DNA of 64,000 bases from Hoeflea marina (GTDB lineage Bacteria; Pseudomonadota; Alphaproteobacteria; Rhizobiales; Rhizobiaceae): assembly GCF_003182275.1 (NCBI RefSeq), contig NZ_QGTR01000002.1, positions 372,001-436,000 of the forward strand. Direction: 5' to 3'. This document shows positions 1 to 64,000 of the stretch, one piece after another; within the stretch, counting starts at the first letter, position 1; each line of letters starts with the position of its first letter. The notes below the pieces were generated by a model. It did not search any database. It was not told where the DNA came from and saw only the letters and a program-made list of their open reading frames with translations. A program made the position numbers and the translations under genes.

Positions 1-482
1 TTGCCATGCCGGTGAGCCCGATGGAAATCATGCTCGGCAAGGTGCTGCCCTACCTCGCCGTCGGAGCGGTGCAGGTCATTGTGGTGCTGTCGGCAGCCCG
101 GTTCCTGTTCTCCGTGCCGTTCATCGGTTCGCTTGGCCTGCTGCTGACGAGCATTCTCATCTTCGTGCTGGCGCTGGTGCTGCTTGGCTACACCTTCTCG
201 ACGCTGGCGCGCACCCAGATGCAGGCCATGCAACTGACCTTCTTCTTTTTCCTGCCCTCGCTCATGCTCTCGGGCTTCATGTTTCCATTCCAGGGCATGC
301 CGCAATGGGCGCAATGGCTGGGCGAGATCTTCCCGCTCACGCATTTTCTCCGTGTCGTCCGGTCGGTGATGCTTAAGGGCGCGGACCTGCAGGGCATCGC
401 CGGCGAAATGGGCGCGCTCATCCTCTTTGTTCTGCTGTTTTCGGGCCTGGCGCTGCTGCGCTTCCGCCGCACGCTGGACTGA
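1..482 (+). CDS. ABC-2 type transporter permease, C-terminal part
   Basis: C-terminal part of an ABC-2 family integral membrane permease, truncated by the window start. The frame is open from base 3, so the ATG at 6 is probably internal. About four hydrophobic segments are visible, along with the family's loop LMLSGFMFPFQGMP followed by FPLTHFLRVVRS, and the closing RFRRTLD. This C-terminus is typical of YhhJ/YbhR-like drug or lipid exporters that pair with a separate ATPase. The partner ATPase gene would lie upstream, outside the window. The substrate cannot be told from what is visible. Confidence 0.85.
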   Translation, partial: AMPVSPMEIMLGKVLPYLAVGAVQVIVVLSAARFLFSVPFIGSLGLLLTSILIFVLALVLLGYTFSTLARTQMQAMQLTFFFFLPSLMLSGFMFPFQGMPQWAQWLGEIFPLTHFLRVVRSVMLKGADLQGIAGEMGALILFVLLFSGLALLRFRRTLD

Positions 483-646
483 GCTGGACGCGGACACGAC
501 CCGCAGATGCTAACCCCTCGAAATTAAGGGTCTGTCAGCGGTTTGCTGGGATCTTTGGTGCAATGTCCGCGGGGATGATGCCTCACTTGATCCTTGCGGG
601 CGAGGTCCGGAAGCCGCGTTTCGTGTAGCCCGCAAGGAAAACCACA

Positions 647-2830
647 TTGCCCCAGTCAGCGCCATCGCAAGGACGAAGACGCCGCCGGTCCATTGCCATC
701 ACCGCTGCGGTGTTCATTGGCGTGGCCACCGCGTTGGCGGGGCTGGTCGGGACTTCGATCCGCGAGATCACCGACAACGCCGATGCGCTTGACGACAAGC
801 GCGCCAGCCACGCGGCCTCCGGCGCGGTGCAGGCGATGCTGCGGCAGCAGCGCGCCACGCTGCGCGACAACGCCTATTGGGACGAGGCCGTCAATCACAC
901 CGCCGGCCCCGATGCGGAAGCCTGGACCATCGAGACCTGGGGCGTTTCCAGCCTCGACTACCCTCTCTACGACACAGCTTTCGTGATCGACATCACCGGT
1001 CGCAACATTCTTGCCTATCGCAATGGTGAGGCGATGGCCGTGCCGGCCAGGCGCTTCCTTGGCGCCGGGCTCGACACGTTGATTGCCGCGGCTCGGCGCT
1101 CGGCCGCCGCCGGGACCGACGTGCCGGTCCATTTCCTGCGCTCGAGCGAAGGCGTGGCAATGGTCGGCGCGGCGGTCATCCAGTCCGCCGAGACCAGTCC
1201 CGCCGTTCCCGTCGCCACCAATCCCGTGTTGGTGCTCGCCAAGCACATGACCGCCGACACGCTGGCCGAGCTCTCCGCGGATTTCAACATCATCGGCCTC
1301 ACGCTTGATGATGCTCCTCTTCCCGGCCTGTTGCATGCCGTGTTGCGCGGCGTCGATGGCAGCCCGACCGCCTATTTCAACTGGCCGCGGATCCTCCCGG
1401 GCACCCGCAGCTTTATCGGGGTGAAGGACGAACTGCGGATTGCCGCCTCGGTGCTGTGCGTCTTCCTGCTGGGCATCGGCCTGTCGGGCGGCTGGACCAT
1501 CCGCAGCCTCAAACGCAGCGAAGCGCACGCGCGCCACCGCGCGACCCACGATTCGCTCACCGGCCTGTGGAACCGCGCGGGACTGCTTGAAAATCTGGAG
1601 CAGGATCTGCTCGACGGCCGCATCGCACGGACCGACGTCCGCCTCTTCCTCATCGATCTCGACGGCTTCAAGGCGGTCAACGACGCGTGGGGTCACGCCG
1701 TCGGCGACGACTTGATTGCCGCCGTTGCAGACCGCCTGCTGGCGGAACTACCCGAAGAAACCCTGGTGGCGCGGCTTGGTGGCGACGAGTTCGCCGTGGT
1801 CACCTCGGCGCCCGCCGGGCAGCCGGCGACCGAATTCGAAGCCGCCATCCAGTCCGCCCTGCAGCGTGTCTTCTACATTGCCGAACGCACGGTGGAAATT
1901 GGCGGCAGCGTCGGCATCTCCGTCTCCATCGCCGGCGACCTTGGCGCGGGCGAACTCATGCGCCGTGCCGACATCGCGCTCTACCGCGCCAAGGACATGG
2001 GCCGCGGCGTCAGCGTCAGCTACGAGGATGCCTTCGACGCCGAAAAGCGGCAGGAAGCTATGCTGGAGGCCGAATTGCGTGCGCAGCTGGAAGGTGACGG
2101 GATCGGCGTCGCCTTCCAGCCATTGATCAACGCCGCCACCGGCCGGATCTGCGGCGTCGAGGCCTTGGCCCGATGGCCGCGGTCGGGCGGCGCGGCCATC
2201 CTGCCCGATGTCTTCATCGCGCTCGCCGAGCGCGGAGGCCTCATCGACACGCTCGGCATGCAGGTTCTCACCAAGGCGCTGGCGGCGGCGCGCGCCTGGC
2301 CCGGCATTGGCCTGTCGGTCAACATTTCGCCGCTGCAGCTCAAGAACCCGTCTTTCGTTGCCCAGGTGACGAGCATCACCGGCGCGGCCGGCTTCGATCC
2401 GCATCTGCTGACCCTCGAGGTCACCGAGGGCGTGCTGATTGCGCATCCGGAGCAGGCGCGGCGCGCGCTCGACGGGCTGAAGAGCGCAGGGATCAAGGTC
2501 TCGCTCGATGATTTCGGCTGCGGTTATGCCAGCATCGGCGCGTTGCGTCAGTTCGGCTTCGACCGCATGAAGGTGGATCGGTCGCTGATCCAGGCGGTCG
2601 ATCGGGACGAGAACGGCGGCGCCGTGCTGCAGGCAACCATCGCGCTCGCCAATGCACTGCGCATCCCGGTCACGGCCGAGGGCATCGAGACCGAGGAACA
2701 GGCCATGCTGCTCAGGCTCTCGGGCTGCGATGAGCTGCAGGGCTATTTGTACGGCCGGCCTGTCGATGCAGCGACGCTGGGAGGGCAGTTTTTTCCAGCC
2801 TCTGCGCCGCGCAAGGTGGTACGGGCCTGA
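647..2830 (+). CDS. CHASE4-GGDEF-EAL c-di-GMP turnover protein
   Basis: Bifunctional cyclic-di-GMP protein of 727 residues. It has an N-terminal membrane helix (about residues 14-34) and a periplasmic CHASE4-like sensor region containing NAYWDEAVNH. A second helix lies near 265-285, then GGDEF (LGGDEFAVV, intact) and EAL (CGVEALARW, NISP, EVTEG, DDFGCGYAS, KVDRSLI, TAEGIETEEQ). Catalytic residues of both domains look present, so it may synthesise or degrade c-di-GMP. An RxxD inhibition site is not seen at the usual place before GGDEF. The start is a TTG preceded by AAGGAAAA at good spacing; no better ATG exists. It appears monocistronic and converges on the glycerol ABC operon. Confidence 0.93.
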   Translation: MPQSAPSQGRRRRRSIAITAAVFIGVATALAGLVGTSIREITDNADALDDKRASHAASGAVQAMLRQQRATLRDNAYWDEAVNHTAGPDAEAWTIETWGVSSLDYPLYDTAFVIDITGRNILAYRNGEAMAVPARRFLGAGLDTLIAAARRSAAAGTDVPVHFLRSSEGVAMVGAAVIQSAETSPAVPVATNPVLVLAKHMTADTLAELSADFNIIGLTLDDAPLPGLLHAVLRGVDGSPTAYFNWPRILPGTRSFIGVKDELRIAASVLCVFLLGIGLSGGWTIRSLKRSEAHARHRATHDSLTGLWNRAGLLENLEQDLLDGRIARTDVRLFLIDLDGFKAVNDAWGHAVGDDLIAAVADRLLAELPEETLVARLGGDEFAVVTSAPAGQPATEFEAAIQSALQRVFYIAERTVEIGGSVGISVSIAGDLGAGELMRRADIALYRAKDMGRGVSVSYEDAFDAEKRQEAMLEAELRAQLEGDGIGVAFQPLINAATGRICGVEALARWPRSGGAAILPDVFIALAERGGLIDTLGMQVLTKALAAARAWPGIGLSVNISPLQLKNPSFVAQVTSITGAAGFDPHLLTLEVTEGVLIAHPEQARRALDGLKSAGIKVSLDDFGCGYASIGALRQFGFDRMKVDRSLIQAVDRDENGGAVLQATIALANALRIPVTAEGIETEEQAMLLRLSGCDELQGYLYGRPVDAATLGGQFFPASAPRKVVRA

Positions 2831-2934
2831 ACGGACCTGCCGGGGAACGCAGCGTCCGCGGCCGCCGCAGCCTCTCAGTTCACCCCCGCGGGTTGCGATG
2901 GGACCGGGGCGGCAAGTAAAATCCGCCCGGGCGT

Positions 2935-2963
2935 AAAAAAAGGGAGGCGGTCGCCCGCCTCCC
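2935..2963 (-). terminator. Rho-independent terminator of the glp operon
   Basis: A perfect 9-bp GC-rich stem (2942-2950 with 2955-2963) and a 4-nt loop are followed on the minus strand by seven consecutive T residues (2935-2941). It lies about 40 bp past the glpV stop codon. There is no T-run on the plus-strand side, so it serves the minus-strand operon. Confidence 0.9.
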
Positions 2964-3004
2964 TCGATCTGCAAGTCAGAGACTTCCGGTCAGACCGGAG
3001 GACC

Positions 3005-4726
3005 TTACTGCCAGCTCTTGACCAGTTCGTCGTAGTTGATGGTCATCGGCTGCTCTTTTTCGTTCTCGATCTTGAGCTGCGGCGCGAGGTTGCCCTTTGC
3101 GACGGCATCCGCATTCCACTCCTCGAGCGTCTTGACTTCGGCCATCTTCGGACCGATGTCGCCCTGCACGCCTGCGCGTTCGAGGCGTTCCATCACCTTT
3201 TCCTGCTCTTCGCAGAGCGAGTCCATGGCTTCCTGGGCAGTCTTGGCGCCGGAAGAAGCGTCACCGATCGCCTGCCACCACAGCTGCGCCAGCTTCGGAT
3301 AGTCAGGAACGTTGGTGCCGGTCGGCGACCACTGGACGCGGGCCGGCGAGCGGTAGAACTCGATCAGGCCGCCGAGCTGCGGAGCCCGTTCGGTGAACGA
3401 GTCGTGCTGGATCGAGCTCTCGCGGATCAGCGTCAGGCCGACGTGGCTCTTCTTGACGTCGACCGTCTTGGAGACCACGAACTGCGCATAGAGCCATGCG
3501 GCCTTGGCGCGGTCGTCGGGGGTGGACTTGAGCAGTGTCCAGGAACCCACGTCCTGATAGCCGAGCTTCATGCCGTCCTTCCAGTAGACGCCATGCGGGC
3601 TGGGGGCGAAACGCCACTTCGGCGTGCCGTCCTCGTTCATCACCGGCAGGCCGGGCTTGACCATGTCGGCGGTGAAGGCCGTGTACATGAACATCTGCTG
3701 GGCAATCTCGCCCTGCGCCGGCACGGGGCCGGATTCGCCGAAGGTCATGCCCTGCGCCGCGGCCGGAGCATAGGCGTTGAGCCAGTCCAGATACTTCTGG
3801 ATCGAGTAGACGGCGGCGGGGCCGTTGGTGTCGCCACCGCGGGCGACGCAGGAGCCGACCGGACGCGAGTTCTCGTCCACCTTGATGCCCCATTCATCGA
3901 CCGGAAGGCCGTTCGGCAGGCCCTTGTCGCCATTGCCGGCCATCGACAGCCAGGCATCGGTGAAGCGCCAGCCGAGCGACGGGTCCTTCTTGCCGTAGTC
4001 CATGTGGCCATAGACCTTCTTGCCGTCGATTTCGCGACCGGTGAAGAATTCGGCGATGTCCTCATAGGCCGACCAGTTCACCGGCACGCCGAGATCGTAG
4101 CCGTACTTGGCCTTGAAATCGGCCTTGTTCTTTTCGTCGTTGAACCAGTCGTACCGGAACCAGTAGAGATTGGCGAACTGCTGGTCGGGAAGCTGGTAGA
4201 GCTTGCCGTCGGGCGCCGTGGTGAATTTGAGACCGATGAAGTCCTCAAGGTCGAGACCGGGATTGGTGACGTCCTTGCCTTCGTTGGCCATCCAGTCGGT
4301 CAGCGAGCGCGCCTGCTGGTAGCGCCAGTGGGTGCCGATCAGGTCGGAGTCGTTGACATAGGCGTCATAGATGTTCTCGCCCGACTGCATCTGGGTCTGC
4401 AGCTTTTCGACCACATCGCCTTCGCCGATCAGGTCGTGGGTGATCTTGATGCCGGTGATGGCGGTGAAGGCCGGCGCCAGCACCTTGGACTCGTATTCAT
4501 GCGTGGTGATGGTCTCCGAGACGACCTTGATGTCCATGCCGGCAAATGGCTTGGCGGCGTCGACGAACCACTGCATTTCGGCTTCCTGCCCGGCGCGGTC
4601 GAGCGCCGACATGTCGCCGATCTCGGAATCGAGGAAGCTCTTGGCTTCGTCCATTCCTGCCTGCGCTGCCCCCGCGCTGAACACCAGCGCCAGTGCGACT
4701 GTTGAAAGTAGAACATGTTTCCGCAT
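3005..4726 (-). CDS. glpV: Glycerol ABC transporter substrate-binding protein
   Basis: Extracellular solute-binding protein (family 1 type, 573 residues) expected to bind glycerol in the periplasm and deliver it to GlpPQ. A Sec signal peptide is visible (MRKHVLLSTVALALVFSAG, cleavage after AQA). The start is the ATG at 4726, preceded by GGGAGGAAA; the open frame extends upstream but overlaps the preceding gene and lacks a ribosome site. The assignment rests on gene order ATPase-ATPase-permease-permease-DUF2160-binding protein, which matches the rhizobial glpSTPQUV operon. It is the last gene and is followed by a strong terminator. A related sugar or polyol substrate remains possible. Confidence 0.88.
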   Translation of the reverse strand: MRKHVLLSTVALALVFSAGAAQAGMDEAKSFLDSEIGDMSALDRAGQEAEMQWFVDAAKPFAGMDIKVVSETITTHEYESKVLAPAFTAITGIKITHDLIGEGDVVEKLQTQMQSGENIYDAYVNDSDLIGTHWRYQQARSLTDWMANEGKDVTNPGLDLEDFIGLKFTTAPDGKLYQLPDQQFANLYWFRYDWFNDEKNKADFKAKYGYDLGVPVNWSAYEDIAEFFTGREIDGKKVYGHMDYGKKDPSLGWRFTDAWLSMAGNGDKGLPNGLPVDEWGIKVDENSRPVGSCVARGGDTNGPAAVYSIQKYLDWLNAYAPAAAQGMTFGESGPVPAQGEIAQQMFMYTAFTADMVKPGLPVMNEDGTPKWRFAPSPHGVYWKDGMKLGYQDVGSWTLLKSTPDDRAKAAWLYAQFVVSKTVDVKKSHVGLTLIRESSIQHDSFTERAPQLGGLIEFYRSPARVQWSPTGTNVPDYPKLAQLWWQAIGDASSGAKTAQEAMDSLCEEQEKVMERLERAGVQGDIGPKMAEVKTLEEWNADAVAKGNLAPQLKIENEKEQPMTINYDELVKSWQ

Positions 4727-4790
4727 TGCAGTTTCCTCCCGACTTGCGAAAACGGAGCCGGCGGAATTGCCGCCTCCGGTATTCCAGGCC

Positions 4791-5072
4791 CTAGACATAG
4801 CGGAACACGCCGATGGCGTAGACCACACACAGGGCAAGAGCCCACCACAGGTTCGGACCGACAAGTCCGAGCCAGGCGAGATTGATGAACGCCGAACCGA
4901 GCAACGAGACGAACAGACGATCGCCGCGGGTGGTTTCAAAGCGCAGAATTCCGACCCGCGGCGAACCGCCGGGCACATAGTATTCCCAGACCCCCATGCC
5001 GGCGAGCAGCAGGAAGATGACGAGAAAGAAGATCGCCGTCGGCATCGTCCAGGCCATCCATGACAGATCCAT
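4791..5072 (-). CDS. glpU: Small membrane protein of glycerol ABC operon (DUF2160)
   Basis: A 93-residue integral membrane protein with three hydrophobic segments (around residues 8-28, 45-63 and 70-88). It matches the DUF2160 protein that sits between permease and binding-protein genes in rhizobial glycerol ABC operons. The N-terminal WMAWTMPTAIFF and central EYYVPGGSPRVG are distinctive. The start ATG has GAGG upstream. Its role is unknown; the conserved position suggests an accessory subunit or assembly factor. Confidence 0.85.
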   Translation of the reverse strand: MDLSWMAWTMPTAIFFLVIFLLLAGMGVWEYYVPGGSPRVGILRFETTRGDRLFVSLLGSAFINLAWLGLVGPNLWWALALCVVYAIGVFRYV

Positions 5073-5084
5073 AGCGGTGCCTCC

Positions 5085-5975
5085 TCAGACGCGGCCCAGG
5101 GCAAAGCCCTTGGCGATGTAGTTGCGGACGAACCAGATCACCAGCGCGCCGGGGATGATGGTGAGCACGCCGGCGGCGGCGAGAACGCCCCAGTCGAGCC
5201 CGGATGCCGAGACGGTGCGGGTCATGGTGGCGGCGATCGGCTTGGCGACGGTCACCGTCAGTGTGCGGGCGATCAGCAGCTCGACCCAGGAGAACATGAA
5301 GCAGAAGAACGCCGCCACGCCGATGCCCGATGCGATCAGCGGCACGAAGATCTTGACGAAGAATTTCGGGAACGAGTAGCCGTCGATATAGGCGGTCTCG
5401 TCGATTTCCTTGGGTACGCCGGACATGAAGCCTTCGAGGATCCAGACGGCCAGCGGCACGTTGAACAGGCAGTGGGCGATGGCCACCGCGATATGGGTGT
5501 CGATCAGCCCGAAAGCCGAGTAGAGCTGGAAAAAGGGCAGGGCGAACACCGCCGGCGGCGCCATGCGGTTGGTGAGCAGCCAGAAGAACAGGTGCTTGTC
5601 GCCCAGGAAGCGGTAGCGCGAGAACGCGTAGGCCGCCGGAAGCGCCACCGTCACCGCGATCACCATGTTCATGACCACGTAGATGATCGAATTGATGTAG
5701 CCGTTGTACCAGGCCGGGTCGGTGAAGATGACCATGTAGTTGGCGATGGTCGGGTCGCGCGGCCAGAGGGAGAAGGCGCCGAGAATCTCGGAATTGGTCT
5801 TGAAGCTCATGTTCATGAGCCAGTAGATCGGCAGCATCAGCAGGAAGATGTAGATCACCGGCACCAGGAAGGAGAAGCGCGCGATCGCGTTCGATCGCCG
5901 CGTCCGCCGCGCCATGGCGGCGGTTGCAGCGTCCGTGGTCTGCGTGGCTGCGGTGGCGTTGCCGCTGACTGTCAT
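5085..5975 (-). CDS. glpQ: Glycerol ABC transporter permease (MalG-like)
   Basis: Inner-membrane permease of 296 residues with six predicted transmembrane segments. The cytoplasmic EAA loop reads EIDETAYIDGYSFPKFFVKIFVPL, which docks to an ATPase; the family-typical N-terminus includes LLMLPIYWLMNMSFKT. It would form a heterodimeric channel with GlpP. The ATG is preceded by GGGGAG. It lies 10 bp past glpP and 12 bp before glpU, consistent with one transcript. The glycerol assignment is by gene context. Confidence 0.88.
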   Translation of the reverse strand: MTVSGNATAATQTTDAATAAMARRTRRSNAIARFSFLVPVIYIFLLMLPIYWLMNMSFKTNSEILGAFSLWPRDPTIANYMVIFTDPAWYNGYINSIIYVVMNMVIAVTVALPAAYAFSRYRFLGDKHLFFWLLTNRMAPPAVFALPFFQLYSAFGLIDTHIAVAIAHCLFNVPLAVWILEGFMSGVPKEIDETAYIDGYSFPKFFVKIFVPLIASGIGVAAFFCFMFSWVELLIARTLTVTVAKPIAATMTRTVSASGLDWGVLAAAGVLTIIPGALVIWFVRNYIAKGFALGRV

Positions 5976-5985
5976 GTCGCTCCCC

Positions 5986-6852
<867 letters not shown>

Positions 6853-6853
6853 C

Positions 6854-7924
<1,071 letters not shown>

Positions 7925-7933
7925 GGTTGTTCC

Positions 7934-9010
7934 TCATGCCCCCGCCGGGCGGGCGCGAACCGTGCGTCCGTCACGGTCGAATACCAGCAGGTGCCGCGTG
8001 TCGAGATGCACTTCCAGCATCTTGCCGGCATCGATGTCGTGGATGCCCTTGGTCAGCATCACCCATCTCTGATCGTCATGGGTGAGATGAACATAGCTTT
8101 CCGAACCGGTGATCTCGGTCACCATCACCTTGGCCGACAGCGGCGTCGTTCCCGGGCCTGCGGCGAGCGACAGATTGTGCGGACGGAAGCCCAGAGTGCA
8201 GGGGCCTTCGGCAAGATGGCTGAGCTCGACCGGAACCGTGATGTCGCGCACGCCCGGCTTGACGAATTTGCCCTGATGCTTCTCCATCGCCAGCAGGTTC
8301 ATCGGCGGGTCGGAAAAGGTCTGCGCGGTGACCAGGTCGACCGGGTCACGGAATACGTCGACGGTCGGGCCGAACTGGGTGATGCGGCCTTGGCTCAGTG
8401 TCGCCGTGTTGCCACCGAGCAGCAACGCTTCCGACGGTTCGGTGGTGGCGTAAACGAAGATGGCGCCCGATTCCGAGAAGATCTTCGGCAGTTCGGCGCG
8501 CAGTTCCTCGCGCAGCTTGTAATCGAGATTGGCAAGAGGTTCGTCAAGCAGCACCAGTCCCGCCTTCTTGACGATGGCGCGCGCCAGCGCCGTGCGCTGT
8601 TGCTGGCCGCCAGACAGGTTGAGCGGCGTGCGCTGCAGATAGGGTCCGAGCCTCAGAAGGTCGGATGCGCGGCCCACTTCGCGTTCGATCGTCGCCTTGT
8701 CGGCGCCGGCAATGCGTAGCGGCGAAGCGATGTTCTCATACACCGTCATGGCCGGGTAATTGATGAACTGCTGGTAGACCATGGCGACATTGCGCTTCTG
8801 CACCGGGTGGCCGGTCACATCGCGACCATCGACGAGGACGCGTCCGCGGGTCGGGCGGTCGAGCCCCGCCATGATGCGCATCAGGCTGGTCTTGCCCGAC
8901 AATGTCGGGCCCAGAAGTACGTTCAGCGTGCCGCTTTCCAGACGCAGCGAAACGTCGCTGATGTGAGCTTCCCCGTTGGAAACCTTGGAGACTTTGTCCA
9001 GTTCCAGCAT
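7934..9010 (-). CDS. glpS: Glycerol ABC transporter ATP-binding protein
   Basis: First gene of the glycerol ABC operon; a 358-residue ATPase. Walker A is slightly divergent (GPTLSGKTS), the signature is canonical (LNLSGGQQQR), Walker B is LVLLDEPLANLD, and the expected switch histidine is replaced by ATTEPSEA. A C-terminal TOBE-like domain follows. GGGAGGGC lies upstream of the ATG. The missing H-loop histidine here and the missing LSGGQ in GlpT complement each other, as in asymmetric ABC ATPases. The glpK, glpD and glpR genes are not in this window. Confidence 0.9.
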   Translation of the reverse strand: MLELDKVSKVSNGEAHISDVSLRLESGTLNVLLGPTLSGKTSLMRIMAGLDRPTRGRVLVDGRDVTGHPVQKRNVAMVYQQFINYPAMTVYENIASPLRIAGADKATIEREVGRASDLLRLGPYLQRTPLNLSGGQQQRTALARAIVKKAGLVLLDEPLANLDYKLREELRAELPKIFSESGAIFVYATTEPSEALLLGGNTATLSQGRITQFGPTVDVFRDPVDLVTAQTFSDPPMNLLAMEKHQGKFVKPGVRDITVPVELSHLAEGPCTLGFRPHNLSLAAGPGTTPLSAKVMVTEITGSESYVHLTHDDQRWVMLTKGIHDIDAGKMLEVHLDTRHLLVFDRDGRTVRARPAGA

Positions 9011-9115
9011 GTAGAAGAAGCCCTCCCAAGCCTCGCCTCCGTATTCCGGATCGGTCGCGCGGGAAATGCCGCTGCCGATACTCGCCGCAGGGCCTTAGCT
9101 CCCCACACTCCCGAT

Positions 9116-9168
9116 TTCGGTTAGGATAAAAGGAACCCTAACCGAATGTCAAACGAAAATAAGCGAAA
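9116..9168 (-). promoter_or_regulatory. Promoter and operator of glpSTPQUV
   Basis: Read on the minus strand, a perfect -35 TTGACA (9152-9147) and a -10 TTATCC (9129-9124) are separated by 17 bp. A 10-bp inverted repeat with arms TTCGGTTAGG/CCTAACCGAA (9116-9125 and 9137-9146, 11-bp spacer) overlaps the spacer and the -10. Just upstream are TTTCGCTT and TTTCGTTT, 10 bp apart. The layout suits a repressor; a DeoR-type GlpR is the obvious candidate from family knowledge, but no glpR gene is in this window. Confidence 0.6.
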
Positions 9169-9184
9169 CCAGCCGCCCGATGTT

Positions 9185-9400
9185 TCACAACCGCACCAAA
9201 GCGGCTGCCGCTGCCGGCCCATCCAATGGCACCGGCGTGACGGCTCCTGTTTCCACCTCAGCATGCTTTATCGGATTGTGCGGTGCAAGTCCGGCCGCGA
9301 GCCGCATGGAGGTGATTGAGGCCGTGAGATAAATCTCCTTCTTGTTGCCCGCCGCATGCTTGACGTGATGGCGCAGCGCAGGCTCTATGGCGTCCGGCAT
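9185..9400 (-). CDS. Possible small protein, unrecognised
   Basis: A 71-codon open frame between the glp promoter and the exported-protein gene. The deduced product has a plausible amino-acid mix (central NKKEIYLTASITSMRLAAGL) rather than the Arg/Pro-rich look of shadow frames. The ATG at 9400 lacks a convincing Shine-Dalgarno sequence. The rest of 9011-9493 holds only the glp promoter and the leader of the next gene. This is a low-confidence gene call. Confidence 0.3.
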   Translation of the reverse strand: MPDAIEPALRHHVKHAAGNKKEIYLTASITSMRLAAGLAPHNPIKHAEVETGAVTPVPLDGPAAAAALVRL

Positions 9401-9493
9401 GATGGAGTGCGGCCTGGCCCGAAGATGGGTCGGCGATCGTATCCGCTGCGGCTGTACTCCGGCAAATACCAATCGACACGGGATGTCAAAGTG

Positions 9494-10069
9494 ATGTTGA
9501 AAACGACGAGACTTTCGCTGATCGCAACCACAGTCTTTGTTCTCGCCACACTTGCTGGGCCGATGGCGCATGCGGAAAACGTCGATGCCGTCGCCATGTT
9601 CAATCAGGCGAAGGCCGAGCGTCACACCGGCTTCGCGCGTAAGACCAGGCCGGTCGATGCGCGTCCCTCCGTGCCGGGCGAGGTGGTCGTGACCACCATC
9701 AAGGGCGAAGGTGTCGAAACCCTCAGCAAGCCGGCGGAAGCGGGTGACATGGTCGTCCGCAATCGCTGCCCCGAAACCGGAGACGAGGAGTATCTGGTCA
9801 AGGCGGCCAAGTTCCCGGCGCGCTACGCAACTTCGGACAAGCCTGCCGGTTCCGATGGCTGGCAGGAGTTTCTGCCGCAGGGCAAGGAAATGAATTTCTA
9901 CATCATCCCCGAGAGCCAGCAGGCGTTCGAATTCGAGGCGCCATGGGGCGAGCAGATGGTCGCCAGGCCCGGCGATGCGCTGCTGCAGACTCCCGGTGAC
10001 GAAAAGGACACCTATCGTGTCGCGGCGGCCTCGTTTGCCTGCACCTATGACATCGTAAAGGCGCCCTAA
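9494..10069 (+). CDS. Hypothetical exported protein
   Basis: A 191-residue protein of unknown function. The N-terminus MLKTTRLSLIATTVFVLATL followed by AGPMAHA is a clear Sec signal peptide, which decides the start at 9494 although the frame is open from 9356. The mature part is soluble and rich in Gly, Pro and acidic residues. It ends in a domain with RPGDALLQTPGDE and SFACTYDIVK. Two cysteines (in RNRCPETGDEEY and in SFACTYD) could form a disulfide. No family is recognised. It converges on uxuB. Confidence 0.7.
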   Translation: MLKTTRLSLIATTVFVLATLAGPMAHAENVDAVAMFNQAKAERHTGFARKTRPVDARPSVPGEVVVTTIKGEGVETLSKPAEAGDMVVRNRCPETGDEEYLVKAAKFPARYATSDKPAGSDGWQEFLPQGKEMNFYIIPESQQAFEFEAPWGEQMVARPGDALLQTPGDEKDTYRVAAASFACTYDIVKAP

Positions 10070-10079
10070 TCGCGGCTGA

Positions 10080-10107
10080 CACCCGACGCATCCTGCTGCG
10101 TCGGGTG
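10080..10107. terminator. Convergent hairpin between exported-protein gene and uxuB
   Basis: An 11-bp perfect stem (10080-10090 with 10097-10107) with a 6-nt loop sits in the 41-bp gap between two convergent stop codons. There is no T-run on either side, so it is a weak or bidirectional terminator candidate. Confidence 0.55.
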
Positions 10108-10110
10108 AGC

Positions 10111-11556
10111 CTACCGTCCGAGCAGATCCATGACGGCTGCCTGGGCGCCGAGACGCGTGAGCTTCTCGTAGGCAGCAGTCAGCGGTGCTGCCAGTTGATC
10201 GGCGAGGGCCGCAGGAAAGATCTCGCGCAGGCCAAGCAGGGCTGCGACTTTCGCCGATCCTTCGGCACTGTCCGAGAGCGCGCGCAGCCGTGCCGACATC
10301 GGGTCCTTGACCTCGATCGGCTGGCCCTTTTCGTCGATGCCGCCGACATAGCGCATCCATGCGGCCACCGCGAGCATCAGCCCCGGCGATGCGCGTCCGG
10401 CGGTGAGATTGTCGCCAAGCGTTCCCAGAATGCGCTGCGGAAGCTTCTGGCTGCCGTCCATGGCGATCTGCCATGTGCGGTGACGGATCGCCGGGTTCCT
10501 GTAGCGCGCCATCAGCGCATCGGCGTAATCGCCCAGATCCTCGCCCGGCGGCGGCGTCAGTGCCGGGATGATCTCTTCGCGCCAAAGCCGCTCGACGAAG
10601 CGGGCGAAGTCGGGATCGGCGACCGTCTCGGATATGGTCTCGTATCCCGCCAGGTAGCCGAGATAGGCGAGCGACGAATGGGTGCCGTTGAGCATCCTGA
10701 GCTTCATGTGCTCGAATGGCGTCACATCGCCGACCAGTTGCACGCCGACAGCGCCGAGATCGGGACGCTGGCCGTCGACGAAGGTGTCTTCGACCACCCA
10801 CTGCCGGAACGGCTCGTGCATCACCGGCGACGCGTCGTGGCGCCCGCTTTTCTGTTCCAGCCGGGCAATGTCCTCGGTCTTGGTGGCCGGCACGATGCGG
10901 TCGACCATGGTCGATGGAAACCGGCCTTCGAGTTCGATCCAGGCAGCAAGATCCGGATCGATCAGGCCTGCCAGCTCCAGCACCACGGCGCGAACCACGC
11001 GGCCGTTTTCCGGCAGGTTGTCGCAGGTCATCACCGTGAAAGGCTTAAGGCCTGCCGCGCGGCGCCGCTGCAACCCGCGCACGAGGAAGCCCGGGGCGGA
11101 AACCGGCAGCTCGTTTTCCAGATCGTGAACGATATCGGGATGAGCGCGGTTGAGCCGGCCGGTCGAGGGTTCGTGGCAATAGCCCTTTTCGGTCACTGTC
11201 AGCGAGACGATGCGTACATTCGGTTGCGCCATCTGCTCGAGCACCGCACCCGGGTTCTCGCGTGCCACCAGCACATTCTGCACCACGTCGATGATCCGCG
11301 CGGTCTCGCCGTCCGGACCCTGTTCCACCGCGGTATAGGCAAAACCCTGCGGCTCAAGCGCGTCGCGCTGGGTGGTCGATTGCAGCGATACGCCGACAAT
11401 GCCCCAGTCGCCGCCCGATGCGCGCATTGCCTCGGCAATGTAGATGGCGCCATGGGCACGGAAGAAGGCGCCGAGTCCGAGATGGACGATGCCAATTCCC
11501 GGACGCGGTCCGCTTTGAGCCGTGATCCTCGTGTTATCGGGCAAGCCAGCCTCCAT
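10111..11556 (-). CDS. uxuB: D-mannonate oxidoreductase (fructuronate reductase), mannitol dehydrogenase family
   Basis: NAD-dependent polyol-type long-chain dehydrogenase, about 481 residues. It probably interconverts D-fructuronate and D-mannonate in the cytoplasm. The N-terminal nucleotide site reads IVHLGLGAFFRAH, and the family catalytic stretch HMKLRMLNGTHSSLAY contains the Lys, Asn and His residues. Mannitol dehydrogenases share these motifs; the uronate assignment comes from neighbours kduD, kduI, kdgF and uxaC. The ATG at 11556 overlaps kduD by 23 bp. A TTG at 11544 with GGAGG five bases upstream is an equally good start (477 residues). It is the last gene of the operon. Confidence 0.85.
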   Translation of the reverse strand: MEAGLPDNTRITAQSGPRPGIGIVHLGLGAFFRAHGAIYIAEAMRASGGDWGIVGVSLQSTTQRDALEPQGFAYTAVEQGPDGETARIIDVVQNVLVARENPGAVLEQMAQPNVRIVSLTVTEKGYCHEPSTGRLNRAHPDIVHDLENELPVSAPGFLVRGLQRRRAAGLKPFTVMTCDNLPENGRVVRAVVLELAGLIDPDLAAWIELEGRFPSTMVDRIVPATKTEDIARLEQKSGRHDASPVMHEPFRQWVVEDTFVDGQRPDLGAVGVQLVGDVTPFEHMKLRMLNGTHSSLAYLGYLAGYETISETVADPDFARFVERLWREEIIPALTPPPGEDLGDYADALMARYRNPAIRHRTWQIAMDGSQKLPQRILGTLGDNLTAGRASPGLMLAVAAWMRYVGGIDEKGQPIEVKDPMSARLRALSDSAEGSAKVAALLGLREIFPAALADQLAAPLTAAYEKLTRLGAQAAVMDLLGR

Positions 11557-12262
11557 CGACGCTGAGCACGGCTCCGTGGATGTATTTCGCCGCCGGCGAG
11601 GCAAGGAAGACGGCGGCGTCGCCGATGTCGTTGGCTTCGCCCCAGCGGCCGGCCGGAATGCGCTCGAGGATCGCCTGGTTGCGCACCGGGTCGGCACGCA
11701 GCGCCTCGGTGTTGTTGGTCTCGATGTAGCCCGGCGCGATGGCGTTGACATTGATGCCCTTGGCCGCCCACTCATTGCACAGAAGCCGGGTCAGCCCGGC
11801 CACGCCGTGCTTGGCCGCGGTGTACGAGGCGACGCGGATGCCGCCCTGGAACGACAGCAGCGAGGCGATGTTGACGATCGCTCCCGTGCCGCCGCGCGCG
11901 AGCACCGCCTTGGCGAAGGCCTGGGCGGTGAAGAACACCGCCTTCAGGTTGACATCCATCACCTCGTCCCAGTCGGCTTCGCTGAACTCGACGGCGTCGG
12001 AGCGGCGGATGATGCCGGCATTGTTGACGAGGATGTCGATGGGCTCCGATGCGAAGACGTCGCGGGCGGCCATCGGATCGCCGAAGTCGAGCCTGAGTTC
12101 GCGCCCCTTCTCGATCATCGCCACGGTTTCGGCCGACGGGGAGCGGCCGGCGCAGATCACCTCCGCGCCCGCCTTGCCCATGGCAACCGCGATCGCCTGC
12201 CCGATTCCCGTATTAGCGCCGGTTACCAGGGCGCGCTTGCCTTCGAGCGAAAACGAATTCAA
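11534..12262 (-). CDS. kduD: 2-dehydro-3-deoxy-D-gluconate 5-dehydrogenase
   Basis: Short-chain dehydrogenase/reductase of 242 residues. It has the cofactor motif TGANTGIGQ, NNAG, the catalytic serine in NIASLLSF, and the Tyr-Lys pair in SYTAAKHGV. KduD reduces 2,5-diketo-3-deoxygluconate to 2-keto-3-deoxygluconate, acting after KduI. The start is a TTG at 12262 whose last bases overlap the kduI stop (TTGA), implying translational coupling; no ATG is available nearby. The length fits the family. Confidence 0.9.
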   Translation of the reverse strand: MNSFSLEGKRALVTGANTGIGQAIAVAMGKAGAEVICAGRSPSAETVAMIEKGRELRLDFGDPMAARDVFASEPIDILVNNAGIIRRSDAVEFSEADWDEVMDVNLKAVFFTAQAFAKAVLARGGTGAIVNIASLLSFQGGIRVASYTAAKHGVAGLTRLLCNEWAAKGINVNAIAPGYIETNNTEALRADPVRNQAILERIPAGRWGEANDIGDAAVFLASPAAKYIHGAVLSVDGGWLAR

Positions 12263-13083
12263 CGCAACTGCTCCATGCCCACCATTTCGACGTCGCGATA
12301 ATCGACATTGTCGCCGGCCATCGCCCAGATGAAGGTGTAGCTGCCGGTGCCGGCGCCGCAGTGGATCGACCAGGGCGGCGAGACGATCGCCTCTTCGTTC
12401 TTGACGACGATGTGGCGCGTCTCGTCGGGCTCGCCCATCATGTGGAAGACGCGGGCGTCCGGCGCCAGGTCGAAATAGAGATAGGCTTCCATCCGGCGGT
12501 CGTGCACATGCGCCGGCATGGTGTTCCACACCGAACCGGGGGCGAACTGTGTGTAGCCGACGACCAGCTGGCAGGACTGCATCACATCGGGATGGACGAA
12601 CTGGTTGATGGTGCGCTCGTTCGATGTTTCCGCCGAGCCAAGCTTGACTTTCTTGGCGTCGCCGATGCGGATCAGGCGCGCCGGATAGGCGTGGTGGGCC
12701 GGGGCGGAGAGAATGTAGAAGCGGCCGGCGCCATCGAAGGTCACGGGACCCGCGCCCATCGGCAGATAGAGAACGTCACCCTTTTCGAGGCCGTAGCTCT
12801 CGCCGCCGGCGGCAACCGTGCCGCTGTCGCCGATGTTGACGACCGCCATCTCGCGCCGGTCTAGAATGCTTGCCGTGCCGCACTGCCTGACCTCGTCGAG
12901 CACCAGCGCCGAACCGTGCGGCACCGCGCCGCCGACGATCATGCGGTCGTAATGGGTGTAGCAGAGACGGATTTCACCATCGCGGAACAGGTCGCCCATG
13001 TGGAAATTGGCCCGCAGCGCGTCGGTGTCGAAGCCCTTTGCGGTCCTGGGATCGATGGCGTGGCGGGTTTCAACGGTGAGCAT
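12259..13083 (-). CDS. kduI: 5-keto-4-deoxyuronate isomerase
   Basis: A 274-residue cupin-fold isomerase that converts 5-keto-4-deoxyuronate (from unsaturated pectin or glycosaminoglycan uronates) to 2,5-diketo-3-deoxygluconate. Probable metal ligands are in PAHVHDRRMEAYLYF (His-x-His and Glu) and SPPWSIHCGAGT. The length matches the usual 275-280. AAGGA lies upstream of the ATG. It is 12 bp past kdgF and overlaps kduD, so kdgF-kduI-kduD are co-transcribed. Confidence 0.95.
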   Translation of the reverse strand: MLTVETRHAIDPRTAKGFDTDALRANFHMGDLFRDGEIRLCYTHYDRMIVGGAVPHGSALVLDEVRQCGTASILDRREMAVVNIGDSGTVAAGGESYGLEKGDVLYLPMGAGPVTFDGAGRFYILSAPAHHAYPARLIRIGDAKKVKLGSAETSNERTINQFVHPDVMQSCQLVVGYTQFAPGSVWNTMPAHVHDRRMEAYLYFDLAPDARVFHMMGEPDETRHIVVKNEEAIVSPPWSIHCGAGTGSYTFIWAMAGDNVDYRDVEMVGMEQLR

Positions 13084-13094
13084 GCATAGTCCTT

Positions 13095-13409
13095 TCAGAG
13101 AAAATCGTCACGGCGCGGCGTGAACGTGTCGATGAGCCGGCCCGGTTCGAGGCAGCGGCAGCCGTGCACCGCATTGGAGGGAATGACGAAGCTGTCACCC
13201 GGTGCGACTTCAAGATCTTCACCGGAGACGGAGAAAACGAAACGTCCCGATTGCACATAGGTCGATTGCACGTGGCTGTGCGAATGCAGCTTGCCCTCGG
13301 CGCCTTTGGCAAACTCGAAGCTGACCATCATCAGTTCCGGGCTGTCGGAGAGAACCTGGCGGATGACGCCGGGATCGGTGGGCACTGCGGGAAAGCGCTT
13401 GAGCATCAT
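13095..13409 (-). CDS. kdgF: Cupin, unsaturated uronate ketonisation protein
   Basis: A single-domain cupin of 104 residues matching KdgF. KdgF speeds conversion of 4,5-unsaturated galacturonate or guluronate to the linear keto form used by KduI. Metal-binding residues lie in KLHSHSHVQSTYV and in the C-terminal HGCRCLEPG region. The frame starts MMLKRF; the second ATG (13406) has better spacing to the GAGG. It sits 4 bp after the TRAP permease gene. Its presence implies that the island handles unsaturated uronates released by polysaccharide lyases, though no lyase gene is in the window. Confidence 0.88.
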   Translation of the reverse strand: MMLKRFPAVPTDPGVIRQVLSDSPELMMVSFEFAKGAEGKLHSHSHVQSTYVQSGRFVFSVSGEDLEVAPGDSFVIPSNAVHGCRCLEPGRLIDTFTPRRDDFL

Positions 13410-13413
13410 GACC

Positions 13414-14694
13414 TCAATGGAACTGGGCGGGGAGCCACAGCGACAGCTGCGGGATATAGGTAACCAGCATCAGCGTGACAAACGCCGCGCCGTAGAACGG
13501 CCAGATGGTGCGCATCGCCTGCCAGATCGGGATCTTGCCGACGGCGCAGCCGACGAACAGCACCGCCCCGACCGGCGGCGTGCAGAGGCCGATGCCGAGA
13601 TTGAGAATGAGAATCACCCCGAAATGCACCGGGTCGACGCCGAAGGCGACGGCGACGGGCAGGAAGATCGGCGTGGTGATGACGATCAGCGGCGACATGT
13701 CCATGAAGGTGCCGAGGATCAGCAGCACCACGTTCATCAGCAGAAGGATGACGATCGGGTTGTCGGAGATGCCCTTGAGCATCATCACCATCGAGGTCGG
13801 TACGCGCGTGTAGGCGAGCAGCCAGCCGAAGGCGGCGGCGCAGCCGATCACCATCAGCACCATCGCGGTGGTGCGCACGGCGGCCATGGTGGCGGCGACG
13901 AAGTCGGTCCATGTGAGCGAGCGGTAGACGAAGAAGGTAACGAACATCGCGTAGACGACGGCGATGTTGGAGGATTCCGACGCCGTGAAGATGCCCGAGC
14001 GCACGCCGCCGAAGATGATGGCGATCAGGATCAGGCCGGGGACGGCATTGCCGAACAGGGAGAGCAGGGCGCGGCCACCGGGGAACGGTTCTGTGGGATA
14101 GCCGCGACGCCGGGCGACAAACCAGGCGGCGACCATCAGCGACAGCGCCAGCACGGCGCCGGGTATGATGCCGGCGGTGAACAGGTCGGCGATCGAGATC
14201 TTGCCGCCCGCCGATATCGAATAGATGATCATGTTGTGAGAGGGCGGGATCATCAGCGCGATGATCGAGCCCACCACGGTGATGTTGACGGCGTAGTCGA
14301 CATCGTAGCCGCGTGCCTTCATCTGCGGCACCATCAGGCCGCCGACGGCGCTGGCGTCGGCCGCAGCCGAGCCGGAAACACCGCCGAACATGACGCTCGC
14401 CAGGATATTGACCTGGCCCAGGCCGCCGCGCAGGTGCCCGACCATGGCGCCGGCGAGTGCCACCAGTCGCCGGGCGATGTCGCCGCGCACCATCAGGTCG
14501 CCGGCGAAGATGAAGAACGGGATCGCCATCAGGGCGAACACCGAGACCCCGGAGTTCATTCGCTGGAACACCACCACCGGCGGCAGGCCGAGATAGGCGA
14601 TGGTGGCAAAGCTCGACACGCCAAGGCAGAAGGCGACGGGCGTGCCGATAAGCAGCAGCACGACGAAGGTGCCGAAAAGGACCCAGAGTTCCAT
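13414..14694 (-). CDS. dctM: TRAP transporter large permease (DctM type), uronate operon
   Basis: Large integral membrane subunit of a TRAP transporter, 426 residues with about 12 hydrophobic segments. Family motifs include FMDMSPLIVITTPIFLPV and GIGLCTPPVGAVLFVGCAV. Together with DctQ and DctP it would import uronates using an ion gradient. The start MELWVLFGTF follows the dctQ stop by 4 bp; the longer open frame runs through dctQ and is not used. Substrate is inferred from kdgF, kduI, kduD and uxaC in the same operon. Confidence 0.93.
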   Translation of the reverse strand: MELWVLFGTFVVLLLIGTPVAFCLGVSSFATIAYLGLPPVVVFQRMNSGVSVFALMAIPFFIFAGDLMVRGDIARRLVALAGAMVGHLRGGLGQVNILASVMFGGVSGSAAADASAVGGLMVPQMKARGYDVDYAVNITVVGSIIALMIPPSHNMIIYSISAGGKISIADLFTAGIIPGAVLALSLMVAAWFVARRRGYPTEPFPGGRALLSLFGNAVPGLILIAIIFGGVRSGIFTASESSNIAVVYAMFVTFFVYRSLTWTDFVAATMAAVRTTAMVLMVIGCAAAFGWLLAYTRVPTSMVMMLKGISDNPIVILLLMNVVLLILGTFMDMSPLIVITTPIFLPVAVAFGVDPVHFGVILILNLGIGLCTPPVGAVLFVGCAVGKIPIWQAMRTIWPFYGAAFVTLMLVTYIPQLSLWLPAQFH

Positions 14695-14698
14695 CGTC

Positions 14699-15220
14699 TC
14701 AATCCTCCAGCTCGGTTTCGCCGAAACGCGCCGTCGGCAGGCCGGCCAGGCGCCGCGCGATCCGTTCGATCGAGAATAGCACGACGAGCACGCCACCGGC
14801 CACGATGGGCATGAAATCAAATGCGCCGGATATTCCGAGGCTGGGCAAAATGTTGGGCGCGGCGTTGACCGCCAGCTGCGTGCCGTAGATCGCCATGCCG
14901 GCGCCGAAGGCGATCACCACGACGTCGGAGACGGTGTGCAGCCACAGCTTCACCCGGTCCGGCACCACATAGAGCATGACATCGAAGGACAGGTGGTAGC
15001 CCTCGCGGATGCCGACGGCGGCGCCGAGGAAGATGAACCAGCCCATGATCATCACCGAAGCGGGCTCGGTCCACGAAATGGAGTCATTAAGGACGTATCG
15101 CCAGAACACCTGGCAGGCGATCAGCGCCGTCATCGCCACCAGACCGATCCCCGATAGCCAAAGCGCCAGCCGCGCCACCACGCTGGTCGCCAGCGCGACG
15201 CTTGTCATCCGATCCTGCAC
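14699..15220 (-). CDS. dctQ: TRAP transporter small permease (DctQ type)
   Basis: Small four-helix membrane subunit of a TRAP transporter (about 173 residues). It has the family stretch CQVFWRYVLNDSISWTEPAS and a conserved REGYHLSFDV loop. GTG at 15220 is preferred because GGAGG lies seven bases upstream. GTG 15226 sits too close to that site, and ATG 15208 is a shorter option. A strong hairpin separates it from the dctP gene, so it is probably expressed at a lower level than the binding protein. Confidence 0.9.
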   Translation of the reverse strand: MQDRMTSVALATSVVARLALWLSGIGLVAMTALIACQVFWRYVLNDSISWTEPASVMIMGWFIFLGAAVGIREGYHLSFDVMLYVVPDRVKLWLHTVSDVVVIAFGAGMAIYGTQLAVNAAPNILPSLGISGAFDFMPIVAGGVLVVLFSIERIARRLAGLPTARFGETELED

Positions 15221-15237
15221 GTCCACCCCTCCATTGA

Positions 15238-15267
15238 GAAAACGGCCCGCGGGAAGCCCCGCGGGCC
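15238..15267 (-). terminator. Attenuating terminator between dctP and dctQ
   Basis: On the minus strand a perfect 10-bp stem (15244-15253 with 15258-15267) has a 4-nt loop and is followed by a short T-run (TTTTC, 15238-15242). It is inside the operon, after dctP and before dctQ. It probably allows partial read-through and so more binding protein than permease. Confidence 0.75.
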
Positions 15268-15277
15268 GGTCGTCAGA

Positions 15278-16258
15278 CTATTTGGTTGCCTGGATCGCGG
15301 CGACCATTTCCTTGAGCTTGTCGGACTTGACGTATTTCTCGTAGACCGGCTTCATCGCATCGATGAAGGGCTGCTTGTCGATATCGGTGATGATCTCGTT
15401 GCCGGCCGCCCGGATCTTGTCCTGCGAGATCTTTTCCTGTGCTTCCCAGAGTTCGCGCATCACCGGAACCGAAGCCTTGGCCGCGGAACGGACAGCTTGC
15501 TGATCCTCCGGGCTCAGCTTGTCCCAGGACTTCTTCGACATCACCAGCACTTCCGGCACGATCAGGTGCTGGTCGAGCGTGTAGTATTTGGCCACTTCGT
15601 AGTGGCCGGAGGTGTCGTAGGAGGGCCAGTTGTTTTCGGCTCCGTCGATGACGCCGGTCTGGATCGACGAGTAGACTTCGCCATAGGGAAGCGGCGTGGC
15701 GTTGGCGCCCAGCGCGCTGACCATGTCGACGAACATATCGGACTGCATGACGCGGAACTTCATGCCCTTCATGTCTTCCATCGACTTGATCGGCTTTTCC
15801 TTGTTGTAGAAGCTGCGCGAGCCGCCGTCATAGAAAGCCAGCCCGATCAGATCGTGGGCCGCGAACGCGTCGAGGATCTGCTGGCCGATCGGACCATCCA
15901 TCACGGTGTGCATGTGCGCGACCGAACGGAAAATGTAGGGCAGCGACGGGATCTGTGTTTCCTCGATGATGTTGTTGAACGGTCCGAGGCTGACGCGGTT
16001 GAGATCGATGGCGCCGAACTGGGTCTGCTCGATGGTGTCCTTTTCCTCGCCCAGCTGGGCCGAGTGGTAGACTTCGATGCACAGCTTGCCGCCGGTGCTT
16101 TCCTCCAGCGTCTTCCCCATGGCCTTGACCGCCTCGACGGTCGGATAGCCATCCGGATGCGTGTCGGATGATTTGAGCGTGGTGTCGCAGGCGCTCGCCG
16201 TCATCACCATGGCCGCGGTCGCCAGCAGCATGCCGGTCAGGGTTTTCATCAGTGTCAT
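15278..16258 (-). CDS. dctP: TRAP transporter substrate-binding protein (DctP type), uronate operon
   Basis: Periplasmic solute receptor of about 326 residues with a signal peptide ([20 protein letters not shown]). Family motifs are visible: the conserved Arg in [15 protein letters not shown], and [18 protein letters not shown]. DctP proteins near uxa/kdu genes commonly bind glucuronate or galacturonate. ATG 16258 is preferred because GGAGG lies about seven bases upstream; an ATG at 16264 abuts the ribosome site. It is the first gene of the TRAP-kdgF-kduI-kduD-uxuB block, with uxaC 26 bp upstream on the same strand. Confidence 0.93.
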
Positions 16259-16284
16259 GGTCATTCTCCTCCCAGAAATGGCTC

Positions 16285-17691
16285 TCAGAGCCGATAGGCC
16301 TGCTTGGCAAGCCGGTAAGCGAGGTCGTGGGCGACCTCGAAAGCCTCGTCCTCCGCCAGACGTCCGCTGGCCACCAGCGTGGCCAGATAGCCGCAGTCGA
16401 CCCGCCTGGCGACATCATGCCGGGCGGGGATCGAGCAGAAGGCGCGGGTGTCGTCGTTGAAGCCGACAGTGTTGTAGAAGCCCGCGGTTTCCGTCGTCAT
16501 CTCGCGGTAGCGGCGCATGCCCTCCGGGCTGTCGAAGTACCACCATGCGGGGCCGAGCTTGAGCGACGGATAGACGCCGGCCAGAGGCGCGAGTTCGCGC
16601 GAATAGGCGGACTCGTCGAGGCCGAAGAGGATGATCGAGAGCCGCGGATCGGTGCCGAAGGCGTCGAGAAGCGGCTTGAGCGCGCGGACATAGTCGGTGC
16701 GGGTGGGGATGTCGAAGCCCTTGTCGCGGCCGAATGTCGCCAGCATGGGCGCCGAATGGTTGCGGAACGAGCCGGGATGGATCTGCATCACCAGGCCGTC
16801 GTCGAGGCTCATGCGTGCCATTTCGGTCAGCATCTGGCCGCGGAAAGCGTCGGCCTCCTCGGCCGAACAGGTGCCGGCCAGTGCCTTTTCGAACAGGATC
16901 GCCGCCTGGTCCTGGCTCATGTCCTCGGTTCGCGCGGTGGCGTGGCCATGGTCGGACGAGGTGGCGCCGCGGGCGATGAAATAGGCCCGCCGGTTGCGGT
17001 GGGCGGCGAGATAGCCGGTCCAGGAACGGGTGTCCTCGCCGGTGATCTCTCCGAGGCTCTCGACATTGCCGGCAAAGCCCGCGAACTCCGGATCGATCAC
17101 CGGGTCGGGCCGGTAGGCGGTGATGACCCGTCCGCTCCAGCCCGAGGCCTTGATCTTGTCGTGCCAGGCCAGCGGATCGAGCGGGCTCTCGGTGGTGGCG
17201 ATGACCTCGATGTTGAAGCGCTCGAACAGCGCGCGCGGCCGGAACTCGGGCTTCGCCAGGCAGTCGGAGATGCGGTCGTAATACATGTCGGCGGTCTTGG
17301 CCGACAGCCGCTCGTCGATGCCGAACAGCTCCTCGAAGACGTGGTCCAGCCACATCTGCGAGGGCGTGCCCCGGAACAGGAAATAGTTCTGGGCGAGCAC
17401 CCGCCAGATCTTGCGGCCGTCGGCCTCCGTGGGACCGCCGTCGGCGCGCGGCACGCCGAGTGCTTCGAGCGGGATGCCCTGGGAGAACAGCATGCGGAAG
17501 ACATAGTGGTCCGGCGTGACAAGCAGCTGTGCCGGATCGGGGAAGGCCTCGTTCTCCGCATACCAGCGCGGATCGGTATGACCATGCGGACTGACGATGG
17601 GCAGGCCCTTGACCTGATCGTAGAGGGCGCGCGCAATGCCGCGGCTTCGGTCCTCGAGCGGAAACAGGCGATCCTTGTCCAGAAGGGCCAT
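16285..17691 (-). CDS. uxaC: Glucuronate (uronate) isomerase
   Basis: A 468-residue amidohydrolase-fold isomerase. UxaC converts D-glucuronate to fructuronate and D-galacturonate to tagaturonate in the cytoplasm. The metal-binding N-terminal motif [11 protein letters not shown] and the C-terminal [20 protein letters not shown] are characteristic, and the length matches the family. It starts the large minus-strand operon and is divergent from the gntR-kdgK pair. The 110-bp intergenic region would carry both promoters. Confidence 0.95.
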
Positions 17692-17756
17692 TGTCAGTCT
17701 CTCTCCCTTGCCAAGTCCAACAGTTTTATTATGGTGTTGGTTGTTGTAATAGACTA

Positions 17757-17770
17757 ATATGCCAGTATGG
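17757..17770. promoter_or_regulatory. Candidate GntR operator between uxaC and gntR
   Basis: A 14-bp imperfect palindrome (ATATGCCAGTATGG). Its reverse complement, CCATACTGGCATAT, resembles the core of the perfect palindrome at 25890-25905 (CCATACCGGTATGG). It lies 32 bp upstream of the gntR start in a divergent promoter region. This is an inferred site. Confidence 0.4.
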
Positions 17771-17801
17771 CGGGGCTGTCAATCAGCCGGGAGGTTCGCA
17801 C

Positions 17802-18500
17802 ATGGTCGATATATTCCAGCTGCCGGCGATCGAGCCGATGGCCAGGCCATCGGTTGCCGACCAGGTGTTTGAGGAACTGCACCGCCAGGTGCTGTCGCTG
17901 GAACTGCCGCCAGGCGCCAAGCTGTCCGAAATCGACGTTGCCCGGCAGATGGGCGTCTCGCGCCAGCCGGTGCGCGACGCCTTCTACCGGCTGTCGAAGC
18001 TCGGATTCCTGCAGATCCGGCCTCAGCGCGCCACCACCGTCAGCCAGATCTCGGCCACCGACGTGCTCAACGCCCGCTTCGTGCGCACGTCGCTCGAGAT
18101 CGAGATCATCCGCATCGCATGCGCGGCGCTGACGGAGGCGGATTTCGCTGCCCTCGACGCCCTGATCATCGCCCAGGACGCCGCGGTCCAGGGTGGCGAC
18201 AAGGGCCGGTTTCATCGCCTCGACGATCTTTTCCACAAGGAAATCTGCGACCGCTCGGGAATGGGCTTTGCCTGGGAGATCATCCGCGAAAACAAGGCCC
18301 ATATGGACAGGGTGCGGTTCCTGTCGCTTGCCTTCGCCTCGCAGCGCGCGCTAGACGATCACAAGATCATCCTCGATGCGCTCAAGGCCAGGGATGTGGA
18401 AGCCGCCGCCGCTGCCATGCGCGAACATCTTTCGCGCATCCAGGGCATCATCGATCGCATAAGGTCCGAGCACCACGCCTGGTTCGAGGACGAGGAGTGA
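17802..18500 (+). CDS. GntR-family (FCD) transcriptional regulator of uronate operon
   Basis: A 232-residue regulator. The N-terminal winged helix contains the family recognition stretch LSEIDVARQMGVSRQPVRDAF. The C-terminal FCD ligand domain has metal or ligand histidines in FHRLDDLFHKEIC, DDHKIIL and REHLSRI. The ATG at 17802 has GGGAGG upstream; the frame is open further but without a ribosome site. It is divergent from uxaC and in an operon with kdgK. It probably represses the uxaC-TRAP-kdu operon and responds to a uronate or keto-deoxy-gluconate intermediate, by analogy with UxuR/ExuR-type FCD proteins. Confidence 0.9.
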   Translation: MVDIFQLPAIEPMARPSVADQVFEELHRQVLSLELPPGAKLSEIDVARQMGVSRQPVRDAFYRLSKLGFLQIRPQRATTVSQISATDVLNARFVRTSLEIEIIRIACAALTEADFAALDALIIAQDAAVQGGDKGRFHRLDDLFHKEICDRSGMGFAWEIIRENKAHMDRVRFLSLAFASQRALDDHKIILDALKARDVEAAAAAMREHLSRIQGIIDRIRSEHHAWFEDEE

Positions 18501-18502
18501 CA

Positions 18503-19399
18503 GTGCAACGTTTTGTCTCGATCGGCGAATGCATGGTGGAAATGGCGCCTGCGGGGCCGGAAGGCCAGTTCCGCCTCGGCTATGCCGGCGACACGCTCAA
18601 CACCGCCTGGTATGTGCGCCGCCTGCTGCCGTCCGGGTGGCAGGTCGAGTATCTGACCGCTGTCGGCACCGACCCGATCTCGGACCGGATGCTGGAGTTC
18701 ATCGCCGCTGCCGGCATCGACACCGGCAATATCGCGCGTTTGCCAGACCGCACCGTCGGGCTCTATCTCATCGAGCTCAGCAACGGCGAACGCAGCTTCG
18801 CCTACTGGCGTTCGCAGAGCGCGGCGCGCAAGCTTGCCGACGATCCCGAGCGGCTGGGATCGGCCATTCATGGCGCCGCGGTGATCTACCTCTCGGGCAT
18901 CACGCTCGCCATTCTCGATGGTGACGGTCGCGACCTGCTGATCGCGGCGCTGGCCGGCGCCCGCGCCGCCGGCGCGATCGTCGTCTTCGATCCGAATCTC
19001 CGCCCGCGGCTCTGGTCCGGCGTCGGGGCGATGCGCAAGGCCGTCATGCAGGCGGCCGGCCAGGCCGATATCGTGCTGCCCTCGCATGACGACGAGGCGA
19101 GCTTCTTCGGCGACGCCGACATCGAGGCCACGGCCCGCCGCTATGCTGCGGCGGGAGCCGGTCTCGTCGTGGTCAAGAACGGCGCCGGCCGGATCGCCAC
19201 GCTCGACGCCGGCGAACTGGCCTTCCACGACCCTCTCTCCGTGTCCGAGGTGGTCGATTCGACGGCCGCCGGGGACAGCTTCAACGCCGGCTTCCTCGCC
19301 GCCCATCTGGCCGGCGCCAGCCGTGCCGAGGCCGTTGCCGCCGGCTGCGACATCGCCGCCCGGGTCATCGGCGCCCGCGGCGCGCTCGTCGAAGTCTGA
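18503..19399 (+). CDS. kdgK: 2-dehydro-3-deoxygluconate kinase
   Basis: PfkB-family sugar kinase, 298 residues, expected to phosphorylate 2-keto-3-deoxygluconate to KDPG. This is the step where the kdu and uxu branches of the island meet. The PfkB signatures are seen as GYAGDTLNTAWYVRRL near the N-terminus and STAAGDSFNAGF with the catalytic Asp near the C-terminus. The start is GTG 18503 with GAGGAG five bases upstream; a GTG at 18497 overlapping the gntR stop is an alternative. No KDPG aldolase gene is in the window. Confidence 0.92.
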   Translation: MQRFVSIGECMVEMAPAGPEGQFRLGYAGDTLNTAWYVRRLLPSGWQVEYLTAVGTDPISDRMLEFIAAAGIDTGNIARLPDRTVGLYLIELSNGERSFAYWRSQSAARKLADDPERLGSAIHGAAVIYLSGITLAILDGDGRDLLIAALAGARAAGAIVVFDPNLRPRLWSGVGAMRKAVMQAAGQADIVLPSHDDEASFFGDADIEATARRYAAAGAGLVVVKNGAGRIATLDAGELAFHDPLSVSEVVDSTAAGDSFNAGFLAAHLAGASRAEAVAAGCDIAARVIGARGALVEV

Positions 19400-20431
19400 T
19401 CAGCGCGACAGCAGGTTGCCGCGCCGCACCGCCTGCGCCTGCGCCTGCAGTGCCAGCCGGCTCACCGTGAATGTGTGGCTCTGGCTGACAGCAGTCTCCG
19501 TGCGGTTGACCACGTCGCCAGCGAGCTGACCGAAATACGGAAGCGACGCATCGCTGCAGTCAATGTGCTCGCAGCGGCTGCCATTGACCAGGAACAGGTG
19601 GTCGGTTCCCGGCCGGCCGGCGACATCGACATATTTTCTCAGTTCGATGCTGCCTTCGCTGCCGAGGATGAACAGCCGTCCGTCGCCCCAGTTGGGCAGC
19701 GCATCGGCCGTATACCAGTCGACGCGGATATATCCCTGCGAGCGGCCCGATGCGAGGTTGAGTTCGCCGAAATCCTCGAAGTCGGGACGCTCGGGATTGG
19801 CGAAGTTGCCGATCGCGGCATGCACGATCTCGGCGGTCTCGAGGCCCGTGAAGTGCAGGAACTGGTCGATCTGGTGGCAGGCGATGTCGGTGAGAATGCC
19901 GCCGTAGCGGCCGGCGTCGAAGAACCAGTCGGGCCTGAGATGCGCGTTGAGCCGGTGGGGTCCCATGCCGATGGTCTGGATCACTTCGCCGATGGCGCCC
20001 GCCCGCACCAGCTCGGTGGCCCGGGTCACCGCGCGGACCTCGAAGCGCTCCGAGAAATTGACCGACCAGATGCGGCCGGTCCGGGCGACGACGGTCTCGA
20101 TCTGCGCGAGTTCGGAGAGCGTGATGCAGCCCGGCTTGTCGGTCATCACGTCCTTGCCGTGCTGCATGGCGGAAATGGCATGGGCGGCGCGGTGCTCGGG
20201 CGCCGAGGCGACCAGCATCAGCCTGATCTCGGGATCCTCCAGCAGCGTGCGGACATCGGCGGCGCGCGGCACGCCGGGGAAGCGTTTTTCGAAGCCCTCG
20301 AGCGGCAGCGGCGATCCATCGGTCCAGTAGCCGGCGAATGTGCCGCCCGCGGCGATCATGCCTTCCGCCATGCCGTAGATGTGGCGATGGTCGAGTCCCA
20401 TGGCAGCGAATTTGAACGGCGGCGTATCCAT
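19400..20431 (-). CDS. Gfo/Idh/MocA family oxidoreductase
   Basis: NAD(P)-dependent sugar or polyol oxidoreductase of 343 residues. The nucleotide-binding fold at the N-terminus is somewhat atypical (FKFAAMGLDHRHIYGM instead of GxGxxG). The conserved Lys motif is MTDKPGCITL and a histidine motif is DIACHQIDQFLHF. The ATG follows directly after the TAG of the upstream oxidoreductase gene, so the two are co-translated. Its stop codon abuts the kdgK stop with zero gap. The substrate is unknown; context suggests a uronate, uronic-acid glycoside or aldonate. Confidence 0.85.
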   Translation of the reverse strand: MDTPPFKFAAMGLDHRHIYGMAEGMIAAGGTFAGYWTDGSPLPLEGFEKRFPGVPRAADVRTLLEDPEIRLMLVASAPEHRAAHAISAMQHGKDVMTDKPGCITLSELAQIETVVARTGRIWSVNFSERFEVRAVTRATELVRAGAIGEVIQTIGMGPHRLNAHLRPDWFFDAGRYGGILTDIACHQIDQFLHFTGLETAEIVHAAIGNFANPERPDFEDFGELNLASGRSQGYIRVDWYTADALPNWGDGRLFILGSEGSIELRKYVDVAGRPGTDHLFLVNGSRCEHIDCSDASLPYFGQLAGDVVNRTETAVSQSHTFTVSRLALQAQAQAVRRGNLLSR

Positions 20432-21472
20432 CTAGAAGTCCATCCGCTCGACGGCGGCGGCTGCGCCGTCGCGCGAGGACGTCACCATGGCGTCGATCAG
20501 CGCATGGACGTTGAGCGCCGCGCGGCCGGTGACGAGAGGCGGGCGGCCGGTCCGGATCGCATCGGCGAAATCTGCGATCAGGTCGCGGTGCCAGTCGCAG
20601 GGAAACGCCATCGGATCGGCGCCGCCGCCGGTGCCCGAGAGTTCGCCCTGCTCCTCGCTGCGGCCGTCGCGCCAGGTCACGCTGAGATGTCCGCCCTTCA
20701 GGACGGCGGTGCCGCGCGTTCCGTCGATGACCATGCTTTCCGCGCCGCCCGGATAGGTGGCGGTGGTGGCGACGATGGACCCGACTGCGCCGGAGGCGTA
20801 GCGGACGCCCGCGGCGGCGAAGTCCTCCGATTCCATCTCATGGGTTTTCGTCGTGGCGCAGAAGGCCTGCACGTTGTCCGCCGGACCGGTCAGGCTCAGC
20901 ATCAGGTCGAGCACGTGGATCGCCTGGCTGATCAGCACGCCGCCGCCGTCACGCTCGTAGCTGCCGCGTCCCGGCACGTCGTAATAGCTCTGCGGCCGCC
21001 ACCAGGGAATGTCGGCGCGCACCAAACACAGTTCGCCCAGTTCGCCTGCCGCGACCAGCTCGGCAAGCCTGCGGGCGCCGGCGCGCATCCGGTGCTGGAA
21101 GACGACACCGAGCTGCACCCTTGCACGCTCGCAGGTCTCGACGATCTCGCGGGCGGCGGCCGTGCTGCGCTCCACCGGCTTTTCCGTCAGCACATGCTTG
21201 CCGGCTGCGGCAAGCAGACGGATGATGTCGGTACGCTGGTGCGGCGGGGTGATGACGATGACGCCGTCGGTGGCCGGATCGAGGGCGATTTCCTCGATGC
21301 TGTCGAAGACGCGGCAGCCGATCGAGGCGGCGGCATGCACGGACTTGTCGCGCCCGCGGTTGAACACGCCGGTGACCTCGATGCTTCCCGCGAGCTCCGC
21401 CAGCGCCTCCAGATGCGGTTTGGAAGCCATGCCGAGTCCGATGACCGCAAGGCCGGTTTTCCGTTCACTCAC
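20432..21472 (-). CDS. Gfo/Idh/MocA family oxidoreductase
   Basis: A 346-residue member of the Gfo/Idh/MocA family. The Rossmann motif VIGLGMASKPHLEAL, the conserved LTEKPVERS lysine motif and the catalytic region QAIHVLDLMLSL are all visible. The start is GTG 21472 with AGGAG upstream; the longer open frame overlaps uxuA. It lies between uxuA and a second Gfo/Idh gene. A two-step oxidation/reduction of an uncommon sugar acid is possible, but nothing in the sequence fixes the substrate. Confidence 0.87.
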   Translation of the reverse strand: MSERKTGLAVIGLGMASKPHLEALAELAGSIEVTGVFNRGRDKSVHAAASIGCRVFDSIEEIALDPATDGVIVITPPHQRTDIIRLLAAAGKHVLTEKPVERSTAAAREIVETCERARVQLGVVFQHRMRAGARRLAELVAAGELGELCLVRADIPWWRPQSYYDVPGRGSYERDGGGVLISQAIHVLDLMLSLTGPADNVQAFCATTKTHEMESEDFAAAGVRYASGAVGSIVATTATYPGGAESMVIDGTRGTAVLKGGHLSVTWRDGRSEEQGELSGTGGGADPMAFPCDWHRDLIADFADAIRTGRPPLVTGRAALNVHALIDAMVTSSRDGAAAAVERMDF

Positions 21473-21504
21473 TGTCTCTCTCCTGCTCTCGCGCACCGGC
21501 TGCC

Positions 21505-22689
21505 TCAGCGGTCGGCGGTGAGCGCGGCGATGATGCCGCGCAGTTCGGCCAGGCCGCGCAGGCGACCGACCGCGGGGTAACCGGGGCTGCCGGCCTCGTG
21601 GAGGTCGCCGAGCATGCGCTGGCCATGATCGGGGCGGAAGATGATGGATGTTTCGGGCGAACGTTTGGCGTCTTCCGCGAGCAGTTCGTGGATCACCGCC
21701 ACCATGTCGACATCGCCCTCGAGATGCGCCGATTCGTGGAACGACAGCGGGTTCTCCTCGCGCTTGGTGGCGCGCAGATGGGCGAAGTGGATGCGCGCTG
21801 CGAACTGCCGGGCGATCGCCGGCAGGTCGTTGCCGGCGCGCACGCCCAGGCTGCCGGTGCAGAAGCACATGCCGTTGGCGGGCGAGGGGACTGCATCAAA
21901 GAGAGCGGCGTAGTCCTCCGCCGTCGAGGCGATGCGCGGCAGGCCGAACAGCGAGCGCGGCGGGTCGTCCGGATGCAGCGTCAGCTTGACGCCGCAGGCC
22001 TCGGCCGCGGGCGTCACCGCCTCGAGGAAGCCGACGAGATGCGCGCGCATCTGCCGGGCATCGATGCTGGCATAGGCCGCGAGCTTGTCGCGAAACTGCG
22101 GAATCGTCAGCGGCTCGGTGGTCGAGCCGGGCAGGGCGCTGGTGATGTTGTTGGTCACATAGGCAACTTCCGCCTCGTCCATCGCCTCGAAGGTTGCTCT
22201 CGCCCGGGCCCTGGCCTCCGCCGAATACTCGGCTTGCGCGCCACTCCGCTCAAGCACGAACAGGTCGAAGGCGGCGAACTTGTCCTGGTCGAAGCGCATC
22301 GCCGTCGAACCGGTGGGCGTGACGAAGTCGAGGTCGGTGCGGGTCCAGTCGACGACCGGCATGAAATTGTAGCAGACGATGCCGATGCCGTTGGCCGCGA
22401 CCGCCTCCATGCTGGCGATCCAGGCCTCGATCTCCGCCTTGGCGGCCGCGCCGGTGCGCTTGACCGCATCGGGGATCGGGATGCTCTCGACCACCGACCA
22501 TCTGAGCTGAGTCCGCCCTGGTGGCGTGGTTTCGATGAGCGCCTTGCGCTCGGAGACAGCCTCCCTGGTCCACGCGGCGCCGATCGGCACCTGGTGCAGG
22601 GCGGAAACCACGTCCGTCGCGCCCGCCTGCCTGATCGTGTCGAGCGGCACGCCCGCATCGGGTCCGTACCACCGCCATCCCTGTCGCAT
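21505..22689 (-). CDS. uxuA: Mannonate dehydratase
   Basis: A TIM-barrel metal-dependent dehydratase of 394 residues converting D-mannonate to 2-keto-3-deoxygluconate. Likely metal ligands and catalytic residues are seen in GVKLTLHPDDPP, GMCFCTGSLG, IHFAHLRATKR and IFRPDHGQRM. Length and N-terminus (WRWYGPDAGVPLDTIRQAGA) fit UxuA. GGAG lies upstream of the ATG. It completes the route glucuronate-fructuronate-mannonate-KDG with UxaC and UxuB of the first operon, so the two operons are functionally linked. Confidence 0.96.
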   Translation of the reverse strand: MRQGWRWYGPDAGVPLDTIRQAGATDVVSALHQVPIGAAWTREAVSERKALIETTPPGRTQLRWSVVESIPIPDAVKRTGAAAKAEIEAWIASMEAVAANGIGIVCYNFMPVVDWTRTDLDFVTPTGSTAMRFDQDKFAAFDLFVLERSGAQAEYSAEARARARATFEAMDEAEVAYVTNNITSALPGSTTEPLTIPQFRDKLAAYASIDARQMRAHLVGFLEAVTPAAEACGVKLTLHPDDPPRSLFGLPRIASTAEDYAALFDAVPSPANGMCFCTGSLGVRAGNDLPAIARQFAARIHFAHLRATKREENPLSFHESAHLEGDVDMVAVIHELLAEDAKRSPETSIIFRPDHGQRMLGDLHEAGSPGYPAVGRLRGLAELRGIIAALTADR

Positions 22690-22783
22690 TTCACAGTCTC
22701 CGCATTTGTGAGCCGACGCCTAGCCAATCCACCCTCAAAGGGCAATTGGCAGGAGTGGCTATTGGTTGGGCGCGAGCCCGGTC

Positions 22784-24697
22784 TCAGGGTCCGAACCAGC
22801 GGATCGGCAGCAGTGTCAGTTGCGGCACGTAGGTGACGAGCACCAGCACCACGAGCAGCGCGCAGATGAACGGCATGATCGCCTTGAACACGGCCGTCAC
22901 GTCCGCCTTGCCGACCCGCGCCGTGGTGAAGACGAGCATTCCGAGCGGCGGCGTCAGGGCGCCGATCACCAGGTTGATGATCAGCACGATGCCGAAATGC
23001 AGGGGATCGACCCCGGCGGCGACCACCACTGGCACCAGGATCGGCACCAGGATCACCATCGCGGCGATCATTTCCATGAACAGGCCGACGAAGATCAGGA
23101 ACAGGTTGATCAGCAGCAGCAGCACATAGCGGTTGTCGGAAACGGCGCTGAGCCCGGCGGCGATCTTCTGCGGCATCTGCTCGAAGGCCAGCACCCAGGC
23201 GAACGGCGCGGCGGCGGCGATGATGATGGCCACGGCCACCGTGTCGGCGGTCGATTCGCGCAGCGCCTCGGTGAAATTGTCGAGTGTGAGCACCCGGTAG
23301 ATGAAGGCGCCGCAGAGAATGGCGAACAGAAAGGCCATGGCGCCGGCCTCGGTCGCTGTGAAGATGCCGAAGCGGACGCCGCCGACGATCAGCACCGGCA
23401 AAAGCAGCGCCGGCAGCGCGTACCACAGCGAGGTCAGCCGTTCGCGCCCGGTGGAGCGCTCGCGGTCGCCACCATAGCCGCGGGCGCGGGAGACCAGGTA
23501 GACCACGGCGGACAGCGCCACCGCCGCCAGCAGGCCGGGCACGATCGTGCCGACGAACAGCGCGCCCACAGACACCGAGGCCAGTGCCGCGTAGATGATC
23601 AGGCCGAGGCCGGGCGGAATGAGGTTTGCCAGCGTCGACGAGGCCGAGGTCAGCGCGCAGGCGAAGGCGCGGTCGTAGCCGCGGCGCTCCATCTCCGGCA
23701 CGATCAGCTTGGCGATTGCCGAGGCATCGGCCGTCGACGACCCGGAAACGCCGGCAAGCATGACGTTGGTGACCACATTGGCCTGGCCCAGGCCGCCGCG
23801 GAAATGGCCGACGAGATGGGTTGCGAGATCGACCAGCCGCGTGGTGATGCCGCCGGCATTCATCACCGCCGCCGCCATGATGAAGAACGGAATGGCAAGC
23901 AGGGTGAAGGAGTTGAGCGAGGACGACATGTTCTGGGTGACGATCACCAGCATCATGTTGCCGAGCGGGGCGAAGGCGGCGAAGGCGCCGAAGGCCAGCG
24001 CATAGGCGATGGGGACCTCGAGGAAGATCAGCGCCAGGGCCACGATCATCAGCACGATGGCGCTGCCGCCCTCGCCGTAGAGATTGTGGGCGCCGAAGCG
24101 GATGGCGAGATAGAGCGCGATGCCGGCCGCCATGGCCGCCAGCGGCAGCACGAAGCCGCCCTTTCGCGAAACCCCTTCCGTCGCCGGAACCGGTCTGAGC
24201 AGATAGACGAGATTGAGAACTCCGCCCACTGGGACCGCCAGGAACAGGTATTTGAGCGGCCACTGCATGGCCGGCGAAACCTGCATGGCGCGGTTCATGA
24301 AGTCGATGCCGTGCACCACCAGCATGACGCTGGCCGAGACCATCATGGTGCGGATGAAGAACAGATGCGCCGGGCGCATGGAGCGCGGAATGAACCGGTG
24401 CAGGAAGCCGATGGCGATGTGGCCGTCGCGGCCGGTGAGCACCGCCATGCCGACGAAGACGGCCCAGCTGAACAGCCATTGCGCCACTTCCTCCGGCCAG
24501 GCCAGCGAGGCATTGAGCACGTAGCGGCAGAACACCTGCAGGGCAGCGACCATGGCGGCCACGACGATCAGGCCGATCGACACCGTTTCCAGCGTCAGGT
24601 CGAGCCGGTGGTAGGCCCGGGCCAGCGGCCCTGAGGGCAGGCGGGAAGAATTGGCCCGATCGTCGGGGACAGCACTCATCTGCGGCATTCCATTCAT
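22784..24697 (-). CDS. dctQM: TRAP transporter fused small and large permease (DctQM)
   Basis: A 637-residue fusion. Residues about 30-175 match the DctQ small subunit (LQVFCRYVLNASLAWPEEVA). Residues about 200-637 match the DctM large subunit (TNVMLAGVSGSSTADASAIA, LIPPGLGLIIYA, NLVIGALTPPLGMLVF). The two parts are joined by an extra membrane segment. It would work with the DctP encoded just upstream. The first TRAP system of this island has separate subunits, so the two are not a recent duplication. The likely substrate is a uronate or aldonate, by context with uxuA. Confidence 0.93.
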   Translation of the reverse strand: MNGMPQMSAVPDDRANSSRLPSGPLARAYHRLDLTLETVSIGLIVVAAMVAALQVFCRYVLNASLAWPEEVAQWLFSWAVFVGMAVLTGRDGHIAIGFLHRFIPRSMRPAHLFFIRTMMVSASVMLVVHGIDFMNRAMQVSPAMQWPLKYLFLAVPVGGVLNLVYLLRPVPATEGVSRKGGFVLPLAAMAAGIALYLAIRFGAHNLYGEGGSAIVLMIVALALIFLEVPIAYALAFGAFAAFAPLGNMMLVIVTQNMSSSLNSFTLLAIPFFIMAAAVMNAGGITTRLVDLATHLVGHFRGGLGQANVVTNVMLAGVSGSSTADASAIAKLIVPEMERRGYDRAFACALTSASSTLANLIPPGLGLIIYAALASVSVGALFVGTIVPGLLAAVALSAVVYLVSRARGYGGDRERSTGRERLTSLWYALPALLLPVLIVGGVRFGIFTATEAGAMAFLFAILCGAFIYRVLTLDNFTEALRESTADTVAVAIIIAAAAPFAWVLAFEQMPQKIAAGLSAVSDNRYVLLLLINLFLIFVGLFMEMIAAMVILVPILVPVVVAAGVDPLHFGIVLIINLVIGALTPPLGMLVFTTARVGKADVTAVFKAIMPFICALLVVLVLVTYVPQLTLLPIRWFGP

Positions 24698-24732
24698 GGC
24701 TGGGGCGAACCGGGTGCGGCCCGCAAGGCGTC

Positions 24733-24762
24733 GGCGCGGCGGACCTGGTGGTCCGCCGCGCC
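24733..24762 (-). other. Strong intra-operon hairpin downstream of dctP
   Basis: A 13-bp perfect GC-rich stem (24733-24745 with 24750-24762) with a 4-nt loop lies 8 bp past the dctP stop and before dctQM. There is no T-run on the minus-strand exit side. It is more likely an mRNA-stabilising or processing element for dctP than a full terminator. Position matches the attenuating terminator of the other TRAP operon. Confidence 0.7.
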
Positions 24763-24770
24763 GTCTTTGA

Positions 24771-25805
24771 TCAGGCGAGCGCCCGGATCTTGGCGATCAT
24801 TTCCGCCGTCTTCGGGCTCTTGGAGCCGAACTCGTCGAACAGCGGCGCGGTCAGGTCGGCCCACTTGGCGCGCTCCGCCTCGTCGATTGCGTGCACCTCG
24901 ACGCCGACGGCCTTGAGCTCGTCGAGGGCCTTGTCCGCCTTGGCGCGGTTCTCCGTGCGCTGCGCCAGGAATTCTTCCTTGGCGGTGTCGCGGACGATGG
25001 CCTGCAGGTCGGCGGGCAGGCTGTCGAGCCAGGCCGCGTTGACGCGAACGGCCTTGGGCAGGAACCAGTGATAGGTCGGCGTGACATGCTTGGCCTGTTC
25101 GTGCCACTTGAAGCCGAGCACCGAGAAGTAGTCCGACTCCAGCCCGTCGATGATGCCGGTCGACAGTGCCGCGTACTGCTCCGAATATGGCAGCGGCGTC
25201 GGATTGGCGCCGAGCTTCTTCCAGAAATCGACCCAGACGCGCAGTTCCGGCACCCGGATCTTGAGGCCCGACAGCGAGGCGAGATCGGTGACGGGGGTCT
25301 TGGCCAGCACATGGCGGAAGCCGCTTTCGCCATAGGCGACGAATTCGACGCCGGTCTTCTCGCGGGCGATCTGCGAGACTTCCGCGCCGAGGTCTCCCTG
25401 CAGCACCCGGTCGACATGGGCCTCGTCCTTGTAGATGAAGCCGGGCGCGCCGCCGAAGGCAGCGATCTCGGGCGCGATCGCCTCTTCGCTGTCGGGACCG
25501 GCGGTGGTGGCCTGGATGGTGCCGATCCGGCTGCCTTCGAGCAGTTGCGCCAGGCCGCCGAGCTGGCTGGCCGGGAAATGCTGCGCATCGATGCGGCCCT
25601 CGCTCTTCTCGTTCATCGACTTGGCCCAGCGCTCGAAGGCGTTGGTCAGCGGCGAGCCGATGGCTTCCGAATGGGCGATGCGGCAGGTGAACGTGTCGGC
25701 CGCGCTGGCGCGCGAGATGTAGGCCGGCAGGGCCAGGGTCGCGACTCCCGCCTGCACGAAGGCACGGCGGCTGATCGCAAGACTTGCGTTGAACGTCGAT
25801 GTCAT
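24771..25805 (-). CDS. dctP: TRAP transporter substrate-binding protein (DctP type)
   Basis: Periplasmic receptor of 344 residues. The N-terminus carries a twin-arginine-type signal (ISRRAFVQAGVATLALP), so export may be by Tat. Family motifs include the conserved Arg in LSGLKIRVPELRVWVDF and ALSTGIIDGLESDYFSV. The ATG at 25805 follows GGGGAGGGG; upstream in-frame ATGs lack a ribosome site and run toward the operator. It is the first gene of the dctP-dctQM-uxuA-Gfo-Gfo operon and divergent from a GntR regulator. Confidence 0.92.
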   Translation of the reverse strand: MTSTFNASLAISRRAFVQAGVATLALPAYISRASAADTFTCRIAHSEAIGSPLTNAFERWAKSMNEKSEGRIDAQHFPASQLGGLAQLLEGSRIGTIQATTAGPDSEEAIAPEIAAFGGAPGFIYKDEAHVDRVLQGDLGAEVSQIAREKTGVEFVAYGESGFRHVLAKTPVTDLASLSGLKIRVPELRVWVDFWKKLGANPTPLPYSEQYAALSTGIIDGLESDYFSVLGFKWHEQAKHVTPTYHWFLPKAVRVNAAWLDSLPADLQAIVRDTAKEEFLAQRTENRAKADKALDELKAVGVEVHAIDEAERAKWADLTAPLFDEFGSKSPKTAEMIAKIRALA

Positions 25806-25889
25806 GAATGTCCCCTCCCCAGGGCGCTGAGAGTCAGGTCGCCAGGCGCCGGTCATTGTTCTATAACCGGTCACGAGTTTGCACTAGCC

Positions 25890-25905
25890 ACCATACCGGT
25901 ATGGT
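25890..25905. promoter_or_regulatory. Palindromic operator for the divergent GntR regulator
   Basis: A 16-bp perfect palindrome, ACCATACCGGTATGGT, lies in the 134-bp gap between dctP (minus) and gntR (plus). GntR/FCD proteins bind short palindromes in such divergent regions, so this is a good operator candidate. A related core occurs at 17757-17770. Confidence 0.65.
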
Positions 25906-25939
25906 ACTAAGTTGACATGTGAAAGCAACAGGAATCTTC

Positions 25940-26698
25940 ATGGACAAGGCATTTCGAGACATGGACCTGATCGCGCCGCAGCTGTTCGAGCAGTTGCGGT
26001 CGGCCATCGTTGAAATGCGGCTTGCTCCCGGCAGCGCCCTGTCCGAGAAGGAAGTCTCCGAGCGCTACGGCGTCAGCCGCCAGCCGGTCCGCGAGGCCTT
26101 CATCAAGCTGTCCGAGGCAGGCCTGGTCGAGGTCCGCCCAAGCCGCGGGACCTTCGTGCGCAAAATCTCCGTGCGGGAGGTCGCCGATGCGCGTTTCGTC
26201 CGCGAGGCGGTGGAATGCAGCCTGGTGCGCTACGCCTGCCGGTTCATCACCGATGCCGACTGCGACAGCCTGCGGGGCCTGGTCGACAACCAGAAGCGGG
26301 CGGCGCTCGCCAATGATTTTGCCAGCTTCAACGCCAATGACGAGGATTTTCACCGCTGTATCGGCAACATCGTCCAATGCGATTACGCGCTGCGCACTGT
26401 GGTGGGGGCGCGCAACCAGATCGACCGTGTCCGGTTTCTCAGCCTCGGCGACGCCACGCCAATGCAGACCCTGATCAGCCAGCATGGCGACATCGTTGCC
26501 GCACTGGCGGCGCGCGACGCCGACGCAGCCGAGCGCGCCATGCGCCGGCATCTGCGCGAGGTCCTCATCGCCCTGCCGCGCCTCGCCCGGGCCAATCCCG
26601 ACATCTTCAAGGACTACGACCTGCCCGCCCACACATTGCTGCTGATGCCCGACGAGGACGCCGTGGCCCCTCCCGTTGGACAGGCCGGACGCGAATAG
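25940..26698 (+). CDS. GntR-family (FCD) transcriptional regulator
   Basis: A 252-residue regulator with an N-terminal winged helix (LSEKEVSERYGVSRQPVREAF) and a C-terminal FCD domain with conserved Asp/His positions (ANDEDFHRCI, QHGDIVAAL, MRRHLREVL). ATG 25940 is preferred because AGGAA lies upstream; a GTG at 25919 would add seven residues. It is divergent from dctP-dctQM-uxuA and probably controls that operon through the palindrome at 25890. It is a paralogue of the gntR product at 17802. Confidence 0.88.
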   Translation: MDKAFRDMDLIAPQLFEQLRSAIVEMRLAPGSALSEKEVSERYGVSRQPVREAFIKLSEAGLVEVRPSRGTFVRKISVREVADARFVREAVECSLVRYACRFITDADCDSLRGLVDNQKRAALANDFASFNANDEDFHRCIGNIVQCDYALRTVVGARNQIDRVRFLSLGDATPMQTLISQHGDIVAALAARDADAAERAMRRHLREVLIALPRLARANPDIFKDYDLPAHTLLLMPDEDAVAPPVGQAGRE

Positions 26699-26710
26699 CT
26701 ATGGCTGATC

Positions 26711-26823
26711 CATGTCGTCCGAACGTATGCGGCGGTTTCGGGATCACCACATGCATCAAGCGTGATGACAAGAGCGAATGCATGTCGCCCGAAAGTGTGC
26801 AGCGGTTTTGGGACCACGAGATG
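26711..26823. repeat. Two tandem copies of a 43-bp palindromic element
   Basis: Segments 26711-26753 and 26781-26823 match at 35 of 43 positions and are 70 bp apart. Each begins CATGTCG and ends in ATG. Each is imperfectly self-complementary: CATGTCG and CCGAA at the left face GGTTT and a CATG-like end at the right. From memory this resembles a dispersed intergenic repeat common in rhizobial genomes. They fill the gap between gntR and the XRE-cupin gene. Confidence 0.7.
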
Positions 26824-26867
26824 TGCCTCGGCGGCGCATCCGGCAACGCACCAATCTGGAACCCGTC

Positions 26868-27440
26868 ATGGAAGTCGGCGCACGGCTGAAACAGTTGAGA
26901 ACCGCCCGGGGCCTGTCGCAGCGGCAGCTGGCGCTGCGCGCAGGTGTCACCAACGGTCTCATCTCGATGATCGAGCAGGGCCAGACCAGCCCGTCGGTGG
27001 CGTCGCTGAAGAAGATCCTCGATTCGGTGCAGATGACGTTCTCGGAGTTCTTCTCGACGGAATATCCCGACACGGAAAAGGTGTTCTTCGGCCGGGACGA
27101 GCTGCGCGAGATCAATCCGCTCCGGGTGTTCGGTGTCGGCGACGGCGCCAACGCCCTGGTGTCGCTGCGCCAGGTCGGCAACGCCTCGGCGCATTCCCTG
27201 CAGATGCTGCATGAGATCTACGCCCCCGGCGCCGACACCGGCGTCGAGCTCTACAGCCACGAGGCCGAGGAGGCGGGCATCATCATCTCCGGCCGGATCG
27301 AGCTGACTGTCGGAACCGAGGCCCGCGAACTGGGTCCCGGCGACGCCTATATCTTCGACAGTCGCATTCCGCACCGGTTCCGCAACCTCCGCGACGAGGC
27401 CTGTGTCGTCGTCAGCGCCTGCACGCCGCCGACCTTCTGA
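26868..27440 (+). CDS. XRE-family regulator with cupin sensor domain
   Basis: A 190-residue regulator. The N-terminal helix-turn-helix of the XRE type (RGLSQRQLALRAGVTNGLIS) is followed from about residue 105 by a cupin domain (ELYSHEAEEAGIIISGRIEL and PHRFRNL). The architecture matches PuuR-like proteins, which in enterobacteria control putrescine use. The convergent neighbour is a GabT-type aminotransferase, which fits a role in polyamine/GABA metabolism. The ATG at 26868 begins the conserved domain; the upstream extension overlaps the repeat element. Confidence 0.87.
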   Translation: MEVGARLKQLRTARGLSQRQLALRAGVTNGLISMIEQGQTSPSVASLKKILDSVQMTFSEFFSTEYPDTEKVFFGRDELREINPLRVFGVGDGANALVSLRQVGNASAHSLQMLHEIYAPGADTGVELYSHEAEEAGIIISGRIELTVGTEARELGPGDAYIFDSRIPHRFRNLRDEACVVVSACTPPTF

Positions 27441-27498
27441 CCCGCCGCCTGGCTTTGTCAGGGATGACGTCGTCAGCGGCGGGCCCGGCGGACGCCAG

Positions 27499-28782
27499 TT
27501 ATTTGCCGTGTGCTTTCGCGGCCCGGATCGAGGCTTCGAGGATGCCGAGCGCCTCGCTGAAAATGTCGTCCTGGATGGTGATCGGCGCCAGGAAGCGGAC
27601 GACATTGCCGTAGACGCCGCAGGTGAGCAGGATCAACCCGCGCTTGAGCGCCTCGGCCCGCACGGCATTGGCGAAATCGGCGCTCGGCAGCTTCGTGTCC
27701 ACGGAGTTGAATTCGACCGCGTTCATGAAGCCATAGCCGCGGATGTCGGCGATTTCCGGAATGTCGTTGCGCAGGCTCTCGAGGAACTGCTTGAGCCGGT
27801 TGCCGAGCATGTCGGCGCGCTCGCACAGCTTCTCGTCCTCGATCACGTCGAGCACGGCGTGGGCCGCGGCGATGCCGAGCGGGCTGCCGCCATAGGTGCC
27901 GCCGAGCCCGCCTGGCTGCGGCGCGTCCATGATTTCGGCGCGGCCGGTGACGGCGGCAAGCGGGAAGCCGCCGGCGAGGCTCTTGGCCATGGTGGTGATG
28001 TCGGCGACCACGTCGTAGTGCTCCATGGCGAACATCTTGCCGGTGCGGGCAAAGCCCGTCTGCACCTCGTCGACGATCAGCAGCATGCCGTGCCTGTCGC
28101 AGAGGTCGCGGATCTTGCGCATGAAGTCGCGCGGCACGTCGTAGAAGCCGCCTTCGCCCTGCACCGGCTCGATGACGATCGCCGCCACGCGCGACGGATC
28201 GACATCGGCCTTGAACAGCGTTTCCAGCGCCTTGAGCGACTGCTCCGAACTCACCCCGTGCAGCGCCACCGGGAAGGGGGCATGGAAGACGTCGGTGACC
28301 ATGGTGCCGAAGCCCGCCTTGTAGGGGAACACCTTGCCCGTCAGCGACATGCCCATGAAGGTGCGGCCGTGGAAGCCGCCCGAGAAGGCCACGATGGCGT
28401 TGCGCCGGGTGGCCGCGCGGGCGATCTTGACGGCGTTCTCGACCGCTTCCGCGCCGGTGGTGACGAAGATCGTCTTCTTCTCGAAGTCGCCGGGGACGAT
28501 TTTGTTGAGCCGCTCGGCGAGATGCACATAGTTCTCGTAGGGCACCACCTGGTGGCAGGTGTGGGTGAAGCGGTCGATCTGCGCCTTCACCGCCTCGATC
28601 ACGCGCGGATGACGGTGACCGGTGTTGACCACGGCGATGCCGGAGGCGAAGTCGATGTAGCGGTTGCCCTCGATGTCCCAGATCTCGGAATTCTCGGCGC
28701 GGTCGACATAGATCTGCGTCATCATGCCGACGCCCTGGGCGATCGCCTGGGACTTCCGCTCCGCCACCTGGGAATTCTTCAT
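27499..28782 (-). CDS. gabT: 4-aminobutyrate aminotransferase (class III, PLP-dependent)
   Basis: A 427-residue class III aminotransferase, probably converting GABA and 2-oxoglutarate to succinate semialdehyde and glutamate. The PLP lysine is in TTMAKSLAGG, the cofactor aspartate in LLIVDEVQTG, and the phosphate-binding stretch is VTTGAEAVENAVK. ATG 28782 has GGAGG five bases upstream; an ATG at 28794 overlaps that site. Close relatives act on other omega-amino acids, so the substrate is not certain. It is convergent with the PuuR-like regulator gene. Confidence 0.88.
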   Translation of the reverse strand: MKNSQVAERKSQAIAQGVGMMTQIYVDRAENSEIWDIEGNRYIDFASGIAVVNTGHRHPRVIEAVKAQIDRFTHTCHQVVPYENYVHLAERLNKIVPGDFEKKTIFVTTGAEAVENAVKIARAATRRNAIVAFSGGFHGRTFMGMSLTGKVFPYKAGFGTMVTDVFHAPFPVALHGVSSEQSLKALETLFKADVDPSRVAAIVIEPVQGEGGFYDVPRDFMRKIRDLCDRHGMLLIVDEVQTGFARTGKMFAMEHYDVVADITTMAKSLAGGFPLAAVTGRAEIMDAPQPGGLGGTYGGSPLGIAAAHAVLDVIEDEKLCERADMLGNRLKQFLESLRNDIPEIADIRGYGFMNAVEFNSVDTKLPSADFANAVRAEALKRGLILLTCGVYGNVVRFLAPITIQDDIFSEALGILEASIRAAKAHGK

Positions 28783-28969
28783 CTCGTCCTCCATCGGCGC
28801 CCGCGACAGGCACCTGGTTCGACGGAACCCGCTGCAAGGGCTGTTTAGTTTATTGAACAGCTACTCCGCATTCCCGCGCAATGCCAGCGGAATCATCCGT
28901 CCGGGAATGGATGGCGTGCGGGCGAACCATCGCCTTGCGAGCCCGGCGCCGGGCAGCTCGGCCCGAGGA

Positions 28970-29836
28970 TCAGGACTGCCGCTCGGCCGAGAATGCGTTG
29001 CGGATCAGATCGGCGTCGAAATCATCCGGCATGTTGTGATCCACCGCATAGGCGTAGAGCGCCGCCCGCAGGATCGTGTTGAGCGTGGACGACACCAGCG
29101 CCAGCAGGACCATTGACGCGCCGGCGATGATCCACAGCGCGATGGCCGAGGGCGGCGAGCTTTCGAACCGGAAGACGCCGGCAATGGCGATCACCGCCAC
29201 CGCCGTCGCGCCGATGCTGTTGATCACCGACAGGCCCACCACCGAGATCATCGATTCGCCCCAGGCGTGGCGGATGACCAGCAGCGAGCCGCGGACGGCA
29301 TCGATCGGCCCGGTGCGCTCGGAGACCAGCACCGGCACGGCGAAATAGGTGGCCACCGCCCAGCCGGCGCCGAACAGTCCGACCAGAAACCGCATCAGGC
29401 CCCTGGACCGGTTCTCGATCTGGCTCAGGACAAAGCCGACGGTCGAGGTCAAGAGCGCCCAGGCGAAGATCTGCGGCAAGCGCTCGCCGGCGGCGCGCAG
29501 CCCGTCCATCACCGTCGGGTCGCCGCCGGCAAAGCGGATCCGGACGCAGGCGATCAGCGCCGCGTTGAAGAAGATCATCACGAAATAGGCGACGAAGTAG
29601 ATGAGGAACAGCATGATCAGCAGCCTCGGATCGTCGGCTTCGGCCACCTTGCGCGAAAACACCTCGAGCCGTGCCATGATGCTGCCATCGGCGACGGCGG
29701 GGGCGACCGCGATCGCCGACAGCGACGACAGCGCCAGGGCCGACATCAGCGGAAACACCAGCAGTTCCTTGTCGAGCATCAGCACCCGCCAGCAGGCGCC
29801 CACCAGCCGGATCGAATTGGAGAACCTGGCACCCAT
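28970..29836 (-). CDS. Membrane protein, DUF6159-like
   Basis: A 288-residue integral membrane protein with about six hydrophobic segments. The N-terminal RLVGACWRVLMLDKELLVFP and C-terminal STLNTILRAALYAYAVDHNM resemble the DUF6159 family of unknown function. The protein is monocistronic and divergent from the following ABC transporter operon. Nothing in it suggests a catalytic role. Confidence 0.7.
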   Translation of the reverse strand: MGARFSNSIRLVGACWRVLMLDKELLVFPLMSALALSSLSAIAVAPAVADGSIMARLEVFSRKVAEADDPRLLIMLFLIYFVAYFVMIFFNAALIACVRIRFAGGDPTVMDGLRAAGERLPQIFAWALLTSTVGFVLSQIENRSRGLMRFLVGLFGAGWAVATYFAVPVLVSERTGPIDAVRGSLLVIRHAWGESMISVVGLSVINSIGATAVAVIAIAGVFRFESSPPSAIALWIIAGASMVLLALVSSTLNTILRAALYAYAVDHNMPDDFDADLIRNAFSAERQS

Positions 29837-30072
29837 GGCATCGCCCCCGTTTGCCGGAGCGGTGCTGGCGCATCCGCAGCCGGAACTTTCCGTATTTCTA
29901 ATGGGCGAGGCTTAAAATACGGTTTCGCGCCTAAGCGCCGCAAACGGGCAGTGAAATGCGTCTGCGCCTGGCGCGCTGCTGCCGCGCCGACCCGCCCTCC
30001 TTCCGCTCCGCCGCCGCCATTGCCAGGCTTTTTTCGCCATGGTACCGCACGCCCCTGTCGGAGAGTGCTGCC

Positions 30073-31059
30073 ATGAAGAAGCTTGCCTGTCGCGCCGTGT
30101 TGCTGCTCCTGGTCGCGGTCTGCTCACCCCCCGCATCGGCCACCGACGTCATCCGCATCGGCGTCCTGAAGTTCGGCACCGTCAACTGGGAACTCGACAC
30201 GCTCAAGCGTCACGGGCTGGACGCGAGATACGGCCTCGATGTCGAGATGGTCCCTTTCGCCGGCGAGGATGCCACCAATGTCGCCCTGCGCGCCGGCGCC
30301 GTCGACATGATCGTCTCCGACTGGCTCGACGTGTCGCGGGCGCGGACCGCCGGCGACGACCTCGTCTTCGTTCCCTATTCCTCCTCGGTGGGCGCCGTCA
30401 TGGTGCCCGACCGGTCGGGGATCCGGACGCTCGCCGATCTCGCCGGCCGAAAGATCGGTGTCGTCGGCGGCCCGCTCGACAAGAGCTGGCTGTTGATCCA
30501 GGGGCTGGCCCGGCGCGAGGCGGGCATCGACCTCGCCTCCGCCAACGACATTGTCTACGGCGCGCCGCCGCTGCTGGCCGAAAAGGCCCTTCAGGGCGAA
30601 CTCGACGCGGTGCTGACCTACTGGCACTACGCCGCGCGGCTTGAGGCCGAGGGGTTCCGGCGCCTGGTCTCGGCCGAGGACGCCATGCGGGCGCTTGGCG
30701 CATCCGGCCAGGTCTCCGCGCTCGGCTATGTCTTCAGCGAGGCCTGGGCGGGCGGGCACAGCCGCGCCGTCGCGAATTTCGTCAGGGCCTCGCGTGACGC
30801 CAAGGCGCTGCTCGACCACAGCGATGCAGAATGGGACCGGCTGCATGCCGACGGCGTCATCCGGGACGAGGGCCGGGCGCTGGCGGTGCTGCGCCAGCGC
30901 TACCGCGAGGGCATTCCCGACCGCGCCGCCGCCGACGACGAGGCCGACGCGGGCAGGCTCTTTGCGGTGCTCGCGGAGCTGGGCGGCGAGAGGCTTGTCG
31001 GTCCATCGCCGGTGATGGCTCCCGGCACCTACTGGTCCGGGCTGACGGATGATCACTGA
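30073..31059 (+). CDS. NitT/TauT-type ABC transporter substrate-binding protein
   Basis: A periplasmic binding protein of 328 residues with a signal peptide ending near PPASA. It has the SsuA/TauA-like layout: LKFGTVNWELDTLKRHGLD, then ATNVALRAGAVDMIVSDWLD, then GRKIGVVGGPLDKSW. ATG 30073 starts the signal peptide; the upstream in-frame ATG does not. It overlaps the permease gene by 11 bp. The substrate is unknown; family members import sulfonates, nitrate, thiamine precursors or other small molecules. Confidence 0.87.
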   Translation: MKKLACRAVLLLLVAVCSPPASATDVIRIGVLKFGTVNWELDTLKRHGLDARYGLDVEMVPFAGEDATNVALRAGAVDMIVSDWLDVSRARTAGDDLVFVPYSSSVGAVMVPDRSGIRTLADLAGRKIGVVGGPLDKSWLLIQGLARREAGIDLASANDIVYGAPPLLAEKALQGELDAVLTYWHYAARLEAEGFRRLVSAEDAMRALGASGQVSALGYVFSEAWAGGHSRAVANFVRASRDAKALLDHSDAEWDRLHADGVIRDEGRALAVLRQRYREGIPDRAAADDEADAGRLFAVLAELGGERLVGPSPVMAPGTYWSGLTDDH

Positions 31060-31864
31060 GCGCCGCCCATCCCATCGGATGCACGGCCTTGGGGGCTTGG
31101 GGCTTCGGGCGCAGGCGTGGTCTGCCGCCACGTTCCTTGGCTCGCTGGCGGCGCTCGTCTTTATCTGGTGGGCGGCCGCCGGCCTGGCCGGGTCCCGCGC
31201 CTTTCCGCCGCCGCAGGATGTGCTGGCCTTCATTGTGACGGAGGCCGCATCCGGCGAACTCGCCTTTCACCTCGGCATGACGCTGATGCGGGTCGGCGCA
31301 GCCTTCGTGCTCGCCATGACCATCGGCTCGGCGCTCGGCATCGCGCTTGGCCGCCACCGCGGCGCCGATCGCTTCTTCGGCCCCTGGGTGATCCTGTTCC
31401 TCAACATCCCGGCGCTGGTGACCATCGTGCTCGCCTATATCTGGTTCGGCCTCACCGAGGCGGCGGCCATCGGCGCGGTGGCGCTCAACAAGATCCCCAA
31501 TGTTGTCGTCACGCTGCGCGAGGGCGCGCGGGCGCTCGACCCGGCCTACACCGAGATGGCGACCGTCTTCCGCTTCTCGCCGTTCAGGCGTCTCCGCCAT
31601 GTCATCCTGCCGCAACTGCAGCCCTATATCGCCGCCTCGATGCGCTCGGGCATCGCGCTGATCTGGAAGATCGTTCTGGTGGTGGAACTGCTCGGCCGCT
31701 CCAACGGCGTCGGCTTCCAGATCCATCTGCATTTCCAGTATTTCGAGGTCGCCGCCATCCTCGGCTACACCCTGTCCTTTGTGGCGGTGATGCTGGCCGT
31801 CGAACTGCTGCTGCTGCAGCCCTACGAGCGCGCAGCGCGCCGCTGGAGGCCCGGCCATGCTTGA
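31049..31864 (+). CDS. NitT/TauT-type ABC transporter permease
   Basis: A 271-residue membrane permease with about six helices. The EAA loop is seen as LDPAYTEMATVFRFSPFRRLRHVILPQ. It also has the family's VNKIPN-like element, here LNKIPNVVVTL. It overlaps both neighbours (11 bp with the binding-protein gene, 8 bp with the ATPase gene), so the three are translationally coupled. Confidence 0.9.
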   Translation: MITERRPSHRMHGLGGLGLRAQAWSAATFLGSLAALVFIWWAAAGLAGSRAFPPPQDVLAFIVTEAASGELAFHLGMTLMRVGAAFVLAMTIGSALGIALGRHRGADRFFGPWVILFLNIPALVTIVLAYIWFGLTEAAAIGAVALNKIPNVVVTLREGARALDPAYTEMATVFRFSPFRRLRHVILPQLQPYIAASMRSGIALIWKIVLVVELLGRSNGVGFQIHLHFQYFEVAAILGYTLSFVAVMLAVELLLLQPYERAARRWRPGHA

Positions 31865-32567
31865 TGTCGCCATACGCGCCAAGAGCTTCCGGTCGGCCGA
31901 CGGCACGGTGATCGAGGCGGTGGGCGACCTCCGCCTGTCCGTGCCGACCGGGCGCTTCACCTGCCTGGTCGGCCCCTCGGGCTGCGGCAAGACCACGATC
32001 CTGCGGCTGATCCTCGGCCTCGACCGGCACTTTGACGGCGAGATCGCGATCTCGGAGACGGGCGCCGTGGCGGCGGTCTTCCAGGAGCCGCGGCTGCTGC
32101 CCTGGCGCACGGTGGAGGAGAACATCCGGTTGGCGCTTCCCGGCGCGAGCGCCGGCGAGGATCTCTCCGGTCTCTTCCAGACTCTCGGCCTTGCCGGCCT
32201 GGAGACGTTCTACCCGGGCGAACTGTCGCTCGGACTTGCCCGCCGCGCGGCCCTTGCCCGGGCGTTCGCGCTCAGGCCGTCGCTGCTGCTGCTCGACGAG
32301 CCGTTCGTCTCGCTCGACGAGGCGCTGGCGGCCAGGCTGCGCGGGCTGCTGGCCGAGGTCTGGAGCGCGCGGCCGACCACCGTGCTGATGGTGACCCACA
32401 ATCTGCGCGAGGCCGTCGAACTCGCCGACGAGATCGTGCTGCTGACGCCGCGCCCGGCGCGGGTGTCGGGCGTCTATCCGGTCACCGTGCCGCGCAGCCG
32501 CCGCGATGCCGCGACCGTCACGGCGCTGCTCGCCGATCTGACGGCGGCCCATCCCGGCACGGCCTGA
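31857..32567 (+). CDS. NitT/TauT-type ABC transporter ATP-binding protein
   Basis: A 236-residue ATPase with Walker A GPSGCGKTT, Q-loop VFQEPRLLPW, Walker B LLLLDEPFVSLDE and switch histidine MVTHNLREA. The signature motif reads LSLGLARRAALARA, so the second residue of the usual LSGG is kept as Ser but the following Gly is Leu. Both sites of the homodimer would carry this change. The rest is normal, so it may still be active. Confidence 0.9.
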   Translation: MLDVAIRAKSFRSADGTVIEAVGDLRLSVPTGRFTCLVGPSGCGKTTILRLILGLDRHFDGEIAISETGAVAAVFQEPRLLPWRTVEENIRLALPGASAGEDLSGLFQTLGLAGLETFYPGELSLGLARRAALARAFALRPSLLLLDEPFVSLDEALAARLRGLLAEVWSARPTTVLMVTHNLREAVELADEIVLLTPRPARVSGVYPVTVPRSRRDAATVTALLADLTAAHPGTA

Positions 32568-32778
32568 CCCAATACGCCGCGGGCGCGACGCGGATGCCCG
32601 ACGATGACCGCCTGCCGGTGATCTGGACTGAACAGGCTTGCCGGACGTTCCTGCCGTTCATCACGTGGACATGTCTTGAACGATTGCAGCTGAGGGGCGA
32701 TCGCATCGAGGCAACAGCAATTGGCAAAGGCGGGCTACCGGCCGGGACCGCCGTCGCTCACTCGAGAGCCATGCCCCG

Positions 32779-33861
32779 CTATGCATCGTGTGCGGCGGGA
32801 GAGCGTTTCGTCTTCACCAGGATCATCTCGAACAGGGCGCCGCCTCCAGGCGCGCTGCGGTAGCGAAGGCGCCCGCCATGCGCCTCCACGATCGCGCGCA
32901 CGACCGACAGGCCGAGCCCGTTGCCGCCCGGCTCCCGCGGGCCCGCCGGGTCGCCTCGGACGAACGGATCGAAGACGCGGGACGCCATCTCCGGCGAGAG
33001 TCCCGGTCCCTCGTCGGCGACGCCCAGCAGGATTTCGCCGTCGTCCTCGGCGAGACGGATCGTTATCCTGCCCGCGGCCGCATGGCGTCGCGCGTTGGTG
33101 ACGAGCGCCAGCAGGGCCTGGCGGATGCGTGTCGCATCCGCATCAACCACAAGGTCGGCAAGGTCGAGTTCCAGGCGGAAGCCCTTCGCAAGCAGGTCGT
33201 GTGCCATCAATTCGGCCATCTGCGCGATTTCTTGCGCAAGACGTATGGGCTCGATGCGCAGATCCAGATGGCCGCTGTCGGCGAGCGTCACAGTCCGCAG
33301 ATCCTCGACCAGCCGCGCCAGCCCGTCCACCTGCAGGATCAGTCCCTGAAGCGAGCGCTCGTCCGGCTCGAAGACGCCATCGATCATGCCCTGCAGGCGT
33401 CCCTTCAGGATGGTCAGCGGGGTGCGCAGCTCGTGCGCGATCGTGGCGTTCCACAGGGCCATGTCGGCGGCCATGTCCTCAAGGCGCTGCGCCATGGTGT
33501 TGAAATCGTCGATCAGGCCGGCGGTCTCACCCAGAGACCGGTCGCCGGCCGATGCCCGCGCGGTCAGATCGCCCGCGGTGATGCGCCGTGCGCTCCAGGC
33601 AAGCGACTCCAGGGGCTCGAGAATTCGGCCCGCCAGACGCATGGAGACCATTGCAGCGATCGGCAGCGTGACGAGGATCAGCGTGCCCAGGATCGCAAGG
33701 TCGGTGGAGGTCAGCCAGCCGTCCGGTTCCGGCGTGGGGTAGAGGGTGACAATCGCCATGTAAGCGAGATAGGTGCCGAAGAAGACCAGCAGTCCGGCTA
33801 TCACGGTGATGGCAGACATGGCGATGAGTATCTGCCGGCTCAATCCTGCGCGAAAGCCCAT
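32779..33861 (-). CDS. Sensor histidine kinase
   Basis: A 360-residue membrane kinase. Two transmembrane segments (about residues 11-31 and 54-78) flank a short periplasmic loop. Then follow HAMP (RILEPLESLAWSARRITAGD), the phospho-acceptor box (TIAHELRTPL), an N-box (ALVTNARRHA), and G boxes (VADEGPGL, GNGLGLSVV). The start 33861 lies 4 bp past the regulator stop. It is cotranscribed with an OmpR-type regulator and divergent from an RND efflux operon, the arrangement of BaeSR- or AdeRS-like systems that control pumps. Confidence 0.9.
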   Translation of the reverse strand: MGFRAGLSRQILIAMSAITVIAGLLVFFGTYLAYMAIVTLYPTPEPDGWLTSTDLAILGTLILVTLPIAAMVSMRLAGRILEPLESLAWSARRITAGDLTARASAGDRSLGETAGLIDDFNTMAQRLEDMAADMALWNATIAHELRTPLTILKGRLQGMIDGVFEPDERSLQGLILQVDGLARLVEDLRTVTLADSGHLDLRIEPIRLAQEIAQMAELMAHDLLAKGFRLELDLADLVVDADATRIRQALLALVTNARRHAAAGRITIRLAEDDGEILLGVADEGPGLSPEMASRVFDPFVRGDPAGPREPGGNGLGLSVVRAIVEAHGGRLRYRSAPGGGALFEMILVKTKRSPAAHDA

Positions 33862-33865
33862 CACG

Positions 33866-34549
33866 TCACGCCGACAGCCGGTAGCCGACGCCGCGCACGC
33901 CGGGCAGCAGGCCCTGGGCTCCGGTCTGCTCAAGCTTCTTGCGCAGCTTGCTGAGATGGCTGTCCACCGTGCGGTCGAGCGCGTCGGAACCCGGCATGCA
34001 GGCGTCCACCAGTTCACTTCTGGTGAAGACCTTGGTCGGGTTCCGCGCCATGTGGGCCAGGATGCGGAACTCGGTCAGGGTCAGCGACAGCGGGATTGCC
34101 ACGGTCCCGGCCCCGAAGCTTGCCTGATAGGCATCAAGGTCTATCGCGAGATCGCCAACCCTGAGGACGGCCGCATCGCTGGCAAGGCCGGAGCGGCGAA
34201 GGACGGCCTTCGCCCGCGCGACGACCTCGATCGGGTTGAAGGGCTTGACCACGTAATCGTCCGCCCCGATGCGCAGGCCTTGCAGACGGTCGATGTCCTT
34301 GTCGAGCGCGGTGATCATGATCGCCGGCGTGCTGCCCCGGCGTCGCAGTTCCGCCAGCACCTCCCAGCCGTCCATGCGCGGCATGGTGACGTCGAGAAGG
34401 ACAATATCCGGCTTCAGCGCGAGGTGCAGGTCGAGCGCGGTGCGGCCATCGCGTGCCTGGACCGTCCGGAATCCCTCCCGCACTAGATAGGCATCCAGAA
34501 TGGCCGCGATCTCCTCGTCATCCTCGGCGATAAGAACTAGGGCTGTCAT
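33866..34549 (-). CDS. OmpR-family response regulator
   Basis: A 227-residue regulator. The receiver domain has the acidic pair in IAEDDEE, the phospho-acceptor Asp in VLLDVTMPRMDG, and the conserved Lys in YVVKPFNP. A C-terminal winged helix follows (LTLTEFRILAHMARNPTKVF, VDSHLSKLRKKLE). ATG 34549 is the natural start of the receiver; the longer open frame runs into the divergent gene. It probably controls the RND genes across the 167-bp divergent promoter region. Confidence 0.92.
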   Translation of the reverse strand: MTALVLIAEDDEEIAAILDAYLVREGFRTVQARDGRTALDLHLALKPDIVLLDVTMPRMDGWEVLAELRRRGSTPAIMITALDKDIDRLQGLRIGADDYVVKPFNPIEVVARAKAVLRRSGLASDAAVLRVGDLAIDLDAYQASFGAGTVAIPLSLTLTEFRILAHMARNPTKVFTRSELVDACMPGSDALDRTVDSHLSKLRKKLEQTGAQGLLPGVRGVGYRLSA

Positions 34550-34716
34550 GGCGGGCGGTCTCCTTGCCCTATCGATGCCATCTGCCGACAGCGGCGTCGA
34601 GGGCTTTCGGGCCTTCTCCATGAGTTCGCAACCCAACCTCCACACAGACCCAACGCAACGGAGCAATAGAGGGCGCCTCGCACCAGGCGACTGAACACCT
34701 TTCATGGAGAACCGCG

Positions 34717-35901
34717 ATGACGCGCCGACGCCCCTCCCAGATCCTCCTGCCCTTGCTCTCCATGGTCCTGCTTCTCGGCGCCTGCACCGCCGGCGCTGAC
34801 GACCGCCAGGCCGAGGGCGCTGCGGCACGGGCGGAAGCGGCGGCCGAGACGGTGCGCGTCGCCGTTCAGACCGTCCAGCCGCGAAGGGTGGTTGTGTATG
34901 ACGAATTGCCGGGGCGCGTGTCGGCCCTGCGCACCGCCGAGATCCGCCCGCAAGTCACCGGCATCGTACAAAGGGTGCTGTTCACGGAGGGGTCGGAGGT
35001 GTCGGTCGGGCAGCCGTTGTTCCAGATCGATCCCGCAGCACTGGCCGCCGACGTAGAGGCGGCCTCTGCGGTGCAGGCCCGGGCGGAAGCGGACCTCGTC
35101 AACGCAAGACTCAAGCACGAGCGGGTCAAGGCGCTTTCGGCCACGCAGACCGTCAGCGCCGCCGCCCTCGGCGATGCGACGGCCACGCTGGCGCAGGCCC
35201 GGGCGGGCGTGGCCGAGGCCAGGGCCAACCTCACCCGCCGCCAACTCGAACTGTCGCACGCGACCGTCCGAAGCCCCATTGCGGGGCGCATCGGTCAGGC
35301 CCTCACCACCGAAGGCGGCCTGGCTTCCGTCGGCGCCTCGACCGCTCTCGCCGTCGTCCAGCGGATCGACCGCGTCTATCTCGACGTCCGTCAGCCCTCG
35401 ATGATACGGGAGTTGCTGGAGGAGATGCTTGCAAGTGGGCGGAGCAAGGATGCCGCCGCCCTTCCGGTCGACATTCTGACGATCACGGGAAAGCCCTATG
35501 AATTCCAGGGCAAGGTCCTCTACTCCGACAGTACGGTTGACTCCGGCACGGGCAGCATCGCCATGCGCGTGGAGGTGCCAAACCCGTACCGGCAGTTGCT
35601 CCCCGGCATGTATCTGCGCGCCAAAGTACCCAACGCCATCTATCCGGACGCCTTGACGGTGCCGCAAGAGGCTGTGCGTCGGGATCCGTCGGGGCGGGCG
35701 CAGCTTGCGGTCATCGCAAACGACAACACGTCCAGGACCCGCGATGTCGGACTGGGGCCGCTGGTTGATCGCCGGTATGTGATCCTGTCCGGCCTGAAGG
35801 CGGGTGAGACTGTGGTCGTCCAAGGCCAGGATCGCACGGGAGGAGGCCAGCCGTTGGAGCTCGTTCCTTACCAGTCTTCCGCGCCCAAGACCGAAATCTG
35901 A
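34717..35901 (+). CDS. RND efflux periplasmic adaptor, lipoprotein
   Basis: A membrane-fusion protein of 394 residues, AcrA/MexA type. It has a lipoprotein signal (lipobox LGAC, Cys23). A barrel-sandwich half (EIRPQVTGIVQRVLFTEGSE) and an alpha-hairpin (about residues 105-165) follow, then the second barrel-sandwich half (VRSPIAGRIGQALTTEGGL) and the beta-barrel. It links the inner-membrane pump encoded 11 bp downstream to an outer-membrane channel. No outer-membrane factor gene is adjacent, so a TolC-like protein encoded elsewhere would be needed. Confidence 0.92.
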   Translation: MTRRRPSQILLPLLSMVLLLGACTAGADDRQAEGAAARAEAAAETVRVAVQTVQPRRVVVYDELPGRVSALRTAEIRPQVTGIVQRVLFTEGSEVSVGQPLFQIDPAALAADVEAASAVQARAEADLVNARLKHERVKALSATQTVSAAALGDATATLAQARAGVAEARANLTRRQLELSHATVRSPIAGRIGQALTTEGGLASVGASTALAVVQRIDRVYLDVRQPSMIRELLEEMLASGRSKDAAALPVDILTITGKPYEFQGKVLYSDSTVDSGTGSIAMRVEVPNPYRQLLPGMYLRAKVPNAIYPDALTVPQEAVRRDPSGRAQLAVIANDNTSRTRDVGLGPLVDRRYVILSGLKAGETVVVQGQDRTGGGQPLELVPYQSSAPKTEI

Positions 35902-35912
35902 GGACCAGATCC

Positions 35913-38900
35913 ATGCCCCAATTTTTCATAGAGCGCCCTGTCTTTGCCTGGGTCATCGCGATCTTCATCGTCATGGCTGGCCTTGCGGCGATCCCTCAGC
36001 TCCCGGTTTCGCGCTTTCCTGTGATCGCGCCGCCGAGCATCAGCATCAATACCGCCTATACCGGCGCCAGTCCCCAGACCATCAGCGACAGCGTCACGGC
36101 GCCGATCGAGCGCGAGCTGACGGCGGTGAAGAACGTCCTCTATTTCGAATCGTCGTCCGACTCGACCGGCAACGCAAGCATCACCGTCACGTTCAAGCCC
36201 GGCACTGATCCGGAACTCGCGCAGGTCGATGTGCAGAACCGCCTGAAGGCCGTCGAGGAGCGCCTGCCCGAGCCCGTCCGTCGGGCCGGTCTTTCCGTGG
36301 AGGGGGTTGCGTCGGGATTCCTGATGATCGTCTCCCTGCGCTCCGAAGGAGGCAAGGCCGATTCCCTTTCGCTCGAAGATTATCTGGCGCGCGGCCTGGC
36401 GCCTGAGCTGAAGCGTGTGCCCGGCGTCGGCCGGGTCCAGTCCTTCGGCTCGGAAGCGGCCATGCGCATCTGGGTCGATCCCGCCCGGCTCGTCTCCTAT
36501 TCGATCTCGATGGAGGAGATCACGCAGGCCATCCAGTCCCAGAACGTCCAGGTGGCGCCCGGCCGGCTCGGCGAGGCGCCCACCGTTCCCGGCCAGATGA
36601 TCAGCGTTCCGCTCAGTCTCGACGGCCAACTGAAGACGCCGGATGAGTTCGCCGCCATCGTGCTGCGCTCCAACCCCGACGGATCCAGGCTGACGCTTGG
36701 CGACGTGGCCAAGGTCGAGATCGGTGGCCAGGCCATGGGCTTCTCGATCTTCGATGGCGGAAGGCCGGCCACCGCTGCGGCCATTCAGCTCGCGCCCGGT
36801 GCGAACGCCGTATCGACCTCGGACCGTGTGAAGGCGCGTCTTGCTGAACTCGCCACGTCCATGCCCGAGGGTGTCACCTATGCCGTTTCCTACGACACGG
36901 CGCCCTTCGTGAAGCTCTCGATTGCGAAGGTGGTGCAGACTCTCGCCGAGGCCATGTTCCTGGTTTTCCTGATCATGCTCCTCTTCCTCCAGAACATCCG
37001 ATACACGCTGATCCCGGCGATCGTCGCGCCGATCGCGCTCCTCGGCACTTTCGCCGTGATGTGGGCCATCGGTTACTCGATCAACGTGCTGACGATGTTC
37101 GGCATGGTGCTGGCGATCGGCATCATCGTCGACGACGCCATCGTCGTCGTCGAGAACGTCGAACGGCTGATGGCGAGCGAGGGCCTGTCGCCGCGCGAGG
37201 CCACCCGCCGCGCCATGAGCGAGATCACGGGAGCGGTGATCGGCATCACGCTGGTCCTGACTGCCGTTTTCCTGCCCATGGGCCTTGCAGGCGGTTCGGT
37301 CGGCGCGATCTACCGCCAGTTCACGGTCTCGCTCGCGGTCTCCATCCTGTTCTCGGCCTTCCTGGCGCTCAGCCTGACGCCCGCGCTCTGCGCGACCATC
37401 CTGAAGCCGGTCGCGCCCCATCACGAGCGCCGGGGCTTCTTCGCCTGGTTCAACCGCGGCTTCGAAAGGCTGACCGGGCGGTACACGGCATCGGTCGGAT
37501 GGCTGCTGAAGCGGACGGGCCGCGTCATGCTGGTCTACGGCGTGCTCGTCGGCGCGCTGGCGATCGGCTACAGCACGCTGCCGACCGCCTTCGTGCCGGA
37601 CGAGGATCAGGGCACGTTCATGACGTCCTTCACGCTCCCGGCCGACGCCACCGCCGAGCGCACCCTTGCGCTGGTCGAGCGTTTCGACCGTCACGCCGCC
37701 ACGCGCCCCGACATCGCCAACAATCTCTCCATCATGGGCTTCGGCTTTTCCGGTTCGGGGTCCAATGCGGCGATGTCGTTCACCACGCTGCGGGATTTCG
37801 ATGCGCGCAGCGGCAGCACCGACCGCGAGATCGCCGCGGCCGAAGCGGCGATGCGCAAGTCCACGGAAGGCGAGGTCCTCGTCATGAAGCCGCCGGCCAT
37901 CGAGGAACTGGGTACGACATCGGGGCTCTCGCTCCGCCTCGTCGACCGTGCGGGACGCGGGGCGGCAGCCTTGCAGGCTGCCTCGGAGAAGCTCGTCGCG
38001 CTCGCCGGGCCCAGCAAGGTCCTGCGCAACGTGCGTGTCGACGGCCTGCCCGACGGGCCGAGCGTCAAGCTCCACGTCGACCGCCAGAAGGCCGGTGCGC
38101 TCGGTGTCACCTTCACGGCGATCAGCGACATGCTCGCCTCGACCACGGGCTCGACCTACGTGAACGACTTTCCGCGCGCCGGAATCCTGCAGCAGGTCAT
38201 CGTCCAGGCGCAGGCGAAGGACCGCATGCAGGTCGAGGACGTGCTGAAGCTGCAGGTGCGCAACGATCGCGGCGGCATGGTTCCGCTGTCCGAAGTGGTG
38301 ACGCCGCAATGGTCGGTCGGCCCGCTGCAGCTCAACCGCTACAACGGCTATCCCTCGCTCAGCATCTCCGCGGACGCCGCCCCCGGCGTATCGAGCGGCC
38401 GTGCGATGGACGAGATCGAGCGGATCGCCACGCAACTTCCCCCGGGCTTCGCCGTCGAGTGGACGGGCGGGTCGTTCCAGGAACGCCAGGCCGGTGCTCA
38501 GGCACCCCTGCTGGTCGCGATTTCCATCGTCGTTGTGTTCCTCGTGCTCGCCGCCCTCTACGAAAGCTGGGCCATTCCGCTGTCGGTCATGCTCGTGGTG
38601 CCGCTTGGCATCTTGGGCGCCGTCACCGCGGTGCATCTGCGGGGGCTCGAGAACGATGTCTTCTTCAAGGTCGGCCTCATCACCCTGATCGGCCTGTCGG
38701 CCAAGAACGCCGTGCTGATCGTCGAGTTTGCCCGCAAGCTGCACGACGAGGGGTGGTCGCTTCGCGACGCTGCCGTCGAAGCCTCCCGCCTGCGGCTGCG
38801 GCCCATCGTCATGACATCGCTTGCCTTCACCCTCGGCATCGTGCCTCTGGTCATCGCCAGGGGGCCGAGTTCCGAAACGCAGAACGCGCTGGGCACCGGC

Positions 38901-39080
38901 CTCTTCGGCGGCATGATCTCGGCGACCATACTTGCCATTGTCTTCGTGCCGGTCTTCTTCACGCTGGCAATGCGCTTTGCCGGGGGCAAGGGCAGAGACC
39001 CGGTCGAGGCGAGCCCGGCACCAGCCGGGAACTCCGTCGCGCCTGCCGCTATCCAATCAACGAATGGGAAACGCCGATGA
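35913..39080 (+). CDS. RND multidrug efflux pump inner-membrane subunit (HAE1 family)
   Basis: A 1055-residue AcrB-like proton/drug antiporter, the usual length. The N-terminus [20 protein letters not shown] and the proton-relay aspartates in TM4 ([18 protein letters not shown]) are intact. Two periplasmic loops are visible. The second half repeats the fold, with [21 protein letters not shown] in the TM10 region. It would form a trimer with the adaptor encoded upstream. Its stop codon overlaps the start of a GNAT gene. Confidence 0.95.
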
Positions 39081-39607
39081 CCGACTCACCGACCGGCCAG
39101 GTCACCCTCGACCTCGCGACCGACGCCGACCTCCCTCGCTTCCGCACGGATCTTCAAGCGGCCTTCGCCACCGCCGTGGTGGAAACGTTCGGATCGGTCG
39201 ACGAGGGGCCCATCCCGTCCGATGAGGATGTCGTGGCTTCCTTCAAGGCTCCGAATGCCGTGATTCACCGCATCCTGGAGGACGGCCGGTGGGTCGGCGG
39301 GGCCGTCCTCTCGATCGACGCCGCGACGCGGCACAACTCGCTCGACTTCTTCTACGTCAATGCCGACGAACTCGGCCGCGGCATCGGCCGCAAGGCCTGG
39401 GCTGCCATCGAGGCGTGCTATCCCGATACCGAGGTCTGGACCACCCACACGCCCTACTTCGAGAAGCGCAACATTCACTTCTACGTCAACATCTGCGGGT
39501 TCCACATCGTCGAGTACCACCACGCCCGTCATCCGGACCCCGACCACCCGGCCGAGCAGGACTTCCCGGACGATGGCGGGATGTTCCGCTTCGAGAAGCG
39601 CATGTGA
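39077..39607 (+). CDS. GNAT-family N-acetyltransferase
   Basis: A 176-residue acetyltransferase. The acetyl-CoA loop is seen as [18 protein letters not shown], followed by the C-terminal [20 protein letters not shown] typical of the family. The ATG overlaps the TGA of the RND pump gene (ATGA), so the two are translationally coupled. An enzyme that modifies a toxic compound before or alongside export is a reasonable guess, but the substrate is not visible. Confidence 0.9.
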
Positions 39608-39921
39608 TCCGACGGGATGGACCCGAGCCGGCTGTCTCGGCGGAACCGGAATCCGGCGGATCCGCAGCACCGTCCTGGCCGCGTCTCCCAAAAACGAACT
39701 CAGGAATATCCGGATTGCCCCATGGACGATGAGTGTGCACAAGGAGGAATGCGGCGTGTGTGTCCACTGCCGCATCTGCCATCGCGTTGCCTGCCGTTTT
39801 TCGACCGCTCATGGATGGACCCCGTCCTCCGGCAGGTTGAGAACGGCCGCCGGTGTGATGCCCGAAACGCCCGCCGACGCGCGAGGCAAGGTTGGAGGTC
39901 ACAGGGCTTTTGACAGCGGAC

Positions 39922-40300
39922 GGCGAAGGATACGACCTGCATTTCGGCATAGCCGAAGGCGTCCTTCACCGCCGGGGAACGGCGCGCGTTTCCGGCGCGA
40001 AGACGCAGCCGCGCAGGACCGGCGTCACTTCGATCTTGATCCGGGCGTCGCTGCGTTGAACGGTGAGCTTCGTGACGATCTGCTCGCGGGCATTCACGAC
40101 TTTCGTGACGCGCAGTCCCGCCCGAATCTCCGCAAGCGATTCCGGCCGTCCGGCGACGAACAGGTAAGTTAGGTCGATATCGACCGACAGGCGCGGCATG
40201 TCGCGCACGAAGAGATTGATGGCCGTGCCGCCCTTGAGCGCGAAATCGCTTTGCGCCAAGCCAAACTGGCTTGGCCTTGCGACTTGCGCACGTTCACCCG
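39922..40300 (-). pseudogene. Remnant of AbiEii-like nucleotidyltransferase toxin gene
   Basis: The minus strand from about 40300 encodes a stretch with the nucleotidyltransferase motif FALKGGTAINLFVRDMPRLS followed by VDIDLTYL, typical of AbiEii/AbiGii-type toxins. The frame stops at 39966. The expected next block, FGYAEMQVVSFA, continues in another frame at 39922-39960, after which similarity ends. The gene is therefore frameshifted and truncated at both ends. No AbiEi-type antitoxin gene is recognised next to it. Confidence 0.75.
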
Positions 40301-40548
40301 CTGGGCCGAGATTGCGCAGGCCAAGGACTAACGGAAGAGCACCAGCACCCAAACCAGAACTGCCCCGCCAGATAATGATTTGGATAGTGGATTATGCAAC
40401 AGGATAAAGGAAATTGATCATGGATCTTCGACGGAAAAGAAGAATGATCAATTCAGGATGCAGGATCAGGACGAACACAGGACCAAGGAAGACGGACCAA
40501 GCCTTGCCGGTAGGCTTTACCGGCTCAGAAGGGTGATGCCAGACGGAA

Positions 40549-40725
40549 ATGGCCTCACCCTATCTGAACCTCGACCCGGACGACGTATAGATCACCCCTG
40601 CAATGATGCGAGATGTGCGCCAGATAGGGCATTTTGGGACTGGAGACTTGGAGATCATCATTCGGTCAAAGAAGGACATTGACGCCTTGAACGAGTATTT
40701 TTCGGCGAGCTATGCAGCCTCATAG
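40549..40725 (+). pseudogene. Remnant of DUF5655-like protein gene with in-frame stop
   Basis: From 40549 the plus strand reads MASPYLNLDPDDV, then TAG at 40588-40590, then in the same frame ITPAMMRDVRQIGHFGTGDL continuing to a TAG at 40723-40725. This resembles the C-terminal end of DUF5655-type proteins (a domain often attached to PD-(D/E)XK-like nucleases). Upstream coding sequence is lost and the stop interrupts what remains, so it is a decayed fragment. Recognition of the family is from memory. Confidence 0.55.
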
Positions 40726-40789
40726 GGCAATGAACGACAGCGAGGCGAGGAAGGATCAGAGCTTGCTTCAAGCTCACCAAGGAAAACCC

Positions 40790-40857
40790 GCTTGTTCCCC
40801 TCGGAGCCGCCTTCTTCTCGCTATGGGGGCGCGAAGGCGGCTCCGAGGAAAACAAGC
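40790..40857. repeat. Long inverted repeat, MITE/REP-like
   Basis: Two 25-bp arms (40790-40814 and 40833-40857) are reverse complements with two mismatches and an 18-nt loop. The arms contain CTCGGAGCCGCCTTC. It lies in non-coding sequence between the DUF5655 remnant and the tRNA. There is no T-run, so it is not a simple terminator; it could be a small non-autonomous mobile element or an intergenic palindromic repeat. Confidence 0.75.
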
Positions 40858-41006
40858 TCTCTTGGTATCTCTATCTCTATCTGTCTTAGGCGCAGCGGCC
40901 CCACGGAATCGACCGGAAGTGACTGCAGATTACCTGCGCCGTGCCTCCTATGTGCTTCCTGCGCCAAGGCGCGAAGCGGCACAAATAACCTAAGTCATTG
41001 AAAATA

Positions 41007-41083
41007 TGGCGCACCCGACAGGATTCGAACCTGTGACCTCTGCCTTCGGAGGGCAGCACTCTATCCAGCTGAGCTACGGGTGC
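41007..41083 (-). tRNA. tRNA-Arg (anticodon CCG)
   Basis: A 77-nt cloverleaf on the minus strand. The acceptor stem is GCACCCG/CGGGTGC, the anticodon stem-loop is CTGCC-CTCCGAA-GGCAG giving anticodon CCG (decodes CGG), and the T-arm is ACAGG-TTCGAAT-CCTGT. The discriminator is G and the CCA end is encoded. Its 3' end faces the decayed patch at 39.6-41.0 kb, a usual orientation for past integration at a tRNA. Confidence 0.95.
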
Positions 41084-41499
41084 ATCCGGAACTTCGCGGC
41101 CCCGGTCATCGAGCGGGTCGATGCCGTGAAGCGGCTGGTGAGTGGTCTCATAGCCCATCATGGCGGACGCATCAATGGATTAATGGAGGAGTTTGCGGGA
41201 GGCGTTCAATAGCTTGGATTTGGCCGGTTGAGCGGAAGCCGCGCGGTTGCGGTGTGGACATTGAGCGGGCCAGGCGCCGCTCTGATGATAACAGTTCTTG
41301 AAGTCATTCAGGTTGAGAATGGAACTGGTGATCGGTCCGTCATGCGGCCCCGATTTCCTTTGCTCCATCTCGCCCCTATCGTTGCTGAACCTTCCGGCGA
41401 ATTATCAAAATATAAATTTGCGCCACTGGGCCGACCCGAAATTGTTTGGTCTTGCTTTCGACGGCGTGGCCACAATTGGCTTATTAAATTCAGCCGCCG

Positions 41500-41747
41500 A
41501 TAATTAATGAATGTTTAATATAAAAAATGAACTATTTCATATATAGAGTTAGTCTCAGGTTAAATGAGGTAAGTCTTGAATGTAGAAAATTTCAATTTTT
41601 TTATAGGCTGAAGTTTTTGATATATGTGCGTGATTGTAAAATTCAACATTGTAAAAGATAAATATATAATGAATTGTAATTTAATTGTTCGATTCACGAA
41701 AGTGGAAATCATTGGTCATATTCGAAATCTAGAGGGATTTGTTATTC
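41500..41747. other. AT-rich intergenic leader upstream of REC-GGDEF gene
   Basis: About 250 bp of strikingly AT-rich DNA with several TATA-like runs (for example TAATATAAAAAATG and ATAAATATATAATG), set in a GC-rich genome. No gene is seen here. It directly precedes the c-di-GMP signalling genes and probably holds their promoter. AT/T-rich leaders are typical targets of MucR/Ros-type silencers in alphaproteobacteria (family knowledge). The stretch 41084-41499, between the tRNA and this leader, shows no convincing gene. Confidence 0.6.
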
Positions 41748-43100
41748 ATGTCGAGCGTATCAACTGCCCAGCCGACTTCACAAGCGGACCAATGCGCCTC
41801 ATTTGAGACTGTATTCGACAATGTGGCCAAACCCTCTGTCCATGTAATCGGCAGCAGGGATTTCCTGCTCGCCCTGACGTACATTCTGGAACCATTGAAT
41901 TACCGATCGTCCAGCATCCGGCGCAAGCGGTCCCCCGCCACTGCCCAGACCCACACTGGCCCCGGCATTTTCATTATCGACGGCTCTCTGCAGAACGCTC
42001 TGGATCTCTGCCAAGGTCTGGGTGAGGAGGTGCCAAAGATTCTGGTCTCGCCGGTGAACGCTTTGGCCTTCCGTCTGGAATGCGCCCGGGCTCATGTCAG
42101 CACCATAATCAGCGACCCGATGGATCCTGCGGAACTGGTCTACTGGCTCGAACATTTTGGCGGGCAGATGGACGACAAGCCCGCGTCGGTCCTGCTGGTG
42201 GACGATGATCCGTTGATTCTGGCCGTCTATTCCGAACTGCTGCGCGCAAACGGCATGAACGTCGCTGTCCTCAGCGAGCCGCTTGCGATTATAGAGACCA
42301 TCGACCGGGCCTTCTTCGACATAATCATCATGGATCTGCGGATGCCCGGCACGGACGGAATCGAGATTGCCAAAATCATCCGCCAGCATCAGAACCATCT
42401 CTCCATCCCGATCGTGTTCCTGTCATCGGAGGAGGACAAATCCGTTCAGATGCGGGCACGCCGGTTTGGCGGCGATGATTTCATCTCCAAGCGGAGCGAA
42501 CTCAATGCGCTGGTGCCGCTGATCAACCTGCGCGTCAAGCGCGCCCGTGTCATGCGGTCCCTGATAGAGCGCGATGGCCTGACCGGCCTGCTCAACCACC
42601 GGAGCTTCAAGGAGCGCGTCGGCTACGAGATTGCGCGTGCCAGCCGCACGGGCCTGCCTTTCTGCGTTGCCATGATCGATGTCGACCATTTCAAGAAGGT
42701 CAACGACACCTGGGGCCATCCCGTCGGTGACCAGGTGTTGACCATTCTGGCTCGCACGCTGGTCCGCTGGGTTCGCAACACCGATGTCGTCGGTCGCTAT
42801 GGCGGCGAGGAATTCGCGGTGCTGCTTCTCGACACATCGCCGGAGGCGGTGTTCCAGGTGCTTGAGAAATTCCGGCAGCATTTCTCCGAGATCCTTTTCG
42901 ACGGCCAGGGCGAGCAATTCTCGTTGACCGTCAGCATTGGCATCGCCGGCAATGCTGCCAACAGTGAAGCCGCCACGCTCATCGCGGAGGCCGATCGCGC
43001 GCTTTATCTCGCCAAGAACACCGGCCGGAATCAGCTGGTCATCGCTCATGATGCCGGCCAAAAATGCAGTCAATTTCCATGGATCGGACCAGTCGAATGA
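41748..43100 (+). CDS. Response regulator with diguanylate cyclase domain (REC-GGDEF)
   Basis: A 450-residue PleD-like protein. The first ~145 residues look like a degenerate receiver (SVHVIGSRDFLLALTYIL, IFIIDGS). A full receiver follows (LLVDDDPL, phospho-acceptor in IIMDLRMPGTDG, Lys in ISKRSE). The GGDEF domain is intact (GRYGGEEFAVL), and RNTD nine bases before it fits the RxxD inhibitory site, so it is probably an active, product-inhibited c-di-GMP synthase. ATG 41748 is preferred over TTG 41739 on spacing to GAGGG. Confidence 0.92.
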   Translation: MSSVSTAQPTSQADQCASFETVFDNVAKPSVHVIGSRDFLLALTYILEPLNYRSSSIRRKRSPATAQTHTGPGIFIIDGSLQNALDLCQGLGEEVPKILVSPVNALAFRLECARAHVSTIISDPMDPAELVYWLEHFGGQMDDKPASVLLVDDDPLILAVYSELLRANGMNVAVLSEPLAIIETIDRAFFDIIIMDLRMPGTDGIEIAKIIRQHQNHLSIPIVFLSSEEDKSVQMRARRFGGDDFISKRSELNALVPLINLRVKRARVMRSLIERDGLTGLLNHRSFKERVGYEIARASRTGLPFCVAMIDVDHFKKVNDTWGHPVGDQVLTILARTLVRWVRNTDVVGRYGGEEFAVLLLDTSPEAVFQVLEKFRQHFSEILFDGQGEQFSLTVSIGIAGNAANSEAATLIAEADRALYLAKNTGRNQLVIAHDAGQKCSQFPWIGPVE

Positions 43101-44350
43101 ATGTAGAATTCAGTTTCGGTGTTGAAGATGGGACGGTGGATCTGAACGGCCGCTCGGTCTGTATTGTCGATGACGACCGGCTTTATCGGGCCCATCTGGC
43201 AATCATGCTGGGGCAAGCGCATCTCAGGACAATGGAAGCAGGCGACAGCGCCGACCTCACGGCCGTTCTTGAAAAGGAAATGCCTGACTGCATATTGCTC
43301 GATTGCGTGCTTGAGGCCGAGAACGGCTTTCGGCTGCACGAACAGTTGAACCTCCGCTTTTCGCGGTTGGCCCCGGTCATCATGCTGTCGGCCGATGAGT
43401 CCCAGCGAACCGCTATCAAGGCGTTCCGCATGGGGTTCAATGACTTCCTGCCCAAGCGCAACCTGCGGCTCGAGGAGGTGACCGGCGCGATCCGGAAGGC
43501 GATTGCCAAGCATGACATCGACACGGCTCGCGCCAATGAGGTATCTGCGCTGCGGCGCAACGCCCTCTTCGATGACCTGACCGGGATGTATTGCCGGGCC
43601 GAACTCGACAAGAAGCTGGAGCTGATTGGCGCGGGCAATCGACGGTCCGACAAGAACTTCACCATCCTGTCGATCCAGTTGGCCGAGTATCGCAAAATCT
43701 GCGCCAGCTTCGGGCTGGCGAACGGCGATGACGCGCTCCGCAGCTTTGCCGGCAGGATTCGCGCCAACATACGGAAGGACGATTTCTGCGGCCGCGTCGA
43801 CGAAGACACCTTTCACTATGTGATGGATCGGAATTTTTCCGAGGCAAGTCTGCGCGAGCGCATGACCCGCCTGACCGAGCAGTTGACGTTCCAGCACCAC
43901 ATCAAATCGGTGGCGCTGAATTTAGCGCCCCTCATCGCGGTGGCGATTTCCGCCGAGCATGGAAACGACATGGCCGAAATCCTCGACCATCTCGCAGCTG
44001 AACTCGTCAGTCTGCGCGATGCCAAGCACGGAGCGACTGTCTCGGAAGATTGGAATTTTCTGCCGCCGTCATCGCACGGCGACGAAGATGCAGGCGACGA
44101 GCGGCGGGTATTCCCCCGGATGCGGACCCTGAAACCTGCCTTCATTGCCCTTGAGGAGTGGACTTCGAAGATCAACTGCACGGTGCGCAACACCTCGGAC
44201 GGCGGGGCCCGGCTGCGGCTCGAGCGGCCGCTCGCGTTGCCCGAACATTTCATGCTGAAGATCACCGAATCCGGCCAACTCCGCCGCGTACGGAAGTGCT
44301 GGCACGTCAACAACGAGATCGGCGTCGAATATGCTGACGCCCTCGTTTAG
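43097..44350 (+). CDS. Response regulator with degenerate GGDEF and C-terminal PilZ domain
   Basis: A 417-residue protein. Its receiver has CIVDDDRLY, the phospho-acceptor in ILLDCVLEAENG, and Lys in FLPKRN. A GGDEF-like middle domain has a destroyed active site (GRVDEDTFHYV instead of GGDEF). The C-terminal PilZ domain has RxxxR in ERRVFPRMRT and the NxSxxG motif in NTSDGGARL, so it should bind c-di-GMP. It is therefore an effector rather than a synthase. The ATG overlaps the stop of the preceding cyclase gene (ATGA), which suggests they act together. Confidence 0.88.
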   Translation: MNVEFSFGVEDGTVDLNGRSVCIVDDDRLYRAHLAIMLGQAHLRTMEAGDSADLTAVLEKEMPDCILLDCVLEAENGFRLHEQLNLRFSRLAPVIMLSADESQRTAIKAFRMGFNDFLPKRNLRLEEVTGAIRKAIAKHDIDTARANEVSALRRNALFDDLTGMYCRAELDKKLELIGAGNRRSDKNFTILSIQLAEYRKICASFGLANGDDALRSFAGRIRANIRKDDFCGRVDEDTFHYVMDRNFSEASLRERMTRLTEQLTFQHHIKSVALNLAPLIAVAISAEHGNDMAEILDHLAAELVSLRDAKHGATVSEDWNFLPPSSHGDEDAGDERRVFPRMRTLKPAFIALEEWTSKINCTVRNTSDGGARLRLERPLALPEHFMLKITESGQLRRVRKCWHVNNEIGVEYADALV

Positions 44351-44458
44351 CTAGGGCTTTGATTCGGCACGCCCGCGGCCGCCTGACCGCGCGCCGGAGG
44401 CAGAACCGGGCGGCATGAACAAATTCGCCCTGTGGAAAATCGAAGACGGGACGGGACA

Positions 44459-44806
44459 ATGGCCAGCTACACGCCAAATGCAAGCGCGAGCCAGGAACTG
44501 CCTCAGGCAGCACTCGATCGCATTGCCGAGTTGCGGCGCCTTTTTATCGAGCGCTCGGATGCCAATCTGTTGCAGATCCGCAAGTTGCTTGAGCTGCGAG
44601 AAGTCTCGGGTGGCAGCCGGGAGAAGGACGGCGAGTTGATCAAGCTTGCGCATTCATTGGCGGGAGCCTCGGCCCTGTTCGGCTTTCCGGCACAGGGCGA
44701 GGCAGCCTTCAACGCCGAAACCCTGCTCAGGTCTCCAGGTTACAGCGAGGCCGAGTTTGCGCGTGTGTTCAGGGACTTGATCGGCCGGCTGTCGGCTCTC
44801 AACTGA
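44459..44806 (+). CDS. Histidine phosphotransfer (Hpt) protein
   Basis: A 115-residue all-alpha protein with the Hpt phospho-site motif KLAHSLAGASALFGFP (His-x-Leu-x-Gly). It would shuttle phosphoryl groups between the hybrid kinase encoded at 45401-49225 and the receiver proteins in this cluster. ATG 44459 is chosen; a GTG at 44432 is also possible, and neither has a strong ribosome site. It follows the PilZ regulator gene by about 110 bp on the same strand. Confidence 0.85.
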   Translation: MASYTPNASASQELPQAALDRIAELRRLFIERSDANLLQIRKLLELREVSGGSREKDGELIKLAHSLAGASALFGFPAQGEAAFNAETLLRSPGYSEAEFARVFRDLIGRLSALN

Positions 44807-44878
44807 GGCCGCGCGATCGCTGTTTCGCACCACGGGGGAAGCGGCGGAACCAGCCGTAACATGCGCCGATGCCGCCGG

Positions 44879-45304
44879 TCATGAGTTGACCGTGACTGCC
44901 AGAAGGTTCTTTGCCTCAGACGCAAGTGCCATCGGGTCGAACGGCTTTGAAATTACACCTGCGGCGCCCAGGGCCATGAACCTCTCGATATCCTCCTGCT
45001 GTGTCCTTGCGGTAATGAACACCACCGGAATGGCGAGTGTCGCGGGATGCCTGCGCAACTTTGCAAAGGTTTCCGGTCCGTCCATGCCCGGCATCATCAC
45101 ATCGAGCAGAATCAGATCCGGCAGCCACGCCTGCGCGGCCTGCAATGCCTCCGCGCCCGACTCGCAACTTTTCACCAAGATATCTGGATCCAGTTCAAGC
45201 GCCATGACGGCAATTTCACGAATATCGTCTTCATCGTCGACATAAAGGACCTTGAGCGGATAAGTTGTCCCTCCACGATCCGGCTGGCTTGGCGCTGTGT
45301 CCAT
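44879..45304 (-). CDS. Stand-alone receiver-domain response regulator
   Basis: A 141-residue CheY-like protein without an output domain. The acidic pocket is YVDDEDDIRE, the phospho-acceptor is in LILLDVMMPGMDG, Thr is in VVFITART, and Lys is in VISKPFDP. It lies directly downstream of the hybrid kinase gene (97-bp gap, same strand), so it is a likely phospho-acceptor or phosphate sink of the same relay. Confidence 0.9.
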   Translation of the reverse strand: MDTAPSQPDRGGTTYPLKVLYVDDEDDIREIAVMALELDPDILVKSCESGAEALQAAQAWLPDLILLDVMMPGMDGPETFAKLRRHPATLAIPVVFITARTQQEDIERFMALGAAGVISKPFDPMALASEAKNLLAVTVNS

Positions 45305-45400
45305 GTTCTATTCCCCTGATTGGAGATGGTCGATGCTGCTTTGCGTTCAGATGACGGTTTCGAGGCCTCGTCGGCTTGCCTTGCGTCCATCCGGTGACCT

Positions 45401-48400
45401 TTAACCCGCCACGAGCCGCTCAATTTCACTAACGATCGTGGCCTCGGATACGCGTGACTTGACCAGCGCCGATGCCACCGACTTTCCAACTTCCTCCGAC
45501 ATTTCGCTTGCGGACAGGATCATGACCGGGATCGGTGGGCCGGCGCGCTCGGCGAGGGTTCGCAGCAGATCGAAACCTGACCCCTCGGCGAATTCTATGT
45601 CCAGAACGATCAGGTCGAACCTCTGATCCGCAAGAAGGCTCTCCGCGTCCTTGAGCGTGGGTGCCGTGACCAGGTCGATTTTGCCCTGCAGCGACAGGGC
45701 GAGGATGCCGCTGAGATCTTCGTCGTCCTCCACATGCAGCAGTGTCGGCGCCTCCGTCTGCCGAACATGCAGCAGCACAGGTGCAGGTTGGCCGCTCTCG
45801 GTCGCATCGGTCAGGGAGTCGGCTGCAGCAAGCGGAAAATCGACCCAGAATGTGGCCCCGTGACCGACCTCGCTTTCGAAGCCGATCGCGCCCCCCATCT
45901 GGTCCACAATCTGCTTGCTGATGTGAAGCCCCAGGCCGCTGCCACCCTTGACGCGGGTCGATGAGCCGTCGCCCTGGGAGAACTTTCCGAAAATCCGGGT
46001 CCGGAAACTCGGATCGATCCCCGCGCCCTGGTCCTTGACAGAAATTCGGACGCGCTGCTGCTGCATCCGGCTGGCGGAGACTTCGACCTGACCGCCCTTG
46101 TGCGAAAACTTGGCCGCATTCGACAGCAGGTTCGCCATGACTTGCGCCAGCCGCACCTGATCCACATTCACCAGCAGATCCGAATCGATCTCGGTGGCGC
46201 GAATTTTCACGCCCAGCTTCTCGGCATAGGGTTCGTTCGCCTCGATTGCCTGCATCAACAGCGGCTCCAGCGCCTCTCGCTTCACATCGAACCGCATCTG
46301 ACCGGAGGCGATCTTGTCGATGTCGAGGATATCGTTGATGAGCAGCGTCAGCCGTTCGCAATTATTGCGGGCGATGTTGATGAGATGATTGGCCTTCTCC
46401 GGCAGGGCGCCGGACATTGACCCGGTGATCAGCCCGAGTGCGCCCCGGATTGAGGTCAGAGGCGTGCGCAGCTCGTGATTGACGATGGAGACGAATTCGG
46501 ATTTCATTCGCTCGACTTCCTTGCGTTTGGTCAGATCTACCATCACGAACAGATATCCGGTTGTCTCGTGTGCCTCATTGTGCAGCGAGGTCACGGTCGA
46601 CTGCACCGGGAGGCGGCTGCCATCCTTCCGGATGCAGGTCCATTCGTTTTCATCGACACCGATGGCGTCGACCTTGCTGATCAGGGTCTGGAAGCCTGGT
46701 TCAATGGCGTCGTCCAGCTCTGAAGCCAGCGTCCGCGCGCGGTCGATTATTTCCTGCGGCTCGTGCCAGAGAACAGGGGTTTCGAGGCCTATCACTTGAT
46801 CAGGAAAGTAGCCCAGCGTGCCGGCGGCGGCGTCATTGAAGACGATCACTTTACCGCCCATGTCGGTGGCCACGATCATGTTCTCGGTGCTGGCGAGGAT
46901 CGCCGCGCGCAGCATGCTGGCTTCCCGCAGGGCCTGGGCGGCGACGACGGCCTCGCTGGTGTCGCGAATGGTGCCGACGAAAAGCCGCGTGCCGTCGAGC
47001 ATCATTTCGTTGACCGAGAGATCGATCGGAAATACCGAACCGTCCTTGCGCATGGCGCTGACCTGGCGGCCAATGCCGATAACCTTCCTGGTGCCTGTTT
47101 TCAGATACTGGCCAAGGAAGCCGTCATGGCCGCTGCGGTAGGGCTGGGGCATCAGCATTTTGATGTTCTGGCCAACCAGCTCTTCGAGCGTGAAGCCGAA
47201 CAGGCGCAGCCCCGCCGGATTGATGGATTCGATCACCCCCGAGGCGTTGATGGTCAGAACACCTTCGGAGACCGTGTTCAACACGGTCGAATTGCGGATC
47301 GCTTCCTGTCGGATGCGGTCGGTCGACCTTTCCAGATGGGTCGTCTTCATTCTCGAGACGAAAGTCATGTGTGCGGCAACGGCCGAAAGCAACGCGATCA
47401 GGAAGCCGGAGATAAGGGCCGAATCGGGCAGCAGTGTTCTATGCGACTTGAGAAACGGCTCGGTCGGGGTGGTCCGGATCGTCCACAATTTGTCGAGGAT
47501 CTGGATCGGGCGATCCAGCGACCAGCCGCCGGCGACAGGTTGCGCCAGGTTGCCAAATTCAAACTCCTTTTCGTCATTGAAGGTGACCATGAAGCGGTAG
47601 CGCTCCAGTGTCTCGGCGAGAATATGGCTGCTGAAAAGTTCACCCACCGAAAAAATCACGGCGAGATAGCTGCCCGGTTGCCCGTCGGTGTCGAACGGCA
47701 GGTAGGTGACGAATGCACTTTCGCCATTTGATAACCGTATCGGCAGGCTTGCCTTGGGAATGGTTCGGCGGACCGCATCCAATGCCAGGTCCCGCTGCGG
47801 CTGGCTCAGAATGGCGTCGATCCAGATCGTGCGCTCGTTGCTGGACGATTGCGCGACTTGCAGCAGGTTCCCGCCCGGTCCGACCCAAGCCAGAGCTCGG
47901 AGCCCCTTGAGATCCTTGAGGTACTTGCGCGCATCGGCTTGCCAGAGAGCGTCCGGCATGTCGGCATCCGCTTCCATTCTTCCACTCATGCGTTTGAGGG
48001 CCGAGATCTTGCCTTTGGTTTCCGCTGCAATCAGCAGATCGATCTTGTTCGTCTCGCTTGAGATCAGGGTGTGGACGTAATTGATCTCCTTTTCGTCCAG
48101 CGCGCGATAGAGCCACGCCGATCCGGCAGCCAAAACCACGAATGCCAATGCGGGCAACGCCAGCGCCTTCGCGCCGGGCCGGTTTTCATCGACCCGCGCT
48201 TCTCGGACTTTCGCGACCAGCAGGAACAGCCCGAGGAAGAACGTGACCAACAGGCCGCCGGCAAGGATGAACAATGGTGTGCTGCTCTGCCAGCGCTGTT
48301 CGAACCCACGAGTACTTTCCCAGATCACCAGCCATTTCTGCTGCATGACATCGAGATGCTCGCGCTTTTCGAACAAAGCCTTGTATCCATCAGCATACAG

Positions 48401-49225
48401 GACATTGCTGTCATAGATCAGCGCCTCGGGGTTTTCCGAGCGGCCGTCGTAGATCCGCAGGTTGATGGTGTTGCCCTGGCTCTTCGTCAGTTCCTTCATG
48501 AAGTTGCGGGCGATGAACGTGGCGTAGACCCAACCGTCGAAGGCGGACGGGGCCTGCGCCGATACCGAATCCGGCTGATCCCGATAGATCGGATACATGA
48601 GCAGGAAGCCGGGCGTCTTTTCCTCGTCCTGAACCAGGATGATCCGCTTCGTGATCGCGGGCTTTCCGGTGTCGCGTGCCAACTCGGCCGCCTGCTTGCG
48701 GTGCGCTTCGAAGGCGACGTTCAGGCCTATCGCCTGACGGTTGGCGAGTTCCGGCTCGTTGTAGGTCACAACATAATTGCCGCCCGCCACGCCTTTGGGG
48801 TGAATCTCGAAATTTGGTGCGCCCTCGGCGCGGATGCTGCTCAGAAAGCCGGCAATCTCGTCATCGCGCAGCGACGAGATTTTTCCCAAGCCGGTTATCC
48901 CGGGAAGATTGGTGCCGATGTTGAGGGTGTTGACGTAACGCCGCCATTCGTCGCGGGAGACATAGTCGGATCCCTGGAAATAGGCGGTCCCGCCCAGAAG
49001 CGCGTTTTCATAGGAGCCGATACGGCTCAGCAGCGCCTTCTTGCTTTCCAGCGCAAGCGATTCAAACTGAACTCCCTCTTTCTCATTGGTGGCGTCGGAG
49101 GAGACTTTCCAGGCATAGTAAGTCAGGCCTAGGGGGATCAGCAAAAAAGCCATCATGGCGATGGACAGGCGGTTCAGTGTTCCACCGGGCCGGGTCCGGC
49201 CAGGCATTTCGCCAATCTGAACCAT
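45401..49225 (-). CDS. Hybrid sensor histidine kinase (CHASE-PAS-PAS-HisKA-HATPase-REC)
   Basis: A 1274-residue membrane kinase. One transmembrane helix near residue 20 precedes a CHASE-type periplasmic domain (ITGLGKISSLRDDEIAGF). Two helices lie around 310-370, a second extracytoplasmic region follows, and a fourth helix is near 605. Cytoplasmic parts are two PAS domains (VLNTVSEGVLTINASGVIES; ENMIVATDMGGKVIVFNDAA), HisKA (SIVNHELRTPLTSIRG), HATPase (NLLSNAAKFSHKGG, GSGLGLHISKQIV) and a C-terminal receiver (LLHVEDDEDL, IVLDIEFAEGSG). It is the likely input of the relay formed with the Hpt, REC and GGDEF proteins nearby. Confidence 0.93.
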   Translation of the reverse strand: MVQIGEMPGRTRPGGTLNRLSIAMMAFLLIPLGLTYYAWKVSSDATNEKEGVQFESLALESKKALLSRIGSYENALLGGTAYFQGSDYVSRDEWRRYVNTLNIGTNLPGITGLGKISSLRDDEIAGFLSSIRAEGAPNFEIHPKGVAGGNYVVTYNEPELANRQAIGLNVAFEAHRKQAAELARDTGKPAITKRIILVQDEEKTPGFLLMYPIYRDQPDSVSAQAPSAFDGWVYATFIARNFMKELTKSQGNTINLRIYDGRSENPEALIYDSNVLYADGYKALFEKREHLDVMQQKWLVIWESTRGFEQRWQSSTPLFILAGGLLVTFFLGLFLLVAKVREARVDENRPGAKALALPALAFVVLAAGSAWLYRALDEKEINYVHTLISSETNKIDLLIAAETKGKISALKRMSGRMEADADMPDALWQADARKYLKDLKGLRALAWVGPGGNLLQVAQSSSNERTIWIDAILSQPQRDLALDAVRRTIPKASLPIRLSNGESAFVTYLPFDTDGQPGSYLAVIFSVGELFSSHILAETLERYRFMVTFNDEKEFEFGNLAQPVAGGWSLDRPIQILDKLWTIRTTPTEPFLKSHRTLLPDSALISGFLIALLSAVAAHMTFVSRMKTTHLERSTDRIRQEAIRNSTVLNTVSEGVLTINASGVIESINPAGLRLFGFTLEELVGQNIKMLMPQPYRSGHDGFLGQYLKTGTRKVIGIGRQVSAMRKDGSVFPIDLSVNEMMLDGTRLFVGTIRDTSEAVVAAQALREASMLRAAILASTENMIVATDMGGKVIVFNDAAAGTLGYFPDQVIGLETPVLWHEPQEIIDRARTLASELDDAIEPGFQTLISKVDAIGVDENEWTCIRKDGSRLPVQSTVTSLHNEAHETTGYLFVMVDLTKRKEVERMKSEFVSIVNHELRTPLTSIRGALGLITGSMSGALPEKANHLINIARNNCERLTLLINDILDIDKIASGQMRFDVKREALEPLLMQAIEANEPYAEKLGVKIRATEIDSDLLVNVDQVRLAQVMANLLSNAAKFSHKGGQVEVSASRMQQQRVRISVKDQGAGIDPSFRTRIFGKFSQGDGSSTRVKGGSGLGLHISKQIVDQMGGAIGFESEVGHGATFWVDFPLAAADSLTDATESGQPAPVLLHVRQTEAPTLLHVEDDEDLSGILALSLQGKIDLVTAPTLKDAESLLADQRFDLIVLDIEFAEGSGFDLLRTLAERAGPPIPVMILSASEMSEEVGKSVASALVKSRVSEATIVSEIERLVAG

Positions 49226-49884
49226 CTCTTGGGTCTCTCTTTCCAGTTTGACTGCGCCGCGTCGACCAAAGGCGCAACTTGGCGTTATGGGACCGGCGGA
49301 GATCCCAATCGGATCTGGAACGAGAAAATTACCCAGAAAAATATCGGATGCCTCGCCGGTTGCCTCGCGCGACGGTCGTCAGAAAGCATCGGGAGTTTAT
49401 TGCGCGGTTCCCGGGCGCTATAAGCTCATAATTACCCAAGGCCACAAGATACGAATTGAACTCACTAAAACAGATCGCGTTCTTAGTTCGATCACAATCC
49501 CTCACATAATAGAGTTCCTGCACTCGAATACAACGACCACTTCTAGCCAATGTGTTTTCACCGTTCTCACCGTCTCTCGCGCATCGTTGCAGAAGACCTG
49601 TTCGAAGACGACAGGCAGCTGACCCTCGTCGATATCGTCATTGTGGCTTGTCGAGCAGCGCCGGCGCCGGTCCAGCAGCGCCGGCGCCGGCATCGAGGAC
49701 CGCCGCCTGATGCAGCCGGGAAGAAATGCCGATTGCTTACGAAATCTTCAGCATGCCTTCGAGAAGATTCTCTCCGGGCCGCAGGGCGCGCGATTCCATT
49801 AAGCCTCTGTTTACGAGGCGAGCATACCCGTTGCTACGAAGGTGGGACCGGTGCGGTTGCCACCCGGGTTCTGGGAGCGGTCAC
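49226..49884. other. Gene-free region with moderately AT-rich core
   Basis: A 659-bp gap between the kinase gene start and the TadG-like gene. About 49400-49560 is AT-richer than its surroundings and may hold the divergent promoters. Open frames here are short and unconvincing. A two-unit tandem repeat lies at 49651-49690. Confidence 0.5.
49651..49690. repeat. 20-bp tandem repeat, two units
   Basis: Units 49651-49670 and 49671-49690 differ at one base (the third position). Each contains AGCAGCGCCGGCGCCGG. They lie in the non-coding leader of the TadG-like gene. Function is unknown; the GC-rich self-complementary core could fold. Confidence 0.8.
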
Positions 49885-51489
49885 ATGCTGAGGCGGTTTG
49901 GGGAGTTCGGGCGTCTTCTCGCGTGCGAGCGCGGCAATTTCGGCATCATGATGGCGGTGCTGGCGCCGACGCTGTTCGGCGCGGCCGGGCTGGCCGTCGA
50001 CTACACCAACATGGCGCGCGCCAGGGTGGAGCTGCAGAACTCGGTGGATGCCGCCGTTCTGGCCGCATCGCGAAAGACCAGCAGCGTCGCCGACCGCAAG
50101 ACCACCTATCAGCAGACGCTGTCGGCGCAGCTGGCCGCCAATCCGGACATGACGCTCGCCAGCCAGAGCATCGACCTCAAGATCGGCATCAACTACATCG
50201 AATCCACGGGCCACGCGTCGGCCACCATCCCGCTGATGTTCATCGGCAAGTTCATGCCCAACACCGTCTCCGTGACCGCCTCGACTTATTTCTCCACCCG
50301 TGACATCGAGCTGGCGATCGCGCTCGACAACACCGGCTCGATGGGCACCGGCGGCATCTCGGCACTCAAATCGGCCTCGCATGCGCTCATCGATGCGCTG
50401 AGCTCGATCGACACCAGCACCCAGAGCCTCAAGGTCGGCCTCGTGCCCTTCGTCACCGCCGTCAACGTCAATGGCGACGGCTTTGACGCGAGCTGGATCG
50501 ACACTACCGGCAAGGGGCTCTACAACGGCTGGACCTTCCTGACCGACGCCCAGCGCACCAAGCGGAAATCCAGCGGCAACAACAACTCGGATTTCACCGC
50601 CGCCACCTATCCGCACCACAGCAATCTGTTCGCCTGGTCGAAGACCACCTGGAAGGGCTGCGTCGAGGCCCGCCCCGCGCCCTACAACACCAACGTGGAC
50701 GCACCCGACCCGGCCAAGCCGAACACGCTGTTCGTGCCCTATTTCGCCGCCGACGAGCCGGGCAACCGGAGCAGCGCCGGCGGCAACAGCGCCACCGCGT
50801 TCAACAATTCCTGGCTCAACGACAGCGTGTCCGGCGACGATGCCTCGGTCCAGCGTTCGACAGCCAAGTACAAGAGCGAAACCGCGGTGACCAAGGATTT
50901 CAAGGACACGACGGGGCCGCTGACGCTCGGCCCGAACCGTGCCTGCCCGACGCCGATCGTGCCGTTGACCTCCACCCTGTCCAAGGTCAACACCGGCATT
51001 GACGCCATGCAGTACTGGAACGGATCGGGCACCAACATCGCCGAGGGCCTGGCCTGGGGGTGGCGGCTGCTCTCGCCGACCGCGCCCTACACCGAGGCGG
51101 CCGACTTCGATACCGAAAAGGTCTCGAAGATCCTGGTCATCATGACCGACGGCACCAATGTGTCCTACGGCTCGAGCAGCACCGTCAACAAGTCGGACTA
51201 CGGCTCCTACGGCTTCCTGTCCGACAAGCGCATCAACTCGACCACCACCCAATCCGACGCCGAGGCCTATCTCAACACATCGACCGCCAGCATGTGCACG
51301 GAGATCAAGAAGCTCGGAATCGAGGTCTATACGGTGCTCTACAACACGACAGCGTCCTCCGTGGTGACGATGTTCACCAACTGCGCCACGCGCAAGGAGA
51401 ACTTCTTCATGGCCAGCGACGTTGCCTCGCTCAAGAGCGCCTTCTCCGCGATCGGCCAATCGGTGTCGGGCGTCCGGCTGACCAATTGA
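49885..51489 (+). CDS. TadG-like pilus assembly protein with vWA domain
   Basis: A 534-residue protein. The N-terminal TadE/TadG-type segment (ERGNFGIMMAVLAPTLFGAA, a single membrane helix, then LAVDYTNMARARVELQNSVD) leads into a von Willebrand A domain. That domain has a MIDAS-like motif IALDNTGSMGTGG and a second metal site in ILVIMTDGTNVSYGSS. It is probably anchored in the inner membrane with the vWA domain outside. Such proteins belong to Flp/Tad pilus systems, but no other tad gene is in the window. ATG 49885 follows GGGAG. Confidence 0.87.
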   Translation: MLRRFGEFGRLLACERGNFGIMMAVLAPTLFGAAGLAVDYTNMARARVELQNSVDAAVLAASRKTSSVADRKTTYQQTLSAQLAANPDMTLASQSIDLKIGINYIESTGHASATIPLMFIGKFMPNTVSVTASTYFSTRDIELAIALDNTGSMGTGGISALKSASHALIDALSSIDTSTQSLKVGLVPFVTAVNVNGDGFDASWIDTTGKGLYNGWTFLTDAQRTKRKSSGNNNSDFTAATYPHHSNLFAWSKTTWKGCVEARPAPYNTNVDAPDPAKPNTLFVPYFAADEPGNRSSAGGNSATAFNNSWLNDSVSGDDASVQRSTAKYKSETAVTKDFKDTTGPLTLGPNRACPTPIVPLTSTLSKVNTGIDAMQYWNGSGTNIAEGLAWGWRLLSPTAPYTEAADFDTEKVSKILVIMTDGTNVSYGSSSTVNKSDYGSYGFLSDKRINSTTTQSDAEAYLNTSTASMCTEIKKLGIEVYTVLYNTTASSVVTMFTNCATRKENFFMASDVASLKSAFSAIGQSVSGVRLTN

Positions 51490-51601
51490 CCGCTCATCCC
51501 GGTCTCGGCTTTCGACAGTCGGGACGAAAGGGGCTATCCTCGCTGCGATCCGTGATGGATCGGGCGGCGGGAATCGGCCCGCCAGCGATCGGGAGGGACG
51601 C

Positions 51602-52051
51602 ATGCTTCGCCTTGCTTCAACTGTATGTCTGGCGCTGGGACTGATCGGCGCAGCCGCGGGCGCGGCTTTCGCCGGGGGCCAGTCCACCAGCTATGTCTTC
51701 GACGGCAGTTTCGAGGACGCCGCCTTCGGCGTCGAGAACGCCATCGTCAACAAGGGCCTCGTCGTCGACCATGTCAGCCATGTCGGCGACATGCTCAGCC
51801 GCACCGGCGAGGACCTCGGCAGCGATGTCGAACTGTTCAAGGCCGCCAGCATCTACCTGTTCTGCTCGGCCAGGCTTTCGCGCCAGGTGATGGAGGCCGA
51901 TCCCGGAAACATCGCCAATTGTCCCTATGGCGTTTTCGTCACCGACCGCGACGGCCGCGTCGAGATCGGTTACCGCAACATGCCCGAGCCCAGCATGGCG
52001 CCGGTGGCGGAGCTGCTCGACAGCATCGCCCGCGAAGCCGCGGGCCAATAA
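51602..52051 (+). CDS. Exported DUF302-domain protein
   Basis: A 149-residue protein with a signal peptide (cleavage near GAAFA) and a DUF302 domain (ENAIVNKGLVVDHVSHVGDM, then MEADPGNIANCPYGVFV). DUF302 proteins often occur near sulfur or respiratory genes, but none are adjacent here. Two cysteines (LFCSARL and ANCPYG) are conserved-looking. GGGAGG lies upstream of the ATG. Function is unknown. The 170 bp between its stop and the first small peptide gene contain no other recognisable gene. Confidence 0.85.
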   Translation: MLRLASTVCLALGLIGAAAGAAFAGGQSTSYVFDGSFEDAAFGVENAIVNKGLVVDHVSHVGDMLSRTGEDLGSDVELFKAASIYLFCSARLSRQVMEADPGNIANCPYGVFVTDRDGRVEIGYRNMPEPSMAPVAELLDSIAREAAGQ

Positions 52052-52221
52052 AGCCGGTCGCGACCGCCCCCGGGCGTCGCCAGAGTGGCCGGGCCCGCAT
52101 CTCCGCCGGCGCCGGAAGGTGAGGTGACCCGGTACTTTACATCGGGCCCGGCAGATGGAATCATCCCGTATCGTGAATCGACCGTCCGGCAATGTCGCCA
52201 TGTCAAAGCGGAGACCCATCA

Positions 52222-52323
52222 ATGCCACGCAAGCCCTATCTGAAGCCCAGCCTGACAAAGCATTCCCTGAAATTGCAGACGGTGACGGCGGCCACGCCTC
52301 CGTCCCAGATCAAGCCCGTCTGA
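52222..52323 (+). CDS. Small RiPP-precursor-like peptide 1
   Basis: A 33-codon gene with ATG preceded by GGAGA at 8-bp spacing. Residues 6-24 read YLKPSLTKHSLKLQTVTAA; the tail is TPPSQIKPV. The second small peptide (54901-54996) shares 11 of those 19 positions, including Tyr, Lys-Pro, Leu, Lys and V-T-A-A, but has a different tail. A conserved leader with YxxPxL and a Thr near the leader/core border plus a variable core is the pattern of RiPP precursors. It lies 182 bp before the ligase gene. No modifying enzyme of a known RiPP class is adjacent, so the class is undefined. Confidence 0.7.
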   Translation: MPRKPYLKPSLTKHSLKLQTVTAATPPSQIKPV

Positions 52324-52471
52324 GGCGGTCGCGGGCGAGGCTGCATGAAACCTGGGGCAGCGGGCCGGCACGGTCCGTTGCCTTTGTCCGTCCGCGGCAC
52401 CGCCGGCTGACAATCCGGTGATGGATCCAGAAGTCTGTTTGCGCCGGACGCATTTCATGATCTGATCGACA

Positions 52472-52500
52472 CGGCGACCGGAGCGAAGCTCCGGTCGCCG
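52472..52500 (+). other. Strong hairpin between peptide 1 and ligase genes
   Basis: A 13-bp perfect stem (52472-52484 with 52488-52500) with a GAA triloop, ending 5 bp before the ligase ATG. There is no T-run, so it is not a classical terminator. In RiPP operons a hairpin after the precursor gene commonly reduces expression of downstream enzymes or stabilises the precursor mRNA (established pattern); here that role is inferred. Confidence 0.75.
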
Positions 52501-52505
52501 GCCTG

Positions 52506-53975
52506 ATGCCAGGATCTGATGCAGCAAGGGTGCGCGTGAACCGAACCGATCCCTCCCTTTGTTCCATGCTCGGCGCCGTTCCCGGGACAGCCGCGCTTGT
52601 CGATGTCAGGAGCGGCGAGCGTGTCGGCAAGGCGCGGCTCGTCGAGCTTGTCGCACGCCGCACCGGCGAATTCGCCGACATCGGGGTGAGACGCGGCGAC
52701 CGTGTCATCGTCGCCGAGGCCAATCCGCTGCAATACCTCGTCTCGATCTTGGCCTGCTGGGCCGGCGGCCATGTGGCGGTCGCGGTCAACCCGGCCATCT
52801 CCGCTCACGAGCAGCAGAATGTCATCGACATGACCGGTGCGACCTGTTTTCGCGGCGACTGCAGGGCAATCGTCGCGCAGGCGGAGGAGCCGGAGACCGC
52901 GGCGCCGTCGCCGCTGCATCCCGACGAGCCCGCCCTCATCCTGATGACATCGGGCACCACCGGCCGGCCCAAGGGCATCGTGCATTCGCTGCGCGGGCTG
53001 ACGGCGCGGATCGCGCTGAACATTGCCCATCTCGGACGACCCGTGCTCAGCGACACGCTCTGCATGTTGCCGGTGTTCTTCGGTCATGGCCTCATCGGCA
53101 ACGTGCTCACGCCGCTTCATGCCGGCGGCACGGTGCTGATGTGGCCGACGCCGGACATGGCCGAGCTGCGTGGCCTCGGCGCGCTCATCGACGACCACCG
53201 CATCCGTTTTCTCTCCTCCGTGCCGACCATGTGGAAGATGGCGCTGCGCCTTGCCGAACAGCCGAAGCGACCGCTTGAACGCATCCATATTGGCTCCGCC
53301 CCGCTGTCCGCCGGCCTGTGGCAGCAGGTCTGCGACTGGGGAGGCACAAGGCAGGTCTTCAACATGTTCGGGATGACGGAGACCGCCAACTGGATCGGCG
53401 GCGGTGCGATCGACGAGGGCGGTGCCCGCGACGGCCATGTCGGGCAGATGTGGGGCGGGAGCGCGGCCATCCTCGCCGACACCGGCGACATTCTCCCCTA
53501 TGGTCGCGGCGAGGTGCTGGTCCAGACGCCCTCGATCATGCTCGGCTACTGGCGCCGTCCCGATCTCGACGCCGAAGCCTTCATCGGCAACTGGTTCCGC
53601 ACCGGCGACATCGGCGTGCTCGACGAGGCCGGAACGCTGGCGCTGACCGGCCGCATCAAGACCGAGATCAACCGCGCCGGGATCAAGATCCAGGCCGAGG
53701 AGATCGACATGCTGCTCGAACGCCACGAGGCGGTCGCCGAGGCCTGCGGCTTCGGCATTCCCGACCCGGTGTCCGGCGAGGCGGTCGCCGCTGCCGTCGT
53801 GCTGAAGGCCGGCGCCGAAGCCGATCCGGAAGCCCTCAAGGCCTGGTGCCGGCGGCAAGCCCGGCCGGATGCCGTGCCGGCGCGGATCGCCATCGTCGAG
53901 GCGATTCCGCGCAACGATCGCGGCAAGGTGGTCCGGGCCGATGTCCGGGCGTTCGTTGAAGGGCGGATGTCGTGA
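52506..53975 (+). CDS. ANL-superfamily adenylate-forming ligase (acyl-CoA/acyl-ACP synthetase-like)
   Basis: A 489-residue adenylating enzyme. Core motifs are intact: LILMTSGTTGRPKGI (A3), NMFGMTET (A5), WFRTGDIG (A7), TGRIKTEINRAGIKIQ (A8) and IPRNDRGKVVR with the A10 lysine. It would activate a carboxylic acid, most simply a fatty or aryl acid, and load it onto CoA or the ACP encoded two genes downstream. ATG 52506 abuts the hairpin without a clear ribosome site; GTG 52536 preceded by AAGGG is a good alternative. It overlaps the GNAT gene by 4 bp (GTGA). Confidence 0.88.
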   Translation: MPGSDAARVRVNRTDPSLCSMLGAVPGTAALVDVRSGERVGKARLVELVARRTGEFADIGVRRGDRVIVAEANPLQYLVSILACWAGGHVAVAVNPAISAHEQQNVIDMTGATCFRGDCRAIVAQAEEPETAAPSPLHPDEPALILMTSGTTGRPKGIVHSLRGLTARIALNIAHLGRPVLSDTLCMLPVFFGHGLIGNVLTPLHAGGTVLMWPTPDMAELRGLGALIDDHRIRFLSSVPTMWKMALRLAEQPKRPLERIHIGSAPLSAGLWQQVCDWGGTRQVFNMFGMTETANWIGGGAIDEGGARDGHVGQMWGGSAAILADTGDILPYGRGEVLVQTPSIMLGYWRRPDLDAEAFIGNWFRTGDIGVLDEAGTLALTGRIKTEINRAGIKIQAEEIDMLLERHEAVAEACGFGIPDPVSGEAVAAAVVLKAGAEADPEALKAWCRRQARPDAVPARIAIVEAIPRNDRGKVVRADVRAFVEGRMS

Positions 53976-54568
53976 AGCGCCCCGCCGCCACGCGCGTCGG
54001 GCTTGGCGACCCGCTGGAGACGGCGCGTTTCATCCTCAGGCCGCTCGGATACATCGAGGCCTTCCGGCTGACCGCCTCCTGGCGCAACGATCCGGAGGTG
54101 CTGATCGCCCTGTTCCAGTCGCTCAAGCCCCGTTCGCTGCGCAAATGGATGCGCTCGCCGCTGCTGCCGCGGCCAAAGGTCCGCTTCGCCTATGCCATCA
54201 TCGACAGGGAAAGCGGCCGGTCCATCGGCGTGCACACCGTGGCGTTGTCGGGCTACCGATCAGCCTATTTCACCGTGGCGGTGAGCGACAGGGACTGGTG
54301 GGGAAAGGGCGCCGTGCTCGAGACCCGGGCAACGCTGATCAACCATTTCATCCGCCATGCGGGCACGGAGCGCTTCTTCGGCATGGTGCATGGCCGCAAC
54401 CTGTCCTCGATCTTCAATTACCAGCGGCTGGGGTTTTCCCATGTGGGAAGCTGGCACCGGCACAAGCAGGATCCGGTCAGCGGCGAGATTTTCGACGTGG
54501 TGCTGTTCGAGTTGTTCCGGGAGCAGTGGCAGGCCGGACCCTTTGCGGAGGCGATCGATGAACCATGA
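53972..54568 (+). CDS. GNAT-family acyltransferase
   Basis: A 198-residue GNAT protein. The acyl-CoA binding turn is in VSDRDWWGKGAVLETRATLI and the C-terminal half has NLSSIFNYQRLGFSHVGSWH, as in RimJ/RimL-like enzymes. The start is a GTG overlapping the ligase stop, and the gene overlaps the ACP gene by 11 bp, so the three are translationally coupled. Known GNAT enzymes in goadvionin and selidamide biosynthesis attach fatty acyl groups to RiPP peptides. A similar acyl transfer to the small peptides here is a hypothesis. Confidence 0.85.
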   Translation: MKRPAATRVGLGDPLETARFILRPLGYIEAFRLTASWRNDPEVLIALFQSLKPRSLRKWMRSPLLPRPKVRFAYAIIDRESGRSIGVHTVALSGYRSAYFTVAVSDRDWWGKGAVLETRATLINHFIRHAGTERFFGMVHGRNLSSIFNYQRLGFSHVGSWHRHKQDPVSGEIFDVVLFELFREQWQAGPFAEAIDEP

Positions 54569-54845
54569 AGCCGAAGCGCGCCGGATCGCGGCGGAAGCGC
54601 TGCAGGCACAGGCTCCCCTGTCCATTGACGACACCATGGCGTCCCTGCCGCAATGGGACAGCCTTTCCCATATGAGGGTGATCCTGGAACTCGAGGCGGC
54701 GCTCGGACGGCAACTGTCGGTCGAGGAAATCATGTCGGTCACCAGCGTGCGAAGCATCGCCGGCCTGCTGGCGGCCGGGCAGGGTGGCGAGGGCTCTGAT
54801 AACGGCCCTGCAGAAGCGATTGACAGCCCAAACAGGGATTGCTAA
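54558..54845 (+). CDS. Acyl carrier protein (phosphopantetheine-binding)
   Basis: A 95-residue carrier protein. The attachment serine is Ser35 in LPQWDSLSHMRVILELEAAL. The C-terminal helix includes VEEIMSVTSVRSIAGLLAAG, followed by an acidic tail. It overlaps the GNAT gene and follows the ligase, a layout in which ligase loads, carrier holds and GNAT transfers an acyl group. It differs from the second ACP of the region (56462-56719), so two separate carriers exist. Confidence 0.9.
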   Translation: MNHEAEARRIAAEALQAQAPLSIDDTMASLPQWDSLSHMRVILELEAALGRQLSVEEIMSVTSVRSIAGLLAAGQGGEGSDNGPAEAIDSPNRDC

Positions 54846-54900
54846 CGCATCTCCCGACGGCTGTCCGGCATCCCGCAGGCAGCGTGCCGGGAGCTGAAAA

Positions 54901-54996
54901 ATGAAGCGTGCCTATGTGAAGCCCGTATTGGTCAAGTCGAAACTGACCATCCAGTCCGTGACTGCGGCACCCTGCATCAGCGATTCCTGCGCATAG
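54901..54996 (+). CDS. Small RiPP-precursor-like peptide 2
   Basis: A 31-codon gene with GGGAG seven bases before the ATG, 55 bp past the ACP stop. Residues 5-23 read YVKPVLVKSKLTIQSVTAA, and the tail is PCISDSCA with two cysteines. The first 23 residues parallel peptide 1; the tail does not. Lasso and related precursors carry a comparable YxxPxL...T leader (family knowledge), but no lasso cyclase, RRE protein or leader peptidase is seen nearby. An intrinsic terminator follows at 55056, so this is the last gene of the plus-strand set. Confidence 0.7.
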   Translation: MKRAYVKPVLVKSKLTIQSVTAAPCISDSCA

Positions 54997-55055
54997 GCTG
55001 CTGCGCCCGGCGGCGGCCGGGCCGGTCCGTCCCGCCTGGCCATCCCCTCGATCGG

Positions 55056-55081
55056 GCGACGGAGACAGCCGTCGCTCTTTT
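55056..55081 (+). terminator. Rho-independent terminator after peptide 2
   Basis: A 7-bp stem (55056-55062 with 55069-55075) and 6-nt loop are followed by TCTTTT (55076-55081). It ends the plus-strand peptide-ligase-GNAT-ACP-peptide set. The remaining 170 bp to the convergent ketosynthase stop show no gene. Confidence 0.75.
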
Positions 55082-55249
55082 CGGGCGCCACCACAGTCTG
55101 CGGCTGCTCGCGCACCGCGGGCTGCCGACGGCATTGACGTGCGTAGGTGAAACGCATCCCGCATCGTCTGGAAACGCTCGGCGCCTGAAACCCGCTGGCC
55201 GGTCGGCGCATGAATCGGGCGGCAATATCGCACGCCGGCACCCGCCCAT

Positions 55250-56461
55250 CTACCAGGCGCGGAACGCCACCACGGCATTGGCGCCGCCGAAGGCGAAGGC
55301 GTTGCTCAGCGCGACATTCACCTTACGCTTGCGCGCCACGTTCGGCGTCACGTCGAGATCGCAGTCGGGATCGGACTCGGTGTGGTTGGCTGTCGGCGGC
55401 ACCACCCCGGTGCGGATCGCCTGGATGCAGGCGATTGCCTCGATGGCGCCGGATGCGCCCAGGCAGTGGGCATGCATCGACTTGGTCGATGACACGGAGA
55501 TCCCGTCGGCATGCGGGCCGAACACGGACCGGATGGCCTGGGTCTCGATCCTGTCATTGGCCTGGGTGGCCGTGCCGTGGGCGTTGATGTAGTCGACATC
55601 CGATGGCGAGAGTCCGGCATCCTTGAGGCAAAGCCGCATCGCCTCGGCCGGTCCCTCGACGCTTGGCGAGACGATGTCGAGCGCATCGGCGCACATGCCG
55701 ACGCCGCAGATCTCGGCGAGGATGGTGGCGCCGCGGCGCGTGGCGCTTTCCAGAGTTTCCAGCACCAGCGCCCCGGCGCCGTCGCCGAGTACTAGGCCTT
55801 CGCGGTCGCGCGAAAACGGCCGGCAGGCCGTTTTCGCCATGATCCGCATCGATTCCCAGCCCTTGAGCACGCCGTAGGACAGCGGCGCTTCGGCGCCGCC
55901 CGCCACGATGGCGTCGGCGCGCCCCATGCAGAGAAGATCGAAGGCCGTGGCGAGCGCGTGGTTGGAGGAGGTGCAGGCCGAAGTGACGCCGAGCACGGGA
56001 CCCCTCAACCCATGGATGATGCTGGTCTGCATCGCCGCGGATGCAGGCATCGCCTTGGGCACTGTGAAGATCTCGGTGCGCTTCCTGCCCTCAAGGAACA
56101 CGGAGCGATAGCTCTCCTCCACCGCATCGGCGCCGTAGACCCCCGTGCCGATGACGGCGCCGACGCGCATGTCCGCTTGCGCGCGCGCGTCGAGCCCGGC
56201 CTGCGCCAGGGCTTCGCCGGCGGCGATGATCGAAAGCAGCCCGAAGCGGCCCATCGATGCCAGCTGCCGCCGGTCAAGTCCGGCATCGGGAAGCTCGCCG
56301 ATCTGGCCGGCGATGGTCGGCTTGAGATCGTCCATGTCGGCAATCGCCAGAGGCGTGATGCCGCAGACGCCGTTGCGCATGGACTCCCAAATCGCGGTCA
56401 CGTCCGTGCCCAGGCAGCACAACCCGCCCAGACCGGTGACCACCACGCGCGCCCGGCTCAT
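55250..56461 (-). CDS. Beta-ketoacyl synthase (FabF/NodE-like)
   Basis: A 403-residue ketosynthase. The nucleophile is Cys163 in VTSACTSSNHAL; the histidines are His295 (INAHGTATQAND) and His332 (KSMHAHCLGASG), so the catalytic triad is complete. It would extend an acyl chain carried by the ACP encoded immediately upstream (adjacent stop and start codons). A dedicated ketosynthase/ACP pair outside the main fab locus indicates a specialised acyl chain, as for NodE/NodF in rhizobia. It converges on the peptide/ligase set. Confidence 0.93.
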   Translation of the reverse strand: MSRARVVVTGLGGLCCLGTDVTAIWESMRNGVCGITPLAIADMDDLKPTIAGQIGELPDAGLDRRQLASMGRFGLLSIIAAGEALAQAGLDARAQADMRVGAVIGTGVYGADAVEESYRSVFLEGRKRTEIFTVPKAMPASAAMQTSIIHGLRGPVLGVTSACTSSNHALATAFDLLCMGRADAIVAGGAEAPLSYGVLKGWESMRIMAKTACRPFSRDREGLVLGDGAGALVLETLESATRRGATILAEICGVGMCADALDIVSPSVEGPAEAMRLCLKDAGLSPSDVDYINAHGTATQANDRIETQAIRSVFGPHADGISVSSTKSMHAHCLGASGAIEAIACIQAIRTGVVPPTANHTESDPDCDLDVTPNVARKRKVNVALSNAFAFGGANAVVAFRAW

Positions 56462-56719
56462 TCAGGCATCCTTGCCTGTGAGGACGGCGACGAGGGCGAC
56501 GATGTTGTCGACGGTCTTCAGTTTCTCCCAGGCGGCCACGGTGTCGAGCTCGACTTCGATGTTGAAGCTCTCCTCGATGTCGAAGATGATCTCGGTCAGG
56601 TCAAGCGAGTGGATGTCGAGATCGGCAAGCGCCGTGTCGTGCGTGATCGAAGCAGGGTCCAGTTCGGCCCGCTCGGCGATGATGCGCCGCGTGGTTTCAA
56701 ATATTTCCTGGTTTCTCAA
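56462..56719 (-). CDS. Acyl carrier protein
   Basis: An 85-residue ACP with the phosphopantetheine serine Ser38 in LADLDIHSLDLTEIIFDIEE. The start is taken as TTG 56719 because it gives the usual ACP length and has AAAGGG upstream; another TTG at 56764 would add 15 residues. Its stop codon directly abuts the ketosynthase ATG. It is expected to be the partner of that ketosynthase. Confidence 0.88.
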   Translation of the reverse strand: MRNQEIFETTRRIIAERAELDPASITHDTALADLDIHSLDLTEIIFDIEESFNIEVELDTVAAWEKLKTVDNIVALVAVLTGKDA

Positions 56720-56848
56720 TTCCCACAGCCCTTTCCCGCGTTTCGACCTGACGATTGGCTGCAAAGGTCTTGCACCTGCAATCGCGTTGCTGTCAATTCG
56801 CCGGCGGCAGTTTCTGGGCTCGAAAGCCCGCTCAAGGTGAGGTGGCGT

Positions 56849-57748
56849 CTAGACCGTGACGTATTTGCGCCAGTCGTGCTCCTCGACGAAGCCGAGCATC
56901 TCGCGGATCTTGCGGTTGGAATAGAGCGCCTCGTTCTCGCCCAGTTCGCGCGTCAGCGGCACGCCCGGGAAGAAGCGCTCGGCCAGCTCGCGGGCCGGCA
57001 GGTTGACGGAATTGGTGTCGTTGCCGGCATTGAAGACCTGATAGCCCAGGCCATCGGTCTTCAGGCACCGGTCGACGATCTGGCCGAGGTCGCGCGCGTC
57101 GATATAGCAGAAGATGTTGCGGCGGCGGACTTCCGGATTAGCGAAGAAGCCGGGGAACCGCTCGTATTCGTGCGGCTCCATCACGTTGCCGATCCTGAGC
57201 GCATAGATGTCGGCGCCGGAGCGGCGCTGGAAGCTGCGCGCGGTCTGTTCGTTGACCACCTTGGACAGGCCGTAGGAATCCATCGGATTGACATCCATGT
57301 CCTCTTCCACCGGCAGCGCCGGCGGATTGGCGATGCCGTCGGCGAAACAGACGCCGTAGGTGGTCTCGGACGAGGCGATGATGATCTTCGGGATGCCGAG
57401 TTTCACCGCCGCCTCGATGACGTTGTAGGTGCCGACGGTGTTGACGCGGAAGGTCTCGTTGTCTGGCTTGAGCAGGATCCTCGGCACGGCGGCGAAATGC
57501 ACCACCGCGTCGAAATGCGGCACGCCGGTGCCGGGCTCCAGTTCGTCGAAATTGGCGTAGCTGGTCATGGCGTTGAACATCTCGCCCGACCGGGTGATGT
57601 CGGCGGCGAGATTGTCCACGCCCGGATGATCAAGTGGCGCGAGATCGATGTTGAGCACGCGGTGGCCCTGATCGAGCAGATAGGCAATGACATGGCGGCC
57701 GGCCTTGCCGGACCCGCCGGTGAACAGAATTCTGAGCTTTCGGGTCAT
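56849..57748 (-). CDS. NAD-dependent epimerase/dehydratase (extended SDR)
   Basis: A 299-residue extended short-chain dehydrogenase. The cofactor motif FTGGSGKAGRHV and the active-site DSYGLSKVVNEQ (Tyr-x3-Lys), with SSETTYG supplying the Ser/Thr, are intact. AGGAG precedes the ATG at 57748. It lies 129 bp upstream of the ACP-ketosynthase pair on the same strand and could belong to that pathway, or act on a nucleotide sugar or uronate as other family members do. The substrate is not determinable here. Confidence 0.85.
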   Translation of the reverse strand: MTRKLRILFTGGSGKAGRHVIAYLLDQGHRVLNIDLAPLDHPGVDNLAADITRSGEMFNAMTSYANFDELEPGTGVPHFDAVVHFAAVPRILLKPDNETFRVNTVGTYNVIEAAVKLGIPKIIIASSETTYGVCFADGIANPPALPVEEDMDVNPMDSYGLSKVVNEQTARSFQRRSGADIYALRIGNVMEPHEYERFPGFFANPEVRRRNIFCYIDARDLGQIVDRCLKTDGLGYQVFNAGNDTNSVNLPARELAERFFPGVPLTRELGENEALYSNRKIREMLGFVEEHDWRKYVTV

Positions 57749-57780
57749 ATGCGTCTCCTGTGCTGTGTCTGGCCTGTGGC

Positions 57781-58974
57781 CTAGACATGGCGCCCGGCGG
57801 CAACGCCCGACGACCATGCCCATTGAAAATTGTGACCTCCGAGATGGCCGGTGACGTCGACCACCTCGCCGATGAAGAACAGGCCCGCCACGCTGGTGCT
57901 TTCCATGCTCTTCTGTCTGAGGCCGGCCGTGTCGATGCCGCCCAGCGTCACTTCGGCGGTACGATAGCCTTCTGTGCCTCCAGGAACCAGATGGTGGGCG
58001 TGCACGGTGCCGGCAATCGCCTTCATCGCCGCGTTGCCGAGGTCGGCCAGCCGCGCCTGGGCCGGGCTCAAGTCTGTGCAGAGCTGTTGCGCCAGCCTGC
58101 GCGGCAGGATCTCGCCCAGCACCGAGACCGGCGCCGCCTTGGGTCGTTCTCCGCGCCCCGAAATCAGCTCGCCCGCAACATCGACTCCCGGCGCCAGATC
58201 GATCTCGATGGAGTCGCCCTCGCGCCAGTAGGAGGAGATCTGCAGCATTGCCGGGCCGGAGACACCGCGGTGGGTGAACAGCATCGCCTCGTCGAAGCTA
58301 GCCCCGTTGCAGCGCGCGGTGACCGGCAGCGACACGCCCGAAAGGTCCTTCCACTTCGGCGCCAGATGGTCGGGCCAGGTGAATGGCACCAGCGCCGGCC
58401 GCACCTCGGTGACCCGATGGCCGAACTGGCGCGCGATGTCGTAGCCGAGCCCGGTCGCACCCATCTTCGGGATCGACTTTCCGCCGGTGGCGACCACCAG
58501 GCTGGCGGCTCTGTGCCGGCCGTCGCTGGTTTCCACTTCATAGATGCCGGCGTCGTCCCGACTGGTCGAGTGAATGCTGGTCGACAGCATCAGCCTGACG
58601 CCGGCGTCGGCCATTTCGCGGGTGAGCATGGAAATGATCTCGCGCGCCGACCCGTCGCAGAACAACTGGCCCAGCGCTTTTTCGTGGAAAGCGATGCCGT
58701 GCCGCTCGACGAGCGCGATGAAATCGCGCTGGGTGTAGGCCTTCAGCGCCGAGATGGCGAAATGCGGATTGCCCGAGAGGAATGTCTTCGGGCTGCAATG
58801 GATATTGGTGAAGTTGCAGCGACCGCCGCCCGAAATGCGGATCTTCTCGCCGGGCGCGGACGCGTGATCGATGAGCGTCACCCGCCGGCCCCGCTTGCCC
58901 GCCTCGATGGCGCACATCATGCCGGCGGCGCCTGCGCCGAGCACGATCACATCTGTCATATCTGCCTGCGGCAT
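57781..58974 (-). CDS. HI0933/BaiN-like FAD-dependent oxidoreductase
   Basis: A 397-residue flavoprotein. The FAD motif is VIVLGAGAAGMMCAIEAGKRG with ISGGGRCNFTN, the family marker. The second nucleotide-related segment reads SLVVATGGKSIPKMGATG and the C-terminus is GLFFIGEVVDVTGHLGGHNF. This family includes BaiN, a double-bond reductase; most members are uncharacterised. ATG 58974 is chosen, with AGGA upstream. It is 32 bp upstream of the SDR gene on the same strand, so it may head that operon. Confidence 0.88.
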   Translation of the reverse strand: MPQADMTDVIVLGAGAAGMMCAIEAGKRGRRVTLIDHASAPGEKIRISGGGRCNFTNIHCSPKTFLSGNPHFAISALKAYTQRDFIALVERHGIAFHEKALGQLFCDGSAREIISMLTREMADAGVRLMLSTSIHSTSRDDAGIYEVETSDGRHRAASLVVATGGKSIPKMGATGLGYDIARQFGHRVTEVRPALVPFTWPDHLAPKWKDLSGVSLPVTARCNGASFDEAMLFTHRGVSGPAMLQISSYWREGDSIEIDLAPGVDVAGELISGRGERPKAAPVSVLGEILPRRLAQQLCTDLSPAQARLADLGNAAMKAIAGTVHAHHLVPGGTEGYRTAEVTLGGIDTAGLRQKSMESTSVAGLFFIGEVVDVTGHLGGHNFQWAWSSGVAAGRHV

Positions 58975-59182
58975 GAAGGGTCCTCGATTTCCGATCCGGC
59001 GTGCAGGCGGCACCGCGGGCCTGCCGGGCATGGCCGCGCCCGGGCCGTGCCGGGCTTGTAGCAGAACCCGGACCGATCACAATGTCTGCCGCGCGACCCG
59101 CCGGCCGTTCTCCGGCGGCCGCGGTTTCTTGTCGCCTCCGCGGCGGCATGCTAGCCCGGTCCCGGCAACGGGGACAATCGGC

Positions 59183-60313
59183 ATGAGCATTCACGGCATT
59201 GCAGCGGACGGCATTTCAGTCGGGCTCGACCTCGAAGTCGGCCATCTGGCAGTCCTTGAGGTGGACAGCGACGGCCGCAGGCTGAGCCCGCTGCACAAGG
59301 CGCCCTGGGTCGGCGACCCGGAACAGGACTTCCCCCCGGGCACGGCGCCCAATGTCAGACACCTGTCGGGAGACTTCTTCTGCGCTCCCTTCGGCCGCAG
59401 CGACGCAGACTGCGGCGACCCCGGGCCTGCCCCCTCCCATGGCTGGCCCGCCAACAGCGCCTGGACGGTGCTGCGCTCCGGGCCCACGCCGAGCGGCGCG
59501 GAAGCCGTCTTCAGGCTCGACCGACGGGTCTGCGGGGCGACGGTCGAGAAAACCCTCCGCCTCCTTCACGGCCATCCCTTTGTCTATCAGCAGCACCGCT
59601 TCATCGGCGGCGAAGGCGCGATCTCCGCAGCCCATCACACCATGGTGCACATGCGCGAGGGCGGTGACATAGCCGTCTCGCCCAAGCTCTTCGCCGAAAC
59701 TCCGGCGGACCCGCTCGAGCCCGATCCGTCGCGCGGCCGGTTCGTGCTGGCCTATCCGGCGACGACGCCCGACCTGCATGCCTTCCCCCTGGCCGACGGC
59801 GGCACCGCGGATCTCGGCCGCTATCCGCCCGGCGATCGCCACGAGGATTTCCTCACTCTGGCTGAAGCGCCGGGCAGGCCGCTCGGCTGGACCATCGTCA
59901 GCCGCCGGGCCGAGCGCGATCGCGTCCTTGTCCTCAAGAACCCGGCGGTGCTGCCGGTGACGATGCTGTGGATGAGCAATGGGGGCCGCGATTACGCGCC
60001 CTGGTCCTCGCGCCATGCCGGCGTGCTGGGGATCGAGGACGCGCGCGCCTCTCCGCTGGGCCATGCCGATTCGATCCGGCCCAATGCCTGGACCGCGCGC
60101 GGCATCGCAACCGCCTTCGACCTGGCGGACGGCGGCGCCATCGTCATATCCCAGGTGATCGGCGCCTGCGCGATGGGCGAGGGCGAAGGTGCTGTCCGGG
60201 CAGTCTCCGTGGAAGGCGATAAGGTCATCGTCAGCTGTGCTGGCGGATTGTCCCGTCGGCTGCCGTTTGATCCGGAGTTTCTCGCCGGACAGGCTGCATC
60301 AAAGCTCGGCTGA
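59183..60313 (+). CDS. Unrecognised protein, possibly beta-sandwich (mutarotase-like)
   Basis: A 376-residue soluble protein with no signal peptide. It is rich in Gly, Pro and beta-forming segments. The stretch DFFCAPFG followed later by SHGWPANSAW resembles a pattern in aldose-1-epimerase-like proteins, and a later PVTMLWMSNGGRDYAPWSSR also fits carbohydrate handling. This is only a resemblance. It is divergent from the flavoprotein gene and convergent with the lipoprotein gene. Confidence 0.75.
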   Translation: MSIHGIAADGISVGLDLEVGHLAVLEVDSDGRRLSPLHKAPWVGDPEQDFPPGTAPNVRHLSGDFFCAPFGRSDADCGDPGPAPSHGWPANSAWTVLRSGPTPSGAEAVFRLDRRVCGATVEKTLRLLHGHPFVYQQHRFIGGEGAISAAHHTMVHMREGGDIAVSPKLFAETPADPLEPDPSRGRFVLAYPATTPDLHAFPLADGGTADLGRYPPGDRHEDFLTLAEAPGRPLGWTIVSRRAERDRVLVLKNPAVLPVTMLWMSNGGRDYAPWSSRHAGVLGIEDARASPLGHADSIRPNAWTARGIATAFDLADGGAIVISQVIGACAMGEGEGAVRAVSVEGDKVIVSCAGGLSRRLPFDPEFLAGQAASKLG

Positions 60314-60316
60314 GCC

Positions 60317-60356
60317 AAAGAAAACGCGACCGGGGGAGGGGAAGCCCGGTCGCGTT
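60317..60356 (-). terminator. Rho-independent terminator of lipoprotein gene
   Basis: A 12-bp perfect stem (60323-60334 with 60345-60356) and 10-nt loop are followed on the minus strand by TTTTCTTT (ending at 60317). It lies about 50 bp past the lipoprotein stop. Confidence 0.88.
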
Positions 60357-60407
60357 GGGTGCCCTTCGGGGGAAGAAGGGCGGGGGAAGGATCAGCAGCG
60401 AGCGAGA

Positions 60408-60677
60408 TCAGCAGTCGGCGACATAGACCCGGCCGTAGCTGTCACGGTAGCGGCACTTGCCGGGCGTCGACGCGGCGCCGATGAGTGCACCGGCTGCACC
60501 GCCGATGAGGGCGCCGGTCGCAATGCCCCTGCCGCCCGAGCCGGTGGCTGCGGCAACCAGGGCACCTGTGCCCGCGCCAACGGCTGCGGTGCCGCCAACG
60601 CGCTGTTCGGTGGAGGTGCAGCCTGCCGCGGCGAGAAGGGCGAGGGCTGCGATGCTGGAAGTGAAAATGCGCGTCAT
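60408..60677 (-). CDS. Glycine-zipper outer-membrane lipoprotein
   Basis: An 89-residue protein with a lipoprotein signal (ALLAAAGCTST, Cys about residue 20). A glycine-zipper stretch follows (GGTAAVGAGTGALVAA and GALIGGAAGALIGAAS), then a short C-terminus with two cysteines (KCRYRDSYGRVYVADC). Such proteins resemble 17-kDa antigen-type lipoproteins and probably sit in the outer membrane. ATG 60677 follows GGAG. Confidence 0.85.
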   Translation of the reverse strand: MTRIFTSSIAALALLAAAGCTSTEQRVGGTAAVGAGTGALVAAATGSGGRGIATGALIGGAAGALIGAASTPGKCRYRDSYGRVYVADC

Positions 60678-60710
60678 GGTCGGCTCCATCTGATAAATGA
60701 CTGTGTACTG

Positions 60711-60836
60711 TCAGCGTTCGCCGAAGACCGAAGGCTTGCGGCTTTCCTGGCGCCTGAGCGTTTCGGAATGGAGGATGACGAGTGTGGAGGCCATCAGGGC
60801 GAGGCTCATGGTAAGTGCCATAATTGCGATCAACAT
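60711..60836 (-). CDS. Small membrane peptide, 41 residues
   Basis: An ATG preceded by AAGGAAG opens a 41-codon frame whose first 23 residues form one hydrophobic helix (MLIAIMALTMSLALMAST then LVIL), followed by a basic tail with LRRQESRKPSVFGER. It ends 33 bp before the lipoprotein ATG on the same strand, so the two may be co-transcribed. No family is recognised. The 185 bp upstream, to the M24-fold gene, probably hold divergent promoters. Confidence 0.6.
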   Translation of the reverse strand: MLIAIMALTMSLALMASTLVILHSETLRRQESRKPSVFGER

Positions 60837-61021
60837 GTTCTGCTTCCTTCCACCGGTTCGTCAGTGCTTGTGATTGATGTAACGAGGTTAGGCCGGAAAG
60901 GTTTCACGGGCTGTGCGATTTTGCACAGTCCGGCCGCCACCGAGGATTTCGGCCCGCCTGGCCGGGCTTGATTGTGGGTCGGAACCGGCTCATTCATGGC
61001 AGCAGCCGCACCGAGACTGGA

Positions 61022-62428
61022 ATGCACATGCTCAAGACCGCCCGCCTGGCCGAAATGGACTGGCCCCGATATGCCGCCGCCCCGCTGCCGACGTCACCAG
61101 GCCCGGATCTGTACCGCCGCCGCATCGAGGCCACCCGTGCCCGCATGCGGGAGGAAGGCATTGACACGCTCGTCGTCTATGCCGACCGCGAGCATTTCGG
61201 CACCATGGTGTGGCTGACCAATTTCGATCCGCGCTTCGAGGAAGCGCTGCTGGTCATCCGTCACGACCGCAAGCCGCTGTTCATCGTCGGCAACGAATGC
61301 GAGAGCTATCTGGGCATCGCGCCGATGTTTGCCGCCGGCGAGATCCGCCACGAGCGTCAGCAGTCCTTCTCGCTGATCAGCCAGCCGCGGACCTCGAGCC
61401 GCCTGCTGTCGGCCATTCTCGCCGGCGAGGGGATCAGCCACGGCACCCGCGTCGGCGTGAGCGGCTGGAAATACTTCACCGCCGCCGAGCATCCCGACCC
61501 GCGGCATGCCATCGACGCCCCTGCTTTCATCGCCGACGTGCTGCGGACCCTGGCCGGCCACGACCAGGTGACCAACGAAACCGCCATGTTCATGAGCCCG
61601 CGCGACGGGCTGCGCACCGTCGTCGACGCCGACGACATCGCGCATTTCGAGTACGCCAATTCGGTTGTTTCGCAGTCGATGCGGTCGATGCTGTTTGCGC
61701 TCAGCGACGGCATGACCGATTTTGACGCCGTCATCGCGGCGGGTCTCAACGGCCTGCCGCTGGGATGTCACCCCACCTTCTGCACCGGCGACACGGCGCC
61801 GCTGGGCCTGGCCGGCCCGATGGGAAACCGCCTGCGCCGCGGCCAGCCGCTGTCTGCCAATCTTTGCATCTGGCGCGCCAATTGCTGCCGCGCGGGCTGG
61901 CTTGCCAGCTCCGCCGCCGACCTGCCCGATGCTGCCAGCGATTATGTCGAGGCCTTCGCCGGGCCGTACACCGTGGCCCTCGACCGCTGGTTCTCGATGA
62001 TGCGTCCCGGCGTGGCGGGCGGCGACATCAAGGCCGAGATCGACCGTCTGCTGCCGTTCGGCAAATTCGGAGTCTTCCTCAACCCGGGTCACCTCATCGA
62101 CACCGACGAATGGGTGTCGTCGCCGATCTTCGAAGGTTCGGCCATCCCGCTCAGGTCAGGTCACGTCATGCAGGTCGACATCATACCGTCGTCCAGGACC
62201 TATTTTTCCGCGCGGATGGAAGACACTGTGGTGATTGCCGACAAGCGGCTGCGCGACGAGCTAAGGGCCCGCCATCCCGAGGTTCATGGCCGCATCATGG
62301 CCCGCTCGGACTTCATGCGTGACACGATGGGTTTTGATGTTCCCGAGACGATGCTGCCGTTGTCCGACATGGCCGGCATCGCGCCGCCCTTCCTGTTTGC
62401 GCCGGAGAAGCTGATCAGGCTCGGCTGA
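61022..62428 (+). CDS. M24-fold protein (Xaa-Pro peptidase-like) with altered metal ligands
   Basis: A 468-residue protein with an N-terminal creatinase-like domain (ARMREEGIDTLVVYADREHF) and a C-terminal pita-bread domain. The usual two-Asp motif of M24 enzymes is replaced around LSANLCIWRANCCRAGW. The TIEP-type glutamate position reads VMQVDIIPS, while NPGHLIDTDEW and MEDTVVIADK keep the histidine and last glutamate. It is therefore unlikely to be an ordinary metallopeptidase; it may be a non-peptidase hydrolase or pseudoenzyme. The start (61022 or 61028) is uncertain. Confidence 0.8.
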   Translation: MHMLKTARLAEMDWPRYAAAPLPTSPGPDLYRRRIEATRARMREEGIDTLVVYADREHFGTMVWLTNFDPRFEEALLVIRHDRKPLFIVGNECESYLGIAPMFAAGEIRHERQQSFSLISQPRTSSRLLSAILAGEGISHGTRVGVSGWKYFTAAEHPDPRHAIDAPAFIADVLRTLAGHDQVTNETAMFMSPRDGLRTVVDADDIAHFEYANSVVSQSMRSMLFALSDGMTDFDAVIAAGLNGLPLGCHPTFCTGDTAPLGLAGPMGNRLRRGQPLSANLCIWRANCCRAGWLASSAADLPDAASDYVEAFAGPYTVALDRWFSMMRPGVAGGDIKAEIDRLLPFGKFGVFLNPGHLIDTDEWVSSPIFEGSAIPLRSGHVMQVDIIPSSRTYFSARMEDTVVIADKRLRDELRARHPEVHGRIMARSDFMRDTMGFDVPETMLPLSDMAGIAPPFLFAPEKLIRLG

Positions 62429-62532
62429 GCGGAGGACAGCCGGCGAACGGCATTGCCGTCTTGCGCCTTTCGCGACGTCCGCTAGGTTGGCGCAAACGAC
62501 TCGTCTCCCCGCCGATCTGACAGGACGCGACC

Positions 62533-63117
62533 ATGAAGAAGACCCTGAGCCTCTCCATTCTGCTCGTCATCTGCGCCGCGACCCCCGGGCTGGCCCATAC
62601 CGGACTGGGTCCGGAAGGCGGCTTCACGTCCGGCTTCTTCCACCCGATCTTCGGCTGGGACCATGTCATCGCCATGATCGCCGTCGGTCTCTGGGGCGCC
62701 TTTCTCGGCGCGCCGGCGATCTGGGTGCTGCCGGTGGTGTTTCCGCTGGTGATGGCGTTCGGCGGCGCGCTCGGCGTCATGGGTGTTCCCGTTCCCGCAG
62801 TGGAGACCGGGATTGCGCTGTCCGGCGTCATTCTCGGCCTCGCGGTCGCCTTCGCCGTGCGGGCGCCGCTCTGGATTGCCGGCATCCTCGTCGCCGTCTT
62901 TGCCGTCTTCCACGGCCATGCCCACGGCACCGAGCTTCCCGAGGCCGCCAACCCCTTCGCCTATGCCGCCGGCTTCGTCATCGCCACCGGTCTTCTGCAT
63001 CTGGCCGGCATCGGCTTCGGCCTTCTGGTCCGGGCGCCCGGCGGTCAATGGCTGGTGCGGGCCGGCGGCGGCGTCATTGCCTGCATCGGCGCAGCCTTCC
63101 TGTTCGGCTATGCATGA
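62533..63117 (+). CDS. HupE/UreJ-family metal permease
   Basis: A 194-residue membrane protein with a cleavable N-terminal signal (ending near GLA) and about six helices. The family motif HPIFGWDHVIAMIAVG and the second histidine-rich VFHGHAHGTELP are present. HupE/UreJ proteins import nickel (or cobalt). The ureD gene downstream supports nickel supply for urease. It overlaps the next gene by 4 bp. Confidence 0.9.
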   Translation: MKKTLSLSILLVICAATPGLAHTGLGPEGGFTSGFFHPIFGWDHVIAMIAVGLWGAFLGAPAIWVLPVVFPLVMAFGGALGVMGVPVPAVETGIALSGVILGLAVAFAVRAPLWIAGILVAVFAVFHGHAHGTELPEAANPFAYAAGFVIATGLLHLAGIGFGLLVRAPGGQWLVRAGGGVIACIGAAFLFGYA

Positions 63118-63761
63118 TGGCTGGCCAGTGCCGGCTGCGGCAATCCGCCTTGCCGGCGTCGCTGGCGGCCTGGCTGCTGGCCTGCACGCCCGGCCACGCC
63201 CATGGCCTGGCCGGCGGCAGTCCGCTTGACGAACTCGCCGCCGGTTTCGGCGCGCCGCTCGATGTGGCCGCCGCGCTTCTGCTGATCGCCGCCGCCGGGA
63301 TCTGCGCGGCGCTCTGGGACAGCAACCGCTTCACCCGCCTTGGCTGGGGACTGCTGGCGGGGACGGCCGCCGGGCCGTTGATGGCGTGGCTGCTGGCGCG
63401 GTCGGGCATCGCCATACCGCACTGGCCCGCGCTGGCGCTAGGCATTGCCTTGGCGCTGATGACCGCACTGGCGCGGCGCTGGTCGGCAGCGCTGATGCGG
63501 TCGCTCCTTGCGGCTGCCGGCTGTCTGGCGGTCATTGCCACGCTGCTCGATCATGCCGTCGGCGATCTCACCTTTTTCACCGGCGCAGGGCTTGTCCTCG
63601 GCGTCGTCTTCTTCACTGCGGCCTCGGCCGCGGCCTTCTCCTTGCCGCAGATGCTGCTGCCCCCGGGCATTGCCCGGCTGGGGCTCCGGATCGTCGCTTC
63701 ATGGACCGGCGCCATCGCCATTCTGCTGCTGGCCTTTACCCTGCGCGGCGCCGTCGGCTGA
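63114..63761 (+). CDS. Membrane protein of the urease locus, unrecognised
   Basis: A 215-residue protein with about six hydrophobic segments. It begins at ATG 63114, overlapping the HupE/UreJ stop (ATGA). It has an N-terminal signal-like segment and CTPGHAHGLAGG, reminiscent of the HupE N-terminus, then diverges. Coupling to the HupE-like gene suggests a partner in metal transport. No family is named with confidence. Confidence 0.8.
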   Translation: MMAGQCRLRQSALPASLAAWLLACTPGHAHGLAGGSPLDELAAGFGAPLDVAAALLLIAAAGICAALWDSNRFTRLGWGLLAGTAAGPLMAWLLARSGIAIPHWPALALGIALALMTALARRWSAALMRSLLAAAGCLAVIATLLDHAVGDLTFFTGAGLVLGVVFFTAASAAAFSLPQMLLPPGIARLGLRIVASWTGAIAILLLAFTLRGAVG

Positions 63762-63802
63762 CCCGGCGGGTTGCGCCGCAGCCGGCCTGGCAATCGGTCG
63801 GA

Positions 63803-63839
63803 CCGGCGGCAAAGCCTCTTGCACATGCCGCCGGCTTTT
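63803..63839 (+). terminator. Rho-independent terminator before ureD
   Basis: A 9-bp stem (63803-63811 with 63826-63834) is followed by CTTTT (63835-63839). It separates the nickel-permease pair from ureD and may attenuate or end the first transcript. Confidence 0.7.
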
Positions 63840-63871
63840 CCGATGATCGGCGCGAAGACAGGATCCTGACC

Positions 63872-64000
63872 ATGACAGCGCCGTTTCCGATTCCAGCCCA
63901 GGCAGACCCCTTGCCGCCGCTCCGCCATCAGCGGGCCCGCGGTGCCGGCCGGCTGTCGGTGAAATGGTCGGGTGGCGCCTCGCGCATCGACCGGCTGTTT
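63872..64000 (+). CDS. ureD: Urease accessory protein UreD, N-terminal part
   Basis: The first 43 codons of an open frame cut by the window end. The start of the conserved domain is visible as RARGAGRLSVKWSGGASRID followed by RLF, characteristic of UreD/UreH. These assist nickel insertion into apo-urease with UreF and UreG. AGGA precedes the ATG. The rest of the urease operon would follow outside the window. Confidence 0.85.
   Translation, partial: MTAPFPIPAQADPLPPLRHQRARGAGRLSVKWSGGASRIDRLF

What the first reader, a model, noticed from the sequence alone, without database searches (positions are those of the whole stretch)
52222..54996. Candidate fatty-acyl RiPP-like locus: two tiny peptides bracketing ligase, GNAT and ACP
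Two previously easy-to-miss genes (33 and 31 codons) flank an overlapping ligase-GNAT-ACP set on the same strand, ended by a terminator. The peptides share a conserved N-terminal half and differ in the tail, as RiPP precursors do. GNAT enzymes are known to acylate RiPP peptides in goadvionin and selidamide pathways, but the pairing here with an ANL ligase plus free ACP, and without lanthipeptide, radical-SAM or lasso enzymes, does not match a class I know. I infer acyl activation, loading on ACP and GNAT transfer to the peptide's N-terminus or a Lys side chain.
Basis: partly seen in the sequence, partly recalled or inferred. Interest (0 to 1): 0.92.

Follow-up and report, generated by a model that had tools for sequence, protein, structure and literature searches.

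The report
Lasso-like acylated short peptide pathway
Two tiny genes beside an acyl-activating enzyme set look like members of a nine-gene family of very short peptide precursors that appear to be finished by a lasso-peptide-type machine lacking the ring-closing enzyme, so this bacterium may make a kind of small capped peptide not described before.

Summary
The two peptides belong to a family of nine precursors scattered over the same genome. All share a lasso-type leader (Y-x-K-P-x-L-x-K ...) and have very short variable cores. The same genome has a separate operon for an RRE (PqqD), a lasso B2 leader peptidase (over the NCBIfam cut-off), an HprK-like kinase and an NTP_transf_5 protein. In 16 of 79 relatives found through the ligase, these four genes sit in the same locus as the ligase-GNAT-ACP set; 11 of the 16 have 1-10 profile-matched precursors there. 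In 297 genomes of the order, all 10 with precursors also had the kinase, which 13 had in all.

The nearest published kind is the 2026 LPP family of Bacillota. Acyl transfer to the peptide, probably its new N-terminus, is inferred, not shown. Nine ligases of the same clade lie in genomes with neither kinase nor precursors found. A sister ligase clade sits partly in nonulosonate clusters. "Fatty" is unsupported. New variant of a known kind.

The parts
52222..52323 (+). precursor peptide 1: leader MPRKPYLKPSLTKHSLKLQTVTA, predicted core ATPPSQIKPV
   Evidence: profile match E 1.2e-11; Y at -18, T at -2; cleavage site inferred from lasso precursors
52472..52500 (+). 13-pair hairpin between precursor 1 and the ligase; role unknown
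   Evidence: strand folding z -6.5, 0 of 200 shuffles as good
52506..53975 (+). ANL-family acyl ligase (acyl activation, loads the ACP: inferred); start may be 52566
   Evidence: PF00501 179 bits, PF13193 62 bits; lies in the RiPP-linked side of the ligase tree, 35 rows
53972..54568 (+). GNAT acyltransferase, proposed to move the acyl group from ACP to the peptide amine
   Evidence: PF13302; model pLDDT 94.4; nearest folds putative GNATs, SpeG, RimL/RimJ, a lasso peptide acetyltransferase at rank 38
54558..54845 (+). acyl carrier protein with WDSL pantetheine site
   Evidence: PF00550 26.5 bits over cut-off 20.8; sequence
54901..54996 (+). precursor peptide 2: leader MKRAYVKPVLVKSKLTIQSVTA, predicted core APCISDSCA
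   Evidence: profile match E 1.8e-12
55054..55077 (+). hairpin followed by UUUU, possible terminator
   Evidence: strand folding z -3.2; not counted by the terminator scan

Best explanation
The locus is one satellite of a genome-wide RiPP system of lasso type without a linked macrolactam cyclase. Nine short precursors (30-33 aa) are encoded at five sites. Their YxKPxL leader is bound by the PqqD-like RRE encoded at C3. The HprK-like kinase phosphorylates a Ser/Thr of the core (often Ser-Gly), the NTP_transf_5 protein decorates that phosphate, and the B2 cysteine peptidase removes the leader after V-T-A or its like. The window module then caps the product: the ligase activates a carboxylic acid and loads it on the ACP, and the RimJ/L-type GNAT transfers it to the amine freed by B2 (the core N-terminus). 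Shown by sequence: the precursor family, the leader, the core operon, the linkage in other genomes, no cyclase gene found near these genes in this genome. Inferred: binding, every chemical step, their order, and that the acyl acceptor is the peptide. The acid's identity and the product's role are unknown.
For: Nine precursors in the genome. Core operon PqqD, B2 (48.4 bits, cut-off 33), HprK-related, PF14907 at C3:102.6-105.4 kb. 16 of 79 ligase relatives have all four core genes and the GNAT and ACP in the fetched locus, 3 more have one to three of the four (L070, L072, L087); these 19 are among the 32 loci on one side of the ligase tree; 0 of the other 47 (40 on the other side, 7 not placed) have any in the locus. 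Two further genomes not among those loci show the four genes beside the trio, though without a recognised precursor (L242, L246). Precursors and kinase: 10 of 10 in 13 of 297 genomes. All 54 distinct cores hold Ser/Thr, 33 hold [ST]G against 13.2 in shuffles (max 22); Y sits at -17 or -18. Lasso literature: YxxPxL at -17 to -12, Thr at -2 a recognition element for leader removal, a kinase phosphorylating core Ser (passages). GNAT fold of RimL/RimJ/SpeG type, one lasso peptide acetyltransferase at rank 38. Some clusters carry a formyltransferase, another amine-capping enzyme, with the trio (L045/L074, L077, L117) or, in L210, without it.
Against: Nine ligases of the same side (L060, L064, L065, L066, L075, L081, L083, L088, L134) lie in genomes where no kinase match better than E 6.7e-11 and no precursor was found, so the trio may serve something else; several are MAGs. 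Genus g3 has precursors and kinase but no GNAT (5 of 7 sampled genomes), so acylation is not obligatory. In this genome the trio is about 0.46 Mb, or a contig, away from the other seven precursors and on another contig than the core operon. Full clusters without a recognised precursor in the locus: L067, L068, L077, L242, L246; no precursor was found anywhere in the genomes of L067-L069 by profile, nor in two genomes with the kinase (of L080 and L131). No other genome of the genus has a comparable GNAT (0 of 17). No HPr kinase is among the 50 listed fold matches of the kinase. No acyl or peptide product is known.
Confidence: 0.6

Rival explanations
1. The RiPP system is real, but the trio acylates a group added to the peptide (for example an amino sugar put on the phosphate by the NTP transferase), not the peptide amine.
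For: On the other side of the ligase tree 8 of 42 rows lie beside NeuB/PseC/PseG homologues, and 3 of these 8 (L090, L106, L127) have GNAT and ACP matches just after the ligase; GNATs of such clusters acylate amino sugars (recalled: PseH). In pseudomycoidin the NTP transferase is reported to add hexose to the phosphate (passage).
Against: I recognised no sugar-nucleotide gene family among those shared by three or more of the 20 full or near-full loci (read by eye); the passage on pseudomycoidin does not speak of an amino sugar.
Confidence: 0.2
2. The trio is unrelated to the peptides: a free-standing acyl transfer module for a surface glycan or lipid, with two dispersed precursors next to it by chance.
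For: Nine ligases on the same side of the tree without kinase or precursors found in their genomes; four of them (L060, L064, L065, L066) are in the window's own set of eight.
Against: 19 of 32 loci on that side have RiPP genes in the locus, 0 of the other 47; 15 of 15 family genomes with the GNAT have the kinase; the bracket recurs in L094.
Confidence: 0.15
3. An ordinary lasso peptide pathway whose cyclase lies elsewhere in the genome.
For: Leader, RRE and B2 are of lasso type; five Asn-synthase matches at four places exist in the genome; L073 has an Asn-synthase homologue in the locus.
Against: None of those matches is near the operon or the precursors; of the 16 full loci only L073 has a homologue of this genome's Asn synthases. 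Only 12 of 54 cores have D/E at positions 7-9 and 2 of 54 meet a simple lasso rule.
Confidence: 0.05

Closest known systems
Linear polyphosphorylated peptides, LPP (Popov et al., Nat Commun 2026, PMC13381572; outline, passages and sections 6, 7, 12 seen)
   Same: Discrete RRE, YxxP leader, HprK-like kinase, NTP transferase, no cyclase; variable C-termini
   Different: LPP is reported as restricted to Bacillota, uses an SpI-type peptidase and an MsbA-like exporter, has precursors of 35-200 aa and another leader motif; the word acyltransferase does not occur in its text
Phosphorylated/phosphoglycosylated lasso peptides (paeninodin, pseudomycoidin, Bsf; PMC8498205, PMC10368454, passages)
   Same: YxxPxL leader (Bsf), B1 (RRE), B2 peptidase, HprK-like kinase, NTP transferase
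   Different: Here no linked macrolactam cyclase; cores mostly lack the ring acid and are 6-19 aa; dispersed precursors; acylation trio
GNAT-acylated RiPPs: selidamides/nostolysamides, goadvionin, lipolanthines, lasso albusnodin (PMC13060382, PMC8498205, passages)
   Same: A GNAT encoded with a RiPP precursor
   Different: Those are lanthipeptides, or a lasso peptide that is acetylated; the nostolysamide GNAT is a tandem GNAT tested with acyl-CoA; here a single-domain GNAT with its own ligase and free ACP
Ligase-GNAT-ACP sets in or near nonulosonate clusters (other side of the ligase tree)
   Same: Ligase, GNAT and ACP in the same order in 3 of 8 such loci
   Different: No RRE, B2, kinase, NTP_transf_5 or precursor match in any of the 47 loci not on the RiPP side; only five genomes of that side (L084, L086, L089, L090, L091) were searched whole, without a strong kinase match

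Membership tests
Lasso peptides | B2 leader peptidase | tested here: met
   NF033537 48.4 bits, cut-off 33, at the C3 operon
Lasso peptides | RRE and YxxPxL...T leader | tested here: met
   PF05402 45.8 bits; Y at -18, T or V at -2 in the genome's nine; lasso precursor models match only below their cut-offs, in 8 of 10 precursors tried, and neither window peptide matched
Lasso peptides | linked macrolactam cyclase (Asn synthase family) | tested here: not met
   PF00733 in this genome only at C6, C2, C8, C5, away from operon and precursors; of 16 full loci only L073 has a homologue
Lasso peptides | core with N-terminal Gly/Ala/Ser/Cys and Asp/Glu at 7-9 | tested here: not met
   D/E at 7-9 in 12 of 54 cores, 3 of 9 in this genome
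LPP | RRE, HprK-like kinase and NTP transferase together | tested here: met
   the kinase only by weak sequence match (24 bits, cut-off 200) and a PEPCK-like fold (that HprK shares this fold is recalled)
LPP | SpI-type leader peptidase in the cluster | tested here: inconclusive
   six neighbours of the C3 operon scanned: none is such an enzyme by name; one S24 peptidase domain (87 bits) lies 4.6 kb upstream in a repressor-like protein; no genome-wide search; B2 is present instead
LPP | MsbA-like transporter in the cluster | tested here: inconclusive
   no ABC exporter among the six neighbours scanned; an ABC exporter-like family lies in 4 of the 16 full loci
LPP | polyphosphorylated core Ser | not testable with these tools
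   only the sequence pattern: Ser/Thr in 54 of 54 cores
GNAT-lipidated lanthipeptides (selidamide, goadvionin, lipolanthine) | lanthionine synthetase | not tested
   no search for one was made; 1 of 54 cores has Cys

The most novel reading that the evidence does not exclude
A RiPP class of Alphaproteobacteria: linear, very short (6-19 aa), phosphorylated and N-acylated peptides, made from many precursors, in some genomes scattered, by one lasso-derived RRE/B2/kinase/NTP-transferase machine, with an exchangeable capping module (ligase-GNAT-ACP or formyltransferase).
Probability: 0.4. Interest if true: 0.85.

Novelty: new variant of a known kind. Interest (0 to 1): 0.74.

Why it matters
RRE-Finder reported almost 8,000 proteins for its discrete lasso RRE model, of which only about 4,000 co-occur with the lasso peptidase and cyclase (PMC7470986, passage). 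This gives one concrete idea of what some of the rest may do. It offers a testable pathway with a proposed acyl-ACP donor for a RiPP, and it shows that precursors can lie far from their enzymes, where cluster-based mining could miss them.

Tried and rejected
Plasmid collection (tblastn of the kinase): no match. The plain two-gene chance explanation: rejected by the nine-member family. Trio as exclusively RiPP: not upheld, see the nine genomes without kinase. Distant ligase-GNAT pairs L046 and L047: fall on the other side of the tree and no precursor was found in their genomes. FabF-ACP-epimerase genes at 55250-57823 as part of the system: I saw no such family recur in the clusters (by eye), so left out.

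Rows dropped: L082, L101, L125, L132, L136, L137, L138 from the tree before building (short, distant or odd rows). Of these, L082's genome has a strong kinase match and four precursors, and L125's genome has no kinase match. L117 was left out of the core statistics, and one L062 precursor for lack of a start found by the script. L045 is the same record as L074, so only L074's cores were counted. L064's GNAT was left out of alignment A5 because its start was not resolved. The Asn-synthase hit in L042 (23 bits) is taken as noise because PF00733 does not list it. The VIA-align library was not available.

Literature: searches listed no paper whose title or abstract start describes this gene set; beyond listings I saw only the passages or sections named. 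The library holds open-licence PMC papers only, so 'not in print' is not shown.
Full report
Observation. The two ORFs (52222-52323, 54901-54996) and the overlapping ligase, GNAT and ACP between them are there as described. The terminator claim is weak: the scan gives none, though a hairpin at 55054-55077 followed by UUUU folds well. The same scan gives one promoter-like site, 52136-52164, upstream of precursor 1 (0.3 expected by chance).

Family in the same genome. Searching the window's genome (5.26 Mb, 20 contigs) with precursor 2 gave nine places (E limit 10), and a 31-row profile that includes them gave the same nine with a wide gap to noise (6e-10 against 0.55). They lie at C1:273 kb, C1:880 kb, C2:424 and 427 kb (the window), C2:886 kb (two) and C4:185-186 kb (three). 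The sequences share YxKPxLxK and a following L-Q-x-V/A/I-T/V-A/S stretch (with small variations) and then differ. I saw no ligase-GNAT-ACP set beside the other sites in the gene lists (read by eye).

Maturation genes. The genome has one PqqD match over the cut-off and two NTP_transf_5 matches, one of them beside the PqqD at C3. There an operon codes for PqqD (45.8 bits), a B2 leader peptidase (NF033537, 48.4 bits against a cut-off of 33), an HprK-related protein (weak, 24 bits to TIGR04352, far under its cut-off of 200) and NTP_transf_5 (78.5 bits). Six neighbours of the operon are a fatty acid hydroxylase, a solute-binding protein, a family 2 glycosyltransferase, a TIM-barrel/dioxygenase protein, an oxidoreductase and an S24-domain protein. 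The kinase assignment was tested by structure: a model from 19 sequences (pLDDT 90.8) matches PEP carboxykinases best (E about 1e-8; the 50 listed matches are PEPCK entries, none is an HPr kinase); that HprK and PEPCK share a fold is recalled knowledge. Invariant columns include S156, G159, K160, T161, T162 and D177-D178.

Relatives. The GNAT search over 297 genomes of the order led to two loci with ligase, GNAT and leader-bearing small ORFs (L044, L045). Profiles made from L044, L045, L058 and the window found all of PqqD, B2, HprK and NTP_transf_5 in 16 of the 79, all 16 with GNAT and ACP, and one to three of the four in L070, L072 and L087. Precursors were found in 13 of the 79 loci by profile (11 of the 16), up to 10 in one locus (L085, L133); L069 and L076 have divergent ones seen by eye, and L067, L068 and L077 have none that I recognise in the locus, though four matches lie elsewhere in L077's genome. 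L094 repeats the window's bracket.

Ligase tree. 77 ligases (84 less the 7 dropped) give two sides (SH-aLRT 99, quick search). One has 35 rows: 19 with at least three of the four core genes in the locus or, for L044 and L045, seen there earlier (17 of the 79 loci plus these two; L045 and L074 are one record), the window, 6 with the kinase elsewhere in the genome (L087 among them, whose contig end holds PqqD and B2) and 9 without it. The other has 42 rows with no RiPP gene in the locus where tested, 8 of them beside nonulosonate genes. Whole-genome kinase searches covered only 24 genomes, five of them on this other side.

Co-occurrence. In the sample of 297 order genomes precursors (E 1e-5 or better) occur in 10 and the kinase (E 1e-20 or better) in 13, all 10 within the 13; the hypergeometric figure is 2e-16 by genome and 3e-7 by genus, and 0.0014 when genera used to build the profiles are left out. 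Three kinase genomes have no precursor (G077, G161, G282). Genus g3 has both in 5 of 7 genomes, with no GNAT match, so the trio is an accessory. In 28 further genomes searched with the precursor profile, 7 had precursors, all of them genomes with the kinase; none of the nine kinase-less ones on the RiPP side had any (for L076 and L077 the kinase is in the locus). In 394 genomes of the family 15 have a GNAT match at 1e-15 or better. L242 and L246 are not among the 79 loci and show the four genes beside the trio, without a recognised precursor. No other of the 18 genomes of the genus has a comparable GNAT (best 4.6e-6), so it is patchy.

Cores. With cleavage placed after [TVA][AS] by analogy, 54 distinct cores are 6-19 aa long; all have Ser or Thr; 33 have [ST]G against a shuffled mean of 13.2 and maximum of 22 (many are near-copies within one locus, so the excess is overstated); 29 have Lys, but only 3 of 9 in this genome. 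Y lies at -17 in 45 and -18 in 10 precursors. Published lasso leaders have YxxPxL at -17 to -12 and Thr at -2. The only amine common to all cores is the N-terminus, hence the proposed acyl site.

GNAT. A model from 33 sequences (pLDDT 94.4) has the single-domain GNAT fold; the top 50 include putative GNATs, SpeG, RimL, RimJ, bleomycin N-acetyltransferase and a lasso peptide acetyltransferase (9iy3, rank 38). This does not tell the acceptor or the acyl group. The nearest solved ligases by profile are oxalate-CoA ligases, then FadD13.

Other caps. A formyltransferase (PF00551) lies beside precursors in L045/L074, homologues are in L077 and L117, and L210 has the core genes, four precursor matches and a formyltransferase (62.6 bits) but no trio in the stretch. 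L134, in the no-kinase group, also has a homologue, so this gene is not specific to the system either.

Known work. LPPs are the nearest published kind, then phosphorylated lasso peptides and GNAT-acylated RiPPs. Passages on daptides, RiPP proteases and a Sphingomonas lasso peptide gave nothing closer. The set fails the lasso test (no linked cyclase, cores) and does not show LPP's peptidase and transporter where I looked, so I file it as a variant that works like an LPP/lasso hybrid with acylation. Confidence is about 0.9 for 'RiPP-like system', about 0.6 for the full mechanism with peptide acylation.

Noticed in passing
window 55250-57823 (-): Convergent genes for a FabF-type ketosynthase, a second ACP and an NAD-dependent epimerase end next to precursor 2; they could supply an acyl chain but I did not see them recur in the other clusters.
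   Followed up: partly
L117 11468-11866 (+): A precursor with the same leader is fused to a Peptidase_S74 chaperone domain (33 bits, cut-off 22).
   Followed up: partly
L073 2581-4470 (-): The only full cluster with an Asn-synthase homologue in the locus; its core lacks an acid at 7-9.
   Followed up: partly
L085 6262-7729 and 13076-13174 (-): Ten precursors with nearly identical cores (GANFSGKK...), unlike L133, whose ten cores mostly differ.
   Followed up: partly
L072 8813-10450 (+): Two GNAT matches in one cluster, and no B2 match in the locus.
   Followed up: no
window 52472-52500 (+): Very stable 13-pair hairpin between precursor 1 and the ligase; may be a repeat, attenuator or processing site.
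   Followed up: no
window 49726-51489 (+) and L043 15429-17858 (-): TadE/G-like pilus genes lie near precursors at two sites of this genome (Pfam Tad for one L043 gene; the others by eye); may be chance.
   Followed up: partly
G000:C1:855387-855968 (L059 8746-10236, -): A second NTP_transf_5 gene far from the operon, about 25 kb from the C1:880 kb precursor.
   Followed up: partly
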